Source of the DNA: Alphaproteobacteria bacterium
Lineage (GTDB): Bacteria; Pseudomonadota; Alphaproteobacteria; UBA8366; GCA-2717185
Reading direction: 5' to 3'
NCBI GenBank assembly: GCA_040905865.1
Contig: JBBDQU010000032.1
Coordinates: 1 to 40,081, forward strand
Length of the DNA stretch: 40,081 nt
A model generated the notes under the pieces. That model saw nothing but the letters and a program-made list of their open reading frames with translations, ran no database searches and had not been told where the DNA came from. Position numbers and translations under genes: made by a program. Shown in pieces: positions 1-40,081 of the stretch (positions are counted from its first letter, which is position 1; each line of letters begins with the position of its first letter).

Positions 1-2
1 TG

Positions 3-431
3 GGCGATCCCGTGAATCTCGCCGCCCGGCTGGAAAGCCAGTCCAAAAATTACGGAGTCAAAATCGTGCTTGGCCCCGTGACGGCGGAACGGGCATCGGC
101 GGACGGCTTCGCCACGCTCGAACTGGATCTGATCCAGGTGAAAGGACAATCCGTCGGCGTCAGTATTCACTGCCTGCTGGGCGACCGTAATTTTGCCGCA
201 AGGCCGGATTTCCAGGCCCTGAAGGCACGGCACGATGAATTTCTGGCGGCATACCGGGGACAGCACTGGGACGACGCCGATGCCGCCATGACGGATTGCC
301 GGCGGATGGATGCGGAAACCGGTATTGAACTCGACGTGCTGTATGACATGTACAGGGAGCGGATCGACGAGTACCGCGAAAGCCCGCCGCCGGCGGATTG
401 GGACGGGGTGTTCGTCGCAACAACGAAATAG
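3..431 (+). CDS. Class III adenylate/guanylate cyclase, C-terminal fragment (5' truncated by window edge)
   Basis: The frame is open from the first bases and reads GDPVNLAARLE, the conserved nucleotide-binding segment near the end of class III cyclase catalytic domains. It continues with a KIVLG strand and an 'IQVKGQSVGVSIH' segment typical of the last beta strands. About 70 residues follow the catalytic core: a tail with helical character that often closes CHASE2- or TPR-linked cyclases. The catalytic metal-binding aspartates and any sensor domain lie upstream of the window, so the input signal cannot be named. The protein would make cAMP (or cGMP) from ATP (or GTP). A cyclic-nucleotide/dinucleotide signalling gene, the HD-GYP protein, follows about 110 bp downstream on the same strand. 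The family is confident; the purine specificity is not resolved. Confidence 0.85.
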   Translation, partial: GDPVNLAARLESQSKNYGVKIVLGPVTAERASADGFATLELDLIQVKGQSVGVSIHCLLGDRNFAARPDFQALKARHDEFLAAYRGQHWDDADAAMTDCRRMDAETGIELDVLYDMYRERIDEYRESPPPADWDGVFVATTK

Positions 432-543
432 GGCATGATCGATTGAAACCAGTCGCGTCGCCGCCAGCTTTTGACGTGGTTAACGTATTCCAGGAGCCAG
501 GGGTGCCAGCCGGAAGTTGCCGTCGCGGCGTTCGAGCGGAGCA

Positions 544-2277
544 ATGGAAGATTCGATAACGCACAGCCAGGACGGCATCGCGGACCGCGAGAAGATGTTC
601 CAGCGGTTGATCGATATCGGTATCGCGCTGTCTTCCGAGCGGGACCAGAACCGCCTTCAGGAACGTATCCTCCTGGAAACCAAGCGGATCGCCAATGCCG
701 ACGGCGGTACGCTCTATCTGATGGCCGATGATGATCGCGCCCTGAAATTCGCGATTGTGCGCAACGATACGCTGGATATCCGCATGGGCGGGACGACCGG
801 CGTGCCCATACACTTCGATCCGCTGCCGCTTTATGATGAATCGTCCATTCCCAATTACAATAACGTGGCGACGGCGGTGGCCCTGAACCGCATTCCCATC
901 AATATTCCGGATGCGTATGAATCCCGGACCTTCGATTTCAGCGGCACCCATGCCTTTGACCGCAAGACCGGCTATCGGTCGCAGAGTTTCCTGACGCTGC
1001 CGCTGCTGAACAGCGAGGAATCGGTCATCGGCGTGCTGCAGCTGATCAACGCACGCGATTCCAGCGGGGCGGTGATCCCCTTTTCACCGAGCCTGCAGCC
1101 GATCATCGAAGCGCTGACCAGTCAGGCGGCGGTCGCTCTCGACAAGGAAATGCTCATCCTGGGCCAGCGGGCGCTGCTCGATTCCTTTATCGAACTGATG
1201 GCGGGCGCGGTCGACGCGAAATCGGCCTATACGGGTGGGCATTGCCAGCGTGTGCCGTATCTGACGAAAATGCTCGCCAGGGCCGCCTGCGATTCCGATC
1301 ATCCGAATTTCCGCGACTTCGACCTGAACGAGGAAGAATGGTACGAGCTGCATCTGGCCGCCTGGCTGCACGATTGCGGCAAGGTCACCACGCCGGAATT
1401 TGTCGTCGACAAGGCGACCAAGCTGGAAACGATCTATAACCGGATCCATGAAATCCGGGCCCGGTTCGAGATTTTGCGCCGGGACGCCGAAATAGAATGC
1501 CTGAAAGCGAAACTCGCGGGCGGTGACCCGGTCGAACTCGACGCGGCGTTCGAGGCGGAATGCCGGCAGCTCGAGGCGGATTTCGCCTTCGTTGCCGGGT
1601 CAAATCTTGGCGGGGAGTTTTTTGCCCCCGAAGATGTCGAGCGGCTGCGCCAGATCGGCCGCCGCGTCTGGTTCCGGCATTTCGACCACACGCTGGGCCT
1701 GTCCTGGGAAGAACGGGCGCGCCTTGGCGCGGTCGAACCCCGGGACGGTCCGGCGCCGCAATATCTGCTGGCGGACCGGCACGACCACAAGATGCCGGAA
1801 TACAATAACGGTGAATTATACAATCTGTCGATAGAGCGCGGCACGCTGACGGCGGAGGAGCGCAAGAAGATCAACGACCATATCGTCGTCACGATCGATA
1901 TGCTGGAACAACTGCCCTTTCCCCGTTCCCTGCGCCGGGTTCCCGAAATCGCCGGCGGGCATCACGAGAAAATGGACGGCACCGGTTATCCGCGCGGCCT
2001 GACCCGGGACGAGATGTCGCTGCCGGCGCGCATGATGGCGATTGCCGATATTTTCGAGGCGCTGACGGCGGCGGACCGCCCCTACAAGAAGGCCAAGAAA
2101 CTGAGCGAATGCCTGCGCATCATGAGTTTCATGCGTAATGACGCGCATATCGATCCGGACCTGTTCGAACTGTTTCTCCGGTCCGGGGTATGGCGTGAGT
2201 ACGCCGAACAGTTCCTCGATCCGGCGCAGATCGACGATATCGATATCGCGGATTATCTTTCCGGAAATGCCGAATAA
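544..2277 (+). CDS. GAF domain / HD-GYP phosphodiesterase with long insertion
   Basis: Predicted 577-aa soluble signalling phosphodiesterase. The N-terminal ~200 residues form a GAF domain (segments 'GGTLYLMADDD' and 'SVIGVLQLINARD'). An HD-GYP domain follows: the HD dyad is in 'AWLHDCGKV', and the signature 'GGHHEKMDGTGYPRGL' lies near residue 480. HD-GYP proteins hydrolyse cyclic di-GMP or act as general metal phosphohydrolases. Here about 130 residues separate the HD dyad from the 'LTAEERKKINDH' helix that normally follows closely. The insertion begins 'KLETIYNRIHEIRARFE' and is predicted helical, so this is a divergent subfamily. Start: ATG at 544 is preferred. A TTG at 517 in the same frame would add nine residues, and neither has a well-spaced ribosome site. 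The preceding cyclase is on the same strand. Specificity for c-di-GMP is not shown by the sequence. Confidence 0.88.
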   Translation: MEDSITHSQDGIADREKMFQRLIDIGIALSSERDQNRLQERILLETKRIANADGGTLYLMADDDRALKFAIVRNDTLDIRMGGTTGVPIHFDPLPLYDESSIPNYNNVATAVALNRIPINIPDAYESRTFDFSGTHAFDRKTGYRSQSFLTLPLLNSEESVIGVLQLINARDSSGAVIPFSPSLQPIIEALTSQAAVALDKEMLILGQRALLDSFIELMAGAVDAKSAYTGGHCQRVPYLTKMLARAACDSDHPNFRDFDLNEEEWYELHLAAWLHDCGKVTTPEFVVDKATKLETIYNRIHEIRARFEILRRDAEIECLKAKLAGGDPVELDAAFEAECRQLEADFAFVAGSNLGGEFFAPEDVERLRQIGRRVWFRHFDHTLGLSWEERARLGAVEPRDGPAPQYLLADRHDHKMPEYNNGELYNLSIERGTLTAEERKKINDHIVVTIDMLEQLPFPRSLRRVPEIAGGHHEKMDGTGYPRGLTRDEMSLPARMMAIADIFEALTAADRPYKKAKKLSECLRIMSFMRNDAHIDPDLFELFLRSGVWREYAEQFLDPAQIDDIDIADYLSGNAE

Positions 2278-2345
2278 TCGGATCGGTTATCGCCCCGGTA
2301 TGCGATAACGCCACGTCTTCACCAATGCGACAGGGCCCCGCCGTG

Positions 2346-3602
2346 ATGTCTCCGCGCCAGTTTCTGAACGACCTTTTCCGGGCTGCCATCGATGCGGCGC
2401 AGCCTGCGTCATGCCTGCCGCCGCATCTGCCCGCGCCGCCGCGCGGCCGTACGGTCGTGGTCGGCGCGGGCAAGGCGTCGGCCGCCATGGCCCGGGTGCT
2501 GGAATCCCGGTGGGACGGTCCGCTTTCGGGGCTGGTGGTGACGCGCTACGGGCACCGGGTCGATTGCGAACGCATCGATATTGTCGAATCGTCGCATCCG
2601 GTGCCGGATGCCGCGGGTGTCGCAGCCGCCGAAGGAATCCTGGCGCGGCTTCAGGGGTTGACCGAAGACGACCTCGTCATCTGTCTGATCTCGGGCGGCG
2701 GGTCGGCGCTGATGACCCTGCCGATGCCGGGGCTGACGCTTGACGACAAGGTCGCCGTCAACCGGGCGCTGCTGCGCAGCGGCGCGAACATTGCCGAAAT
2801 GAACTGCGTCCGCAAACACCTTTCGGCGGTCAAGGGCGGGCGTCTTGCCGCCGCCGCTGCGCCCGCAAGGCTCGTGACGCTGGCGATCTCCGACGTTCCG
2901 GGCGACGATCTTTCGGTCATCGCGTCGGGACCGACCGTTCCGGACCCCACAACGTTTGCCGAAGCGCGCGATATTCTCGCCCGCTACGGCGTATCGCCGC
3001 CCGCATCCGTCGCGGCGTTCCTGGCGGCCGCAAGGGAAGAGACGCCGAAACCGGGCGACCCGCGGCTGGCCAATTGCACTACGGCGCTGGTCGCCGCGCC
3101 GCAGGCATCGCTCGAAGCCGCGGCGGATGTCGCGCGCAGGGCCGGGGTCACCCCGGTCATCCTGGGGGACGCCATCGAAGGCGAATCCCGTGAGGTCGCG
3201 ATTGTCCATGCGGGTATCGCCCGACAGGTGGCGCGCCACGGGCAACCGGCTGCCGCGCCTGCGGTACTGCTGTCGGGCGGGGAGACGACGGTAACGGTCC
3301 GCGGCGGCGGACGTGGCGGCCGTAACGCGGAATTCGCGCTGGGACTGGCCATCGCCCTGGACGGCGCGGCGGGCATATCAGCCATTGCCTGCGATACGGA
3401 CGGCATCGACGGCAGCGAGGACAATGCCGGCGCGCTCGTCATGCCGGATACGCTGGGGCGGGCCTCGGCCCTGGGGCTGAACGCACGGGCCCTGCTGGCG
3501 GCGAACGATGCCTGGAGCCTGTTTTCGGCGCTCGACGACCTGGTGATGACCGGGCCGACGCTGACCAATGTCAACGATTTCCGCGCGGTGCTGATAACCT
3601 GA
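2346..3602 (+). CDS. Glycerate 2-kinase (MOFRL family)
   Basis: Class II glycerate kinase of the GckA/TtuD type, phosphorylating D-glycerate to 2-phosphoglycerate with ATP. It serves glyoxylate, serine-cycle and tartronate metabolism in the cytosol. Visible signatures are the N-terminal 'VVVGAGKASAAMA', the 'LISGGGSALM' glycine-rich loop, the 'NCVRKHLSAVKGGRLA' segment and the C-terminal MOFRL part with 'GGRGGRNAEFALG' and 'ACDTDGIDGSEDNAGA'. At 418 aa it matches the usual ~420. ATG at 2346 is preferred because the encoded 'MSPRQFLNDLFRAAIDAA' matches the family N-terminus; an in-frame ATG at 2325 would add seven residues. It converges with the tusA-like gene, ending 6 bp away. No glyoxylate carboligase or tartronate reductase neighbours are seen, so its pathway is open. 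Confidence 0.92.
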   Translation: MSPRQFLNDLFRAAIDAAQPASCLPPHLPAPPRGRTVVVGAGKASAAMARVLESRWDGPLSGLVVTRYGHRVDCERIDIVESSHPVPDAAGVAAAEGILARLQGLTEDDLVICLISGGGSALMTLPMPGLTLDDKVAVNRALLRSGANIAEMNCVRKHLSAVKGGRLAAAAAPARLVTLAISDVPGDDLSVIASGPTVPDPTTFAEARDILARYGVSPPASVAAFLAAAREETPKPGDPRLANCTTALVAAPQASLEAAADVARRAGVTPVILGDAIEGESREVAIVHAGIARQVARHGQPAAAPAVLLSGGETTVTVRGGGRGGRNAEFALGLAIALDGAAGISAIACDTDGIDGSEDNAGALVMPDTLGRASALGLNARALLAANDAWSLFSALDDLVMTGPTLTNVNDFRAVLIT

Positions 3603-3608
3603 ATCGGA

Positions 3609-3833
3609 TCAGCCGGTCTTCCGGATGACATAGGTGAAGACGTCGCCCTCTTCCGTCCACTCGACCAGTTCATTTCCGGTCGTATTGCAGAAATGCTTGA
3701 AATCGATCACCGATGCGGGGTCGGTCGCGAGCACGGTCAGGGTGTCACCCGGCGACACTTCCTTCATGGCCCGTCTGGCCTTCAGCACGGGGATCGGGCA
3801 GTGATGCCCCTTTGTATCGAGTATCGTGTTCAT
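3609..3833 (-). CDS. tusA: TusA-family sulfurtransferase
   Basis: A 74-aa TusA/YeeD/SirA-like protein. The active-site motif is 'HHCPIPVLKARRAMK', the conserved Cys-Pro-x-Pro at the start of helix 1 that carries the persulfide. The beta strand 'DTLTVLATDPASVIDFKHFC' and the C-terminal 'GDVFTYVIRK' complete the two-layer fold. TusA proteins relay sulfane sulfur between cysteine desulfurases, rhodaneses and acceptors for tRNA thiolation, molybdenum cofactor or sulfur oxidation. This copy is the last gene of a minus-strand operon with a TIGR02186-like protein and a TauE/SafE permease, 9 bp after the former. That points to sulfur-compound trafficking rather than tRNA modification. The gene symbol marks the family; orthology to E. 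coli tusA is not claimed. Confidence 0.88.
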   Translation of the reverse strand: MNTILDTKGHHCPIPVLKARRAMKEVSPGDTLTVLATDPASVIDFKHFCNTTGNELVEWTEEGDVFTYVIRKTG

Positions 3834-3842
3834 TGCCTTGTA

Positions 3843-4592
3843 TCAGTTCCTTCGGAATAACATGTTTCCGCCCAGGCCTGCCAGAACGGCGATGACTATC
3901 GCCGCGATGCCGTACAGGGCGCTGTGCTCATGGGCCGCGCGGTACAACTCGGCCTGAAGGCCCGTCTTGTTGATGGCCAGGGGTAATACCTGGCTACTGA
4001 CGACTTTCCGGTTCTCGATCAGATAGCTGCGTATCGTATATACGCCAACCTGGACATCGGCCGGAAAGAAAACCGTACTGCGGAACAGCCTGCCGCCGGC
4101 CATGCTCATCTGGCCTGTGCCTTTACCGTAATGGCCTGAATTCTGTTTGTTGCGAATCAGGGCATTGCGGAATTTCTCGGCCTCCTCGGCAGGGATGCTG
4201 CCCAATGGCCGGATACTCAGGTGATCCAGCCCGATGCGGTATTCTTCACGAATTGACTCCGGTAGCCAGTCACCCGGTTCTTCGGTAGCAAGCACCTGAT
4301 AGAATGTCGGTACATGCTCGAAGGTGACCTGCCTGCCATTGACCCAGATTCCGGCAACCCGTTCTTTCATGCGGACTGTCGCGTCATTGGCGGGACCTTC
4401 GACGACGACGACAACCCTGCCTTTTCCCTCGGTCGCACCGAACAGCAAAATTTCGGTACCGGTGAACCCGGCCGTGACCGCGACAAAATCCTTCGAGAGG
4501 TCGACGATAATCGGTTCATTCGCGGTTTGGGCTGTTACCGTTCCGGCGCCCATCGCCAGCCATGCGGCGAATATGCCGGCAATCGCCTTCAA
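3843..4592 (-). CDS. TIGR02186-like membrane-anchored periplasmic protein
   Basis: A 249-aa protein with a signal peptide (MKAIAGIFAAWLAMGAGTV, cleavage near AQT-AN). A periplasmic beta-rich body of about 190 residues follows, then one C-terminal membrane helix (IAAIVIAVLAGLGGNM) with a short basic tail. Recognisable segments are 'ILLFGATEGKGRVVVVVEGP' and 'VQVGVYTIRSYLIENRKVV'. The family is alphaproteobacterial and usually sits beside a TauE/SafE permease; its biochemical role is unknown. The start is TTG at 4590-4592, whose last two bases overlap the TGA stop of the permease gene in a TTGA. This implies translational coupling, with a GGGGCGGGG stretch as ribosome site. The coupling and co-occurrence suggest it is the periplasmic partner of the exporter. 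Confidence 0.8.
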   Translation of the reverse strand: MKAIAGIFAAWLAMGAGTVTAQTANEPIIVDLSKDFVAVTAGFTGTEILLFGATEGKGRVVVVVEGPANDATVRMKERVAGIWVNGRQVTFEHVPTFYQVLATEEPGDWLPESIREEYRIGLDHLSIRPLGSIPAEEAEKFRNALIRNKQNSGHYGKGTGQMSMAGGRLFRSTVFFPADVQVGVYTIRSYLIENRKVVSSQVLPLAINKTGLQAELYRAAHEHSALYGIAAIVIAVLAGLGGNMLFRRN

Positions 4593-5509
4593 TGCCCCGC
4601 CCCCGTCACCAGAACGAACAGTTCGTTCGGCGCCACTATAAGGTCATACACAATCTTGCCGCACACGCCGAGCACCATGAGCGCCAGCAGCCCCCGCAAC
4701 TGTTCGCCCCGCAGCCTGGCGCCAAGGCGCGTACCGAGCTGCGCGCCGATCACCGCGCCTAACATCAGCAGCACCGCAAGCACAATATCCACGGTCTGGT
4801 TTACCGTCGCTTGAAGGAATGTGGCGTTGGCCGTCACAAAGATAATCTGGAACAGGGATGTCCCGACGACGATCGAAGTAGGCATGCCGAGAAGATAGAT
4901 CATCGCGGGCACCATGATGAACCCGCCGCCAACGCCCATGATCGCCGACAGGATGCCGACGCAGACGCCGATCAGCAGCGGCAGCAGGGCGCTGATATAG
5001 AGCTTCGACCGCCGAAAGCGCATCTTGAAGGGCAGGCCGTGCAGGAAGTTGTGCTGGTGCAGCTTGCGCCGGCTGGCGTTGGACGAGCGGTTCCGCTGCA
5101 TCGTGCGCAGGCTTTCGATCAGCATCAGAAAGCCGATGCTGCCCAGGAAGATCACGTAGGAGAGCATGATGACGAGGTCGATCTGTCCCAGTTCCCGCAA
5201 CAGCCGGAACAGCCAGACGCCGAACGTGGAGCCGGCGAGGCCGCCGATCAGCAGGATGCCGCCCATCTTGAAATCGACATTGCCGCGCCGCCAATGCGCC
5301 AGGACGCCGGAAACCGATGAGGCGATGATCTGGTTGGCCTCCGTGCCGACCGCGACGGCCGGGGGAATGCCCAGGAAAATCAGCAATGGCGTCATCAGGA
5401 ATCCGCCGCCCACGCCGAATATTCCGGACAGGGTTCCCACGGCAATGCCGAGAAATAAAAAAACCAGCACGTTCACCGAAATTTCAGCGATCGGCAGATA
5501 CAAAAACAT
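4589..5509 (-). CDS. Sulfite exporter TauE/SafE family permease
   Basis: Polytopic inner-membrane protein of about 306 aa with the two-fold repeat typical of TauE/SafE. Each half carries a glycine signature, 'GVGGGFLMTPLLIFLGIPP' in the first and 'GVGGGFIMVPAMIYLLGMP' in the second, each followed by a 'VGTxxxQ' motif. A basic cytoplasmic loop rich in Arg/Lys (about residues 145-170) joins the halves. The family moves sulfite, sulfoacetate or other organosulfur anions across the inner membrane. The start is placed at the ATG at 5509 ('MFLYLPIAEISVN'), which matches family N-termini; a GTG at 5587 in frame would add 26 residues of poor character. It is the first gene of the three-gene sulfur operon. 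The exact substrate is unknown. Confidence 0.88.
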   Translation of the reverse strand: MFLYLPIAEISVNVLVFLFLGIAVGTLSGIFGVGGGFLMTPLLIFLGIPPAVAVGTEANQIIASSVSGVLAHWRRGNVDFKMGGILLIGGLAGSTFGVWLFRLLRELGQIDLVIMLSYVIFLGSIGFLMLIESLRTMQRNRSSNASRRKLHQHNFLHGLPFKMRFRRSKLYISALLPLLIGVCVGILSAIMGVGGGFIMVPAMIYLLGMPTSIVVGTSLFQIIFVTANATFLQATVNQTVDIVLAVLLMLGAVIGAQLGTRLGARLRGEQLRGLLALMVLGVCGKIVYDLIVAPNELFVLVTGAGH

Positions 5510-5865
5510 TCCGGGGCCGCCGTTGTTCCAGGGCCAGATACTGGCAGCCACCTCGTTATGGATCGTGGACCGGTAAACCGTATCCACGTTCCGGGGACGC
5601 CGCCGCGCAAAGAATCATCCGCGCTTGTCCATTGATAGTCAATGAAGTTTTTCCCAACGGGAGTCTCGTCGTGTCGCTTTTCTCGTCGTCCGGCTGCGGC
5701 GACGGTGATTTTGCCGCGCAGGGGATGTTTCTTAAAGAATAGGTTGTGCCGGCCGCTTTCGTTTCCGCCGCGCGCCGCGCCGCCCCAGCCGGTAGCGCTG
5801 GCGTTATCCTGTCTGATATGGTGCTGACCCGGTCCTGTCGCCGGGGAACGATCAGGGAGGTCCAG
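5510..5865. other. Divergent intergenic region, no gene seen
   Basis: This stretch of about 356 bp separates the minus-strand sulfur operon from the plus-strand enoyl-CoA hydratase gene. Short open frames on both strands (for example from ATG 5642) encode Arg/Pro/Ala-rich, low-complexity products with no ribosome site and no family resemblance, so none is called. No convincing -35/-10 pair or terminator is visible. The region should nevertheless carry the promoters of both divergent units. Confidence 0.5.
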
Positions 5866-6681
5866 ATGGAATACAGGCATATCCTATTCGACGTCAGCGA
5901 GGAGATCGCGACGGTCACGTTGAACCGGCCCGAGGCGCGCAACGCGCTGACACCGGAAATGCGTGAGGACCTGACCCACGCGCTCGGCGAAATCCGCAAA
6001 CGCGCGGGCAAGGACATCAAGGCGATGATCCTGACCGGGGCGGGCCGCGCCTTCTGCGCCGGCGGCGACGTCAAGGCGATGGGGACCCGCAGCAATCGCG
6101 CGCCCGACCAGCGCGCCATGATGCGCGCCTTCCATAACACCCTGTTCGAACTGACCAATGCGGAACTGCCCGTCATTTCCCTGGTCGACGGGGCGGCGGC
6201 CGGCGCGGGCGCGAATATCGCGCTGACGGCCGATTTCGTGCTGGCGACGCCGCGCGGGTTCCTGATGCAGGCTTTCGCGCGAATCGGCCTGATCCCCGAC
6301 TGGGGCGGCTTCTATATCCTGCCGAGACTGGTCGGCATGCAGAAGGCGCGCGAACTGATATTCACGGCGCGGCGCGTCTATGCGGAGGAGGCGAAGCAGA
6401 TCGGGCTGATCTACGATGTGGTCGGCCAGGATACCGCAATGGCCGAAGCCCGCGCGTTTGCGAAGAAGCTGGCCAGGGCGCCGACGGCGGCGATCGGCGT
6501 GGCGAAGAACATCCTCAACCAGTCCTATAACCAGGACATCCGGACTCTCTCGGAACTGGAGGCGATGGGCCAGTCGATCTGCCGCGATACCGATTTCCAC
6601 AAGGAAGCCGTCCGCCGATTCGCCGCGAAGGAGCCGCCGCTGTACGACTGGGAAGCCATGCAGGACGCGGGCGACGATTAG
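5866..6681 (+). CDS. Enoyl-CoA hydratase/isomerase family protein (PaaG-like)
   Basis: A 271-aa crotonase-fold enzyme acting on acyl-CoA thioesters in the cytosol. The CoA-binding/oxyanion segment 'GRAFCAGGDVKAM' is near residues 60-72 and the second oxyanion loop 'GAAAGAGANIAL' near 109-120. Then comes 'FARIGLIPDWGGFYILPRLVG' (137-157). The PDxGG motif, with Asp in place of the hydratase Glu, is characteristic of PaaG-type isomerases (oxepin-CoA forming or delta3-delta2 enoyl-CoA isomerase) rather than classical hydratases. The Asn in 'AGANIAL' also replaces the other hydratase Glu. The start at 5866 follows a good AGGGAGG ribosome site; the frame is open further upstream without one. It stands alone on the plus strand, facing the SDR that ends the minus-strand catabolic run, and may serve the same pathway. 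Confidence 0.88.
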   Translation: MEYRHILFDVSEEIATVTLNRPEARNALTPEMREDLTHALGEIRKRAGKDIKAMILTGAGRAFCAGGDVKAMGTRSNRAPDQRAMMRAFHNTLFELTNAELPVISLVDGAAAGAGANIALTADFVLATPRGFLMQAFARIGLIPDWGGFYILPRLVGMQKARELIFTARRVYAEEAKQIGLIYDVVGQDTAMAEARAFAKKLARAPTAAIGVAKNILNQSYNQDIRTLSELEAMGQSICRDTDFHKEAVRRFAAKEPPLYDWEAMQDAGDD

Positions 6682-6693
6682 GAAGAAGGGAGC

Positions 6694-7449
6694 CTATCCC
6701 TCCATAAGCCCCGCGGCCGTGAACCCGCCATCGGCCGCATAGGTGTGGCCGGTGACGAAGCTGCATTCCTCCGACGCCAGGAACGCCGCGACGGCGGCGA
6801 TTTCCGAGGGCTTGCCGAAGCGGCCGAGCGGCATGCGGGTCCGGGCGCTGCCCATCAGTTCGCCCTGGACCTCCGGCCGCGTCAGGGTCGGGCCGGGGGC
6901 GACGGCGTTGACATGGATATCGTGCTCCGCCAGTTCGATGGCCATGGACTGGGTCAGATTGATGATTCCCGCCTTGCTGGCGCCATAGGCGGCGCGGCCC
7001 CGTCCGCCGAAAATGCCGGAATTGGACGCGACGAAGACGATGCGCCCGCCATGGCCCTGCTTCACCATCTGCCGCGCGCCGATCTGGCCGCACAGGAAAC
7101 CGCCATACAGGTTGGTGTCGATCACCCGGCGCCACAACGCGTCGGTCATTTCCAGGAACGGCTCCCGGTCCATAAGCCCGGCGCTGCAGGCGACGATATC
7201 CAGCTTTTCCCAATGCCCGACCACGGCGTCGACGGCCTTTTGCACGTCGCTTCGTTTGCTGACATCGGCGACGCAGGGTTCGGCGGTTGCACCCGCCTCG
7301 CGCAGGATTGTCACCGCCTCCTCCGCGTTTTCCCTGCTAATGTCCACGATCAGGACTTTCGCGCCTTCCAAAGCGAGCCGGGTGGCGATGGCCTGGCCGA
7401 TTCCGTGGCCGGCGCCGGTAACCAGCGCGGTTTTGTTCTCGAAGCGCAT
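6694..7449 (-). CDS. SDR family NAD(P)-dependent oxidoreductase
   Basis: A 251-aa classical short-chain dehydrogenase. The cofactor loop TGAGHGIG is at residues 11-18. The acidic residue after strand 2 (VLIVDIS, Asp36) favours NAD over NADP. The catalytic Ser142, Tyr155 and Lys159 are all present in 'VASNSGIFGG...YGASKAG'. The C-terminal 'GHTYAADGGF' motif is typical. The family oxidises or reduces secondary alcohols and ketones, including 3-hydroxyacyl-CoA. The ATG at 7449 has a GGGAGAGACGGG ribosome site. The gene lies 22 bp after the DehI-like gene and ends the minus-strand run that starts with the thiolase-like gene, so it probably oxidises a hydroxyl intermediate of that pathway. The substrate is not deducible. 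Confidence 0.93.
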   Translation of the reverse strand: MRFENKTALVTGAGHGIGQAIATRLALEGAKVLIVDISRENAEEAVTILREAGATAEPCVADVSKRSDVQKAVDAVVGHWEKLDIVACSAGLMDREPFLEMTDALWRRVIDTNLYGGFLCGQIGARQMVKQGHGGRIVFVASNSGIFGGRGRAAYGASKAGIINLTQSMAIELAEHDIHVNAVAPGPTLTRPEVQGELMGSARTRMPLGRFGKPSEIAAVAAFLASEECSFVTGHTYAADGGFTAAGLMEG

Positions 7450-7471
7450 CCCGTCTCTCCCGTCCTTGCCG

Positions 7472-8290
7472 TCAGTCCGGCAGCGCGTCACGCAGCAACG
7501 TCCCGAAGGTGACCATCTCCGGGCTGGTTATCCGGTAGGTATGGATGGCGCCGACGATCTCTGCGCCCTGCTCGGCGGTCGGCGGCGTCAGGCCCGCGGG
7601 GACCGGCGGCAGGTCGGCGATGATGTCATCCGCGGCGGCGATGATATTCGTGGCGATGGAGACGCGCTTTTCCCGCTCCGCGTCGCTTTTCAATACCGGT
7701 TCGACCAGCGTTACCGCATGCGCCATATAGGCCGGCCAGGGCGTGAACAGCCGATACAGGCCGGGCACGAAGGGGCTGCCGCCCAGTTCGGTGCCGAGCT
7801 GCATCAGCAGATCATGCTGGTCCTTCGGCAGATCGCCCATGTTCGGCAGGTCCGGCAACGGATCCAGCATTGCCGGAGGGGTCCATGCCGGCCAGTCCGC
7901 GCGGCGACCTTGCGGCACGGCGCCCTGGATCAGTTTTTCCACTATCCCCGCAAACAGCAGGTTGATCGGCGAGACGCGGATAAAGTTCTCGCAGATATTG
8001 CGAAGCGATGTCAGCCCGGCATTGTCGACGCCCATCAGCCGCAGCGCCGCGCGGGACAGTTTGGGGAACGGCTGTACGGCCACCGTCGCGGCGCGCCGCC
8101 ACGCTGTTTCCGGGATGGTGCCGTCCAGAAAGGCCGGGCGGCAGGCCGCCCAGGCGTATTCCAGGCAGTTCGGCTTCGTCGCCACATGGCGCTGCAGCGA
8201 GGACACATAGGAAACGGCGCAATAGGTGCGGATTTCCTCGTAGATCCGGGCGATATCCCCGGTTGCCTGCGATTCGAGTATTTCGGCCAT
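7472..8290 (-). CDS. DehI-like (group I haloacid dehalogenase fold) protein
   Basis: A 272-aa, mainly helical protein. Its pattern resembles the DehI group of cofactor-free 2-haloacid dehalogenases, which is built from two related helical halves. The N-terminus has 'GDIARIYEEIRTYCAVSYVSSLQRHVATKP' followed by 'CLEYAWAACRPAFLDG'. The second half has 'DPLPDLP' and 'LFTPWPAYMAHAVTLVEPVL', like the DehI 'MDPLLPL...WPKVLQIVTDEVLAPV' region. I recognise this by memory of the pattern, not by alignment. Many family members have no proven dehalogenase activity, and the catalytic Asp/Asn of DehI cannot be assigned here. The ATG at 8290 is chosen; the open frame upstream is the shadow of the neighbouring gene. 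It sits between the DUF35 gene and the SDR in one minus-strand unit. A dehalogenating or hydrolytic step in the same pathway is possible. Confidence 0.55.
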   Translation of the reverse strand: MAEILESQATGDIARIYEEIRTYCAVSYVSSLQRHVATKPNCLEYAWAACRPAFLDGTIPETAWRRAATVAVQPFPKLSRAALRLMGVDNAGLTSLRNICENFIRVSPINLLFAGIVEKLIQGAVPQGRRADWPAWTPPAMLDPLPDLPNMGDLPKDQHDLLMQLGTELGGSPFVPGLYRLFTPWPAYMAHAVTLVEPVLKSDAEREKRVSIATNIIAAADDIIADLPPVPAGLTPPTAEQGAEIVGAIHTYRITSPEMVTFGTLLRDALPD

Positions 8291-8333
8291 GCTCGGCTTT
8301 CTCTTTCTGTCCTGTTTGTCCGGTCCGCTTTGG

Positions 8334-8855
8334 CTATTCCTGCGGATAACGCCAGGGGCTTTCCGGCTGCTTGGCGTCCTCGTCGATGGTCCAGTGGGGC
8401 AGGGAGAAGCCTTCGGCCACTTCGACATAGACCATCCTTACCCGGGTGCCGATGCCGACGCGCCGGATCATCTCCGGCGGCGCGAACTGTCCGTCCGCCG
8501 TCATCAGGTTGCCGGCGACACGCAGCGCCTCATGCTCGCTGGGCGCGCCCTTCTGGGTGTCCAGGTCGGCCAGAATGACCATGTACGGCACCTTGTCCCG
8601 GAAAGCCGGTTGAATGGGGTGGTGGACTTCCGCATAGGAATGCACCGTGCCCTTGCCCTCCACCGGGACCCAGTCGCTGTCCCGCTCGCCCGTCCAGGGG
8701 CAGGTCGTGGTCGGCGGGTAACGCAGCAGCCCGCTGGTCCGGCCGCGCTGCAAATGCAAACTGCCTTCGTGGCAGTGGCGGAAGAATTCCAGATTTTCGT
8801 GATCCAGGTCGTCGATGCTGAGCATCATGCCCATGTATTCGCCTTGTACCGGCAT
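8334..8855 (-). CDS. OB-fold (DUF35-type) partner of thiolase-like protein, degenerate zinc ribbon
   Basis: A 173-aa Zn-ribbon/OB-fold protein. The layout is standard: an N-terminal helix ('HENLEFFRHCHEGSLHLQR'), a rubredoxin-like knuckle, then the OB beta barrel ('WVPVEGKGTVHSYAEVHHPIQPAFRDKVPYMVILADLD'). In the knuckle only one of four expected cysteines remains. The region 'LQRGRTSGLLRYPPTTTCPWTG' has Gly, Ser and Thr where relatives have CxxC and CPxC, so zinc is probably not bound. Family members form complexes with thiolase-fold proteins: ChsH2 C-terminal domain with the retro-aldolase Ltp2, and HMG-CoA synthase partners. The neighbouring thiolase-like gene fits that. The start at 8855 has an AGAGGGGGAGG ribosome site. 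Two large hairpins lie between it and the upstream gene. Confidence 0.8.
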   Translation of the reverse strand: MPVQGEYMGMMLSIDDLDHENLEFFRHCHEGSLHLQRGRTSGLLRYPPTTTCPWTGERDSDWVPVEGKGTVHSYAEVHHPIQPAFRDKVPYMVILADLDTQKGAPSEHEALRVAGNLMTADGQFAPPEMIRRVGIGTRVRMVYVEVAEGFSLPHWTIDEDAKQPESPWRYPQE

Positions 8856-8876
8856 GGTTATCCTCCCCCTCTTACG

Positions 8877-8922
8877 GATCGGATCAGGATTAATGCTTCT
8901 CATCAATCCTGTGAATCCGATC
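8877..8922. repeat. Imperfect inverted repeat (hairpin element 1)
   Basis: A 19-nt left arm (8877-8895) pairs with a 22-nt right arm (8901-8922) around a 5-nt loop, with one 3-nt bulge and one mismatch. The inner arms are CAGGATTAATG and CATCAATCCTG. It lies 22 bp upstream of the DUF35 start codon on the minus strand and shares its inner core with the hairpin 64 bp away. It could be an mRNA-processing or attenuator hairpin, a REP-like element or a regulator-binding palindrome. Confidence 0.75.
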
Positions 8923-8936
8923 ACTATTAATACAGC

Positions 8937-8987
8937 AGAGCAACGATACAGGATTGATGCATAACATCGATCCTGTATCGTTGCTCT
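8937..8987. repeat. Near-perfect 23-bp inverted repeat (hairpin element 2)
   Basis: The left arm 8937-8959 and right arm 8965-8987 are complementary at 22 of 23 positions, and the remaining pair can be a G-U wobble. A 5-nt loop CATAA separates them. The inner core CAGGATTGATG / CATCGATCCTG repeats that of hairpin 1. The right arm runs into the TAG stop (8986-8988) of the minus-strand thiolase-like gene, so the structure forms at the 3' end of that message and before the DUF35 gene. There is no U tract, so it is not a classic intrinsic terminator. It may stabilise or uncouple the upstream message. Confidence 0.85.
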
Positions 8988-10248
8988 AGCGATGGTCGCG
9001 GGCCATGACCATGGCCGAGCCCGTGCCCGGATTGGCCCAGCCCAGATTGGCGCTCAGTTCGGCATTCTTCACCTGCCGGCAGCCGCCCTCGCTGTAGTCA
9101 TAGGTGTGCTGCTTCCTGCCGTCCGGTCCGACGGGGCAGGAATCGTCCGCTTCGCCGCGCAGTTGCCGGGTATTTTCGATCACCATGTTCATGCCGTGGG
9201 TATAGCCCTCGCAGAGATGGCCGCCCGAGGTGTTGTTCGGCCGCCGGCCGCCCAGCTCTATCGCGCCGGATGATACGTAATCGCCGCCTTCGCCCTTCTT
9301 GCAGAAGCCATAATCCTCGAGCTGCAGCATGGTGGTGAAGGTGAAGGCGTCATAGGAACCGGTGACGTCGATATCCTCTGGTCCGACTCCCGCGTTCGGC
9401 CACAAAATATCCTTGGCGTAATGCCCGGCGACCGTGGATATCGGCCCGTGCTGGTAGTGCATGTCGGCGCGCGGCTTGCAGACGCGCCCGGCGACCGACT
9501 GGATCACCGCCGCCCGGTTGCGGCAGTCGCGCGCCCGGTCCAGCCGGGTGACGATGACGCAGGTGGCGTTGTCGGTTTCCACGCAGCAGTCCAGCAGATG
9601 CAGCGGCTTGCAGATGATCCGGGAGGTGACCACATCCTCGACCGTATAGCGCTTCCTGTAATAGGCCTTCGGGTTGTTGGAGGCGTGTTTCGAATGCGCC
9701 ATCTTCACATGCGCCACCTGTTCGGGCGTTGTGCCGTAATCATACATGTGGCGCAGGAAGGTGGGGGCGAACATCTGTCCGGCGCTCTGCCACCCATAGG
9801 CGCGATTGTGGATCTGATCGCCGACGATGGGCACGGCGGAGCGCGCGCCGGTGCCGCCGATGCGGACCTGACTGTAGCCGTTCATCGCGCGGAAGATCGC
9901 CACCGTCTTGCACATCCCGGCCTCGATCACGCCCATGGCGATGCCGATCAGCGCCTCTATCGACGATCCGCCGCCATGCACGTCCATGTAGAAATTCAGC
10001 CGGATGCCCAGGTCGCCGGCGACGAAATTGGCGAAGGTGGAATCGTTGCCGGAATAATCCAGCATGCCGTCGATATCCGCCGCGGTCATCCCGGCGTCTT
10101 CCATCGCGTTGCCGATGGCCCATGTGGCCAGCGCCCGTGTGGTTTCATTCGATCCGCGCCGGTAGCTGGTTTCCCCGACGCCGCAGATGGCGTATTTGCC
10201 GCGCAGATATTTCTCCGACGACGCATCGATCTCGTTCGATGGCGACAT
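8986..10248 (-). CDS. Thiolase-fold lipid-transfer-like protein without Cys nucleophile
   Basis: A 420-aa protein of the SCP-x thiolase/Ltp group. The N-terminal 'YAICGVGETSYRRGSNETTRALA' and 'DIDGMLDYSG' are typical. Where degradative thiolases have the nucleophilic Cys (CxSG/S), this protein reads 'DVHGGGSSIEAL' near residues 89-99. The C-terminal 'SGGHLCEGYTHGMNMVIENTRQLRGEA' keeps the His loop. Loss of the Cys is known in Ltp2-type retro-aldolases, which cleave beta-hydroxyacyl-CoA side chains of steroids together with a DUF35 partner. Such a partner is encoded immediately downstream. The start at 10248 has an AGGGAGGGGACC ribosome site. The family is confident; retro-aldolase chemistry is inference from the missing Cys and the neighbour. 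Confidence 0.85.
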   Translation of the reverse strand: MSPSNEIDASSEKYLRGKYAICGVGETSYRRGSNETTRALATWAIGNAMEDAGMTAADIDGMLDYSGNDSTFANFVAGDLGIRLNFYMDVHGGGSSIEALIGIAMGVIEAGMCKTVAIFRAMNGYSQVRIGGTGARSAVPIVGDQIHNRAYGWQSAGQMFAPTFLRHMYDYGTTPEQVAHVKMAHSKHASNNPKAYYRKRYTVEDVVTSRIICKPLHLLDCCVETDNATCVIVTRLDRARDCRNRAAVIQSVAGRVCKPRADMHYQHGPISTVAGHYAKDILWPNAGVGPEDIDVTGSYDAFTFTTMLQLEDYGFCKKGEGGDYVSSGAIELGGRRPNNTSGGHLCEGYTHGMNMVIENTRQLRGEADDSCPVGPDGRKQHTYDYSEGGCRQVKNAELSANLGWANPGTGSAMVMARDHR

Positions 10249-10384
10249 GGTCCCCTCCCTGATGGCGCGCGTGTGTTGCGCCCGGCCATTAAAGCACACT
10301 CGACGGTATCTCGTTCAAGGGGCAAACGCGGGCGGACGGGAATTAGATTCGGATCAGCATCGGACAGGGGCGCTTCATATGAAT

Positions 10385-10894
10385 TCAGATAAACGGGTCG
10401 TGCGACCATTGCAGCAGCGCCTGCCGCTGGCGGCGGCGGCAGAAGATGTCGCCCGGCTCGCAGTTGGCGCGGATCTGTCCCGCGTGGCGGGCGAAACCGC
10501 GCCAGCGTCTGATCTGCTTCTCGTCGATTTCGATCAGGCGCCGCCCCAGCCAGTAGCGGCAGTACCACTGGAACCAGCCGCGCGGGTCGGGGCCGATGAT
10601 CCAGCCTTTTTCGCGCCAGACATGCAGCGGCTGGCGGCTCCGGATGCCGAAATGATTGACCGCCGGATCGGGAACGGCGCTGGTCTTCGCGGTTTCGAAC
10701 CAGTCATCGGGCAGTTCCGGGCGGCAGTCGTTGCAGTATTTGCCCTCGAACACGCCCAGCGCCAGCATTTCCTTCGGCGTGAAATGCGGTTCGAACCCGG
10801 GCGCGAAAGCCGCGCCCGGCGGGGCGTCCAGCCGGTACCGGTAACCGGACTGCATGCTGTCGCTCACGGAAACGATATCACCGATTCTGTACAT
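10385..10894 (-). CDS. Conserved hypothetical protein, Trp/Arg-rich
   Basis: A 169-aa soluble protein with no membrane segment. I recognise it as a type seen in several bacteria but know no function. Visible features are an N-terminal 'MYRIGDIVSVSDSMQSGYRYRL' strand pair, a 'LTPKEML'-like 'FTPKEMLALGVFEGKYCNDC' segment and an aromatic/basic middle 'DPRGWFQWYCRYWLGRR'. The C-terminus 'IRANCEPGDIFCRRRQRQALLQWSHD' contains a second pair of cysteines. The two Cys pairs and the conserved Trp/Tyr/Arg block suggest a structured nucleic-acid- or ligand-binding fold, but this is speculation. It starts at ATG 10894 with CGGGG a few bases upstream. It heads the minus-strand side of the divergent region facing the flavin monooxygenase and lies 136 bp upstream of the thiolase-like gene. 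Confidence 0.7.
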   Translation of the reverse strand: MYRIGDIVSVSDSMQSGYRYRLDAPPGAAFAPGFEPHFTPKEMLALGVFEGKYCNDCRPELPDDWFETAKTSAVPDPAVNHFGIRSRQPLHVWREKGWIIGPDPRGWFQWYCRYWLGRRLIEIDEKQIRRWRGFARHAGQIRANCEPGDIFCRRRQRQALLQWSHDPFI

Positions 10895-10990
10895 TTGCCC
10901 CGATCCATTGCTCTTGTATCCCGGCCTATCCTAACATCCTTCACGGACGCTGCCGTATCGACAGCCAGGCCGTTCGGGAAGGAATGCATT

Positions 10991-12142
10991 GTGGCGCAGG
11001 ACAGGCTTTCGATTGCAATCGTCGGGGCGGGAATTGGCGGGCTCGCGGCGGCGGCGTTGCGGCGGGTCGGGCATGACGTCGCGATATACGAGCAGGCGCA
11101 CGCCTTCGCCCGGATCGGCGCCGGAATCCAGCAGGCGCCGAACGCGGTGAAGGTGCTGCGCGGGCTGGGACTGGAGGAACGGCTCGGCCAGCTTGCGGCG
11201 CGGCCGGATGCCCAGATGAACCGCGTCTGGGATACCGGCGAGATCAAGTGGAACAAGCCGATGGGCGGCCCGATGGCGGATGATTACGGCGCGCCGTATT
11301 TCCACCTGCATCGCGGAGACCTGCATATGGCGCTGGCGGAAATCGTACCGGAAGAGATCGTGCACCGGGACAAGAAACTCGTGGACCTGTCGCAGGATGC
11401 CGACGCGGTGACCCTGAAATTCGAGGACGGCGGCACGGCGCAGGCGGAAATCGCCATCGGCGCGGACGGCGTGCATTCGGTCGTGCGGCAGGTATTGCTG
11501 GGGGTGGAAAAGCCGCAGTTTTCCGGTCGGGTCGCCTATCGCACGACCTTCCCGGCGGCGCTGCTGGGCGATGTGCCGATTGACGATTACGCGAAATGGT
11601 GGGGGCCGGACCGGCACATCGTCATCTACTACATCACGCCGGACAAGGACGAGATCTACTTCGTAACCAGCACGCCGGAACCTGATTTCACGACCGAATC
11701 CTATTCGGCAAAGGGCGACCTCGCCACCCTGCGCAAGGCCTATGAGGGGTTTCACCCGCATGTGCGGGCGGTGCTGGCGGCCTGTCCGGAAGTCTATAAA
11801 TGGGCGCTCTATGTGCGCGATCCGCTGCCGCGCTGGGGTCGGGGGCGGGTGACGCTGCTGGGCGATTCCTGCCATCCGATGACGCCCTACATGGCGCAGG
11901 GCGCGGCGACCTCGATCGAGGACGCCGCCGTGCTGTCGCGCTGCCTGGACGGAATCGGCGCAGGCGACGTGGCGCGGGCGCTGCGCCGCTACGAGGACAG
12001 CCGCCGCGACCGGACCGCGCGCATCCAGACGATTTCGCGCCTGAATGACATGGAAAAAATCCGGGAGGAAACCGACCGGACCTACCGCTACGATGCCTGG
12101 ACCGCGCCGCTCGCGCCGATGCCCGAAGCGGTGGAGGCGTAG
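10991..12142 (+). CDS. FAD-dependent aromatic monooxygenase (salicylate hydroxylase-like)
   Basis: A 383-aa group A flavoprotein monooxygenase, which hydroxylates an aromatic ring using NAD(P)H and O2. The three classic motifs are present: the dinucleotide-binding 'IVGAGIGGLAAAALRRVGHDVAIYEQ' (residues 10-35), the DG motif 'IGADGVHSVVRQ' near 157, and the GD motif 'VTLLGDSCHPMTPYMAQGAATSIEDA' near 286-311. The length fits 3-hydroxybenzoate 6-hydroxylase, salicylate 1-hydroxylase and 6-hydroxynicotinate 3-monooxygenase relatives, and these cannot be told apart here. The start is GTG at 10991, seven bases after GGAAGGA. The longer in-frame extension is the shadow of the minus-strand gene. It is followed by an ACMSD-type amidohydrolase, as in several ring-cleavage or decarboxylation pathways. 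Confidence 0.9.
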   Translation: MAQDRLSIAIVGAGIGGLAAAALRRVGHDVAIYEQAHAFARIGAGIQQAPNAVKVLRGLGLEERLGQLAARPDAQMNRVWDTGEIKWNKPMGGPMADDYGAPYFHLHRGDLHMALAEIVPEEIVHRDKKLVDLSQDADAVTLKFEDGGTAQAEIAIGADGVHSVVRQVLLGVEKPQFSGRVAYRTTFPAALLGDVPIDDYAKWWGPDRHIVIYYITPDKDEIYFVTSTPEPDFTTESYSAKGDLATLRKAYEGFHPHVRAVLAACPEVYKWALYVRDPLPRWGRGRVTLLGDSCHPMTPYMAQGAATSIEDAAVLSRCLDGIGAGDVARALRRYEDSRRDRTARIQTISRLNDMEKIREETDRTYRYDAWTAPLAPMPEAVEA

Positions 12143-12236
12143 GGGGCCGGGGCTGGCCGCTGGACGCGTTGCGCCGGCCCTTTTACGATGGCCCGCAACA
12201 TGGCCCATACCGGCCGGTCAACAGGGGGAAGATCAC

Positions 12237-13292
12237 ATGGGTATCGGTCCAACGGATATCGGCTTTGTCGGCTGCGAACTGCGCAGCGCCGCGATGGATG
12301 GCGGCGGGCACGGCCACAGCCATGCGGAACGCCGCGAGGTGCATGTCAACGGCACGCGGATCAAAACCGTCGATATCCACGCGCATTGCGCGGTGCCGGC
12401 GGCGCTGGCGGCGGCGGATTTCCCGCTGGAGGCGCCGGGCCTGCTGATGGAGGACGTCACCAGCCGCATCGCGGCGATGGACGCGCAGGGGCTGGATGTC
12501 GCGGCGCTTTCCATCAATCCGTGGTGGTACGACCGGGACCGCGACCTTTCGGCCGAGATCATACGGCTGCAGAACGAGGCGCTGGTGGAAATCTGCGCCG
12601 CCAGCCCGGACCGTTTCGTCGCCTTCGCCACCGCGGCCCTGCACCACCCGGACCTCGCGGTGGAGCAACTGGAGCATGCGGTGAAAAAGCTCGGCTTCCG
12701 GGGCGTCGGCGTCGCCGGCAGCGTCGACGGGCTGGAACTCGCCGACCGGAAATTCGATCCGTTCTGGGCGAAATGCGAGGAACTGGACGTGCTGGTCTTC
12801 CTGCACCCCAAGGGCGTGCGCGAACTGAACGAAAGCACCCGCTTCAACGGCAACGGTTTCCTGCAGAACACGCTGGGCAACCCGCTGGAGACCACCATCG
12901 CGCTGACCCACCTTATCTTCGAGGGCACGCTGGATCGCCATCCGGGGCTGAAGATTTGCGCCGCCCATGGCGGCGGCATGTTCCCCTCCTACGCCAACCG
13001 CCACGATGCGGTGATCCGCACCTTCCCGGGCAAGGTCGGCAATGTGCCGAAGAAGAAGCCGACCGATTACCTGAAGGACGGCCAGCTGTTCTTCGACACC
13101 ATCGTCTTTACCGAGGAAGCCCTGCGCCACCTGATCGCGGAGACCGGCGCCGACCGGATCATGATCGGCACCGACTATCCCTTCCCCTGGACCAGCACGG
13201 AAGTCGACCTGGTGCTGAACACGCCGGGGCTGAGCGACGACGACCGCATCGCCATCCTGGGCGGCACGGCGGCGAGGTTGATGGGGATCTGA
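12237..13292 (+). CDS. Amidohydrolase family 2 (ACMSD-like) metal enzyme
   Basis: A 351-aa TIM-barrel amidohydrolase of the aminocarboxymuconate-semialdehyde decarboxylase / gamma-resorcylate decarboxylase group. The HxH metal site 'VDIHAHC' is at residues 46-51, a later metal His is in 'ICAAHGGGMFPSY', and the catalytic Asp is in 'IMIGTDYPFPW'. An unusual His-rich N-terminal extension ('GGGHGHSHAERREVHVNG') precedes the barrel and may bind metal. The family does non-oxidative decarboxylation of aromatic or muconate acids, or hydrolysis. The ATG at 12237 follows AGGGGGAAG. It lies 94 bp after the flavin monooxygenase on the same strand, so hydroxylation followed by decarboxylation or hydrolysis is a reasonable pair of steps. 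The substrate is unknown. Confidence 0.9.
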   Translation: MGIGPTDIGFVGCELRSAAMDGGGHGHSHAERREVHVNGTRIKTVDIHAHCAVPAALAAADFPLEAPGLLMEDVTSRIAAMDAQGLDVAALSINPWWYDRDRDLSAEIIRLQNEALVEICAASPDRFVAFATAALHHPDLAVEQLEHAVKKLGFRGVGVAGSVDGLELADRKFDPFWAKCEELDVLVFLHPKGVRELNESTRFNGNGFLQNTLGNPLETTIALTHLIFEGTLDRHPGLKICAAHGGGMFPSYANRHDAVIRTFPGKVGNVPKKKPTDYLKDGQLFFDTIVFTEEALRHLIAETGADRIMIGTDYPFPWTSTEVDLVLNTPGLSDDDRIAILGGTAARLMGI

Positions 13293-13304
13293 GGCGCGGC
13301 AGCG

Positions 13305-13727
13305 TTACCCGCTGAACTGTCCCGCGAGCAATACGGTGGCCGCCGCGGCGAGACAGCCCCAGAAAAGCGCTTTGCGGACGGTCGGCGAAAGGGCCCGGCC
13401 CCCTGTATCGCCGTCGGCCTGCGTGCCGTCGTCGACCGGCGATCCGGGCTCCGGCAGCGCGTCGACGAGCCGGACCGCGATGGCCAGCAGTCCCGGTTTC
13501 CGCCAGTCGTCTTCCGGCAGCCGGGCGAGGCTGTCGGCCAGGTCCGCCGCGGCGTCGGCTCGCGGCATCTCCGACAGGCGCGCCGCTTCCGCCCACGGGT
13601 TCGGCCCCAGCCGCGCCAGGGCGGACAGGACAGTCAGCCGCTGGCCGTTTTCCTCCTCCCCGATGACGGTGAAAAGGAAGTCGTTGAACCGTGAATGACC
13701 AAGTGCGTATTCGTGGCGAAGCGTCAT
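13305..13727 (-). CDS. Hypothetical protein with C-terminal membrane anchor
   Basis: A 140-aa protein. The N-terminal 100 residues are helical and charged (segments 'EYALGHSRFNDFLFTVIGEEENGQRLTVLSALARLG' and 'EAARLSEMPRADAAADLADSLARLPEDDW'), and a single C-terminal helix 'ALFWGCLAAAATVLLAGQF' would anchor it. No family is recognised. The length and GC-biased third positions support a real gene. The ATG at 13727 is chosen; a TTG at 13760 in frame would add eleven residues. On the minus strand a TATAAT sits at 13774-13779, but without a good -35. It converges with the amidohydrolase gene, 12 bp away. Confidence 0.6.
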   Translation of the reverse strand: MTLRHEYALGHSRFNDFLFTVIGEEENGQRLTVLSALARLGPNPWAEAARLSEMPRADAAADLADSLARLPEDDWRKPGLLAIAVRLVDALPEPGSPVDDGTQADGDTGGRALSPTVRKALFWGCLAAAATVLLAGQFSG

Positions 13728-13937
13728 GTCGATATCCCGTATTGAACCGATATTATTCAAAATAAATGCGTGTATTATAATTGCCGTTATTTCAACGATT
13801 ATTGTTCACAGATAGGCATTCCCTTATGGGATTCAACGCATATATCTACGGTGCTATAGAGATTCGCGGGCGGTGCGGGCCGCCCTGCGACGACGCGGAG
13901 AATTTCGCGCGCTTCCTCTTCCATCGGTCGTCCATGT

Positions 13938-14198
13938 TCAGCTTATCCGCGCAAAATAGCCGAAGACGGCGAAGGCGCAAAATACCGTGCAGTTTATTCT
14001 CAGCTCCTCCTGGACGCCCAGCTTCCGGAACGCGGCCAGATCCAGCGGAAGCCAGGCCACGACCACCAGGAAATAGCCGAGCAGGTTACGGCTCTGGATA
14101 TAGTCCGGCCGGTTGACTGCCGGGATGGTGAAGGCCCGGAAAACCTTGCTGACCCCCGTCAGCAGATACGCGATCACTATGACTTCCACCCAGGTCAA
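13938..14198 (-). CDS. Small hypothetical inner-membrane protein
   Basis: A protein of about 86 aa with three hydrophobic stretches: 'VEVIVIAYLLTGVSKVF', 'NLLGYFLVVVAWLPLDLAAF' and 'INCTVFCAFAVFGYFA'. No family is recognised. The start is uncertain. TTG at 14198 is preferred because GAGGGGGGACC lies just upstream and the first membrane helix begins there. A longer frame reaches ATG at 14273 but encodes an unconvincing polar extension. It lies between the anchored hypothetical protein and the OmpA-like gene, on the opposite strand to the latter. Confidence 0.5.
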   Translation of the reverse strand: MTWVEVIVIAYLLTGVSKVFRAFTIPAVNRPDYIQSRNLLGYFLVVVAWLPLDLAAFRKLGVQEELRINCTVFCAFAVFGYFARIS

Positions 14199-14352
14199 GA
14201 CGGTCCCCCCTCGTGTTCCATGGGGGCAGGATAGCGCAGCCTGTTTCCCTGTGGCTATACGGGACATCGCCATGGCCGGGGGGCCTGACGATCCTCCTCG
14301 ATTGATCGGGCCGGCCTTAATCGCCTCTTCGCCTGACGCCCGCCTTTACCGT

Positions 14353-14364
14353 CCCCCCCCCCCC
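14353..14364. repeat. Poly(C) tract of 12 nt
   Basis: An uninterrupted run of twelve C lies about 70 bp upstream of the OmpA-domain gene start, in the intergenic region. Runs of this length are prone to slipped-strand mispairing and can change promoter spacing. No clear -35/-10 pair flanks it here. Confidence 0.9.
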
Positions 14365-14435
14365 ACACCCTCCGGAACCTTTCCGCAGCCCTCCGCGTTG
14401 GTTTTCTTACCGCAACAGGCACGGAAGGATACCTC

Positions 14436-15419
14436 ATGTTCAGACGCGGCTTGACGATTACCACCTCCGCCGTCGCCCTGACCCTGGCCGCCGTGACGGC
14501 GCCGGTCGAGGCGAACTGGCTCAATGACATCCTGAATGACGACATCGCGGAAGTCCGTAAGATGAATGCCGAAGGCTCGGATTTTTCGGCCCATCTGGCG
14601 CGGGAATACCGCCAGCTGGCCCTGTTCGAGGCGGATGCGATGTATGATTTTCCCGCCTCCGACTATTTCGCCGACAAGGCGCTGGCCGTGCGGGACGGGC
14701 GCGATGAAATCCCCGCCGTCCCGCAGATCTGGGATATCGAGCCGGCCCTCATGGATGAACTGATCGCCAGCCGCGAGCAGCTGACCGCCGCGTTTCGCCA
14801 GGACGCCAAGGCGCTGGCGCCGCAGCAGGCGGCGACGGCCCAGGCGAAGTATGACTGCTGGGTCGAGCAGACGGAGGAAGGCTATGCCTATCCATGGCAA
14901 TCGGCGCATATCGTCAACTGCAAGGAGGCGTTCCGGTCGGCCATGAGTGAGCTGGACAGGGCCATCGACGCGGCGCGCCCGGCCCCGGTTGCCGTGGCGC
15001 CCGCCGCGCCGCAGGACCCGACCTATGTGCCGACCGATGACAGGGCGGTCGTGTATTTCGATTTCGACCAGGCGCGGATCACGCCGGACGCGCAGGCGAC
15101 AATCGACCGGCTGGTCGAGCGCGTCGCGGCGGGGCGGAATATTGTCGTGACCGTCGAGGGGCATGCGGACCGTTCGGGTCCCGCGGACTATAACCGGGAA
15201 CTGTCGCGCGAACGCGCCCTGGCGGTCCGGGAGGCGCTCCTTCGCCACGGGCTGGATGTCCGTGACGTCAGGGAGCTGAACATCGTCGCGGAAGGCGAGA
15301 GCGATCCGCTTGTGGAGACCGGCGACGGCGTCCGGCACCCGAAGAACCGCCGCGCGGAAATTGCGGCCTATCGCCTGCAACCGGCCGCCGCGGGAACTTT
15401 CGGCGCTGCGTCGCGTTAA
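14436..15419 (+). CDS. OmpA-family outer-membrane / peptidoglycan-associated protein
   Basis: A 327-aa exported protein. A signal peptide (MFRRGLTITTSAVALTLAAV, cleavage near VEA-NW) is followed by a helical region of about 160 residues with two cysteines ('YDCWVEQTEEG', 'IVNCKEAF') that could form a disulfide. A Pro/Ala linker leads to a C-terminal OmpA domain: 'AVVYFDFDQARITPDAQATIDRL', 'VEGHADRSGPADYNRELSRERALAVREAL' and 'PKNRRAEIAAYRL'. The Asp/Arg residues that grip peptidoglycan are in the last two. There is no lipobox. It probably tethers the envelope to peptidoglycan. The start at 14436 has a GGAAGGA ribosome site. An entericidin-like lipoprotein follows 33 bp downstream, and a poly(C) tract lies upstream. 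Confidence 0.9.
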   Translation: MFRRGLTITTSAVALTLAAVTAPVEANWLNDILNDDIAEVRKMNAEGSDFSAHLAREYRQLALFEADAMYDFPASDYFADKALAVRDGRDEIPAVPQIWDIEPALMDELIASREQLTAAFRQDAKALAPQQAATAQAKYDCWVEQTEEGYAYPWQSAHIVNCKEAFRSAMSELDRAIDAARPAPVAVAPAAPQDPTYVPTDDRAVVYFDFDQARITPDAQATIDRLVERVAAGRNIVVTVEGHADRSGPADYNRELSRERALAVREALLRHGLDVRDVRELNIVAEGESDPLVETGDGVRHPKNRRAEIAAYRLQPAAAGTFGAASR

Positions 15420-15452
15420 CAGTGTATCGCTCATATGGAAAAGGAGACTGTT

Positions 15453-15611
15453 ATGATCCGTCGTATCATGTCGTCGTTAATCGTTCTCACGTTCGCAACC
15501 GCCCTCGCCGCCTGTGGCGATACCTGGCGCGGGGCCAAGCAGGATACCGGCGAAAACATCGAGGCGACCGGCGAAGCCCTCGACAGAACCGGCGAAAAGG
15601 TCAAGCGGTAG
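15453..15611 (+). CDS. Entericidin-like small lipoprotein
   Basis: A 52-aa lipoprotein. An n-region 'MIRRIM', a hydrophobic stretch 'SSLIVLTFATALAA' and Cys21 form a lipobox (LAAC). The mature 32-residue peptide 'CGDTWRGAKQDTGENIEATG...' is hydrophilic with repeated TGE units. This matches the entericidin EcnA/EcnB pattern (a short Cys-anchored amphipathic peptide with Gly/Ala-spaced helices), widespread in Alphaproteobacteria. In enterobacteria the pair is described as a toxin/antidote in stationary phase; in alphaproteobacteria the function is mostly unproven. The ribosome site AAGGAG is 7 bp before the ATG. It probably shares a message with the OmpA-domain gene. Confidence 0.8.
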   Translation: MIRRIMSSLIVLTFATALAACGDTWRGAKQDTGENIEATGEALDRTGEKVKR

Positions 15612-15630
15612 GCGCATACCCCCATTGGAT

Positions 15631-15650
15631 CGGGCCGGGCGGCTGGCCCG
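15631..15650. terminator. Possible hairpin between convergent genes
   Basis: CGGGCC (15631-15636) pairs with GGCCCG (15645-15650) around an 8-nt loop in the 53-bp gap between the plus-strand entericidin gene and the minus-strand AtuA small-subunit gene. No U tract follows on either strand, so termination is only a guess from position. Confidence 0.3.
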
Positions 15651-15664
15651 CTTCGACAATGCAG

Positions 15665-15988
15665 TCACGATTGCCGGTTATGTCCCGGCAGTTCAATGGT
15701 GAGGATCAGCGTGCTGAGGCTCTTGCCGTGCACGTCCTGCGCCAGCGAGCGCGTCACCCCGCCGCCCAGCGCACCCTCGATGACGAAATTGAGCGCCCGC
15801 AGCTTCGGCAGTTCGTAGCGCCGCACCGGCCCCGGCGTGATGTGGCTGTAGGCCTTCGCCACCACGTCCACGGTCAGTTCCCGCCGCAGCACGTTCCAGG
15901 CCGCGTCGTCATAGGCGGTGACGGAGATGTTGGAGGTATTGCCCTTGTCGCCGGCGCGGCTGTGGCCGAGGTCGTATACGCGCACCAT
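15665..15988 (-). CDS. AtuA C-terminal-like small protein
   Basis: A 107-aa protein matching the C-terminal ferredoxin-like domain that closes many AtuA (DUF1446) proteins. It has the typical start 'VRVYDLGHSRAGDKGNTSNISVTAYD' with the conserved 'HSRAGDKG', and a later 'ALNFVIEGALGGGVTRSLAQDVHGKSLS'. In many genomes this part is fused to the AtuA body; here it is a separate gene. Its ATG (15986-15988) shares one base with the TGA stop of the larger AtuA gene (TGATG), so the two are translationally coupled and likely form one complex. AtuA proteins belong to acyclic terpene and leucine-like catabolic clusters, but their reaction is unknown. Confidence 0.85.
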   Translation of the reverse strand: MVRVYDLGHSRAGDKGNTSNISVTAYDDAAWNVLRRELTVDVVAKAYSHITPGPVRRYELPKLRALNFVIEGALGGGVTRSLAQDVHGKSLSTLILTIELPGHNRQS

Positions 15989-17343
15989 CAGGCGGCTCCT
16001 TCCACATAAATCCGGGGTTTGACCAGATGGCGCGGCAGCAGCACCGACTGCACCGCCAGGATCTCGCGCACGATCGGGTCGATCCCGCCGCCGCCGCCCG
16101 AGGGACCGTTCACATGCATCGCCCGCGTCTCGAAGCCGACCTGTCCGGCGGCCGCCCGGCTGTCGCAGCGCGCGGCGACGCGGAGCCGCACCTCATAGGG
16201 CTCCGGCCCGTCCGGCTCCCTGCCGTGCAGGCTGGACATGCCGATCAGGTCGACCCGCATTTCGGTGTAGGTATAGGGGTTTTCGCGCAGCCGCTGCTGG
16301 ATGATCCCGGCGGCCAGCTTCGCCCGCGCCACCGCGTTGATCCCGGCATAGGAGACCTGTCCCTCGCCGATGAAGCCGTCCTGGTAGCCGATGGAGACCT
16401 TGTAGCTGTCGGTATGCGGCCTGGCCGCCGCGCCCGTCACCCGCACCCGGTCGGGGCCGGTTTCGTGCAGTTCGACATCGGTCACGTCCAGCACGCAGTC
16501 CGGCGTGATATAGGCGGCCGGATCGTGCATTTCATACAGCAGCTGTTCGGTGGCGGTCGCGCGGTCCAGCCGCCCGCCGGTGCCGGGGCATTTGCCGACC
16601 TCGACCCCGCCGTCCAGGGTGATATCCGCATAGGGATTGCCGAGATGGGCAAGGTCCGGGACGTCCTTCATGCCCGGGTCGGCGAAGCAGCCGCCGGTCA
16701 GCTGCCCCGAACATTCCAGCAGGTGCCCCGCGACCGTGCCGGCGGCGAGGCGCGGCAGGTCGTCCGGCGACCATTTCCAGTAATGCATGGCGGGGGCGAG
16801 GAACAGCGAGGGGTCGGATACCCGCCCGGTGATGACCAGCGGCGCGCCGGTTTCCAGCGCCCGGCAGACCACGTCCGCGCCCAGATAGGCATGCGCCGCC
16901 ACCATGTTCGGCAGCAGGCTTTCCACCGGCTCGCCGGTTTCCATGACCGGCAGTTCCGGCATGGCGCGGATGATGCTTTCGATATCGTCGCCCTCGACCA
17001 CCGCCACGGGCACATTGCCCAGCCCCTGTTCTTCCGCCATCAGCCGCACGGCGCGCGCGCCGCCGCCGGGATTGGCCGCGCCCATATTGGTGACGATGCG
17101 TACATGCCGATCCAGGCAGAGCGGCAGGATGCGCTCCATGCGTTCGATCAGGCGCGGGTTGTAGCCTTTCTCCGGGTTGTGGCGGCGGGTCAGGCTTTCG
17201 CGCGCGGTGGTCCGCTCGGCCAGGCATTCGAAGACGAGGAAGTCGAGATCCGCGCGCTCGACCAGGTCGATGGCGGGCTCGATGCGGTCATCCGCGAAAC
17301 CGGCGCCGACGCCGATGCGCACGACATCCGTTGGTTTGGGCAT
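15988..17343 (-). CDS. AtuA-family (DUF1446) acyclic terpene utilization-like protein
   Basis: A 451-aa cytosolic protein of the AtuA/DUF1446 family. Recognisable segments are the N-terminal 'VRIGVGAGFADDRIEPAIDLVERADLDFLVFECLAERT', 'NMGAANPGGGARAVRLMAEEQG', 'LETGAPLVITGRVSDPSLFLAPAMHYWKW', 'ECSGQLTGGCFADPG' and 'VTGAAARPHTDSYKVSIGYQDG'. The family is named from Pseudomonas citronellol/geraniol catabolism, where it accompanies an acyl-CoA carboxylase; its own reaction has not been established. No carboxylase subunits are in this window. The ATG at 17343 is chosen because it begins the conserved sequence and follows GGAGACTCCCC. A longer upstream frame overlaps the next gene. It is coupled to the small subunit downstream and preceded by the SnoaL-like gene. 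Confidence 0.88.
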   Translation of the reverse strand: MPKPTDVVRIGVGAGFADDRIEPAIDLVERADLDFLVFECLAERTTARESLTRRHNPEKGYNPRLIERMERILPLCLDRHVRIVTNMGAANPGGGARAVRLMAEEQGLGNVPVAVVEGDDIESIIRAMPELPVMETGEPVESLLPNMVAAHAYLGADVVCRALETGAPLVITGRVSDPSLFLAPAMHYWKWSPDDLPRLAAGTVAGHLLECSGQLTGGCFADPGMKDVPDLAHLGNPYADITLDGGVEVGKCPGTGGRLDRATATEQLLYEMHDPAAYITPDCVLDVTDVELHETGPDRVRVTGAAARPHTDSYKVSIGYQDGFIGEGQVSYAGINAVARAKLAAGIIQQRLRENPYTYTEMRVDLIGMSSLHGREPDGPEPYEVRLRVAARCDSRAAAGQVGFETRAMHVNGPSGGGGGIDPIVREILAVQSVLLPRHLVKPRIYVEGAA

Positions 17344-17449
17344 GGTGGGGAGTCTCCGGGCTGGAAAGGTCGATGGATCGTTGCCCGCATTATGGGGCGA
17401 CCGGACGGCCGGACGCAACGCCGCCCGGCGCGTATCGGCGCAAGCGGCA

Positions 17450-18028
17450 TCAACCCGCCGCGTCGCCCAGGATTTCGGTGCGCGCCGCATAGAGCGGGTC
17501 CGAGGTGTCCCGCGTTCCCCATGGCCCTGCGCCCTGCCGCGCGCCGCCCTTCGCGACGGAGGTGAAGCGGTTGTCGATGACGAGGGTGCGCCGCGCGATC
17601 CGCCACTCGCCGTCGCGCCGTTCGAAGCGGTCCAGGTAGCGTCCCCAGGACTGCCGGCAGATCATGTCGCCGGGCGCGAGGCCTTCCGCCTCCATGCCTT
17701 TCGGGTCCAGGCCTTCCGGCGGGCGCAGGCGGCGGCTGGCGTAATAGGTTTCGACCATGGCGAGATCCGGCCCCGCGAACTCGATCAGGCACTGGCCGAG
17801 GAAATGCATGGAGTTGTCGTAGCCTTTGAAATTGACGCCCAGCCAGGCGATGAAGCCGTCGATATCGCCGCTGTAATCGACATGGTCGTCATGGGCATCG
17901 GGGTGATAGGCGGAGCGGATGATCGCTTCGTCGCCGCGGTCGACGCCGCGGGCATAGCGGCACATCGTGTCCCGGATCGCGGCCCGGTCCGCGAGCTGCC
18001 GGAGGGTATCGCTGTCGGATCCGTTCAT
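17450..18028 (-). CDS. SnoaL/NTF2-like protein
   Basis: A 192-aa cone-shaped alpha+beta barrel protein of the nuclear transport factor 2-like superfamily. The N-terminal 'LADRAAIRDTMCRYARGVDRGDEAIIRSAYHPDAHDDHVDYSGD' is the standard opening, with a Tyr/Arg/Asp pattern seen in hydroxysteroid and aromatic-pathway members. 'MHFLGQCLIEF', 'ETYYASRRL' and 'GRYLDRFERRDGEWRIARRTLVID' supply the barrel strands. Members act as dehydratases, isomerases or ring-modifying enzymes in polyketide, steroid and aromatic degradation; none of these can be chosen here. The ATG at 18028 has an AAAGGAGGCGACC ribosome site. It lies 106 bp upstream of the AtuA gene on the same strand, divergent from the alpha/beta hydrolase, and may act on the same substrate. 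Confidence 0.85.
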   Translation of the reverse strand: MNGSDSDTLRQLADRAAIRDTMCRYARGVDRGDEAIIRSAYHPDAHDDHVDYSGDIDGFIAWLGVNFKGYDNSMHFLGQCLIEFAGPDLAMVETYYASRRLRPPEGLDPKGMEAEGLAPGDMICRQSWGRYLDRFERRDGEWRIARRTLVIDNRFTSVAKGGARQGAGPWGTRDTSDPLYAARTEILGDAAG

Positions 18029-18078
18029 GGTCGCCTCCTTTGGTGTCCCGGCCCGTGTCAGGCCTGTTGGTGTCCCGT

Positions 18079-18108
18079 TTGTTCGTGCGACGGCCGATCC
18101 GCTATAGT
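18079..18108 (+). promoter_or_regulatory. Possible sigma70-type promoter of the alpha/beta hydrolase gene
   Basis: A TTGTTC hexamer (18079-18084), an 18-bp spacer and TATAGT (18103-18108) lie just upstream of the alpha/beta hydrolase start, giving a 5' leader of about 20 nt. The -10 is good and the -35 poor. Confidence 0.4.
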
Positions 18109-18136
18109 GCCGCAATCAAACGAGGGGAGCTTCAGT

Positions 18137-18982
18137 ATGCCATATATCCAGTCCGACGGCGCGCGCCTGTATTACGAGCAGGCGGGTACCGGAACACCGA
18201 TCGTCTTCGTCCATGAATTTTCGGGCGACCTGTGGAGCTGGGAAAAGCAGATCCAGCATTTCAGCCGCCGCTATCGTTGCGTTGCCTTCAACGCCCGCGG
18301 CTATCCGCCGTCGGACGTGCCGGACAAGCCGTCGGGCTATTCGCACAAGAAGTCGGTGGATGACGTCGCGGCGGTCATGCGGCACCTCAAGATCGCCAGG
18401 GCGCATATCGTCGGCTGTTCGATGGGCTCGCGCACGACGCTGGATTTCGGTTTGCGCTATCCGCGCATGGCGATGTCGCTGACCATGATCGGCATCGGCA
18501 GCGGCGGCGATCCGCGAGATGTGGAGGCCTTCAAGCGCGACGCCGAGGCCCGCGCAAGGCTCTACGAGGAAGGCGGCCTCGCCGAAGTGCTCAAGGGCCT
18601 GCGCAAGGCGGAGAACCGCATTCAGCTTAAACGCAAGAACCCGCGCGCCTTCGACGATTTCTGCCGCCGCTTCATGGATCATTCCGCGCAGGGCAGCGCC
18701 CATATTTCGCGCCAGGTGATGGCCAGGCGGGTTTCCCTGTTCGACATGGAAAAACCGCTTGCCGCGATGAAGGTGCCGTCGCTTGTCGTTGTCGGCGACG
18801 AGGATCCCCGCGCCCTCGATTCCGGACTGTTCATGAAACAGGTCAGCCCGGCGGTCGGGCTTGCCGTCGTGCCGTCGACCGGCCATCTGGTGAACCTGGA
18901 GGAACCCGACCTTTTTCACCGTCTGACCGAGGACTTTCTCGCCCTGGTGGAATCGAAAAAGTGGCGTCCCCGGGGCAAGTGA
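18137..18982 (+). CDS. Alpha/beta hydrolase
   Basis: A 281-aa serine hydrolase. The catalytic triad is visible: nucleophile Ser95 in 'IVGCSMGSRT', an acid in 'VVVGDEDPRALD' (Asp223) and His250 in 'PSTGHLVNLEEPD'. The oxyanion-hole loop is 'VFVHEFSG' (24-30), HEF replacing the usual HGF/HGG. A helical cap (about residues 125-200) is rich in Arg/Lys. Family members include esterases, enol-lactonases and meta-cleavage-product C-C hydrolases; the cap and neighbours do not decide among these. The ATG at 18137 follows GAGGGGAGC. It is divergent from the SnoaL-like gene and ends 6 bp from the convergent DMT transporter gene. Confidence 0.92.
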   Translation: MPYIQSDGARLYYEQAGTGTPIVFVHEFSGDLWSWEKQIQHFSRRYRCVAFNARGYPPSDVPDKPSGYSHKKSVDDVAAVMRHLKIARAHIVGCSMGSRTTLDFGLRYPRMAMSLTMIGIGSGGDPRDVEAFKRDAEARARLYEEGGLAEVLKGLRKAENRIQLKRKNPRAFDDFCRRFMDHSAQGSAHISRQVMARRVSLFDMEKPLAAMKVPSLVVVGDEDPRALDSGLFMKQVSPAVGLAVVPSTGHLVNLEEPDLFHRLTEDFLALVESKKWRPRGK

Positions 18983-18988
18983 TCGCCG

Positions 18989-19984
18989 TTACCGGGGCCG
19001 GTTCGTTTTTGTTGCCGCCGCTTCGGAAGGCGCCGCGGCCGCTTCGGAAATCGACGCGCCGGGCACGGTGACCTTGCGCGTCAGCATGCGTTCCCGGTGC
19101 CAGACATACAGCCCGGCGGCGAAGAGGATCGCCGTGCCGGCGACCGTCGGCGCGTCGGGCAGCGAGTGGAAAAAGACCGCGCCGATCAGCGTCGCCCAGA
19201 TGATCGTGCTGTAGGAGAACGGCGCGAGGATCGAGGCCGAGGCCAGCATGAAGGCCCTGATGGTGAGATACTGTCCCGCAAGGTGGCAGGCCGCGATCGC
19301 CGCCAGCTTTACCAGCTGCATGCCGTCCGGCATCTGCCAGTCCATCAGGCCCAGCGGCAGGATCGCCACCAACCCGCTGACCGTCGACCAGACGAGGATG
19401 GTGAACGGCGGTTCCGCACCGCGCATCGCGCGGGTGATGATAAGCCCGCAGGCCCAGCAGAAGGACGACAGCACCGGCAGCAGCATGGCCGGGTGGAACG
19501 AATCCGCCCAGGGACGGATGATGGTGAGGACACCGGCGAGGCCGATCAGGACGGCCAGCCAGCGGCGAATGCCGACCCGTTCGCCCAGGAAGGGGATCGA
19601 GAGCGCGGTCACGTAGAGCGGCGACATGAAGCTGATCGCGGTGCTGGTCTCCAGCGGCAATACCCGTACGGCGTAGATGAACAGCACCGCCGAGACGAGC
19701 AGCAGCAGCCCGCGAACGATGTGCAGCATGCGCCGGTTCGTGCGGAAAGGCCGCCGCCCCCGCAGCCGGACGACGACGGGCAGCAGCACCGCCGTCACCA
19801 GCGCGTAACGCCACAACACGATCAGCTCCGGCGCCAGCCCCTGGCCCACGAGCGACTTGGCCAGCCCGTCCATGGTGACGAACGCCGCCATCGCCATGAG
19901 CAGCAGCGCAATCGCCAGCCCCGGCCGGTCGCCGGAGTCGGCGCCCGATTGCGGCGTTGCAGGTGAAACAGATACATGCGCCAT
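18989..19984 (-). CDS. EamA/DMT-family permease
   Basis: A 331-aa inner-membrane protein with about ten predicted helices in two EamA repeats. The first begins 'LAIALLLMAMAAFVTMDGLAKSLVGQGLAPELIVLWRY'; the second begins around 'LLPVLSSFCWACGLIITRAMRG'. The segment 'LPLETSTAISFMSPLYVTALSIPFLGERVG' is the family's characteristic TM4-loop with conserved Pro and 'GER'. A cytoplasmic Ala/Lys-rich tail follows the last helix. DMT proteins export or import small metabolites such as amino acids and nucleotides. The substrate is unknown. It converges with the alpha/beta hydrolase gene and is the last gene before the low-GC island. Confidence 0.9.
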   Translation of the reverse strand: MAHVSVSPATPQSGADSGDRPGLAIALLLMAMAAFVTMDGLAKSLVGQGLAPELIVLWRYALVTAVLLPVVVRLRGRRPFRTNRRMLHIVRGLLLLVSAVLFIYAVRVLPLETSTAISFMSPLYVTALSIPFLGERVGIRRWLAVLIGLAGVLTIIRPWADSFHPAMLLPVLSSFCWACGLIITRAMRGAEPPFTILVWSTVSGLVAILPLGLMDWQMPDGMQLVKLAAIAACHLAGQYLTIRAFMLASASILAPFSYSTIIWATLIGAVFFHSLPDAPTVAGTAILFAAGLYVWHRERMLTRKVTVPGASISEAAAAPSEAAATKTNRPR

Positions 19985-20235
19985 AACCAGCCCTCCGGCC
20001 GGGTATCGGCCGCCTGTCCGCCACGGCTCCGGGGGTGCCGGGCTGGGCAGTAGAACGTGTCACGTCAGAGGGTTGTCGGCAATGCGCATTGTCGCAGAAA
20101 TCAGAATTGTGCCTTATTGACTAACGTAGAGTCACTTTGAATCACCGCAATTCAAGAAAATACGGATATAGTTACCGGCGCCAAGAACAACATATGCACG
20201 ATTGCTTTTTCATGTCAGCAGATTAAAGTATTGAA

Positions 20236-21222
20236 ATGAAATGGAAGAATAGAAATTTACGGGAATTGGCCGACATCATTTGTGGCAATGTTGATCACTT
20301 TCAATATCGATCAAGTTCCTACATCACCGAGTTCTTCGAAGATTGTGACCTCGAGTTTTTCCACGACGGTTCGACGCGGTGGGCTTGGGTTTCGGATAGG
20401 CTCGAAGAGGTTCTGGCATTACCGCACCCTGGCCCCAATATTCCACCCGACGCGTTTGTACGCATCATACGTGCCGTTCTCGATAAGGGAGAGGCGCAAG
20501 AAGGTGACGCGGATCGTAGCAAAGCGCTGACTGCACTTAACGTAGTGCTTGCCCGCGAGGGTTGGGAGGCGTTTTACGATGACAATGGACTCGGACAACT
20601 GCGCCATATCGAGACTAACACCATTGCAAAAATAGCTAACCCTCATCGCCCTCTGACGCCGGCGGAACTAGAACGAAAGTCTCAACTCACTGCCTATCTA
20701 GACAAATGTTCAGAGGACGATCTGATCGAGGAGGTGCTTCAACCCTTGTTTCGCCAACTGGGTTTCCACCGCATCACTGCAGCAGGACACAAAGACAAAG
20801 CGTTAGAATACGGTAAAGACGTGTGGATGAAATACACCCTTCCGACGCTACATGTACTTTATTTTGGAATACAAGCCAAAAAAGGAAAGCTCGACTCCGC
20901 AGGCGCAAGTAAAGGAGGGTCGCGCAACATTGGCGAGATACTGAACCAGGTTACAATGATGCTTGGGCACGAAATATTCGATCCAGAACTAAGTCGTCGT
21001 GTGCTCGTTGACCATGCTTTTATCGTTGCGGGAGGCGAGATAACGAAGCAGGCAAAAAACTGGCTGGGGGAGCGTTTGGACGCGACAAAACGTTCGCAGG
21101 TTATGTTCATAGACCGCGACGACATTCTAAACTTGTTCATTGTGACAAACTTGCCATTGCCGTCGAGGGCTCTTCTTCCTCTTGCAGAGACTAGTGCATT
21201 AGACGATGAAATACCTTTTTGA
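20236..21222 (+). CDS. AbiJ-NTD-like / PD-(D/E)XK nuclease-like protein (putative defence)
   Basis: A 328-aa protein in low-GC DNA. Residues 7-115 ('LRELADIICGN', 'FQYRSSSYITEFFEDCDLEFFHDGSTR', then 'IIRAVLD' and 'ALNVVLAREGW') resemble the AbiJ-type N-terminal domain found on abortive-infection and other conflict proteins. Residues 150-305 look like a restriction-endonuclease fold: a helix with 'DLIEEVLQPLFRQLGFHRI' (Glu165/166), then 'EYGKDVWMKY' (Asp195) and 'LYFGIQAKKG' (Gln213, Lys215). That is the D-(Q/E)-x-K pattern of PD-(D/E)XK nucleases. 'VLVDHAFIVAGGEITKQAKNWL' and 'FIDRDDILNLFIVTNLPLP' finish the fold. The domain calls rest on motif memory and are tentative. The ribosome site is weak. 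A one-TM protein gene follows 58 bp downstream. It probably acts against foreign nucleic acid, an inference from domains and island context. Confidence 0.6.
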   Translation: MKWKNRNLRELADIICGNVDHFQYRSSSYITEFFEDCDLEFFHDGSTRWAWVSDRLEEVLALPHPGPNIPPDAFVRIIRAVLDKGEAQEGDADRSKALTALNVVLAREGWEAFYDDNGLGQLRHIETNTIAKIANPHRPLTPAELERKSQLTAYLDKCSEDDLIEEVLQPLFRQLGFHRITAAGHKDKALEYGKDVWMKYTLPTLHVLYFGIQAKKGKLDSAGASKGGSRNIGEILNQVTMMLGHEIFDPELSRRVLVDHAFIVAGGEITKQAKNWLGERLDATKRSQVMFIDRDDILNLFIVTNLPLPSRALLPLAETSALDDEIPF

Positions 21223-21280
21223 ATACGCTCGGTGGTGGACTGCAGAAAATTAGTTGATGAGGCTAGATGTTGGAGAGTCG

Positions 21281-21871
21281 ATGGAGAACACGCTTACACT
21301 TTGGAGCATCGCACAGCTCGGCGTTGTTTCGACGGCGGTTACGCTCGGTGTCGGTTGGATTAGAGACCATATCAAGCAAAGACAAACGACTGAACGCGAT
21401 GCGACTTACCTCGCAAATAGAATAGCGCCGGTCCTAGAACGCTACGCATTGGAGTGTGCGGAGCTAATTTCCGCACAAGCCCTCGACGAGGACTTCGAAA
21501 GTTATGGCGGCAGTCGCAGAGGGACGATTCCTCCCTTTCCGAATTACCCGAGTGATGTCGATTGGCGCTCAGTCGATAAGAAAATAGGTGGGCGATTGCT
21601 AATGTTTCCAAATGAGGTGATCGAAGCCGCCGGACACTACTATTTTATTCACAATCTACATGACGACATTTGCGTAGGTTCCTACGACTTGCAGGTAGGC
21701 AGAGTCGGATATCGTGCTTGGGTGCTTGCATGTGAGCTTAGGAACGAATTTAAACTTCCGAAACCGTTTACCAGTTGGCCATACTTGGAGGATTTAAAGG
21801 AAAAGCATGATGAAGCGGTTAATACAGTTGAGCTGGGTGGATTTGCGCCATCTATGCCACTAGCGAGTTAA
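21281..21871 (+). CDS. Hypothetical protein with N-terminal membrane helix, in low-GC island
   Basis: A 196-aa protein. An N-terminal hydrophobic segment 'LWSIAQLGVVSTAVTLGVGWI' is followed by a basic juxtamembrane stretch 'RDHIKQRQTTERDATYLANRIAPVLERYALECAELISAQ', probably a cytoplasmic coiled helix. Then comes a globular part with 'FPNYPSDVDWRSVDKKIGGRLLMFPNEVIEAAGHYYF' and 'DLQVGRVGYRAWVLACELRNEFKLP'. I know this as a conserved hypothetical type without an assigned role. The ATG at 21281 follows GGAGAGTCG; an upstream ATG at 21254 in frame is less likely. It follows the nuclease-like gene by 58 bp with matching base composition, so the two were probably acquired together. It might be a membrane-linked effector or an unrelated passenger. 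Confidence 0.6.
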   Translation: MENTLTLWSIAQLGVVSTAVTLGVGWIRDHIKQRQTTERDATYLANRIAPVLERYALECAELISAQALDEDFESYGGSRRGTIPPFPNYPSDVDWRSVDKKIGGRLLMFPNEVIEAAGHYYFIHNLHDDICVGSYDLQVGRVGYRAWVLACELRNEFKLPKPFTSWPYLEDLKEKHDEAVNTVELGGFAPSMPLAS

Positions 21872-22185
21872 AAACTATTAATTCCCGTTTGCTCGTAGGC
21901 GGGGCGCATGGCATTACGGTAACGGTTAATTGTTACACGGATACTGCAAGCGTCTAAGCATGACACGAGATGAGGCGAGAATCATTAAATATATTACATA
22001 ATCTGGCACTCACTTTGGTGTACGTCGTGCGCTGTTATCTAATTCGGCACGTATTGGTATTGGTGCAGAAAGTAAGCCCCAACGCCGAAAGATGTGCCAG
22101 CTCCCGGCCTTGCGCCGAAGCCCCTTGGACGGCCGGTCGGATCGCGGCTAGACTTTCCCTTGCCACACCAAGGGAGGGAACAGGC
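21872..22185. other. Intergenic region at the right edge of the low-GC island, no gene seen
   Basis: About 314 bp between the island and the dioxygenase gene. Composition changes from AT-rich (21872-22080) to the normal GC-rich background near 22085, which marks the likely right boundary of the island. No tRNA, integrase remnant, terminator or convincing direct repeat matching the left edge (about 20090-20235) was found by eye. Confidence 0.5.
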
Positions 22186-23406
22186 ATGCCGGATACCATA
22201 GTCGATCTGACGCCAACGGACCTGGAGCGCCGCTTCAAGGCCGAATTCGGCTCCGCCGTCGCGCTCGAGCACCCTCTCGCCGCCAGCGGCATGGGCGCGC
22301 GCGTGGTGGGTATCGATCTCTGCAAGCCGCTGCTTCCGACGCAGGTGGCGCTGCTGCTGGACACGCTCGCGCATTGCCGGCTGCTGACCATCGCGGGGCA
22401 GGACCTGAACCGGTTCTCGCTCGCAACTTTCGAGCGGTTCGCCAATCATTGGGGCGCGCCTGTCGCGCATCCTTCCAACCTGTTGCGGGGCGGCAAGCCG
22501 GCGCAGGAGGACGGGGCGAGCGATGGCGCCGTCGAAATCCGGCCCTATGCGGACCGCAAGGCCGCCGCGGCGGATTCGACCCTGCCGGGGCAGGTCGCCT
22601 GCCTGCCGCACGAGTCGCCGGCGGTGCTGGTGGCGACCAATCTGCTGGGCGAGGGCGACCGCGACCGCACCCGCCTGAGCAACGGCGGCACCTGGCACAC
22701 CGATATCGAATACGAACCGCTGCCCCTCTACGTGTCGATGTTCCTGGTCCATCACATGCCCGTGGCGCGGGACGCGCCGGGCGGGCACTGGGTCAAGGCG
22801 CCCGTGGTGGCCGGGCCGGAGCCCTATTTCGCCGGGTCCGACGACGAACTGATGGCGCTGCGCCGGAACCTGCCGCTGGATGGCGAGACCGCCTTCGCGG
22901 ATACGGCGGCGGCCTTCGCGGCGCTGCCGCCAGGCGAACAGGCGCGGCTCGAAGGGCTGCAAGTCCGCCGGCGCCTGAACGAGGGCGACGAAGGCTTCCT
23001 CGCGCCGCTGGTGCACACCGATCCGCGTTCCGGCGTCAGGTCGCTGCACAGTCCGGTCTGGGCTTCGCGCCCCGGCGTCAGGCCCGCGATCGAGGTGGAC
23101 GGCATGACGCCGGCGGAATCGCGGGAATTCCTCGACAGGCTGGAAAAGCACGTGCTGCAGCCGCAATTCCGGTATGACCGGCTGCACGAGCCGGGCGACG
23201 TCACCATCTGGAACGACTACATGTCCATTCACTGCTCGCCGCCGATCAAGACCGGGATCGGCCGGCTGGAAGATGCGCGGCTGCTGTACCGGTTGAGCTG
23301 CAAGGGCGAACCCGCCCTGACCCTGCCGCGGCGCGACGACCCGGCCTGGATCGCGCGTCACATCACCGGCGGCTATCGCTCGCCGGCGGCCATCACCGGC
23401 GGCTGA
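22186..23406 (+). CDS. TauD/TfdA-like Fe(II)/2-oxoglutarate dioxygenase
   Basis: A 406-aa non-haem iron oxygenase, longer than the usual ~280-300. The iron-binding HxD is in 'GGTWHTDIEYEPLP' (His171, Asp173). The distal His lies in 'WNDYMSIHCSPP' (about residue 348), and the 2-oxoglutarate-binding Arg is probably in 'RLLYRLSCKG'. The N-terminal 'GMGARVVGIDLCKPLLPTQVALLLDTLAHCRLLTIAGQDL' is the standard family opening. Two insertions, around residues 100-135 and 195-260, account for the extra length. The reaction would couple 2-oxoglutarate decarboxylation to hydroxylation of an unknown substrate. The ATG at 22186 has an AGGGAGGG ribosome site. It is followed, 116 bp on, by an aminotransferase gene with its own promoter. 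Confidence 0.88.
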   Translation: MPDTIVDLTPTDLERRFKAEFGSAVALEHPLAASGMGARVVGIDLCKPLLPTQVALLLDTLAHCRLLTIAGQDLNRFSLATFERFANHWGAPVAHPSNLLRGGKPAQEDGASDGAVEIRPYADRKAAAADSTLPGQVACLPHESPAVLVATNLLGEGDRDRTRLSNGGTWHTDIEYEPLPLYVSMFLVHHMPVARDAPGGHWVKAPVVAGPEPYFAGSDDELMALRRNLPLDGETAFADTAAAFAALPPGEQARLEGLQVRRRLNEGDEGFLAPLVHTDPRSGVRSLHSPVWASRPGVRPAIEVDGMTPAESREFLDRLEKHVLQPQFRYDRLHEPGDVTIWNDYMSIHCSPPIKTGIGRLEDARLLYRLSCKGEPALTLPRRDDPAWIARHITGGYRSPAAITGG

Positions 23407-23458
23407 CACGGCGCCAGCGTAATATAATTACAAAAAACAGGCCGACTGGATAATCATC

Positions 23459-23488
23459 TTGACAATAAGTCAGCATCATTGACATAAA
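23459..23488 (+). promoter_or_regulatory. Sigma70-type promoter of the aminotransferase-lysE unit
   Basis: A perfect TTGACA (23459-23464), an 18-bp spacer and CATAAA (23483-23488) lie about 35 bp upstream of the aminotransferase ATG. A second TTGACA at 23479-23484 overlaps the -10 and has no good partner. This local patch is AT-rich relative to its surroundings. Confidence 0.55.
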
Positions 23489-23522
23489 AGCCGCCTTGCC
23501 ATCTGTGGTGTCGGAGGAAGTC

Positions 23523-24761
23523 ATGGGGGAGAATGCATTGGCGTGGGAGCCGGCCTATGCGCGCCGGGCGGCGCGGATGAACGGATCGGAAATCCGCGAA
23601 CTGCTGAAACTGCTGGACCAGCCGGACATCATTTCCTTTGCCGGCGGCATCCCTGACCCGGCGCTGTTCCCGCGCGATGAAGCCGGCAACGCCTACCAGG
23701 CCATCATGGCCGATCCGGTGCGGGCCAATTCGGCGCTGCAATATTCGACCAGCGAGGGCTACCTGCCGCTGCGTCAATGGATCGCCGGCTACATGACCCG
23801 GATGGGCGCGACCTGCGACCCCGACAACATCGTCATTACCTCCGGCTCGCAGCAGGCGCTGGATTTCCTGGCCCGCCTGCTGCTGTCGCCCGGCGATACG
23901 GCGCTGGTCGACTGGCCCACATATCTGGGCGCGCTGCAGGCCTTCAACGCCTATGAGCCGCGCTACGACCGGCTCGAATTCGGCGCGACCAACCGGACAC
24001 CGGAATCCTATGCCGAAGCCGCCGCCGAAGCGGTCGAGGGCGGGCGGGTAAAATTCGCCTATGTGGTGCCCGATTTCGCCAATCCGACCGGCCGGACGCT
24101 TTCCGAAGCCGAACGGCAATCGCTGCTGTCGCTGGCGGGCGAACTGGATATCCCGGTGATCGAGGACGCCGCCTATGCGGCGCTGCGTTATGACGGCGCG
24201 CCGGTGCCGCCGGTGATCGCGCTGGACGCCGCCCGCACCGGCCATGTCGACGGCGCGCGCACGATCTATTGCGGGACGTTTTCCAAGACCCTGACGCCGG
24301 GGCTGCGGGTGGGCTGGATTTGCGCGGCGCGGCCCATCGTGCGCCGGCTGGTGCTGATCAAGCAGGCCTCCGACCTGAACAGCCCGCTGCTCAACCAGGT
24401 GGTGATGCACCATCTGGCGGAGTCCGTGTTCGACCGGCAGGTGGCGGCGTCGATTGCCTGCTACCGCGAACGGCGCGACCGCATGCGCGCGGCGTTGCAA
24501 CGCTACATGCCCGACGGCGTCACCTGGACCGATCCGGAAGGCGGTATCTTCCTGTGGCTGACCCTGCCGGCGTCGTGCGACGGCGCGGCGCTGCTGAAGG
24601 CGGCGATCGCGAAGGCGAAGATCGCCTTCGTGCCGGGCCGGGCGTTCTTCGCCGACGGCGCCGGGGCCAACACGATCCGCCTCAGTTTTTCCCTGGCCGG
24701 CCCGGAAAAGATCGATTCCGGGATTGCGCGGCTGGCCGAACTGATCCGCAACTATTCCTGA
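23523..24761 (+). CDS. PLP-dependent aminotransferase, fold type I (2-aminoadipate/LysN-like)
   Basis: A 412-aa class I/II aminotransferase. The N-terminal 'IISFAGGIPDPALFPRDE' and 'LQYSTSEGYLPLRQWIAGYM' are typical of the LysN/2-aminoadipate/MocR-catalytic-domain group. 'ITSGSQQALDFLARLLLSPGD' is the cofactor-phosphate region, 'VPDFANPTGRTLSEAER' carries the NPTG motif, and the Schiff-base Lys (about 256) is in 'YCGTFSKTLTPGLRVGW'. The C-terminal substrate Arg is in 'NTIRLSFSLAGP'. The enzyme transfers amino groups between amino acids and 2-oxo acids. The ATG at 23523 has a GGAGGAAG ribosome site. A LysE exporter gene starts 11 bp after its stop, so the amino acid it makes may be exported or the exporter may relieve its overflow. 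Confidence 0.92.
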   Translation: MGENALAWEPAYARRAARMNGSEIRELLKLLDQPDIISFAGGIPDPALFPRDEAGNAYQAIMADPVRANSALQYSTSEGYLPLRQWIAGYMTRMGATCDPDNIVITSGSQQALDFLARLLLSPGDTALVDWPTYLGALQAFNAYEPRYDRLEFGATNRTPESYAEAAAEAVEGGRVKFAYVVPDFANPTGRTLSEAERQSLLSLAGELDIPVIEDAAYAALRYDGAPVPPVIALDAARTGHVDGARTIYCGTFSKTLTPGLRVGWICAARPIVRRLVLIKQASDLNSPLLNQVVMHHLAESVFDRQVAASIACYRERRDRMRAALQRYMPDGVTWTDPEGGIFLWLTLPASCDGAALLKAAIAKAKIAFVPGRAFFADGAGANTIRLSFSLAGPEKIDSGIARLAELIRNYS

Positions 24762-24772
24762 ACCGCGCCGCC

Positions 24773-25357
24773 ATGGAAACCGTTCTCGCCTTTCTCGGCA
24801 TGGTGCTGCCGTTGACGATGAGTCCCGGCCCGGCGACCGTCGCGCTGGCCGGGCTGGGGATGCGCAGCGGGGTTGTGGCCGCGATTCCGTTCTATACGGG
24901 GATGATGGCGTCCTGCGCGGCCATTGCGCTGGCCGCCGCGTTCGGGCTGAATGAACTCTTCCTCGCCAGTCCCGTCGCGTATGACACGATCCGCTATCTG
25001 GGAATCGCCTATATCGTCTACCTGGCGGTCCGGATCTACCGCAGCGCCCCGCCGGACGATAAAACCGAGGTGCGCCTGTACGGGCTGCGCGACGGCTTGC
25101 TGCTCTCGGTGCTCAACGCCAAATACTACGTGGTCGTGTCGGCGGTGTTCAGCCAGTTCCTGCTGCCGGGCGCATCCGGAAACTGGATCGTCGTGACCGC
25201 GCTGATCGCCCTGGTGGCGCTGTCGCAGGCGACCTGGCTGGTCGCGGGAGCCGGACTGCGACCGCTGATGCGCTCGGCGCTGGCCTTCCGGATCCAGAGC
25301 CTCGTGTTCAGCGCTTCGCTGCTGGCCGTCGCCGTCTACCTGCTGCTGCGGAAATAG
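24773..25357 (+). CDS. LysE-family amino-acid exporter
   Basis: A 194-aa inner-membrane protein with about six helices. The family signature is at the start: 'LAFLGMVLPLTMSPGPATVALAGLGMRSGVVAAIPFYTGMM', with the MSPGP motif after TM1. 'RYLGIAYIVYLAVRIYRS' and 'GLLLSVLNAKYYVVVSAVFSQFL' are also typical; in relatives the latter reads 'NPKA' where this has 'NAKY', a small deviation. LysE/RhtB proteins export lysine, threonine, homoserine or similar compounds by proton exchange. It follows the aminotransferase by 11 bp and is surely co-transcribed. The substrate is inferred only as an amino acid or derivative. Confidence 0.9.
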   Translation: METVLAFLGMVLPLTMSPGPATVALAGLGMRSGVVAAIPFYTGMMASCAAIALAAAFGLNELFLASPVAYDTIRYLGIAYIVYLAVRIYRSAPPDDKTEVRLYGLRDGLLLSVLNAKYYVVVSAVFSQFLLPGASGNWIVVTALIALVALSQATWLVAGAGLRPLMRSALAFRIQSLVFSASLLAVAVYLLLRK

Positions 25358-25385
25358 ATCGGCGAAAATGAGTCCCGGCGCGCCG

Positions 25386-25769
25386 TTATTCGGGTTTTAC
25401 TGAAAACGTCCGGCCGTCGATGAAGGTGACCGGCAGGGTCGCGACGAGGTCGCGGTCGATGCCGTCCAGGCAGAAGACATTGACCGTATAGGCGTCCGGC
25501 GCGATGCGGGGGCGGTGGAACGGATAGGTCCCGCAGCGTTTGCAGAAATAATGCTTCGCCGCCCCCGTGTTGAACTGATAAAGCGCCAACGATTCCTCTC
25601 CCTGCAGCAGCCGGAACCGGTCGGCGGGCACGCGATGCATGACCGCATTGCGGCGCTGGCAGATCGAGCAGTTGCAGACGGCGACGCCGTCAAGATCGGT
25701 GTCGACCTCGAACGCGACATCCCCGCAGTGACAACTACCCCGATAGGTTTCCATCGCGCCTGTATCCAT
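25386..25769 (-). CDS. GFA-family zinc protein (glutathione-dependent formaldehyde-activating enzyme-like)
   Basis: A 127-aa Mss4-like zinc protein of the GFA family. All cysteine sets are present: 'GSCHCGDVAFEV' near residue 12, 'CNCSICQRRNAV' near 32 and 'HYFCKRCGTYPFHRPR' near 73. These bind a structural and a labile zinc. The founding member joins formaldehyde to glutathione, but most members are untested and some act on other adducts. The start may be the ATG at 25769 or METYRG at 25754. It is divergent from the small gene at 26069, across a very AT-rich region that also holds its own regulatory sequences. No formaldehyde-oxidation genes are adjacent. Confidence 0.88.
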   Translation of the reverse strand: MDTGAMETYRGSCHCGDVAFEVDTDLDGVAVCNCSICQRRNAVMHRVPADRFRLLQGEESLALYQFNTGAAKHYFCKRCGTYPFHRPRIAPDAYTVNVFCLDGIDRDLVATLPVTFIDGRTFSVKPE

Positions 25770-25944
25770 GACTGATTGCAGGTATTCCGATCATTGGCAC
25801 AGATAATGGCATAATTTCCGGCACCGCACCCGAAATTCATGACGATGGCCTTTCCAGGGTGCAGATGGATAAAATTTTATGAAAATACAGAACAAAATAT
25901 AGTAAATACTAGTATAAAACGATAAAATAACATTTAATTTTTAG

Positions 25945-25978
25945 TTAATAAGTATTAATATCCGTTAATACTTGTTAA
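25945..25978. promoter_or_regulatory. 14-bp inverted repeat, possible operator
   Basis: TTAATAAGTATTAA (25945-25958) and TTAATACTTGTTAA (25965-25978) are inverted copies with one mismatch, separated by 6 bp. The repeat ends 12 bp before the -35 of the promoter of the gene at 26069. Its size and position fit a dimeric regulator site, but AT-rich DNA makes chance palindromes more likely. Confidence 0.5.
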
Positions 25979-25990
25979 AATACAATTTTT

Positions 25991-26019
25991 TTGACTTATT
26001 ACAGTTATTTTTATATTTT
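25991..26019 (+). promoter_or_regulatory. Sigma70-type promoter of the gene at 26069
   Basis: TTGACT (25991-25996), a 17-bp spacer and TATTTT (26014-26019) make one of the best promoter matches in the window. They lie about 50 bp upstream of the ATG at 26069. Confidence 0.6.
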
Positions 26020-26068
26020 ATCTGTGACAGAGTGAGAAAATTGAGCAGGTGGGAACGAAAGGGTGGTT

Positions 26069-26362
26069 ATGTATTGCGCAACTATTGTCTGGGCGTACGA
26101 CGACATGGAGTTGGCGCGTCGGCTGTGGCCAAGGGTAAAGGCTGCGGTTGAAGAACAGGTCGAACGGGACAATCTGGACCTGGATGTGGGTCGTCAGCGG
26201 CAGGTAATTTCCGCCATCGTGAACGATCTGATGGAAAAGCGACGCCCGGAAAAGCGGCACTGGTGTTCGCCGAAATCGATCAGCCGGCTGCTGCATCTTT
26301 TCCAGAAGCCGCGCGCCAATCCCGGCGCGATACCGCGCGGGACGGCGGCGGTGCGGCGGTGA
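26069..26362 (+). CDS. Small hypothetical protein
   Basis: A 97-aa soluble protein. The first 60 residues are predicted helical and charged ('YDDMELARRLWPRVKAAVEEQVERDNLDLDVGRQRQVISAIVNDLMEKRRPEKR'), and the tail is basic and Pro-rich. No family is recognised. The basic helical character would fit a small nucleic-acid-binding or adaptor protein, but nothing proves that. The ATG at 26069 is chosen with AAGG upstream; a GTG at 26063 is also in frame. The strong promoter and AT-rich upstream DNA argue that it is a real, regulated gene. It converges with selB, 19 bp away. Confidence 0.55.
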   Translation: MYCATIVWAYDDMELARRLWPRVKAAVEEQVERDNLDLDVGRQRQVISAIVNDLMEKRRPEKRHWCSPKSISRLLHLFQKPRANPGAIPRGTAAVRR

Positions 26363-26381
26363 AAGCCGCGAACCTTACAGT

Positions 26382-28313
26382 TCAGGGCGCGCGGTTCCCG
26401 AAAACATCCCTGGCGGGAACGATCACGGTACGTTCGTTGCCGGATCGGCGGGTCAGTCCCTTCCTGTCGAAGAATTCCAGCAGATCGATCGTCAGGTTCC
26501 GGCCGATTCCGGCCCGCCTGTTGTAATCGCCGGCGGAAAAATGGCCGTCGGCGGATTCCTTCGCCAGCGCCGCCGCCATTTCCGCCAGTTGCAGCAGGGT
26601 TTCCGGCAGGTAGTAGCGGTTATCCGCGACCTGGTGGATCAGCCCGGCCCGGGCGGCCCGTGTCAGGAAGCGTTCGGTGGTGCGGCCGTCCCGGGAAATC
26701 GCCTCGGCGATTTCCAGCATCCGCGGCGGGCGCAACGCGCCTTCCTCCAGCATCGGGCGGACCTGTTCCCAGATCGCCGTGTCCTCGCTTGAGAATACCG
26801 CCCGGTGCCCCGGGAGCGTCAGGTACACGCCGTCGCGGGCGATGCGCCTGCCATGCAGCAGGTCCAGGATCGCGGCGCTGAACAGGTCCTGGCCGGGCTT
26901 GCGCGTCATCGCCCGGCGCAGCCGCGCCTCTTCCGGTCCCGGCTGGTCGGGGCGGCTCGCATGCCAGCCCCGCAGCGCCGTCACGATCTCGTCGCGCAGG
27001 GCGTCCCAGTGCGCCGGGGAAATACCCGTCTGCTCCGGCGGCGACCCGACCCGGATCATCGCTACATCCTCCCACAGGGCGGATGCCTCGTCCGGCGTCA
27101 GATTGTAGGTCCGGGCGAAGCGGCCGAGATCGACGCCGTCCACGGCCTGTTCCAGGCGCGCCGCCAATGCCGCGCCCGGCGCCGTATCCCGCACCGCGTG
27201 CAGTACCGCCAGCCGCTGCGGCCGCGCCCGGCCGCGCGCCGGTGAAAACGGATCGACGATCCGGCCGCCGCCGACGGTGCGCCGCGCGGACTGGTCGCGC
27301 AGGATGAAGCGGTCGCCCGCCAGCGCGCCGACCGGATTGTCGAGCACAAGCTGCACCAGCCCGGTTTCACCCGGCGCGATCGACCCGCCTTCCAGGATCG
27401 CGACCCGGCCGGTTTCCGCGCTGGCCGCCAGATGGACATGGACCGGGGTCCAGTGCCGCAAGGGCTTTTTTTCGGCGTTCAGCATCCGGATCGCGGCATC
27501 GAGGCGCCGTGTCGGCGCATGGGCCGTTTCCGCCATCAGCCAGTCGCCGCGCCGGACCGAATCCAGCCCGACCCCCGCGCCGGTGATGTTCAGGGCGCAG
27601 CGTTCCCCGGCGCGTCCGGCCGTCGCATCGCGGTTCTGGGCGTGGATCGCCCGCACCCGGATCGGCGTGCCCGCCGGCGAAATGACCAGCCGGTCGCCCA
27701 CCGATACCTGTCCCGAATAGACCGTGCCGGTGACCACGACCCCGGCGCCGGCGACGGTGAAGGTGCGGTCGACCGCGAGGCGGAAATTGCCGCTGTCAGG
27801 CCGCGCCGCCATGCCGCGCGCGGCGGATTCCAGATGCGCCTGCAGCGCGGGGACGCCGTCGCCGGTCATGGCGGAAAGCGGAAAGACCGGGGCGTTTTCC
27901 AGCGTCGTGCCGTCCAGCAGGATTTCGACTTCGGCTTTGGCGTCCTCCAGCCGCGCCGTCGTTACCCGGTCGGTCTTGGTGATGGCGATGGCGCCCGTGC
28001 CGACGCCCAGCAGGTCGAGGATCGCCAGGTGTTCCTCCGTCTGCGGCATCGGCCCGTCATCGGCGGCAATGATCAACAGGGCGAAATCGATGCCGCCGAC
28101 GCCGGCCAGCATGTTGCGGACGAATTTTTCATGCCCCGGCACGTCGACGAAGCCCAGCACGGCGCCGTCCTCCAGATGCCGGTATGCGAAGCCCAGGTCG
28201 ATGGTCAGCCCGCGGCGCTTTTCCTCCGGCAGACGGTCGGCGTCGATGCCGGTCAGCGCCTTCACCAGCAGGGTTTTCCCGTGGTCGATATGGCCGGCGG
28301 TCGCGACGATCAT
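26382..28313 (-). CDS. selB: Selenocysteine-specific elongation factor SelB
   Basis: A 643-aa GTPase that delivers Sec-tRNA(Sec) to UGA codons followed by a SECIS element. The G motifs are 'ATAGHIDHGKTLLVKALTG' (G1, residues 4-22), 'KRRGLTIDLGFAY' (G2), 'DVPGHEKF' (G3) and 'TKTD' (G4). EF-Tu-like domains 2 and 3 follow to about residue 340. The C-terminal half holds the winged-helix repeats that bind the SECIS RNA, ending 'FFDRKGLTRRSGNERTVIVPAR'. Length and organisation are those of bacterial SelB (about 610-650). Its ATG overlaps the selA stop in ATGA, so translation is coupled. Its presence shows that UGA is decoded as selenocysteine in this organism. Confidence 0.97.
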   Translation of the reverse strand: MIVATAGHIDHGKTLLVKALTGIDADRLPEEKRRGLTIDLGFAYRHLEDGAVLGFVDVPGHEKFVRNMLAGVGGIDFALLIIAADDGPMPQTEEHLAILDLLGVGTGAIAITKTDRVTTARLEDAKAEVEILLDGTTLENAPVFPLSAMTGDGVPALQAHLESAARGMAARPDSGNFRLAVDRTFTVAGAGVVVTGTVYSGQVSVGDRLVISPAGTPIRVRAIHAQNRDATAGRAGERCALNITGAGVGLDSVRRGDWLMAETAHAPTRRLDAAIRMLNAEKKPLRHWTPVHVHLAASAETGRVAILEGGSIAPGETGLVQLVLDNPVGALAGDRFILRDQSARRTVGGGRIVDPFSPARGRARPQRLAVLHAVRDTAPGAALAARLEQAVDGVDLGRFARTYNLTPDEASALWEDVAMIRVGSPPEQTGISPAHWDALRDEIVTALRGWHASRPDQPGPEEARLRRAMTRKPGQDLFSAAILDLLHGRRIARDGVYLTLPGHRAVFSSEDTAIWEQVRPMLEEGALRPPRMLEIAEAISRDGRTTERFLTRAARAGLIHQVADNRYYLPETLLQLAEMAAALAKESADGHFSAGDYNRRAGIGRNLTIDLLEFFDRKGLTRRSGNERTVIVPARDVFGNRAP

Positions 28314-29728
28314 GCCGGGGACAGCCGGTCCAGCTGCGCGGTGAACGCCGCCTCGTCGGTCAGGCAGCGCAGGTCGAGGAAGAAACTTCCATCCCGCACC
28401 CGGCCGATCACCGGCACGGGCAGGTTGCGGAACCCGTCGACGATGGCGGCAAGGGTTTTGGCGCTGCCCTTGCCCTGTTGTTTCGGGCGGATCGCCAGCG
28501 CCGCGCTGTCCAGCCGGTCGACGGGCAGGGACCCGCTGCCGATCTGGCTGCGGCAGGGTTCGATGCTGACCGTCGCGACCATGTCCAGCCGCGCCGCGAC
28601 GGCGGGCAGGATGCGGTTCGCCAGCGCGGCGATATCCTCGGCGGATCGGCTCAGCAGCCCGATGGCGGGCAAGGTTTCAGCCAAAGTGTCGGGGTTGCCG
28701 TACAGCCGCAGCACCGCTTCCAGCGCGGCGATGGTGGTCTTGTCGAGCCGCATGGCCCGCTTCATCGGGTTCTTCTTGATTTTCGCGATCAGGTCGGCGC
28801 GGCCGACGATCAGCCCCGCCTGCGGCCCGCCCAGCAGCTTGTCGCCGCTGAAGGTGACGATATCGGCGCCGGCCTCCAGCGTTTCGCGCGGCGTCGGCTC
28901 GTGCGGCAGGCCGTAGCGCTCCAGGTCGACCAGCGCGCCGGCGCCCAGGTCGACCACGAAGGGCAGGTCATGGGCATGGGCCAGCGCCGCCAGGTCGGAT
29001 TCCGCCGGGGCGGCGGTGAAGCCCTGGATTTCGTAATTGCTGGCATGCACCTTCATGGCCAGCACGGAATGGTCATCGATGTTGGATTCGAAGTCGCGCA
29101 GGTGGGTCCGGTTGGTGGTGCCCACCTCGCGCAGGGTGCAGCCGGCGCGGGCCATGATATCGGGGATCCGGAAGGCGCCGCCGATCTCGATCAATTCTCC
29201 CCGCGACACCAGCACTTCGCCGCCCGCCGCCAGCGTGTTGAGGGTGATCAGCACCGCGGCGGCGTTGTTGTTCACGACCGTCGCGGCCTCCGCCCCGGTC
29301 AGCCGCTTCAACCAGGACTCCAGATGGGAATCGCGGTCGCCGCGCGATCCCGCTTCCAGGTCGTATTCCAGATTGCAGGCGCCGGCGGCCTCGATCATCG
29401 CATCGATAGCGGCTTGCGGCATCGGTGCGCGGCCCAGGTTGGTATGCAGCACCGTACCGGTCAGGTTGAAGACCCGCTTCAGCGACGGCCGGTTGAGCGC
29501 GTCGAGCACCGCATCGACCCGCGCCGCGATGGCGGCGGGGTCGGCCTCGCCGCGCGCCGCGTCGGCATCCTCCGCGATGCGTCGGCGCAGGGCGGACAGC
29601 ACGGTACGCACCGCCTCCGTGACGGCGCCGCGGCCATAGGCGGCCAGCGCGGTTTCCAGTCGCGGATGGTTCAGCATCCGGTCGACGGAGGGGATGGCGG
29701 CGCGGGATGCTGTGGCGGTCTGCGGCAT
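28310..29728 (-). CDS. selA: L-seryl-tRNA(Sec) selenium transferase SelA
   Basis: A 472-aa PLP enzyme that converts seryl-tRNA(Sec) to selenocysteinyl-tRNA(Sec) using selenophosphate. It has the SelA N-terminal RNA-binding region ('IPSVDRMLNHPRLETALAAYGR'), then 'VFNLTGTVLHTNLGRAPMP', 'EYDLEAGSRGDRDSHLESWL', 'AATVVNNNAAAVLITLNTLA' and 'SRGELIEIGGAFRIPDIM'. The Schiff-base Lys297 is in 'TFSGDKLLGGPQAG'. Size matches bacterial SelA (about 460). The start at 29728 lacks a clear ribosome site. It forms a two-gene operon with selB through a 4-bp ATGA overlap. selD (selenophosphate synthetase) and selC (the tRNA) are not found in the window and must lie elsewhere. Confidence 0.97.
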   Translation of the reverse strand: MPQTATASRAAIPSVDRMLNHPRLETALAAYGRGAVTEAVRTVLSALRRRIAEDADAARGEADPAAIAARVDAVLDALNRPSLKRVFNLTGTVLHTNLGRAPMPQAAIDAMIEAAGACNLEYDLEAGSRGDRDSHLESWLKRLTGAEAATVVNNNAAAVLITLNTLAAGGEVLVSRGELIEIGGAFRIPDIMARAGCTLREVGTTNRTHLRDFESNIDDHSVLAMKVHASNYEIQGFTAAPAESDLAALAHAHDLPFVVDLGAGALVDLERYGLPHEPTPRETLEAGADIVTFSGDKLLGGPQAGLIVGRADLIAKIKKNPMKRAMRLDKTTIAALEAVLRLYGNPDTLAETLPAIGLLSRSAEDIAALANRILPAVAARLDMVATVSIEPCRSQIGSGSLPVDRLDSAALAIRPKQQGKGSAKTLAAIVDGFRNLPVPVIGRVRDGSFFLDLRCLTDEAAFTAQLDRLSPA

Positions 29729-29873
29729 GGCGGCGGTTCTGGCTATTCGACGGTTCCGGGCAATTGCGGCGGATGATACGGAGGCGCGGTAACGGTTACA
29801 AGGCTACGGGTTCGCGCGCTGCGGCCCGGCGGACGCCAGCCCCGCCCGAAGCCATAAAATTGAATAAAATCCG

Positions 29874-29890
29874 TCGTTTATTTTAAACGA
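29874..29890. promoter_or_regulatory. Perfect palindrome upstream of TPR lipoprotein gene
   Basis: TCGTTTA and TAAACGA, separated by TTT, form a perfect 7-bp inverted repeat about 30 bp upstream of the TPR-protein ATG, within an AT-rich patch of the selA/TPR divergent region. A TTGAAT lies just upstream (29860-29865). It may be an operator or part of the promoter. Confidence 0.45.
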
Positions 29891-29920
29891 TCGTAAATGC
29901 TTCGGTAACCATTTTGCGGT

Positions 29921-30781
29921 ATGGATGTCCCCATGATGATGTATGCGAATTCATGCCTCGGGACCTTACCGGACCGCTGGCGGCATGTCCTGGCCACGCT
30001 GGCGATTGCCGCGGCGCTGTCCGGTTGCGCGTCCAACCCGCCGGAGAAGTTCGCGGACAGTGGTCCGAAGACGGATGTTTCGGTTACGCTGTTCACCTCG
30101 GCGCAGGAAAGCCGCGCGCGCGGCGACCTTGCGGGGGCGGCGACCCTGTACCGCCACGCGCATGGCGCCGATCCGCAGAAAGCCGCGCCGCTGGTCGGGC
30201 TGGGGCAGGTGCTTGCCGCGTCGGGCGCGCCGAAAGACGCCGCCGAAGCCTTTCGCAAGGCGCTGGCGCTGGAGCCGCAGAATGCGGTGGCGCTGCGCGG
30301 GCTGGGCAATGCGATGGTCGCCATCAACCAGCCCGAACTCGCCATCGGTCATTACGACCGCGCGCTGACGGTCACGCCGGGCGATCCCCAGGTGTTCAAC
30401 GGCCTCGGGGTCGCCAATGACCTGCTCGGCAAGCACAAGGATGCCCAGGATTTTTACCGGGCCGGACTCGCCAGCGCGCCCGAGGATGTGAACCTGAAAA
30501 CCAATCTGGGGCTGTCGCTGGCCTTCGCGGGCGAATACGACGCGGCGATCGAGGTGCTGCGCGAACTGGCCAGCGCGTCGCAGGCAACCGTGCTGCAGCG
30601 GCAGAACCTTGCGCTGGGGCTCGGCCTCGCCGGGCGCACCCGGGATGCGGCGAAAATCGCCAGCGCGGACCTGGACGACCGGTCGGTAAGGTCGAACATC
30701 GTTTTCTACGAAACGCTGCGGGCCATGAAGGATTCGGTCCAGCGGGTCCGCGCGGTGCACGCCCGCTCCATCAGCCGCTAG
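29921..30781 (+). CDS. TPR-repeat lipoprotein (TadD-like)
   Basis: A 286-aa lipoprotein. The basic N-terminus, hydrophobic 'HVLATLAIAAALSGC' and Cys36 form a lipobox (LSGC). At least five tetratricopeptide repeats follow between residues 58 and 245, with typical A/G-A/Y-P positions such as 'AAPLVGLGQVLAASGAPKDAAEAFRKALALEPQN' and 'DVNLKTNLGLSLAFAGEYDAAIEVLRELA'. It resembles TadD of Flp/tight-adherence pilus systems, but no other tad genes are nearby; TPR lipoproteins also serve in envelope assembly. The start could be 29921 or the ATGATG at 29933. It is divergent from selA and converges with the class II aldolase gene. Confidence 0.85.
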   Translation: MDVPMMMYANSCLGTLPDRWRHVLATLAIAAALSGCASNPPEKFADSGPKTDVSVTLFTSAQESRARGDLAGAATLYRHAHGADPQKAAPLVGLGQVLAASGAPKDAAEAFRKALALEPQNAVALRGLGNAMVAINQPELAIGHYDRALTVTPGDPQVFNGLGVANDLLGKHKDAQDFYRAGLASAPEDVNLKTNLGLSLAFAGEYDAAIEVLRELASASQATVLQRQNLALGLGLAGRTRDAAKIASADLDDRSVRSNIVFYETLRAMKDSVQRVRAVHARSISR

Positions 30782-30815
30782 ATCAGGTCGGGGTTTGCTG
30801 GAATCGCCTCAGGCT

Positions 30816-31601
30816 TCAACGGGCGAATTCAATGCCCTCGCGGGCGAATTTGCGCTGGAAGGCGTTCCATTCCAGCATGCCCATATCGCCAGAGGCGAGC
30901 CATTCGGCATAAATCTCGTGGCTTTTTGCAACGATGTCGGCGGGAATTTCCCGCACCGGGACACTGGCGGCCATCGTATCGACCTGAATCTGGCATGATG
31001 TTTCGTAGTAATAGGTGAAATGCAATGCCTCGGGGATCGTCCGGCCAAGGCAGAGCGAGCCGTGATTGTGCATGTTCAGGACGAATTTGTCGCCGATGTT
31101 CTTTTTGAGCGATTCCCGTTCCGAAAGATCCAGCGCCGGGCCTTCGTATTCATGCTCCGCCATGCTCAGCAGCGGCCAGAGCGAATGCTGCGAAATCGGA
31201 CGCAACCCGCCTTCCATGGCCGAGACGGCGATATTCGCGCGGGTATGCAGATGGGTGACGCACATCGCGTCCGGCCGCGCCAGATAGATGCCGCTATGGA
31301 TGCAGTAGCCGGCGAAATTGAATCCTTCGCCGCTCAGCACATTGCCGTCCATGTCCATCTTCACCAGGCTGGTGGCGGTGATTTCGTCGAACATTTCGCC
31401 GTAATTGTTGATCAGGAAGGTATCTTCCTCGCCGGGGATGCGCGCCGACAGATGCGTCGCCACCAGGTCGGTGAAGCCGAGGCGGTGGACGATCCGGTAG
31501 AGCATCGCGAGATCGACCCGCGTCTGCCACTCCGCCGCGCTCATCTCCGACTGCCGCGCGGCCGGCGCGCCGGCTTTGCTCGCTAACGGGGCAACCGCCA
31601 T
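30816..31601 (-). CDS. Class II aldolase/adducin family protein
   Basis: A 261-aa zinc-dependent aldolase-fold enzyme. Metal ligands are in 'VTHLHTRANIAVSAM' (HxH) and 'LNMHNHGSLCLG' (His). The N-terminal 'ATHLSARIPGEEDTFLINNYGEMFDEIT' is the phosphate/substrate loop of the family. The members most similar in style ('GPALDLSERESLKKNIGDKFVLNMHNHG') are those often annotated only as class II aldolase/adducin, not the sugar-phosphate epimerases or fuculose aldolases. The reaction is therefore open: aldol cleavage, decarboxylation or epimerisation. The start at 31601 has an AGAGGAGAGACC ribosome site. It stands alone on the minus strand with a 135-bp gap to the DUF1499 gene. Confidence 0.9.
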   Translation of the reverse strand: MAVAPLASKAGAPAARQSEMSAAEWQTRVDLAMLYRIVHRLGFTDLVATHLSARIPGEEDTFLINNYGEMFDEITATSLVKMDMDGNVLSGEGFNFAGYCIHSGIYLARPDAMCVTHLHTRANIAVSAMEGGLRPISQHSLWPLLSMAEHEYEGPALDLSERESLKKNIGDKFVLNMHNHGSLCLGRTIPEALHFTYYYETSCQIQVDTMAASVPVREIPADIVAKSHEIYAEWLASGDMGMLEWNAFQRKFAREGIEFAR

Positions 31602-31736
31602 GATGGTCTCTCCTCTGGCCAGTGGTCTTTCGCCTTTCGCGACGGGCGCGAACCGGTGAAAATGCTACACGACCGACAGGCGAATGCACAAGGGGAGGCG
31701 GTGGACGCGCCGCCTGCTGGACCAGCCGCTTGCAGG

Positions 31737-32243
31737 TTACCCGGACAGCGCCGCCAGCCAGGCCTCGATGCGTTCCCGGTTCACGCCGAAATCGTCGCGG
31801 CCGTACCGCGACCGGCTGTACACCGCGAGGGTCGAACGGTTCTCCGGCAATGGAATGAAACGCACCGTGATCGAATCCGGGAAACGGAAAAAGCGCGACC
31901 GCTGGACGAAATCGTGCTGCAGGCCGGTTTCATCCGCCCGCGCCTGCGTGATCCGGGGATGGCGTTGCAGCATCTGTTGCCAGCGGTCGCGCAACGCCGC
32001 GACCGGCATGTCGAATACCGGGCTGATCCGGTCCGGCGGCGCGGCGCAGTAGTTTTCGGGGCAGACCAGAAAGCGGTTCGGCGCATCCGCCGGGCGCAGC
32101 GCCGCGAAATCGATATCTTCCGGAGCCGGCGTCGGCATGACCAGCGTCATGCTCCGCTCCCAGCCGATCAGGATTGTGCCGATGACCGCCGCCACGATAA
32201 TCCCCAGAAGGTAACCGATCAGTACCCTGCGGTGCCGGATCAT
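31737..32243 (-). CDS. DUF1499 family protein, membrane-anchored
   Basis: A 168-aa protein with an N-terminal signal anchor 'VLIGYLLGIIVAAVIGTILIGW' and a periplasmic DUF1499 domain. Segments seen are 'NRFLVCPENYCAAPPDRISPVF' with two cysteines, 'FFRFPDSITVRFIPLPENRSTLAVYSRSRYGRDDFGVNRERIEAWLAAL', and the conserved 'SRSRYGRxDFGVNRxRI' ending. The domain is widespread in proteobacteria and cyanobacteria; its function is unknown. It is followed on the same strand by the upstream membrane-protein gene (60 bp gap), possibly one message. Confidence 0.85.
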   Translation of the reverse strand: MIRHRRVLIGYLLGIIVAAVIGTILIGWERSMTLVMPTPAPEDIDFAALRPADAPNRFLVCPENYCAAPPDRISPVFDMPVAALRDRWQQMLQRHPRITQARADETGLQHDFVQRSRFFRFPDSITVRFIPLPENRSTLAVYSRSRYGRDDFGVNRERIEAWLAALSG

Positions 32244-32303
32244 GCCGGGCCTTCAGGGTCGGGCTGAACAGCCGCATGTCCCGTGTCAGGCATTCTGACC
32301 ATG

Positions 32304-33116
32304 TCATGTGGAATCTCGGCGTTGCCGGTGAAAAAGAGCCGTCCCGCGAAGATGCCACAGGATGAGCACGGTGGAATAGCTCAAAGTTGCCGCGAAACCC
32401 AGCGCCAGACCGATCCCTGAACCGTAATGCGGCGTCGCGAGATGCGCGGTCAGCGGCGTCAAGCCGAGGCCGACCAGCGGTATGACGGCGCGGGATAGCG
32501 TTGCCGCCGTCGCCGCCCTGCCGAGCCGGGCCAGCAGCACGATGGTCGCGCTGAACAGCACCACGGGGAACACGGCGAGGATTCCCGCCGCTTTCGGGCC
32601 CAGCGCCGCGCTGCTAAGCGATACGACAATGGTCAGCGACGCGACCAGCAGCGCGCGCAGGGGCAGGTCGAACCATCGCGACGGCGCCGGAACCGCAACC
32701 CCGGGCCGGCCCCACAGCCCGACGGCAACATAGGCGCCGATGAACGCCGCGACGTTCAGGGCGATCGCCGAACCGACGGTCCATGTCACCGAATGAATCG
32801 CCAGAGCCGTCAGCCCCCATGCGCCGATGGCGGCGGCCACGGTGACAGCGTGCCTGAACCGGGTCGCGGCAATGGTGCCCGCCGCCAGGAAGGCCGGCAT
32901 CGCGGCGTGGACGGCGAAGCTGCTCAGCGTGCTGTCGGTAATGAAGGCGTCGGACTGGTCAATGGCCAGGACGACATAGATCGGTCCCATGGAAATTGGC
33001 AGCGATGTGATCAGCGCGCCCCAGAACGGTCCGGCCCGTTCCGCCGCCACGGTTGCGCCAACGACGACGAACACGGCGAGGCCGGCCTTGAGCAGCAGTA
33101 TGGCGATTTCCGGCAC
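32304..33116 (-). CDS. Hypothetical polytopic inner-membrane protein
   Basis: A 270-aa protein with about eight hydrophobic helices, from 'IAILLLKAGLAVFVVVGATVAAERAG' to 'GIGLALGFAATLSYSTVLILWHL'. A pseudo-repeat is visible: 'GPFWGALITSLPISMGPIYVVLA' in the first half and 'GPKAAGILAVFPVVLFSATIVLLAR' in the second. Both have G-P-(F/K)-x-(G/A) followed by a Pro-containing helix, as in small transporters with inverted-repeat topology. No family is confidently named. It lies just upstream of the DUF1499 gene on the minus strand. A role in transport is a guess from architecture. Confidence 0.65.
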   Translation of the reverse strand: MPEIAILLLKAGLAVFVVVGATVAAERAGPFWGALITSLPISMGPIYVVLAIDQSDAFITDSTLSSFAVHAAMPAFLAAGTIAATRFRHAVTVAAAIGAWGLTALAIHSVTWTVGSAIALNVAAFIGAYVAVGLWGRPGVAVPAPSRWFDLPLRALLVASLTIVVSLSSAALGPKAAGILAVFPVVLFSATIVLLARLGRAATAATLSRAVIPLVGLGLTPLTAHLATPHYGSGIGLALGFAATLSYSTVLILWHLRGTALFHRQRRDST

Positions 33117-33193
33117 GGCGAACCCGTTTCGCTTGGGGTTGGGAGCGCCTTCTTACAGGATCGGGCGCATCCGATCACCACCCATCGACAGGG

Positions 33194-33916
33194 TCAGGCC
33201 GCCTTTCGGTTCGCGTCGATCAGGGACGAAAGGGAAGCACGCTGGTTCCTGGCCGCGTCGAAATTCGATCTGTCCAGCCAGACCTCGAAGCCCCGCCGGA
33301 TCGCGGGCCATTCGCTATCCAGGATCGACAGCCAGTCGGTGTCCCGGTTGCGGTTCTTGTAGATGGTGGCCTGACGGAAACGTCCCTCATAGGTGAAGCC
33401 GAGCCGCAGGGCGGCGCTGCGCGACGGCGCGTTCAGGGAATCGCATTTCCATTCGTAGCGGCGGTAGCCCAGTTCGTCGAAGACCCGGGCCATCATCAGG
33501 TACATCGCCTCCGTCGCCATCCGGGTGCGCTGCAACGGCGGGGCGAAATTGATGTAGCCGACCTCGATACTGCCGACCGCCGGATCGACGCGCAGGTAGC
33601 TGGCGATCCCGATTGCCCGCCCGGTGTCCCGGTCCCGGATCGCCTGGGTGATGCGCGACGGATCGGCGCAATGCGCGGCATACCAGCGGTCGAAGGCGTC
33701 GCGGCTGTCAAACGGGCCCTGTGACAGATAGGTCCAGTTCCGCCCGTCGGTATCCAGCAGGAAAGCCTCGTACAGGTCGTCGCGATGTTCGGGGGCGATG
33801 GCTTCGACGCGGCAGTAACGCCCTTCCATCGGCGTCCTGTCCGGGATCCGTGCGGGTTTCCAGTCCGGCATCGGGAAGCCGACGGGCTGGCCGAGTTCGT
33901 TGGTATGCGTGCTCAT
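33194..33916 (-). CDS. GNAT family N-acetyltransferase (RimJ/RimL-like)
   Basis: A 240-aa acetyltransferase. The acetyl-CoA-binding core is 'AIGIASYLRVDPAVGSIEVGYINFAPPLQRTRMATEAMYLMMARVFDELGYRRYEWKCDSLNAPSRSAALRLGFTYEGRFRQ'. The P-loop-like 'QRTRMATEA' replaces the usual Q/RxxGxG/A, and 'NAPSRSAALRLGF' is the conserved RimJ/RimL tail. About 90 residues precede the core, with 'MEGRYCRVEAIAPEHRDDLYEAF'. This pattern is common in proteins acetylating small molecules or protein N-termini; the substrate is unknown. It starts 97 bp after the thiC terminator on the same strand and appears to be a separate transcript. Confidence 0.9.
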   Translation of the reverse strand: MSTHTNELGQPVGFPMPDWKPARIPDRTPMEGRYCRVEAIAPEHRDDLYEAFLLDTDGRNWTYLSQGPFDSRDAFDRWYAAHCADPSRITQAIRDRDTGRAIGIASYLRVDPAVGSIEVGYINFAPPLQRTRMATEAMYLMMARVFDELGYRRYEWKCDSLNAPSRSAALRLGFTYEGRFRQATIYKNRNRDTDWLSILDSEWPAIRRGFEVWLDRSNFDAARNQRASLSSLIDANRKAA

Positions 33917-34012
33917 CGTATCGCTCTTTTTCGTTCGGGGGCATGGCGCATCTTATCGGCCGTTCCCGTGGTCCCGGGAAAGAGCCAATTTTACCTGTTC
34001 GCAGCGGACCAA

Positions 34013-34054
34013 TAAAAAGCCCCTCCCCCGAAATCCGGGAGAGGGGCCGTTTTT
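34013..34054. terminator. Intrinsic terminator of thiC (bidirectional)
   Basis: On the minus strand a 12-bp GC-rich stem (34019-34030 with 34036-34047, one mismatch) with a 5-nt loop is followed by TTTTTA (34013-34018 complement). It lies 16 bp after the thiC stop. On the plus strand the same hairpin is followed by GTTTTT (34049-34054). Confidence 0.88.
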
Positions 34055-34069
34055 AAGTCGTATCGTCGA

Positions 34070-35971
<1,902 letters not shown>

Positions 35972-36000
35972 TTATGATGTTCGCGTGCGGCATTGGTTTC

Positions 36001-36108
36001 CTGTCCCTACGCCGGCATGATCCGGATCAGGTTCGAAGGGTCATCGCAACGCGTTCCGGACAGTCCGCAACACTAACGATATCTCAGCCTCTGCATGAGG
36101 CCCCCCTA
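36001..36108 (-). promoter_or_regulatory. TPP (THI-element) riboswitch
   Basis: Read on the minus strand, the conserved pieces are all present in order: GGGGGGCC, then GGCTGAGA (complement of 36082-36089 region). A variable stem of about 40 nt comes next, then ACCCTTCGAACCTGATCCGG (36021-36040 complement) and ATCATGCCGGCGTAGGGA at the 3' end. It lies about 105 nt upstream of the thiC ATG. TPP binding would block translation or transcription of thiC. The P3 extension between GCTGAGA and ACCCTT is long but within the known range. A TTGACT (36144-36149 complement) upstream may be the -35 of the promoter. Confidence 0.95.
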
Positions 36109-36282
36109 GGAATGCCCTTATCCTGACGAATCGGCGGGCCCGGAGTCAAAGGGTTTCGCGGAAAAATTAATTGCCGCGGATTTATCATGGCGAATCAGGA
36201 ACTTCGGATTTTCCGCCCGGGCGGCGAATATCGGCGGCTGCGCCGAATTGTCGCAGGAATTTTCGAATCCGGATTTTGGGTG
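36109..36282. other. thiC promoter region and spacer
   Basis: The stretch holds the presumed thiC promoter on the minus strand (TTGACT at 36144-36149 complement, no strong -10) and an AT-richer patch at 36165-36190. A plus-strand frame from ATG 36187 encodes 63 residues and overlaps the opposite gene. It lacks a ribosome site and is not called. Confidence 0.4.
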
Positions 36283-36543
36283 TCAGGGCAGCGACAGGAT
36301 TTGCGGCAGTTCCCCGGCGCTCGGCGACTGGGCGACGAATTCCGTGGCGCTGATGCTGTCGTCGGCGATGCCGTCTAGGCGCAACAGTTCATGCGCCAGG
36401 ATCCGGCGGATTTCCAGCAGACGGTTGAACTGCGCGTCGCAGCCGGGAATGGGTCCTGGATAGTGGCGGATTTCCGCCGTGACTTCCGCCTTTCGCGCAA
36501 CAAGCGCCGCGCGAAGCGTGGTGAGGTTCGGCACATCGTTCAT
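36283..36543 (-). CDS. Small hypothetical helical protein
   Basis: An 86-aa soluble protein. The first 55 residues are helical with heptad-like spacing ('LTTLRAALVARKAEVTAEIRHYPGPIPGCDAQFNRLLEIRRILAHELLRLDGI'), with a turn at Pro-Gly-Pro-Ile-Pro. The tail is acidic to neutral. No family is recognised. It begins at ATG 36543, with AGGA about 16 nt upstream, which is far. It follows the SpmA/B-like gene by 66 bp on the same strand and may be co-transcribed with it. The codon bias matches the neighbours. Confidence 0.5.
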   Translation of the reverse strand: MNDVPNLTTLRAALVARKAEVTAEIRHYPGPIPGCDAQFNRLLEIRRILAHELLRLDGIADDSISATEFVAQSPSAGELPQILSLP

Positions 36544-36609
36544 GGCTATAATATAATCCTGTTCGGTACGACCGCCAATACAGGCCGGATTCGCGGGTGC
36601 GGGCGGCCG

Positions 36610-37926
36610 CTAACCGAACAGCCACGCCGTGATCGCGACCGCCGCCGCGATGCCGGCAAGATCGGCGGTCAGCGCCGCCGCCAGCGCGTGGCGGATGCGG
36701 CGGATATTGACCGCGCCGAAATAGACCGCCAGGACGTAGAAGGTCGTTTCGGTCGATCCCTGGAAGGTGGTCACCAGATAGCCGATATAGGTATCGGGAC
36801 CGGTCGCCGGGTTCTGGATGATCGACGCCATGATGCCATAGGCGCCGGAGCCGGACAGCGGCCGCAGCAGCGCCATCGGCAACGCTTCGGCCGGCAGGCC
36901 GACCAGCCCGGTCACCGCGCCCAGCGGGGTGATCAGCAGTTCCAGCGCGCCGCTCTGGCGCAGCATGCCGACCGCGACGAGGATCGCGACCAGATACGGA
37001 ATGATGCGCAGCGCCACGTTGAAGCCGTCGCGCGCGCCTTCCACGAAGGATTCGTATACCCGCACGCCGCGCAGGGCGCCGAATCCCAGCAGCGCCAGCA
37101 TCAGTCCGGGGATGATCCAGGGGGCGATATCGCGCCCGTACAGGATCGTCAGCGGCACGAAAGCCGCGACGGCGGCCAGCACCAGCAGGGAGACCCATAG
37201 CGGGTAGGGCTCGCTCGGTTCCGGAGTCGGTTCGGTATCCGCCGGGGCGGTTCCCGCCGCATCGCCGGTTTCCGCACCGCCGGTTTCCGTATTGCCGGTT
37301 TCCGCATTGCCCATGGGCGCCGGCGAGAAACGCTGGTACAGCTTCACCGCGACAATCGCCACGGTGGTCGAACAGATCGTGGCGAACAGCGTGGTGGGGA
37401 GTATGCCCGCCGGGTCCGCCGAACCGGCCGCCGCGCGCAGCGCGATCACCCCGGTCGGCAGCAGGGTCACGGACGACGTGTTTATCGCCAGGAACATGAC
37501 CATGGCGTTGGTCGCCGTGCCCTTTTGCGGATTGAGCCGGTCCAGTTCCTGCATCGCGCGAATGCCGAACGGCGTCGCCGCATTGCCCAGCCCCAGCACA
37601 TTGGCGGATATGTTCATGATTATCGCACCCATCGCCGGATGATCGGCGGGGACGTCGGGAAACAGGCGCACCATCAGCGGCCGCACCGTGCGCGCGATGA
37701 TGGCCAGCAAGCCGCCGGCTTCGGCCACCTTCATCAGGCCGAGAAACAGCGCCATGACCCCGACCAGCCCGATGGCCAGTTCGACCGACCCCTTTGCCGC
37801 GTCGATCATCGCCAGCCCCAGCGCATCCATCGGCGCGGATTCCCCGGCGAGGGGCGTTTCCGTCACCTGGCGGTAGCCGGCAACGATGAAGGCGATCAGG
37901 ACGGCGGCAAGGAAAACGGCATTCAT
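36610..37926 (-). CDS. Fused SpmA-SpmB-like nucleoside-recognition membrane protein
   Basis: A 438-aa inner-membrane protein in two halves. Residues 1-200 match SpmA-type nucleoside-recognition (Gate) domains: 'GVMALFLGLMKVAEAGGLLAIIARTVRPLM', 'AMGAIIMNISANVLGLGNAATPFGIRAMQEL', 'MVMFLAINTSSVTLLPTGVIALR'. Residues 240-438 match SpmB: 'GFNVALRIIPYLVAILVAVGMLRQSGALELL', 'MALLRPLSGSGAYGIMASIIQNPATGPDTYIGYLVTTFQGSTETTFYVLAVYFGAVNIRR'. In Bacillus these are separate spore-maturation proteins; Gram-negative bacteria that do not sporulate often carry this fusion. Its substrate is unknown. The linker (about residues 205-225) is a Glu/Thr/Gly repeat encoded by a 15-bp tandem repeat. The ATG at 37926 ('MNAVFLAAV') is chosen; 37941 is also in frame. 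Confidence 0.87.
   Translation of the reverse strand: MNAVFLAAVLIAFIVAGYRQVTETPLAGESAPMDALGLAMIDAAKGSVELAIGLVGVMALFLGLMKVAEAGGLLAIIARTVRPLMVRLFPDVPADHPAMGAIIMNISANVLGLGNAATPFGIRAMQELDRLNPQKGTATNAMVMFLAINTSSVTLLPTGVIALRAAAGSADPAGILPTTLFATICSTTVAIVAVKLYQRFSPAPMGNAETGNTETGGAETGDAAGTAPADTEPTPEPSEPYPLWVSLLVLAAVAAFVPLTILYGRDIAPWIIPGLMLALLGFGALRGVRVYESFVEGARDGFNVALRIIPYLVAILVAVGMLRQSGALELLITPLGAVTGLVGLPAEALPMALLRPLSGSGAYGIMASIIQNPATGPDTYIGYLVTTFQGSTETTFYVLAVYFGAVNIRRIRHALAAALTADLAGIAAAVAITAWLFG
37264..37308. repeat. Three 15-bp in-frame tandem repeats
   Basis: Three consecutive 15-bp units (37264-37278, 37279-37293, 37294-37308) differ at only a few third-codon-type positions. They encode repeated (A/T)ETG(N/G) pentapeptides in the linker between the SpmA- and SpmB-like halves. 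Copy number could vary between strains without breaking the frame. Confidence 0.85.
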
Positions 37927-38090
37927 GGGTGAATTCCGCATGGGGGCAGGATGCCGCCTCTATATCAGATTCGCGGAATTGATACGGGGTATCGCCTTCG
38001 ATCCGCTCCAAAAGTAAATTGACGCAATCGGCAGCTTGGTGCGAAAACGCCCTGCGCCGCGCTGAATGACGACATTTGAAGGGAAAAGGC

Positions 38091-39308
38091 ATGAACGGTC
38101 CGCTCGACGGTCTGAAGGTATTCGATCTCACCCGCATCCTTGCCGGGCCGACCTGCACGCAGATCCTGGGCGATCTCGGCGCGGAAATCATCAAGATCGA
38201 GCGGCCGAAGGTCGGCGACGACACGCGCAATTTCGCGCCGCCCTACCTGCCGGACGACAGCGGCGCCGACAGCAGCGAAAGCGCCTATTTCGCCGGGGCC
38301 AACCGGAACAAGCGGTCGATCACCCTGAACCTGTCCGATCCGGAAGGTCAGGCGCTGGCGAAGCGCCTGCTGGCGGATTGCGATGTGCTGGTGGAAAATT
38401 TCAAGACCGGAACGCTGGAAAAATACGGGCTGGGCTACGAGGACCTGAAAGCGGAATTCCCGCGGCTGATCTATTGCTCGGTCACCGGCTTCGGCCAGAC
38501 CGGCCCCTATGCCAGCCGCCCCGGCTACGACGCGCTGATCCAGGCGATGGGCGGCGCGATGAGCCTGACCGGCGAACCGGACGGCGAACCGATGAAGGTC
38601 GGCGTGTCCATCGCGGATATCATGTCGGGCATGTATGCGGGCGTGTCGATCCTGGCCGCCGTCCGCCACCAGGCGCTGACGGGCGAGGGGCAGCAGATCG
38701 ACGTATCCATGCTGGACGTGCATGTCTCCTGGCTCGCCAACCAGGGCATGAGCTACCTGGCCACCGGCGAGGTGCCGGCGCGGCTGGGCAACATGCATCC
38801 CTCCATCGTGCCGTATCAGGTGATGCCGTCGGCGGACGGCTATTTCGTCCTGTCGGTCGGCAACGACCCGACCTTCGAACGGTTTTGCGGCGTCGCCGGC
38901 TGCGAGGAACTGTTGCAGGACGACCGGTTCCGCACCGCGACGGAACGTGTCCGCAACCGCGACCATGTGACGGAAACGCTGAACACCATAACCCGCCAGC
39001 ATCCTTCCGCCTGGTGGCTGTCGGCGCTGGAAAAGGCGAAGATCGGCTGCGGCCCGATCAACGATCTGAAACAGGTGTTCGACGATCCGCAGGTCAAGGC
39101 GCGCGAAATGGTGATCGAAATGGATCACCCGGCGACCGGCGGCAGGCCGGCGAAGCTGATCGCCAGCCCGATCAAGATGTCCGCGACGCCGGTAACCTAC
39201 CGACTGGCCCCGCCGATGCTGGGCCAGCACACGGATGAGGTGCTGCGCGAGGCGCTGGGCCTGTCGGACGCCGATATTGCGGCGCTGCGCGAAAAGGGCG
39301 TGGTCTGA
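38091..39308 (+). CDS. CaiB/BaiF family CoA-transferase
   Basis: A 405-aa class III CoA-transferase, which moves CoA between a carboxylic acid and an acyl-CoA through an aspartyl-CoA intermediate. Segments seen are the N-terminal 'LDGLKVFDLTRILAGPTCTQILGDLGAEIIKIERPKVGDDTR', 'SAYFAGANRNKRSITLNLSDPEGQALAKRLLADCDVLVENFKTGTLEKYGLGYEDL', and 'YCSVTGFGQTGPYASRPGYD'. The catalytic Asp lies in 'VGVSIADIMSGMYA' (about residue 175). The C-terminal 'MLGQHTDEVLREALGLSDADI' closes the fold. Close relatives in style act on succinyl-CoA:dicarboxylate or formyl-CoA pairs, but the substrate is not determined. The ATG at 38091 has GAAGGGAAAAGG upstream. A 57-aa membrane protein gene follows by 31 bp. Confidence 0.93.
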   Translation: MNGPLDGLKVFDLTRILAGPTCTQILGDLGAEIIKIERPKVGDDTRNFAPPYLPDDSGADSSESAYFAGANRNKRSITLNLSDPEGQALAKRLLADCDVLVENFKTGTLEKYGLGYEDLKAEFPRLIYCSVTGFGQTGPYASRPGYDALIQAMGGAMSLTGEPDGEPMKVGVSIADIMSGMYAGVSILAAVRHQALTGEGQQIDVSMLDVHVSWLANQGMSYLATGEVPARLGNMHPSIVPYQVMPSADGYFVLSVGNDPTFERFCGVAGCEELLQDDRFRTATERVRNRDHVTETLNTITRQHPSAWWLSALEKAKIGCGPINDLKQVFDDPQVKAREMVIEMDHPATGGRPAKLIASPIKMSATPVTYRLAPPMLGQHTDEVLREALGLSDADIAALREKGVV

Positions 39309-39339
39309 CCGGCGGATTCGGGCGCGGGAAGGGGGGACG

Positions 39340-39513
39340 ATGAATATTCCCGACAATATCATGGAGATCGCCCTGCATGCCTGCGCCGTTGTCTCGGTCC
39401 TGCAGATCGTTGCGACGTTCTTGTCGGGCGAGCACCGTACGTTGAAGGCCCGCAAGACGCTGTTTCTGACAATCCCGTTTCTGGGGTTCTACGTTTATCT
39501 GATGCTGAAATAG
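39340..39513 (+). CDS. Small hypothetical membrane protein
   Basis: A 57-aa protein with two hydrophobic stretches, 'EIALHACAVVSVLQIVATFL' and 'LFLTIPFLGFYVYLML', joined by a basic loop 'SGEHRTLKARKT'. No family is recognised. A strong GGGAAGGGGGG ribosome site precedes the ATG, which supports translation. It follows the CoA-transferase gene by 31 bp and is probably co-transcribed. The short hairpin topology is that of many small bacterial membrane regulators, but nothing more can be said. Confidence 0.65.
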   Translation: MNIPDNIMEIALHACAVVSVLQIVATFLSGEHRTLKARKTLFLTIPFLGFYVYLMLK

Positions 39514-39839
39514 CGCTTCTTCGATAAATCGATTGGATAAGCCGCCATTGCGGCGCCCGCCGTTAACCTTCAGGTAAGGCTGCTGACGCAAAACTGCCGG
39601 CATGTCCGGCGCGCTGATCCGGTCGAAATCTCCCCTGGCGCGCGGCGCGACGATCCGGTCGCTGGGATGCGGCAGCACCGGTCGCCCTTGTATCTGCAAA
39701 ACGCCTGAGAGGAATTTCAGGGATTTATCGCATATCCGGCGGCCTGAATCTTTGTGTAACTCCGTATTGACAGGCGGTCGCTCCATCCCTATTTTCCGCG
39801 CTTCTCAACGGCCCCGCATAATTCCGACGGAAATAAGCC
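39514..39839. other. Intergenic region upstream of rpmJ
   Basis: About 326 bp without a convincing gene. Long frames here on either strand are shadows of the flanking genes. It contains the rpmJ promoter at 39767-39795. No terminator for the upstream CoA-transferase unit is evident by eye. Confidence 0.5.
39767..39795 (+). promoter_or_regulatory. Sigma70-type promoter of rpmJ
   Basis: A perfect TTGACA (39767-39772), an optimal 17-bp spacer and TATTTT (39790-39795) lie about 45 bp upstream of the rpmJ ATG. It is the strongest consensus promoter in the window, as expected for a ribosomal protein gene. Confidence 0.8.
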
Positions 39840-39965
39840 ATGAAAGTCGTACGTTCGCTGAAATCGATGAAGACGCGCCACAAGGATTGCCGCGTGGTAC
39901 GCCGCAAGGGCCGTATCTACGTCATCAACAAGACGAATCCCCGGTTCAAGGCGCGCCAGGGCTGA
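39840..39965 (+). CDS. rpmJ: 50S ribosomal protein L36
   Basis: A 41-aa L36: '[20 protein letters not shown]' then '[21 protein letters not shown]'. It is the longer, C-minus type: only one Cys is present and the CxxC...CxxxxH zinc site of 38-aa L36 is missing, so it does not bind zinc. Alphaproteobacteria usually carry this form as a lone gene outside the ribosomal operons, as here. It caps the 23S rRNA near the peptidyl-transferase region and is dispensable in some bacteria. It has its own consensus promoter and is followed by two strong hairpins. Confidence 0.96.
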
Positions 39966-40007
39966 TCCCGCGCGGCCTGCTGTCCGTTCAGGGGCGGCAA
40001 ACCGACA

Positions 40008-40069
40008 GAACCGCGCTTCGGCGCGGTTCAGACCGCTGACAAACCCCTCGCCTTTGGTGAGGGGTTTGT
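40008..40069. terminator. Two hairpins downstream of rpmJ
   Basis: The first hairpin has a perfect 9-bp stem GAACCGCGC/GCGCGGTTC (40008-40016, 40021-40029) closed by a TTCG tetraloop. The second has an 11-bp stem ACAAACCCCTC/GAGGGGTTTGT (40039-40049, 40059-40069) with a 9-nt loop. Neither has a long U tract on either strand, so they may act as processing or stabilising structures or as a bidirectional terminator with the next gene, beyond the window. Confidence 0.65.
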
Positions 40070-40081
40070 GATTCAATGCGG

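Follow-up and report, generated by a model that had tools for sequence, protein, structure and literature searches.

In the window, as we call the whole 40,081-nucleotide stretch of alphaproteobacterial DNA analysed here, two large inverted repeats stand between the gene of a thiolase-like protein and that of its OB-fold partner. What are these twin hairpins, and how do they come to overlap the end of a coding sequence? The original prediction had offered a mobile REP-like palindrome pair, an element of differential mRNA stability or tandem binding sites for a regulator. We consider it very likely that the two hairpins form a single copy of a palindromic MITE of the CIR/RIME kind, which is multi-copy and non-autonomous, inserted at a TA in the thiolase stop codon. 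Dispersed copies, compensatory changes in the arms, empty sites, ends that are mostly TA, a preference for YTAR and the coincidence with stop codons were all seen directly. We file the element as a CIR/RIME-like MITE and not as a REP, the likeness to CIR being judged from descriptions of CIR and that to RIME1 from a rhizobial repeat that is probably RIME1.

One element of two hairpins at the thiolase stop codon

Both predicted hairpins are present, with cores 64 bp apart (8885 and 8949) and a 5-nt loop in each. The second repeat, described as almost perfect over 23 bp, has 23-nt arms that are 96% complementary, and it does overlap the stop codon: two bases of the thiolase TAG (8988-8986, minus strand) lie within the hairpin at 8937-8987. 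The suspicion that the structure is too regular for chance holds as well. Folded as RNA, the minus strand of 8860-9000 reaches -68.7 kcal/mol versus -36.5 +/- 3.3 kcal/mol for 200 dinucleotide shuffles (z -9.7), none of which came as low, and the element alone folded as DNA gives a z of -10.3. Hairpin A is the first-listed inverted repeat of the 40-kb window, and the core CAGGATTRATG occurs four times with at most one mismatch. What had to be mended in the mapping is the unit: the pair of hairpins makes up a single element at 8873-8988, with TA on both sides. On the minus strand the element runs hairpin A, linker, hairpin B, and the gene order is thiolase, element, OB-fold protein. The features are as follows.

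8873-8988, minus strand: complete element, 116 bp counting both terminal TAs, for a net gain of 114 bp (from the empty-site comparison, from coordinates and sequence, and from the match to the covariance model R1 described below)
8937-8987, minus strand: hairpin A (the second one of the original prediction), arms 8937-8959 and 8965-8987, 23 nt, one mismatch, 5-nt loop
8923-8936, minus strand: AT-rich linker between the hairpins, 14 nt
8877-8922, minus strand: hairpin B (the first one of the original prediction), 8 + 11 pairs, 3-nt bulge on the inner arm, 5-nt loop
8913-8917, no strand assigned: GANTC site (GAATC on the plus strand) in the inner arm of hairpin B, asymmetric in position, the sole GANTC in the window copy
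8987-8988, no strand assigned: left TA of the putative target duplication, from comparison with loci L026, L146 and L147
8873-8874, no strand assigned: right TA of the putative target duplication, followed inward by TACGGATC and not by TAG, a departure from the family end
8986-10299, minus strand: upstream gene, thiolase-like protein (PF22691, Thiolase_C_1), 437 aa
8986-8988, minus strand: thiolase stop TAG, made by the terminal TAG of the element
8869-8862, minus strand: ribosome-binding-like GGGGGAGG of the OB-fold gene, outside the element
8334-8855, minus strand: downstream gene, OB-fold partner (PF01796, OB_ChsH2_C), ATG at 8855-8853, the start being chosen by sequence and orthologues

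The inner arms of hairpin B (8885-8895 and 8901-8911) are 11 nt long and 91% complementary, and pairing extends outward past the 3-nt bulge. Elsewhere, the window holds an AT-rich imperfect palindrome at 25936-25987 (23-nt arms, 78% complementary, 6-nt loop) and a 14-nt hairpin at 40039-40069, near the contig end. When six open reading frames of the window were searched against Pfam, four had no match.

Comparison with orthologous loci reveals the site without the element. The thiolase orthologues of the same genus (95% identity for L146 in genome G001, 93% for L147 in G003) have TAA as stop codon, and the ribosome-binding sequence of the OB-fold gene comes next. The empty site reads CACAAA-TAA-AGGGGGGAG in L146, with the same letters in L026, and CACAAA-TAA-AAGG in L147, while the filled site of the window reads CATCGC-TA[GAGC...GATCCG]TA-AGAGGGGG. 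The window has two copies of the stop-codon TA and is 114 bp longer here, and the thiolase gene now stops at a TAG composed of this TA plus the element's first base. Between the two genes lie 16 nt in the closest orthologue, L026, versus 130 nt in the window. The element is absent from all 26 thiolase orthologue junctions that were compared; in one of these, L057, the spacer is longer and its sequence different. Across all 80 fetched thiolase orthologue loci R1 gave a single match, at L069.

In the mechanism that we propose, a unit of the form TA, hairpin, AT-rich linker, hairpin, TA would have inserted into the TA of the former TAA stop and duplicated it. The TAG at the left end of the element would have taken over as stop with the thiolase reading frame unchanged, and the gap between the two genes would have grown from 16 to 130 nt. 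With a stop codon and the ribosome-binding sequence in place, the locus still encodes both proteins. If transcribed, the hairpins may shield the end of the thiolase mRNA and weaken the coupling to the downstream gene; judged from sequence, such lower coupling or 3' protection is plausible.

Strong hairpins directly after a stop codon might also be read as intrinsic terminators, or as an attenuator between the two genes. Neither hairpin is followed by a T run on either strand and the terminator scan lists none at the element, and hence we give this reading very little chance.

The single match among the orthologues, L069:3740-3877, comes from another lineage. It is a different, GC-rich, R1-positive element that starts exactly at the stop of the same thiolase gene. 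The match is modest (41.3 bits) and its second hairpin folds poorly. Most simply, this is an independent insertion into the same stop codon.

Dispersed copies and maintained palindromes

A search for the core palindrome, as the original prediction had proposed, gave two different answers depending on the method. Pattern search and blastn suggested a single copy in the own genome, so that a refuting condition of the original prediction, the lack of other copies, appeared to apply until a structure-aware model revealed many. With the window copy as query, blastn matched only the window copy itself in this genome. The core pattern occurred at 20 places, two of them in the window and 18 with other inner letters. 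Across 59 genomes, blastn found matches in four, namely the own genome and G002, G005 and G009, where the relatives lie at other loci. The copies of these three genomes share one build, TAGAGC..arm..arm..GCTCTA, an AT-rich linker and a second hairpin ending in GCTCTA.

We rely on the covariance model R1, which was built from 16 aligned copies with the window copy in the training set. R1 matches the window copy, as a training-set member, at 8875-8988 with 79.3 bits, and at E<=0.01 it matches in 10 of 11 family genomes, the own one included, with up to 145 bits in the family. The own genome yields 129 rows at E<=0.01, both strands of one place being counted. At E<=1e-3 there are at least 121 rows, which correspond to at least 89 distinct places, and at least 41 at E<1e-9; this count scored 150 of 1339 candidates. 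Many dispersed copies too short to encode a transposase, as expected of a MITE, are thus found, with at least 89 places in the own genome and a length of 116 bp for the window copy. Among 114 sampled genomes of the class, eight including the own one match at E<=1e-5. The other 106 give no match at this threshold and serve as a rough control, the misses being weak evidence of absence since 28 candidates per genome were scored with stricter filters. Nearly all own-genome copies that the structure-aware model finds escape blastn and exact pattern searches.

Besides the window copy we read 34 own-genome copies directly, among them L186, which had served in the training set as L124. In this genome the common type is about 139 bp long and has other arm sequences. 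The window copy is odd for its own genome; its nearest relatives are in G002, G005 and G009. Across copies the unit is 106-143 bp long, its outer ends are inverted and it is bounded by TA. Two shorter copies of G002 (L116 and L121) seemingly kept only one hairpin. Elements from the window's family and from two genomes of the class were compared with plasmids and phages; one search gave three 25-nt matches with an E of 0.6 and the others gave none. In Rfam, the best hit of the window region was a microRNA family at 29 bits versus a cut-off of 70, and nine element-bearing loci gave a tRNA only.

The arms of these copies change together. Pair-keeping changes on both sides are seen at 15 of 34 consensus pairs, and 48 cells changed on both sides compare with 14.2 +/- 2.7 in shuffles. 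Cells are paired in 95.9% of cases versus 28.9-37.9% when the partners are slid, and one column pair takes GC, UA, AU and CG. Further pair types, a weak measure of covariation, number 30 versus 27.0 in shuffles, 55 of 500 of which came as high. The arms thus diverge in sequence by compensatory changes that preserve the palindromes. This upkeep could stem from selection for the fold or from one arm being corrected after the other, and the almost perfect hairpin A in the window may have arisen by such correction.

One asymmetry recurs: the outer arm has GATC where the inner arm has GATTCAC, 3 nt longer, which contains GANTC. GANTC is the methylation site of CcrM. It is found in 48 of 49 copies and at least twice in 41 of them, a trait shared with CIR. 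The total of 102 sites exceeds the mean of 45 (largest 64) in 200 resampled sets, and the density is 15.3 per kb in the copies versus 2.65 in the flanks. These values have to be read with care, as the copies are related to each other and an unrelated 5-mer, TCNGA, is just as dense at 15.0 per kb. A rough pattern places GANTC close to the hairpin A loop as well as on the inner arms, both positions being occupied in about 40 of the 49 copies.

These data bear on two of the readings that were offered at the outset. Tandem operators, recognized by a regulator that binds a CAGGATTRATG palindrome, would fit the four near-identical cores. The idea was not borne out. Copies lie at unrelated genes, their arm sequences vary widely and differ from those of the window, and the window copy itself sits downstream of a stop codon. 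The perfect core palindrome occurs in two of the 11 family genomes and not in the own genome, where the window copies are imperfect and hence uncounted. We regard the chance that the hairpins are operators as minimal.

An intercistronic mRNA element, kept by selection because it shields the thiolase end or sets the ratio of thiolase to OB-fold protein, is a reading that we hold to be unlikely. In E. coli operons, REPs act in this way by protecting mRNA or setting ratios. MITE hairpins are said to stabilise mRNA or to speed its decay (PMC3733652). The stable hairpins on the sense strand, between genes that are 16 nt apart in the closest orthologue, and the compensatory variation across copies would agree with such a role. 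However, the element is missing from the same-genus orthologues and from all 26 junctions compared, and its copies lie at unrelated genes, next to several arrangements of neighbouring gene ends. The covariation, moreover, may reflect propagation or arm-from-arm correction and not a role in this mRNA. As far as the sequence tells, a role in mRNA stability at this site is possible and secondary, and would be a side effect of the insertion of a mobile element.

Target site, stop codons and candidate movers

The ends of the copies were analysed in a set of 49, from which 8 of 22 non-own loci had been dropped since they are cut by contig ends. TA stands at both ends in 34 of the copies and is missing at one or both ends in 15. 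Intact ends favour YTAR sites: 23 of the 34 TA-ended copies lie in YTAR and 11 do not, compared with 173 of 2859 flanking TAs and, as a near-site control, 15 of 137 TAs within 60 nt. For the own genome alone the value is 13 of 21. In most aligned copies the outer ends, TAGA.C..ATC, face each other as terminal inverted repeats. The common own-genome type has the right end TATAGCAC instead of the inverted TAGA.C..ATC end. A target-site duplication can be read from empty sites in three cases, the window versus L026, L146 and L147, the Rhizobium locus L228 versus L274, and L227 versus L272 and L273, with CA in the empty target of the last (see below).

TAG is found at the left end of 36 of the 49 copies, at the right end of 20 and at both ends of 16. 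The right end is TATAG in 19 of 35 own-genome copies; that of the window is TAC. The stop codon coincides exactly with the first triplet of the element in 22 of 61 stop-facing gene ends, by heuristic gene calls from a crude caller that erred at the OB-fold gene of the window itself. Considering only genes that run into the element, 22 of 32 use the stop in the first-triplet frame (p 4.5e-5 if frames were random, with p-values too small here because the copies are related).

Such dispersed palindromes with empty sites and a duplicated TA agree with the predicted mobile REP-like pair in kind, and not with a REP in the strict sense, as there is neither a consistent GTAG nor an association with a REP tyrosine transposase. 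A REP proper would be a GTAG-tagged palindrome moved by a REP-associated tyrosine transposase (RAYT). Palindromic form and dispersal would suit it, as would TAG stops supplied to flanking genes, which are described for GTAG REPs in PMC3733652. Y1 transposase genes do occur in 8 of the 11 family genomes. However, GTAG lies near an end in only 5 of 49 copies and CGTC in none, while CTAG does so in 28. The units of 106-143 bp, with their inverted outer ends and TA, also differ from REPs of 20-40 bp (PMC3733652). The check for a tyrosine transposase found no association: of 13 Y1 loci, taken with up to 1.5 kb on either side, a single one carries an element, and its Y1 match is below the cut-off. 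A REP proper is thus highly improbable.

For the MITE, we suggest that a transposase acting in trans moves the element, and that this mover is probably YTAR/TA-specific, such as some members of the IS5 family. Because of the TA/YTAR specificity, a DDE transposase of IS5 or IS630 type appears likeliest. Six IS630-type loci of the family (DDE_3, PF13358) have no matching ends, and an R1 scan of 3 of 30 IS5-type PF13340 loci gave no match. Among the family loci of PF13358, PF13340 and PF01797, which were partly surveyed and mostly in draft genomes, no transposase with matching ends was found. Genome G003 of the same genus has 32 PF13340 matches, at least 30 of them with the same score, which belong to an IS5-type insertion sequence (L229, L234-L258). 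The right end of this insertion sequence, ..GAGTCAGACTCT, which is the end that was resolved, differs from the element end; in a comparison of ten copies, five of nine partners aligned and the other four lie in opposite orientation.

Relation to known repeats and significance

A rhizobial 115-bp intergenic repeat was found in 374 plasmid records. It is probably RIME1, reportedly the rhizobial intergenic repeat of Osteras et al. 1995. All 18 fetched rhizobial copies match R1 end to end with 23.7-37.6 bits on the better strand, and 16 of the 18 contain GANTC. In 8 of 14 distinct annotated Rhizobium loci a gene ends at the TAG of the element; in two others (L227, L277) the gene end lies deeper in the element, and in four none lies inside. 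The 8 of 14 is not an unbiased rate, since the loci were hand-picked with the rows of a gene under the match visible (16 from 40 listed). Of the 35 listed rhizobial rows not marked as annotation-free, 15 had a gene under the match. L281 and L292, which have no nearby annotation, and L286 and L288, which repeat a locus, were left out of the count.

An annotated acyltransferase of Rhizobium sp. N324 ends with the TAG of the element (L228), and in the element-free locus of Rhizobium sp. BT03 (L274) the acyltransferase ends with TAA at the same place. A second locus is filled in R. phaseoli R650 (L227) and empty in R744 and Rhizobium sp. N621 (L272 and L273), where the empty target is CA and not TA, so that one base change must also be assumed. 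On plasmid pRspBT03f of Rhizobium sp. BT03 (L275:602-1450), the CTAG that marks the left edge of the rhizobial repeat holds an IS5-family insertion sequence.

The rhizobial repeat, probably RIME1, shares with the present family the build of TAGAGC..GCTCTA, AT-rich linker and TAGAGC..TTCTA, and a TAG end that serves as stop of annotated genes. Its arm sequences are unrelated beyond the ends, as reflected by 23.7-37.6 bits versus 79.3 for the window copy. MITEs of the Correia/NEMIS and ERIC type are short, palindromic and non-coding and target TA. The elements studied here resemble them in these traits, as they do RUP. In contrast to these MITEs, our elements have two tandem hairpins and not one end-to-end stem, and we found no partner insertion sequence, while RUP is linked to IS630-Spn1 through its ends (PMC2229807).

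CIR, the Caulobacter CcrM-associated intergenic repeats of Chen and Shapiro 2003 (as described in PMC2229807), are about 110 bp long, abundant and intergenic, and have two long inverted-repeat arms, a linker and GANTC (PMC2229807; PMC10969869). They occur in Caulobacter, Brucella and other Alphaproteobacteria (PMC2229807). Length, two arms with a linker, GANTC and copies in several Alphaproteobacteria make our elements closely like CIR by this description. They differ in the position of GANTC, which is described there at the terminal loop of CIR; in our copies it is found close to the hairpin A loop and on the inner arms. The passages covered by our literature search contain no account of a duplicated TA, or of insertion into stop codons, for either CIR or RIME, and this does not prove that none exists. 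Brucella has the palindromic repeats Bru-RS1 and Bru-RS2 of 103-106 bp (PMC3163539; PMC10800456), and IS711 inserts into Bru-RS1 at YTAR with TA duplication (PMC3163539). Our elements are like them by description, as short palindromic repeats of an alphaproteobacterium. GTAG REPs are likewise dispersed palindromes whose end often gives a TAG to a flanking open reading frame, and unlike our elements they are shorter, GTAG-tagged and served by a tyrosine transposase (PMC3733652). Since GTAG REPs also supply TAG stops, this trait alone is not new.

It is conceivable, and we say so tentatively as we would not wager on it, that CIR, RIME1, Bru-RS and the present repeats form one class-wide superfamily of twin hairpins that insert at YTAR/TA and are suited to stop codons. 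If this is true, an element with a TAG end could enter a TAA or TAG stop codon without altering the protein, and in GC-rich genomes gene ends would be the natural home of the family. Repeated independent insertion into the same stop, as in the window and L069, would follow from this suitability.

A 2007 review states that the mechanism of CIR mobility needs more information (PMC2229807). Empty sites, TA duplication, YTAR preference and stop replacement, in an uncultured lineage and on named Rhizobium plasmids, make mobility testable by asking which TA-duplicating transposase recognises TAGA.C ends. For annotation, these elements are a warning that such insertions can set gene ends and intercistronic gaps in Alphaproteobacteria.
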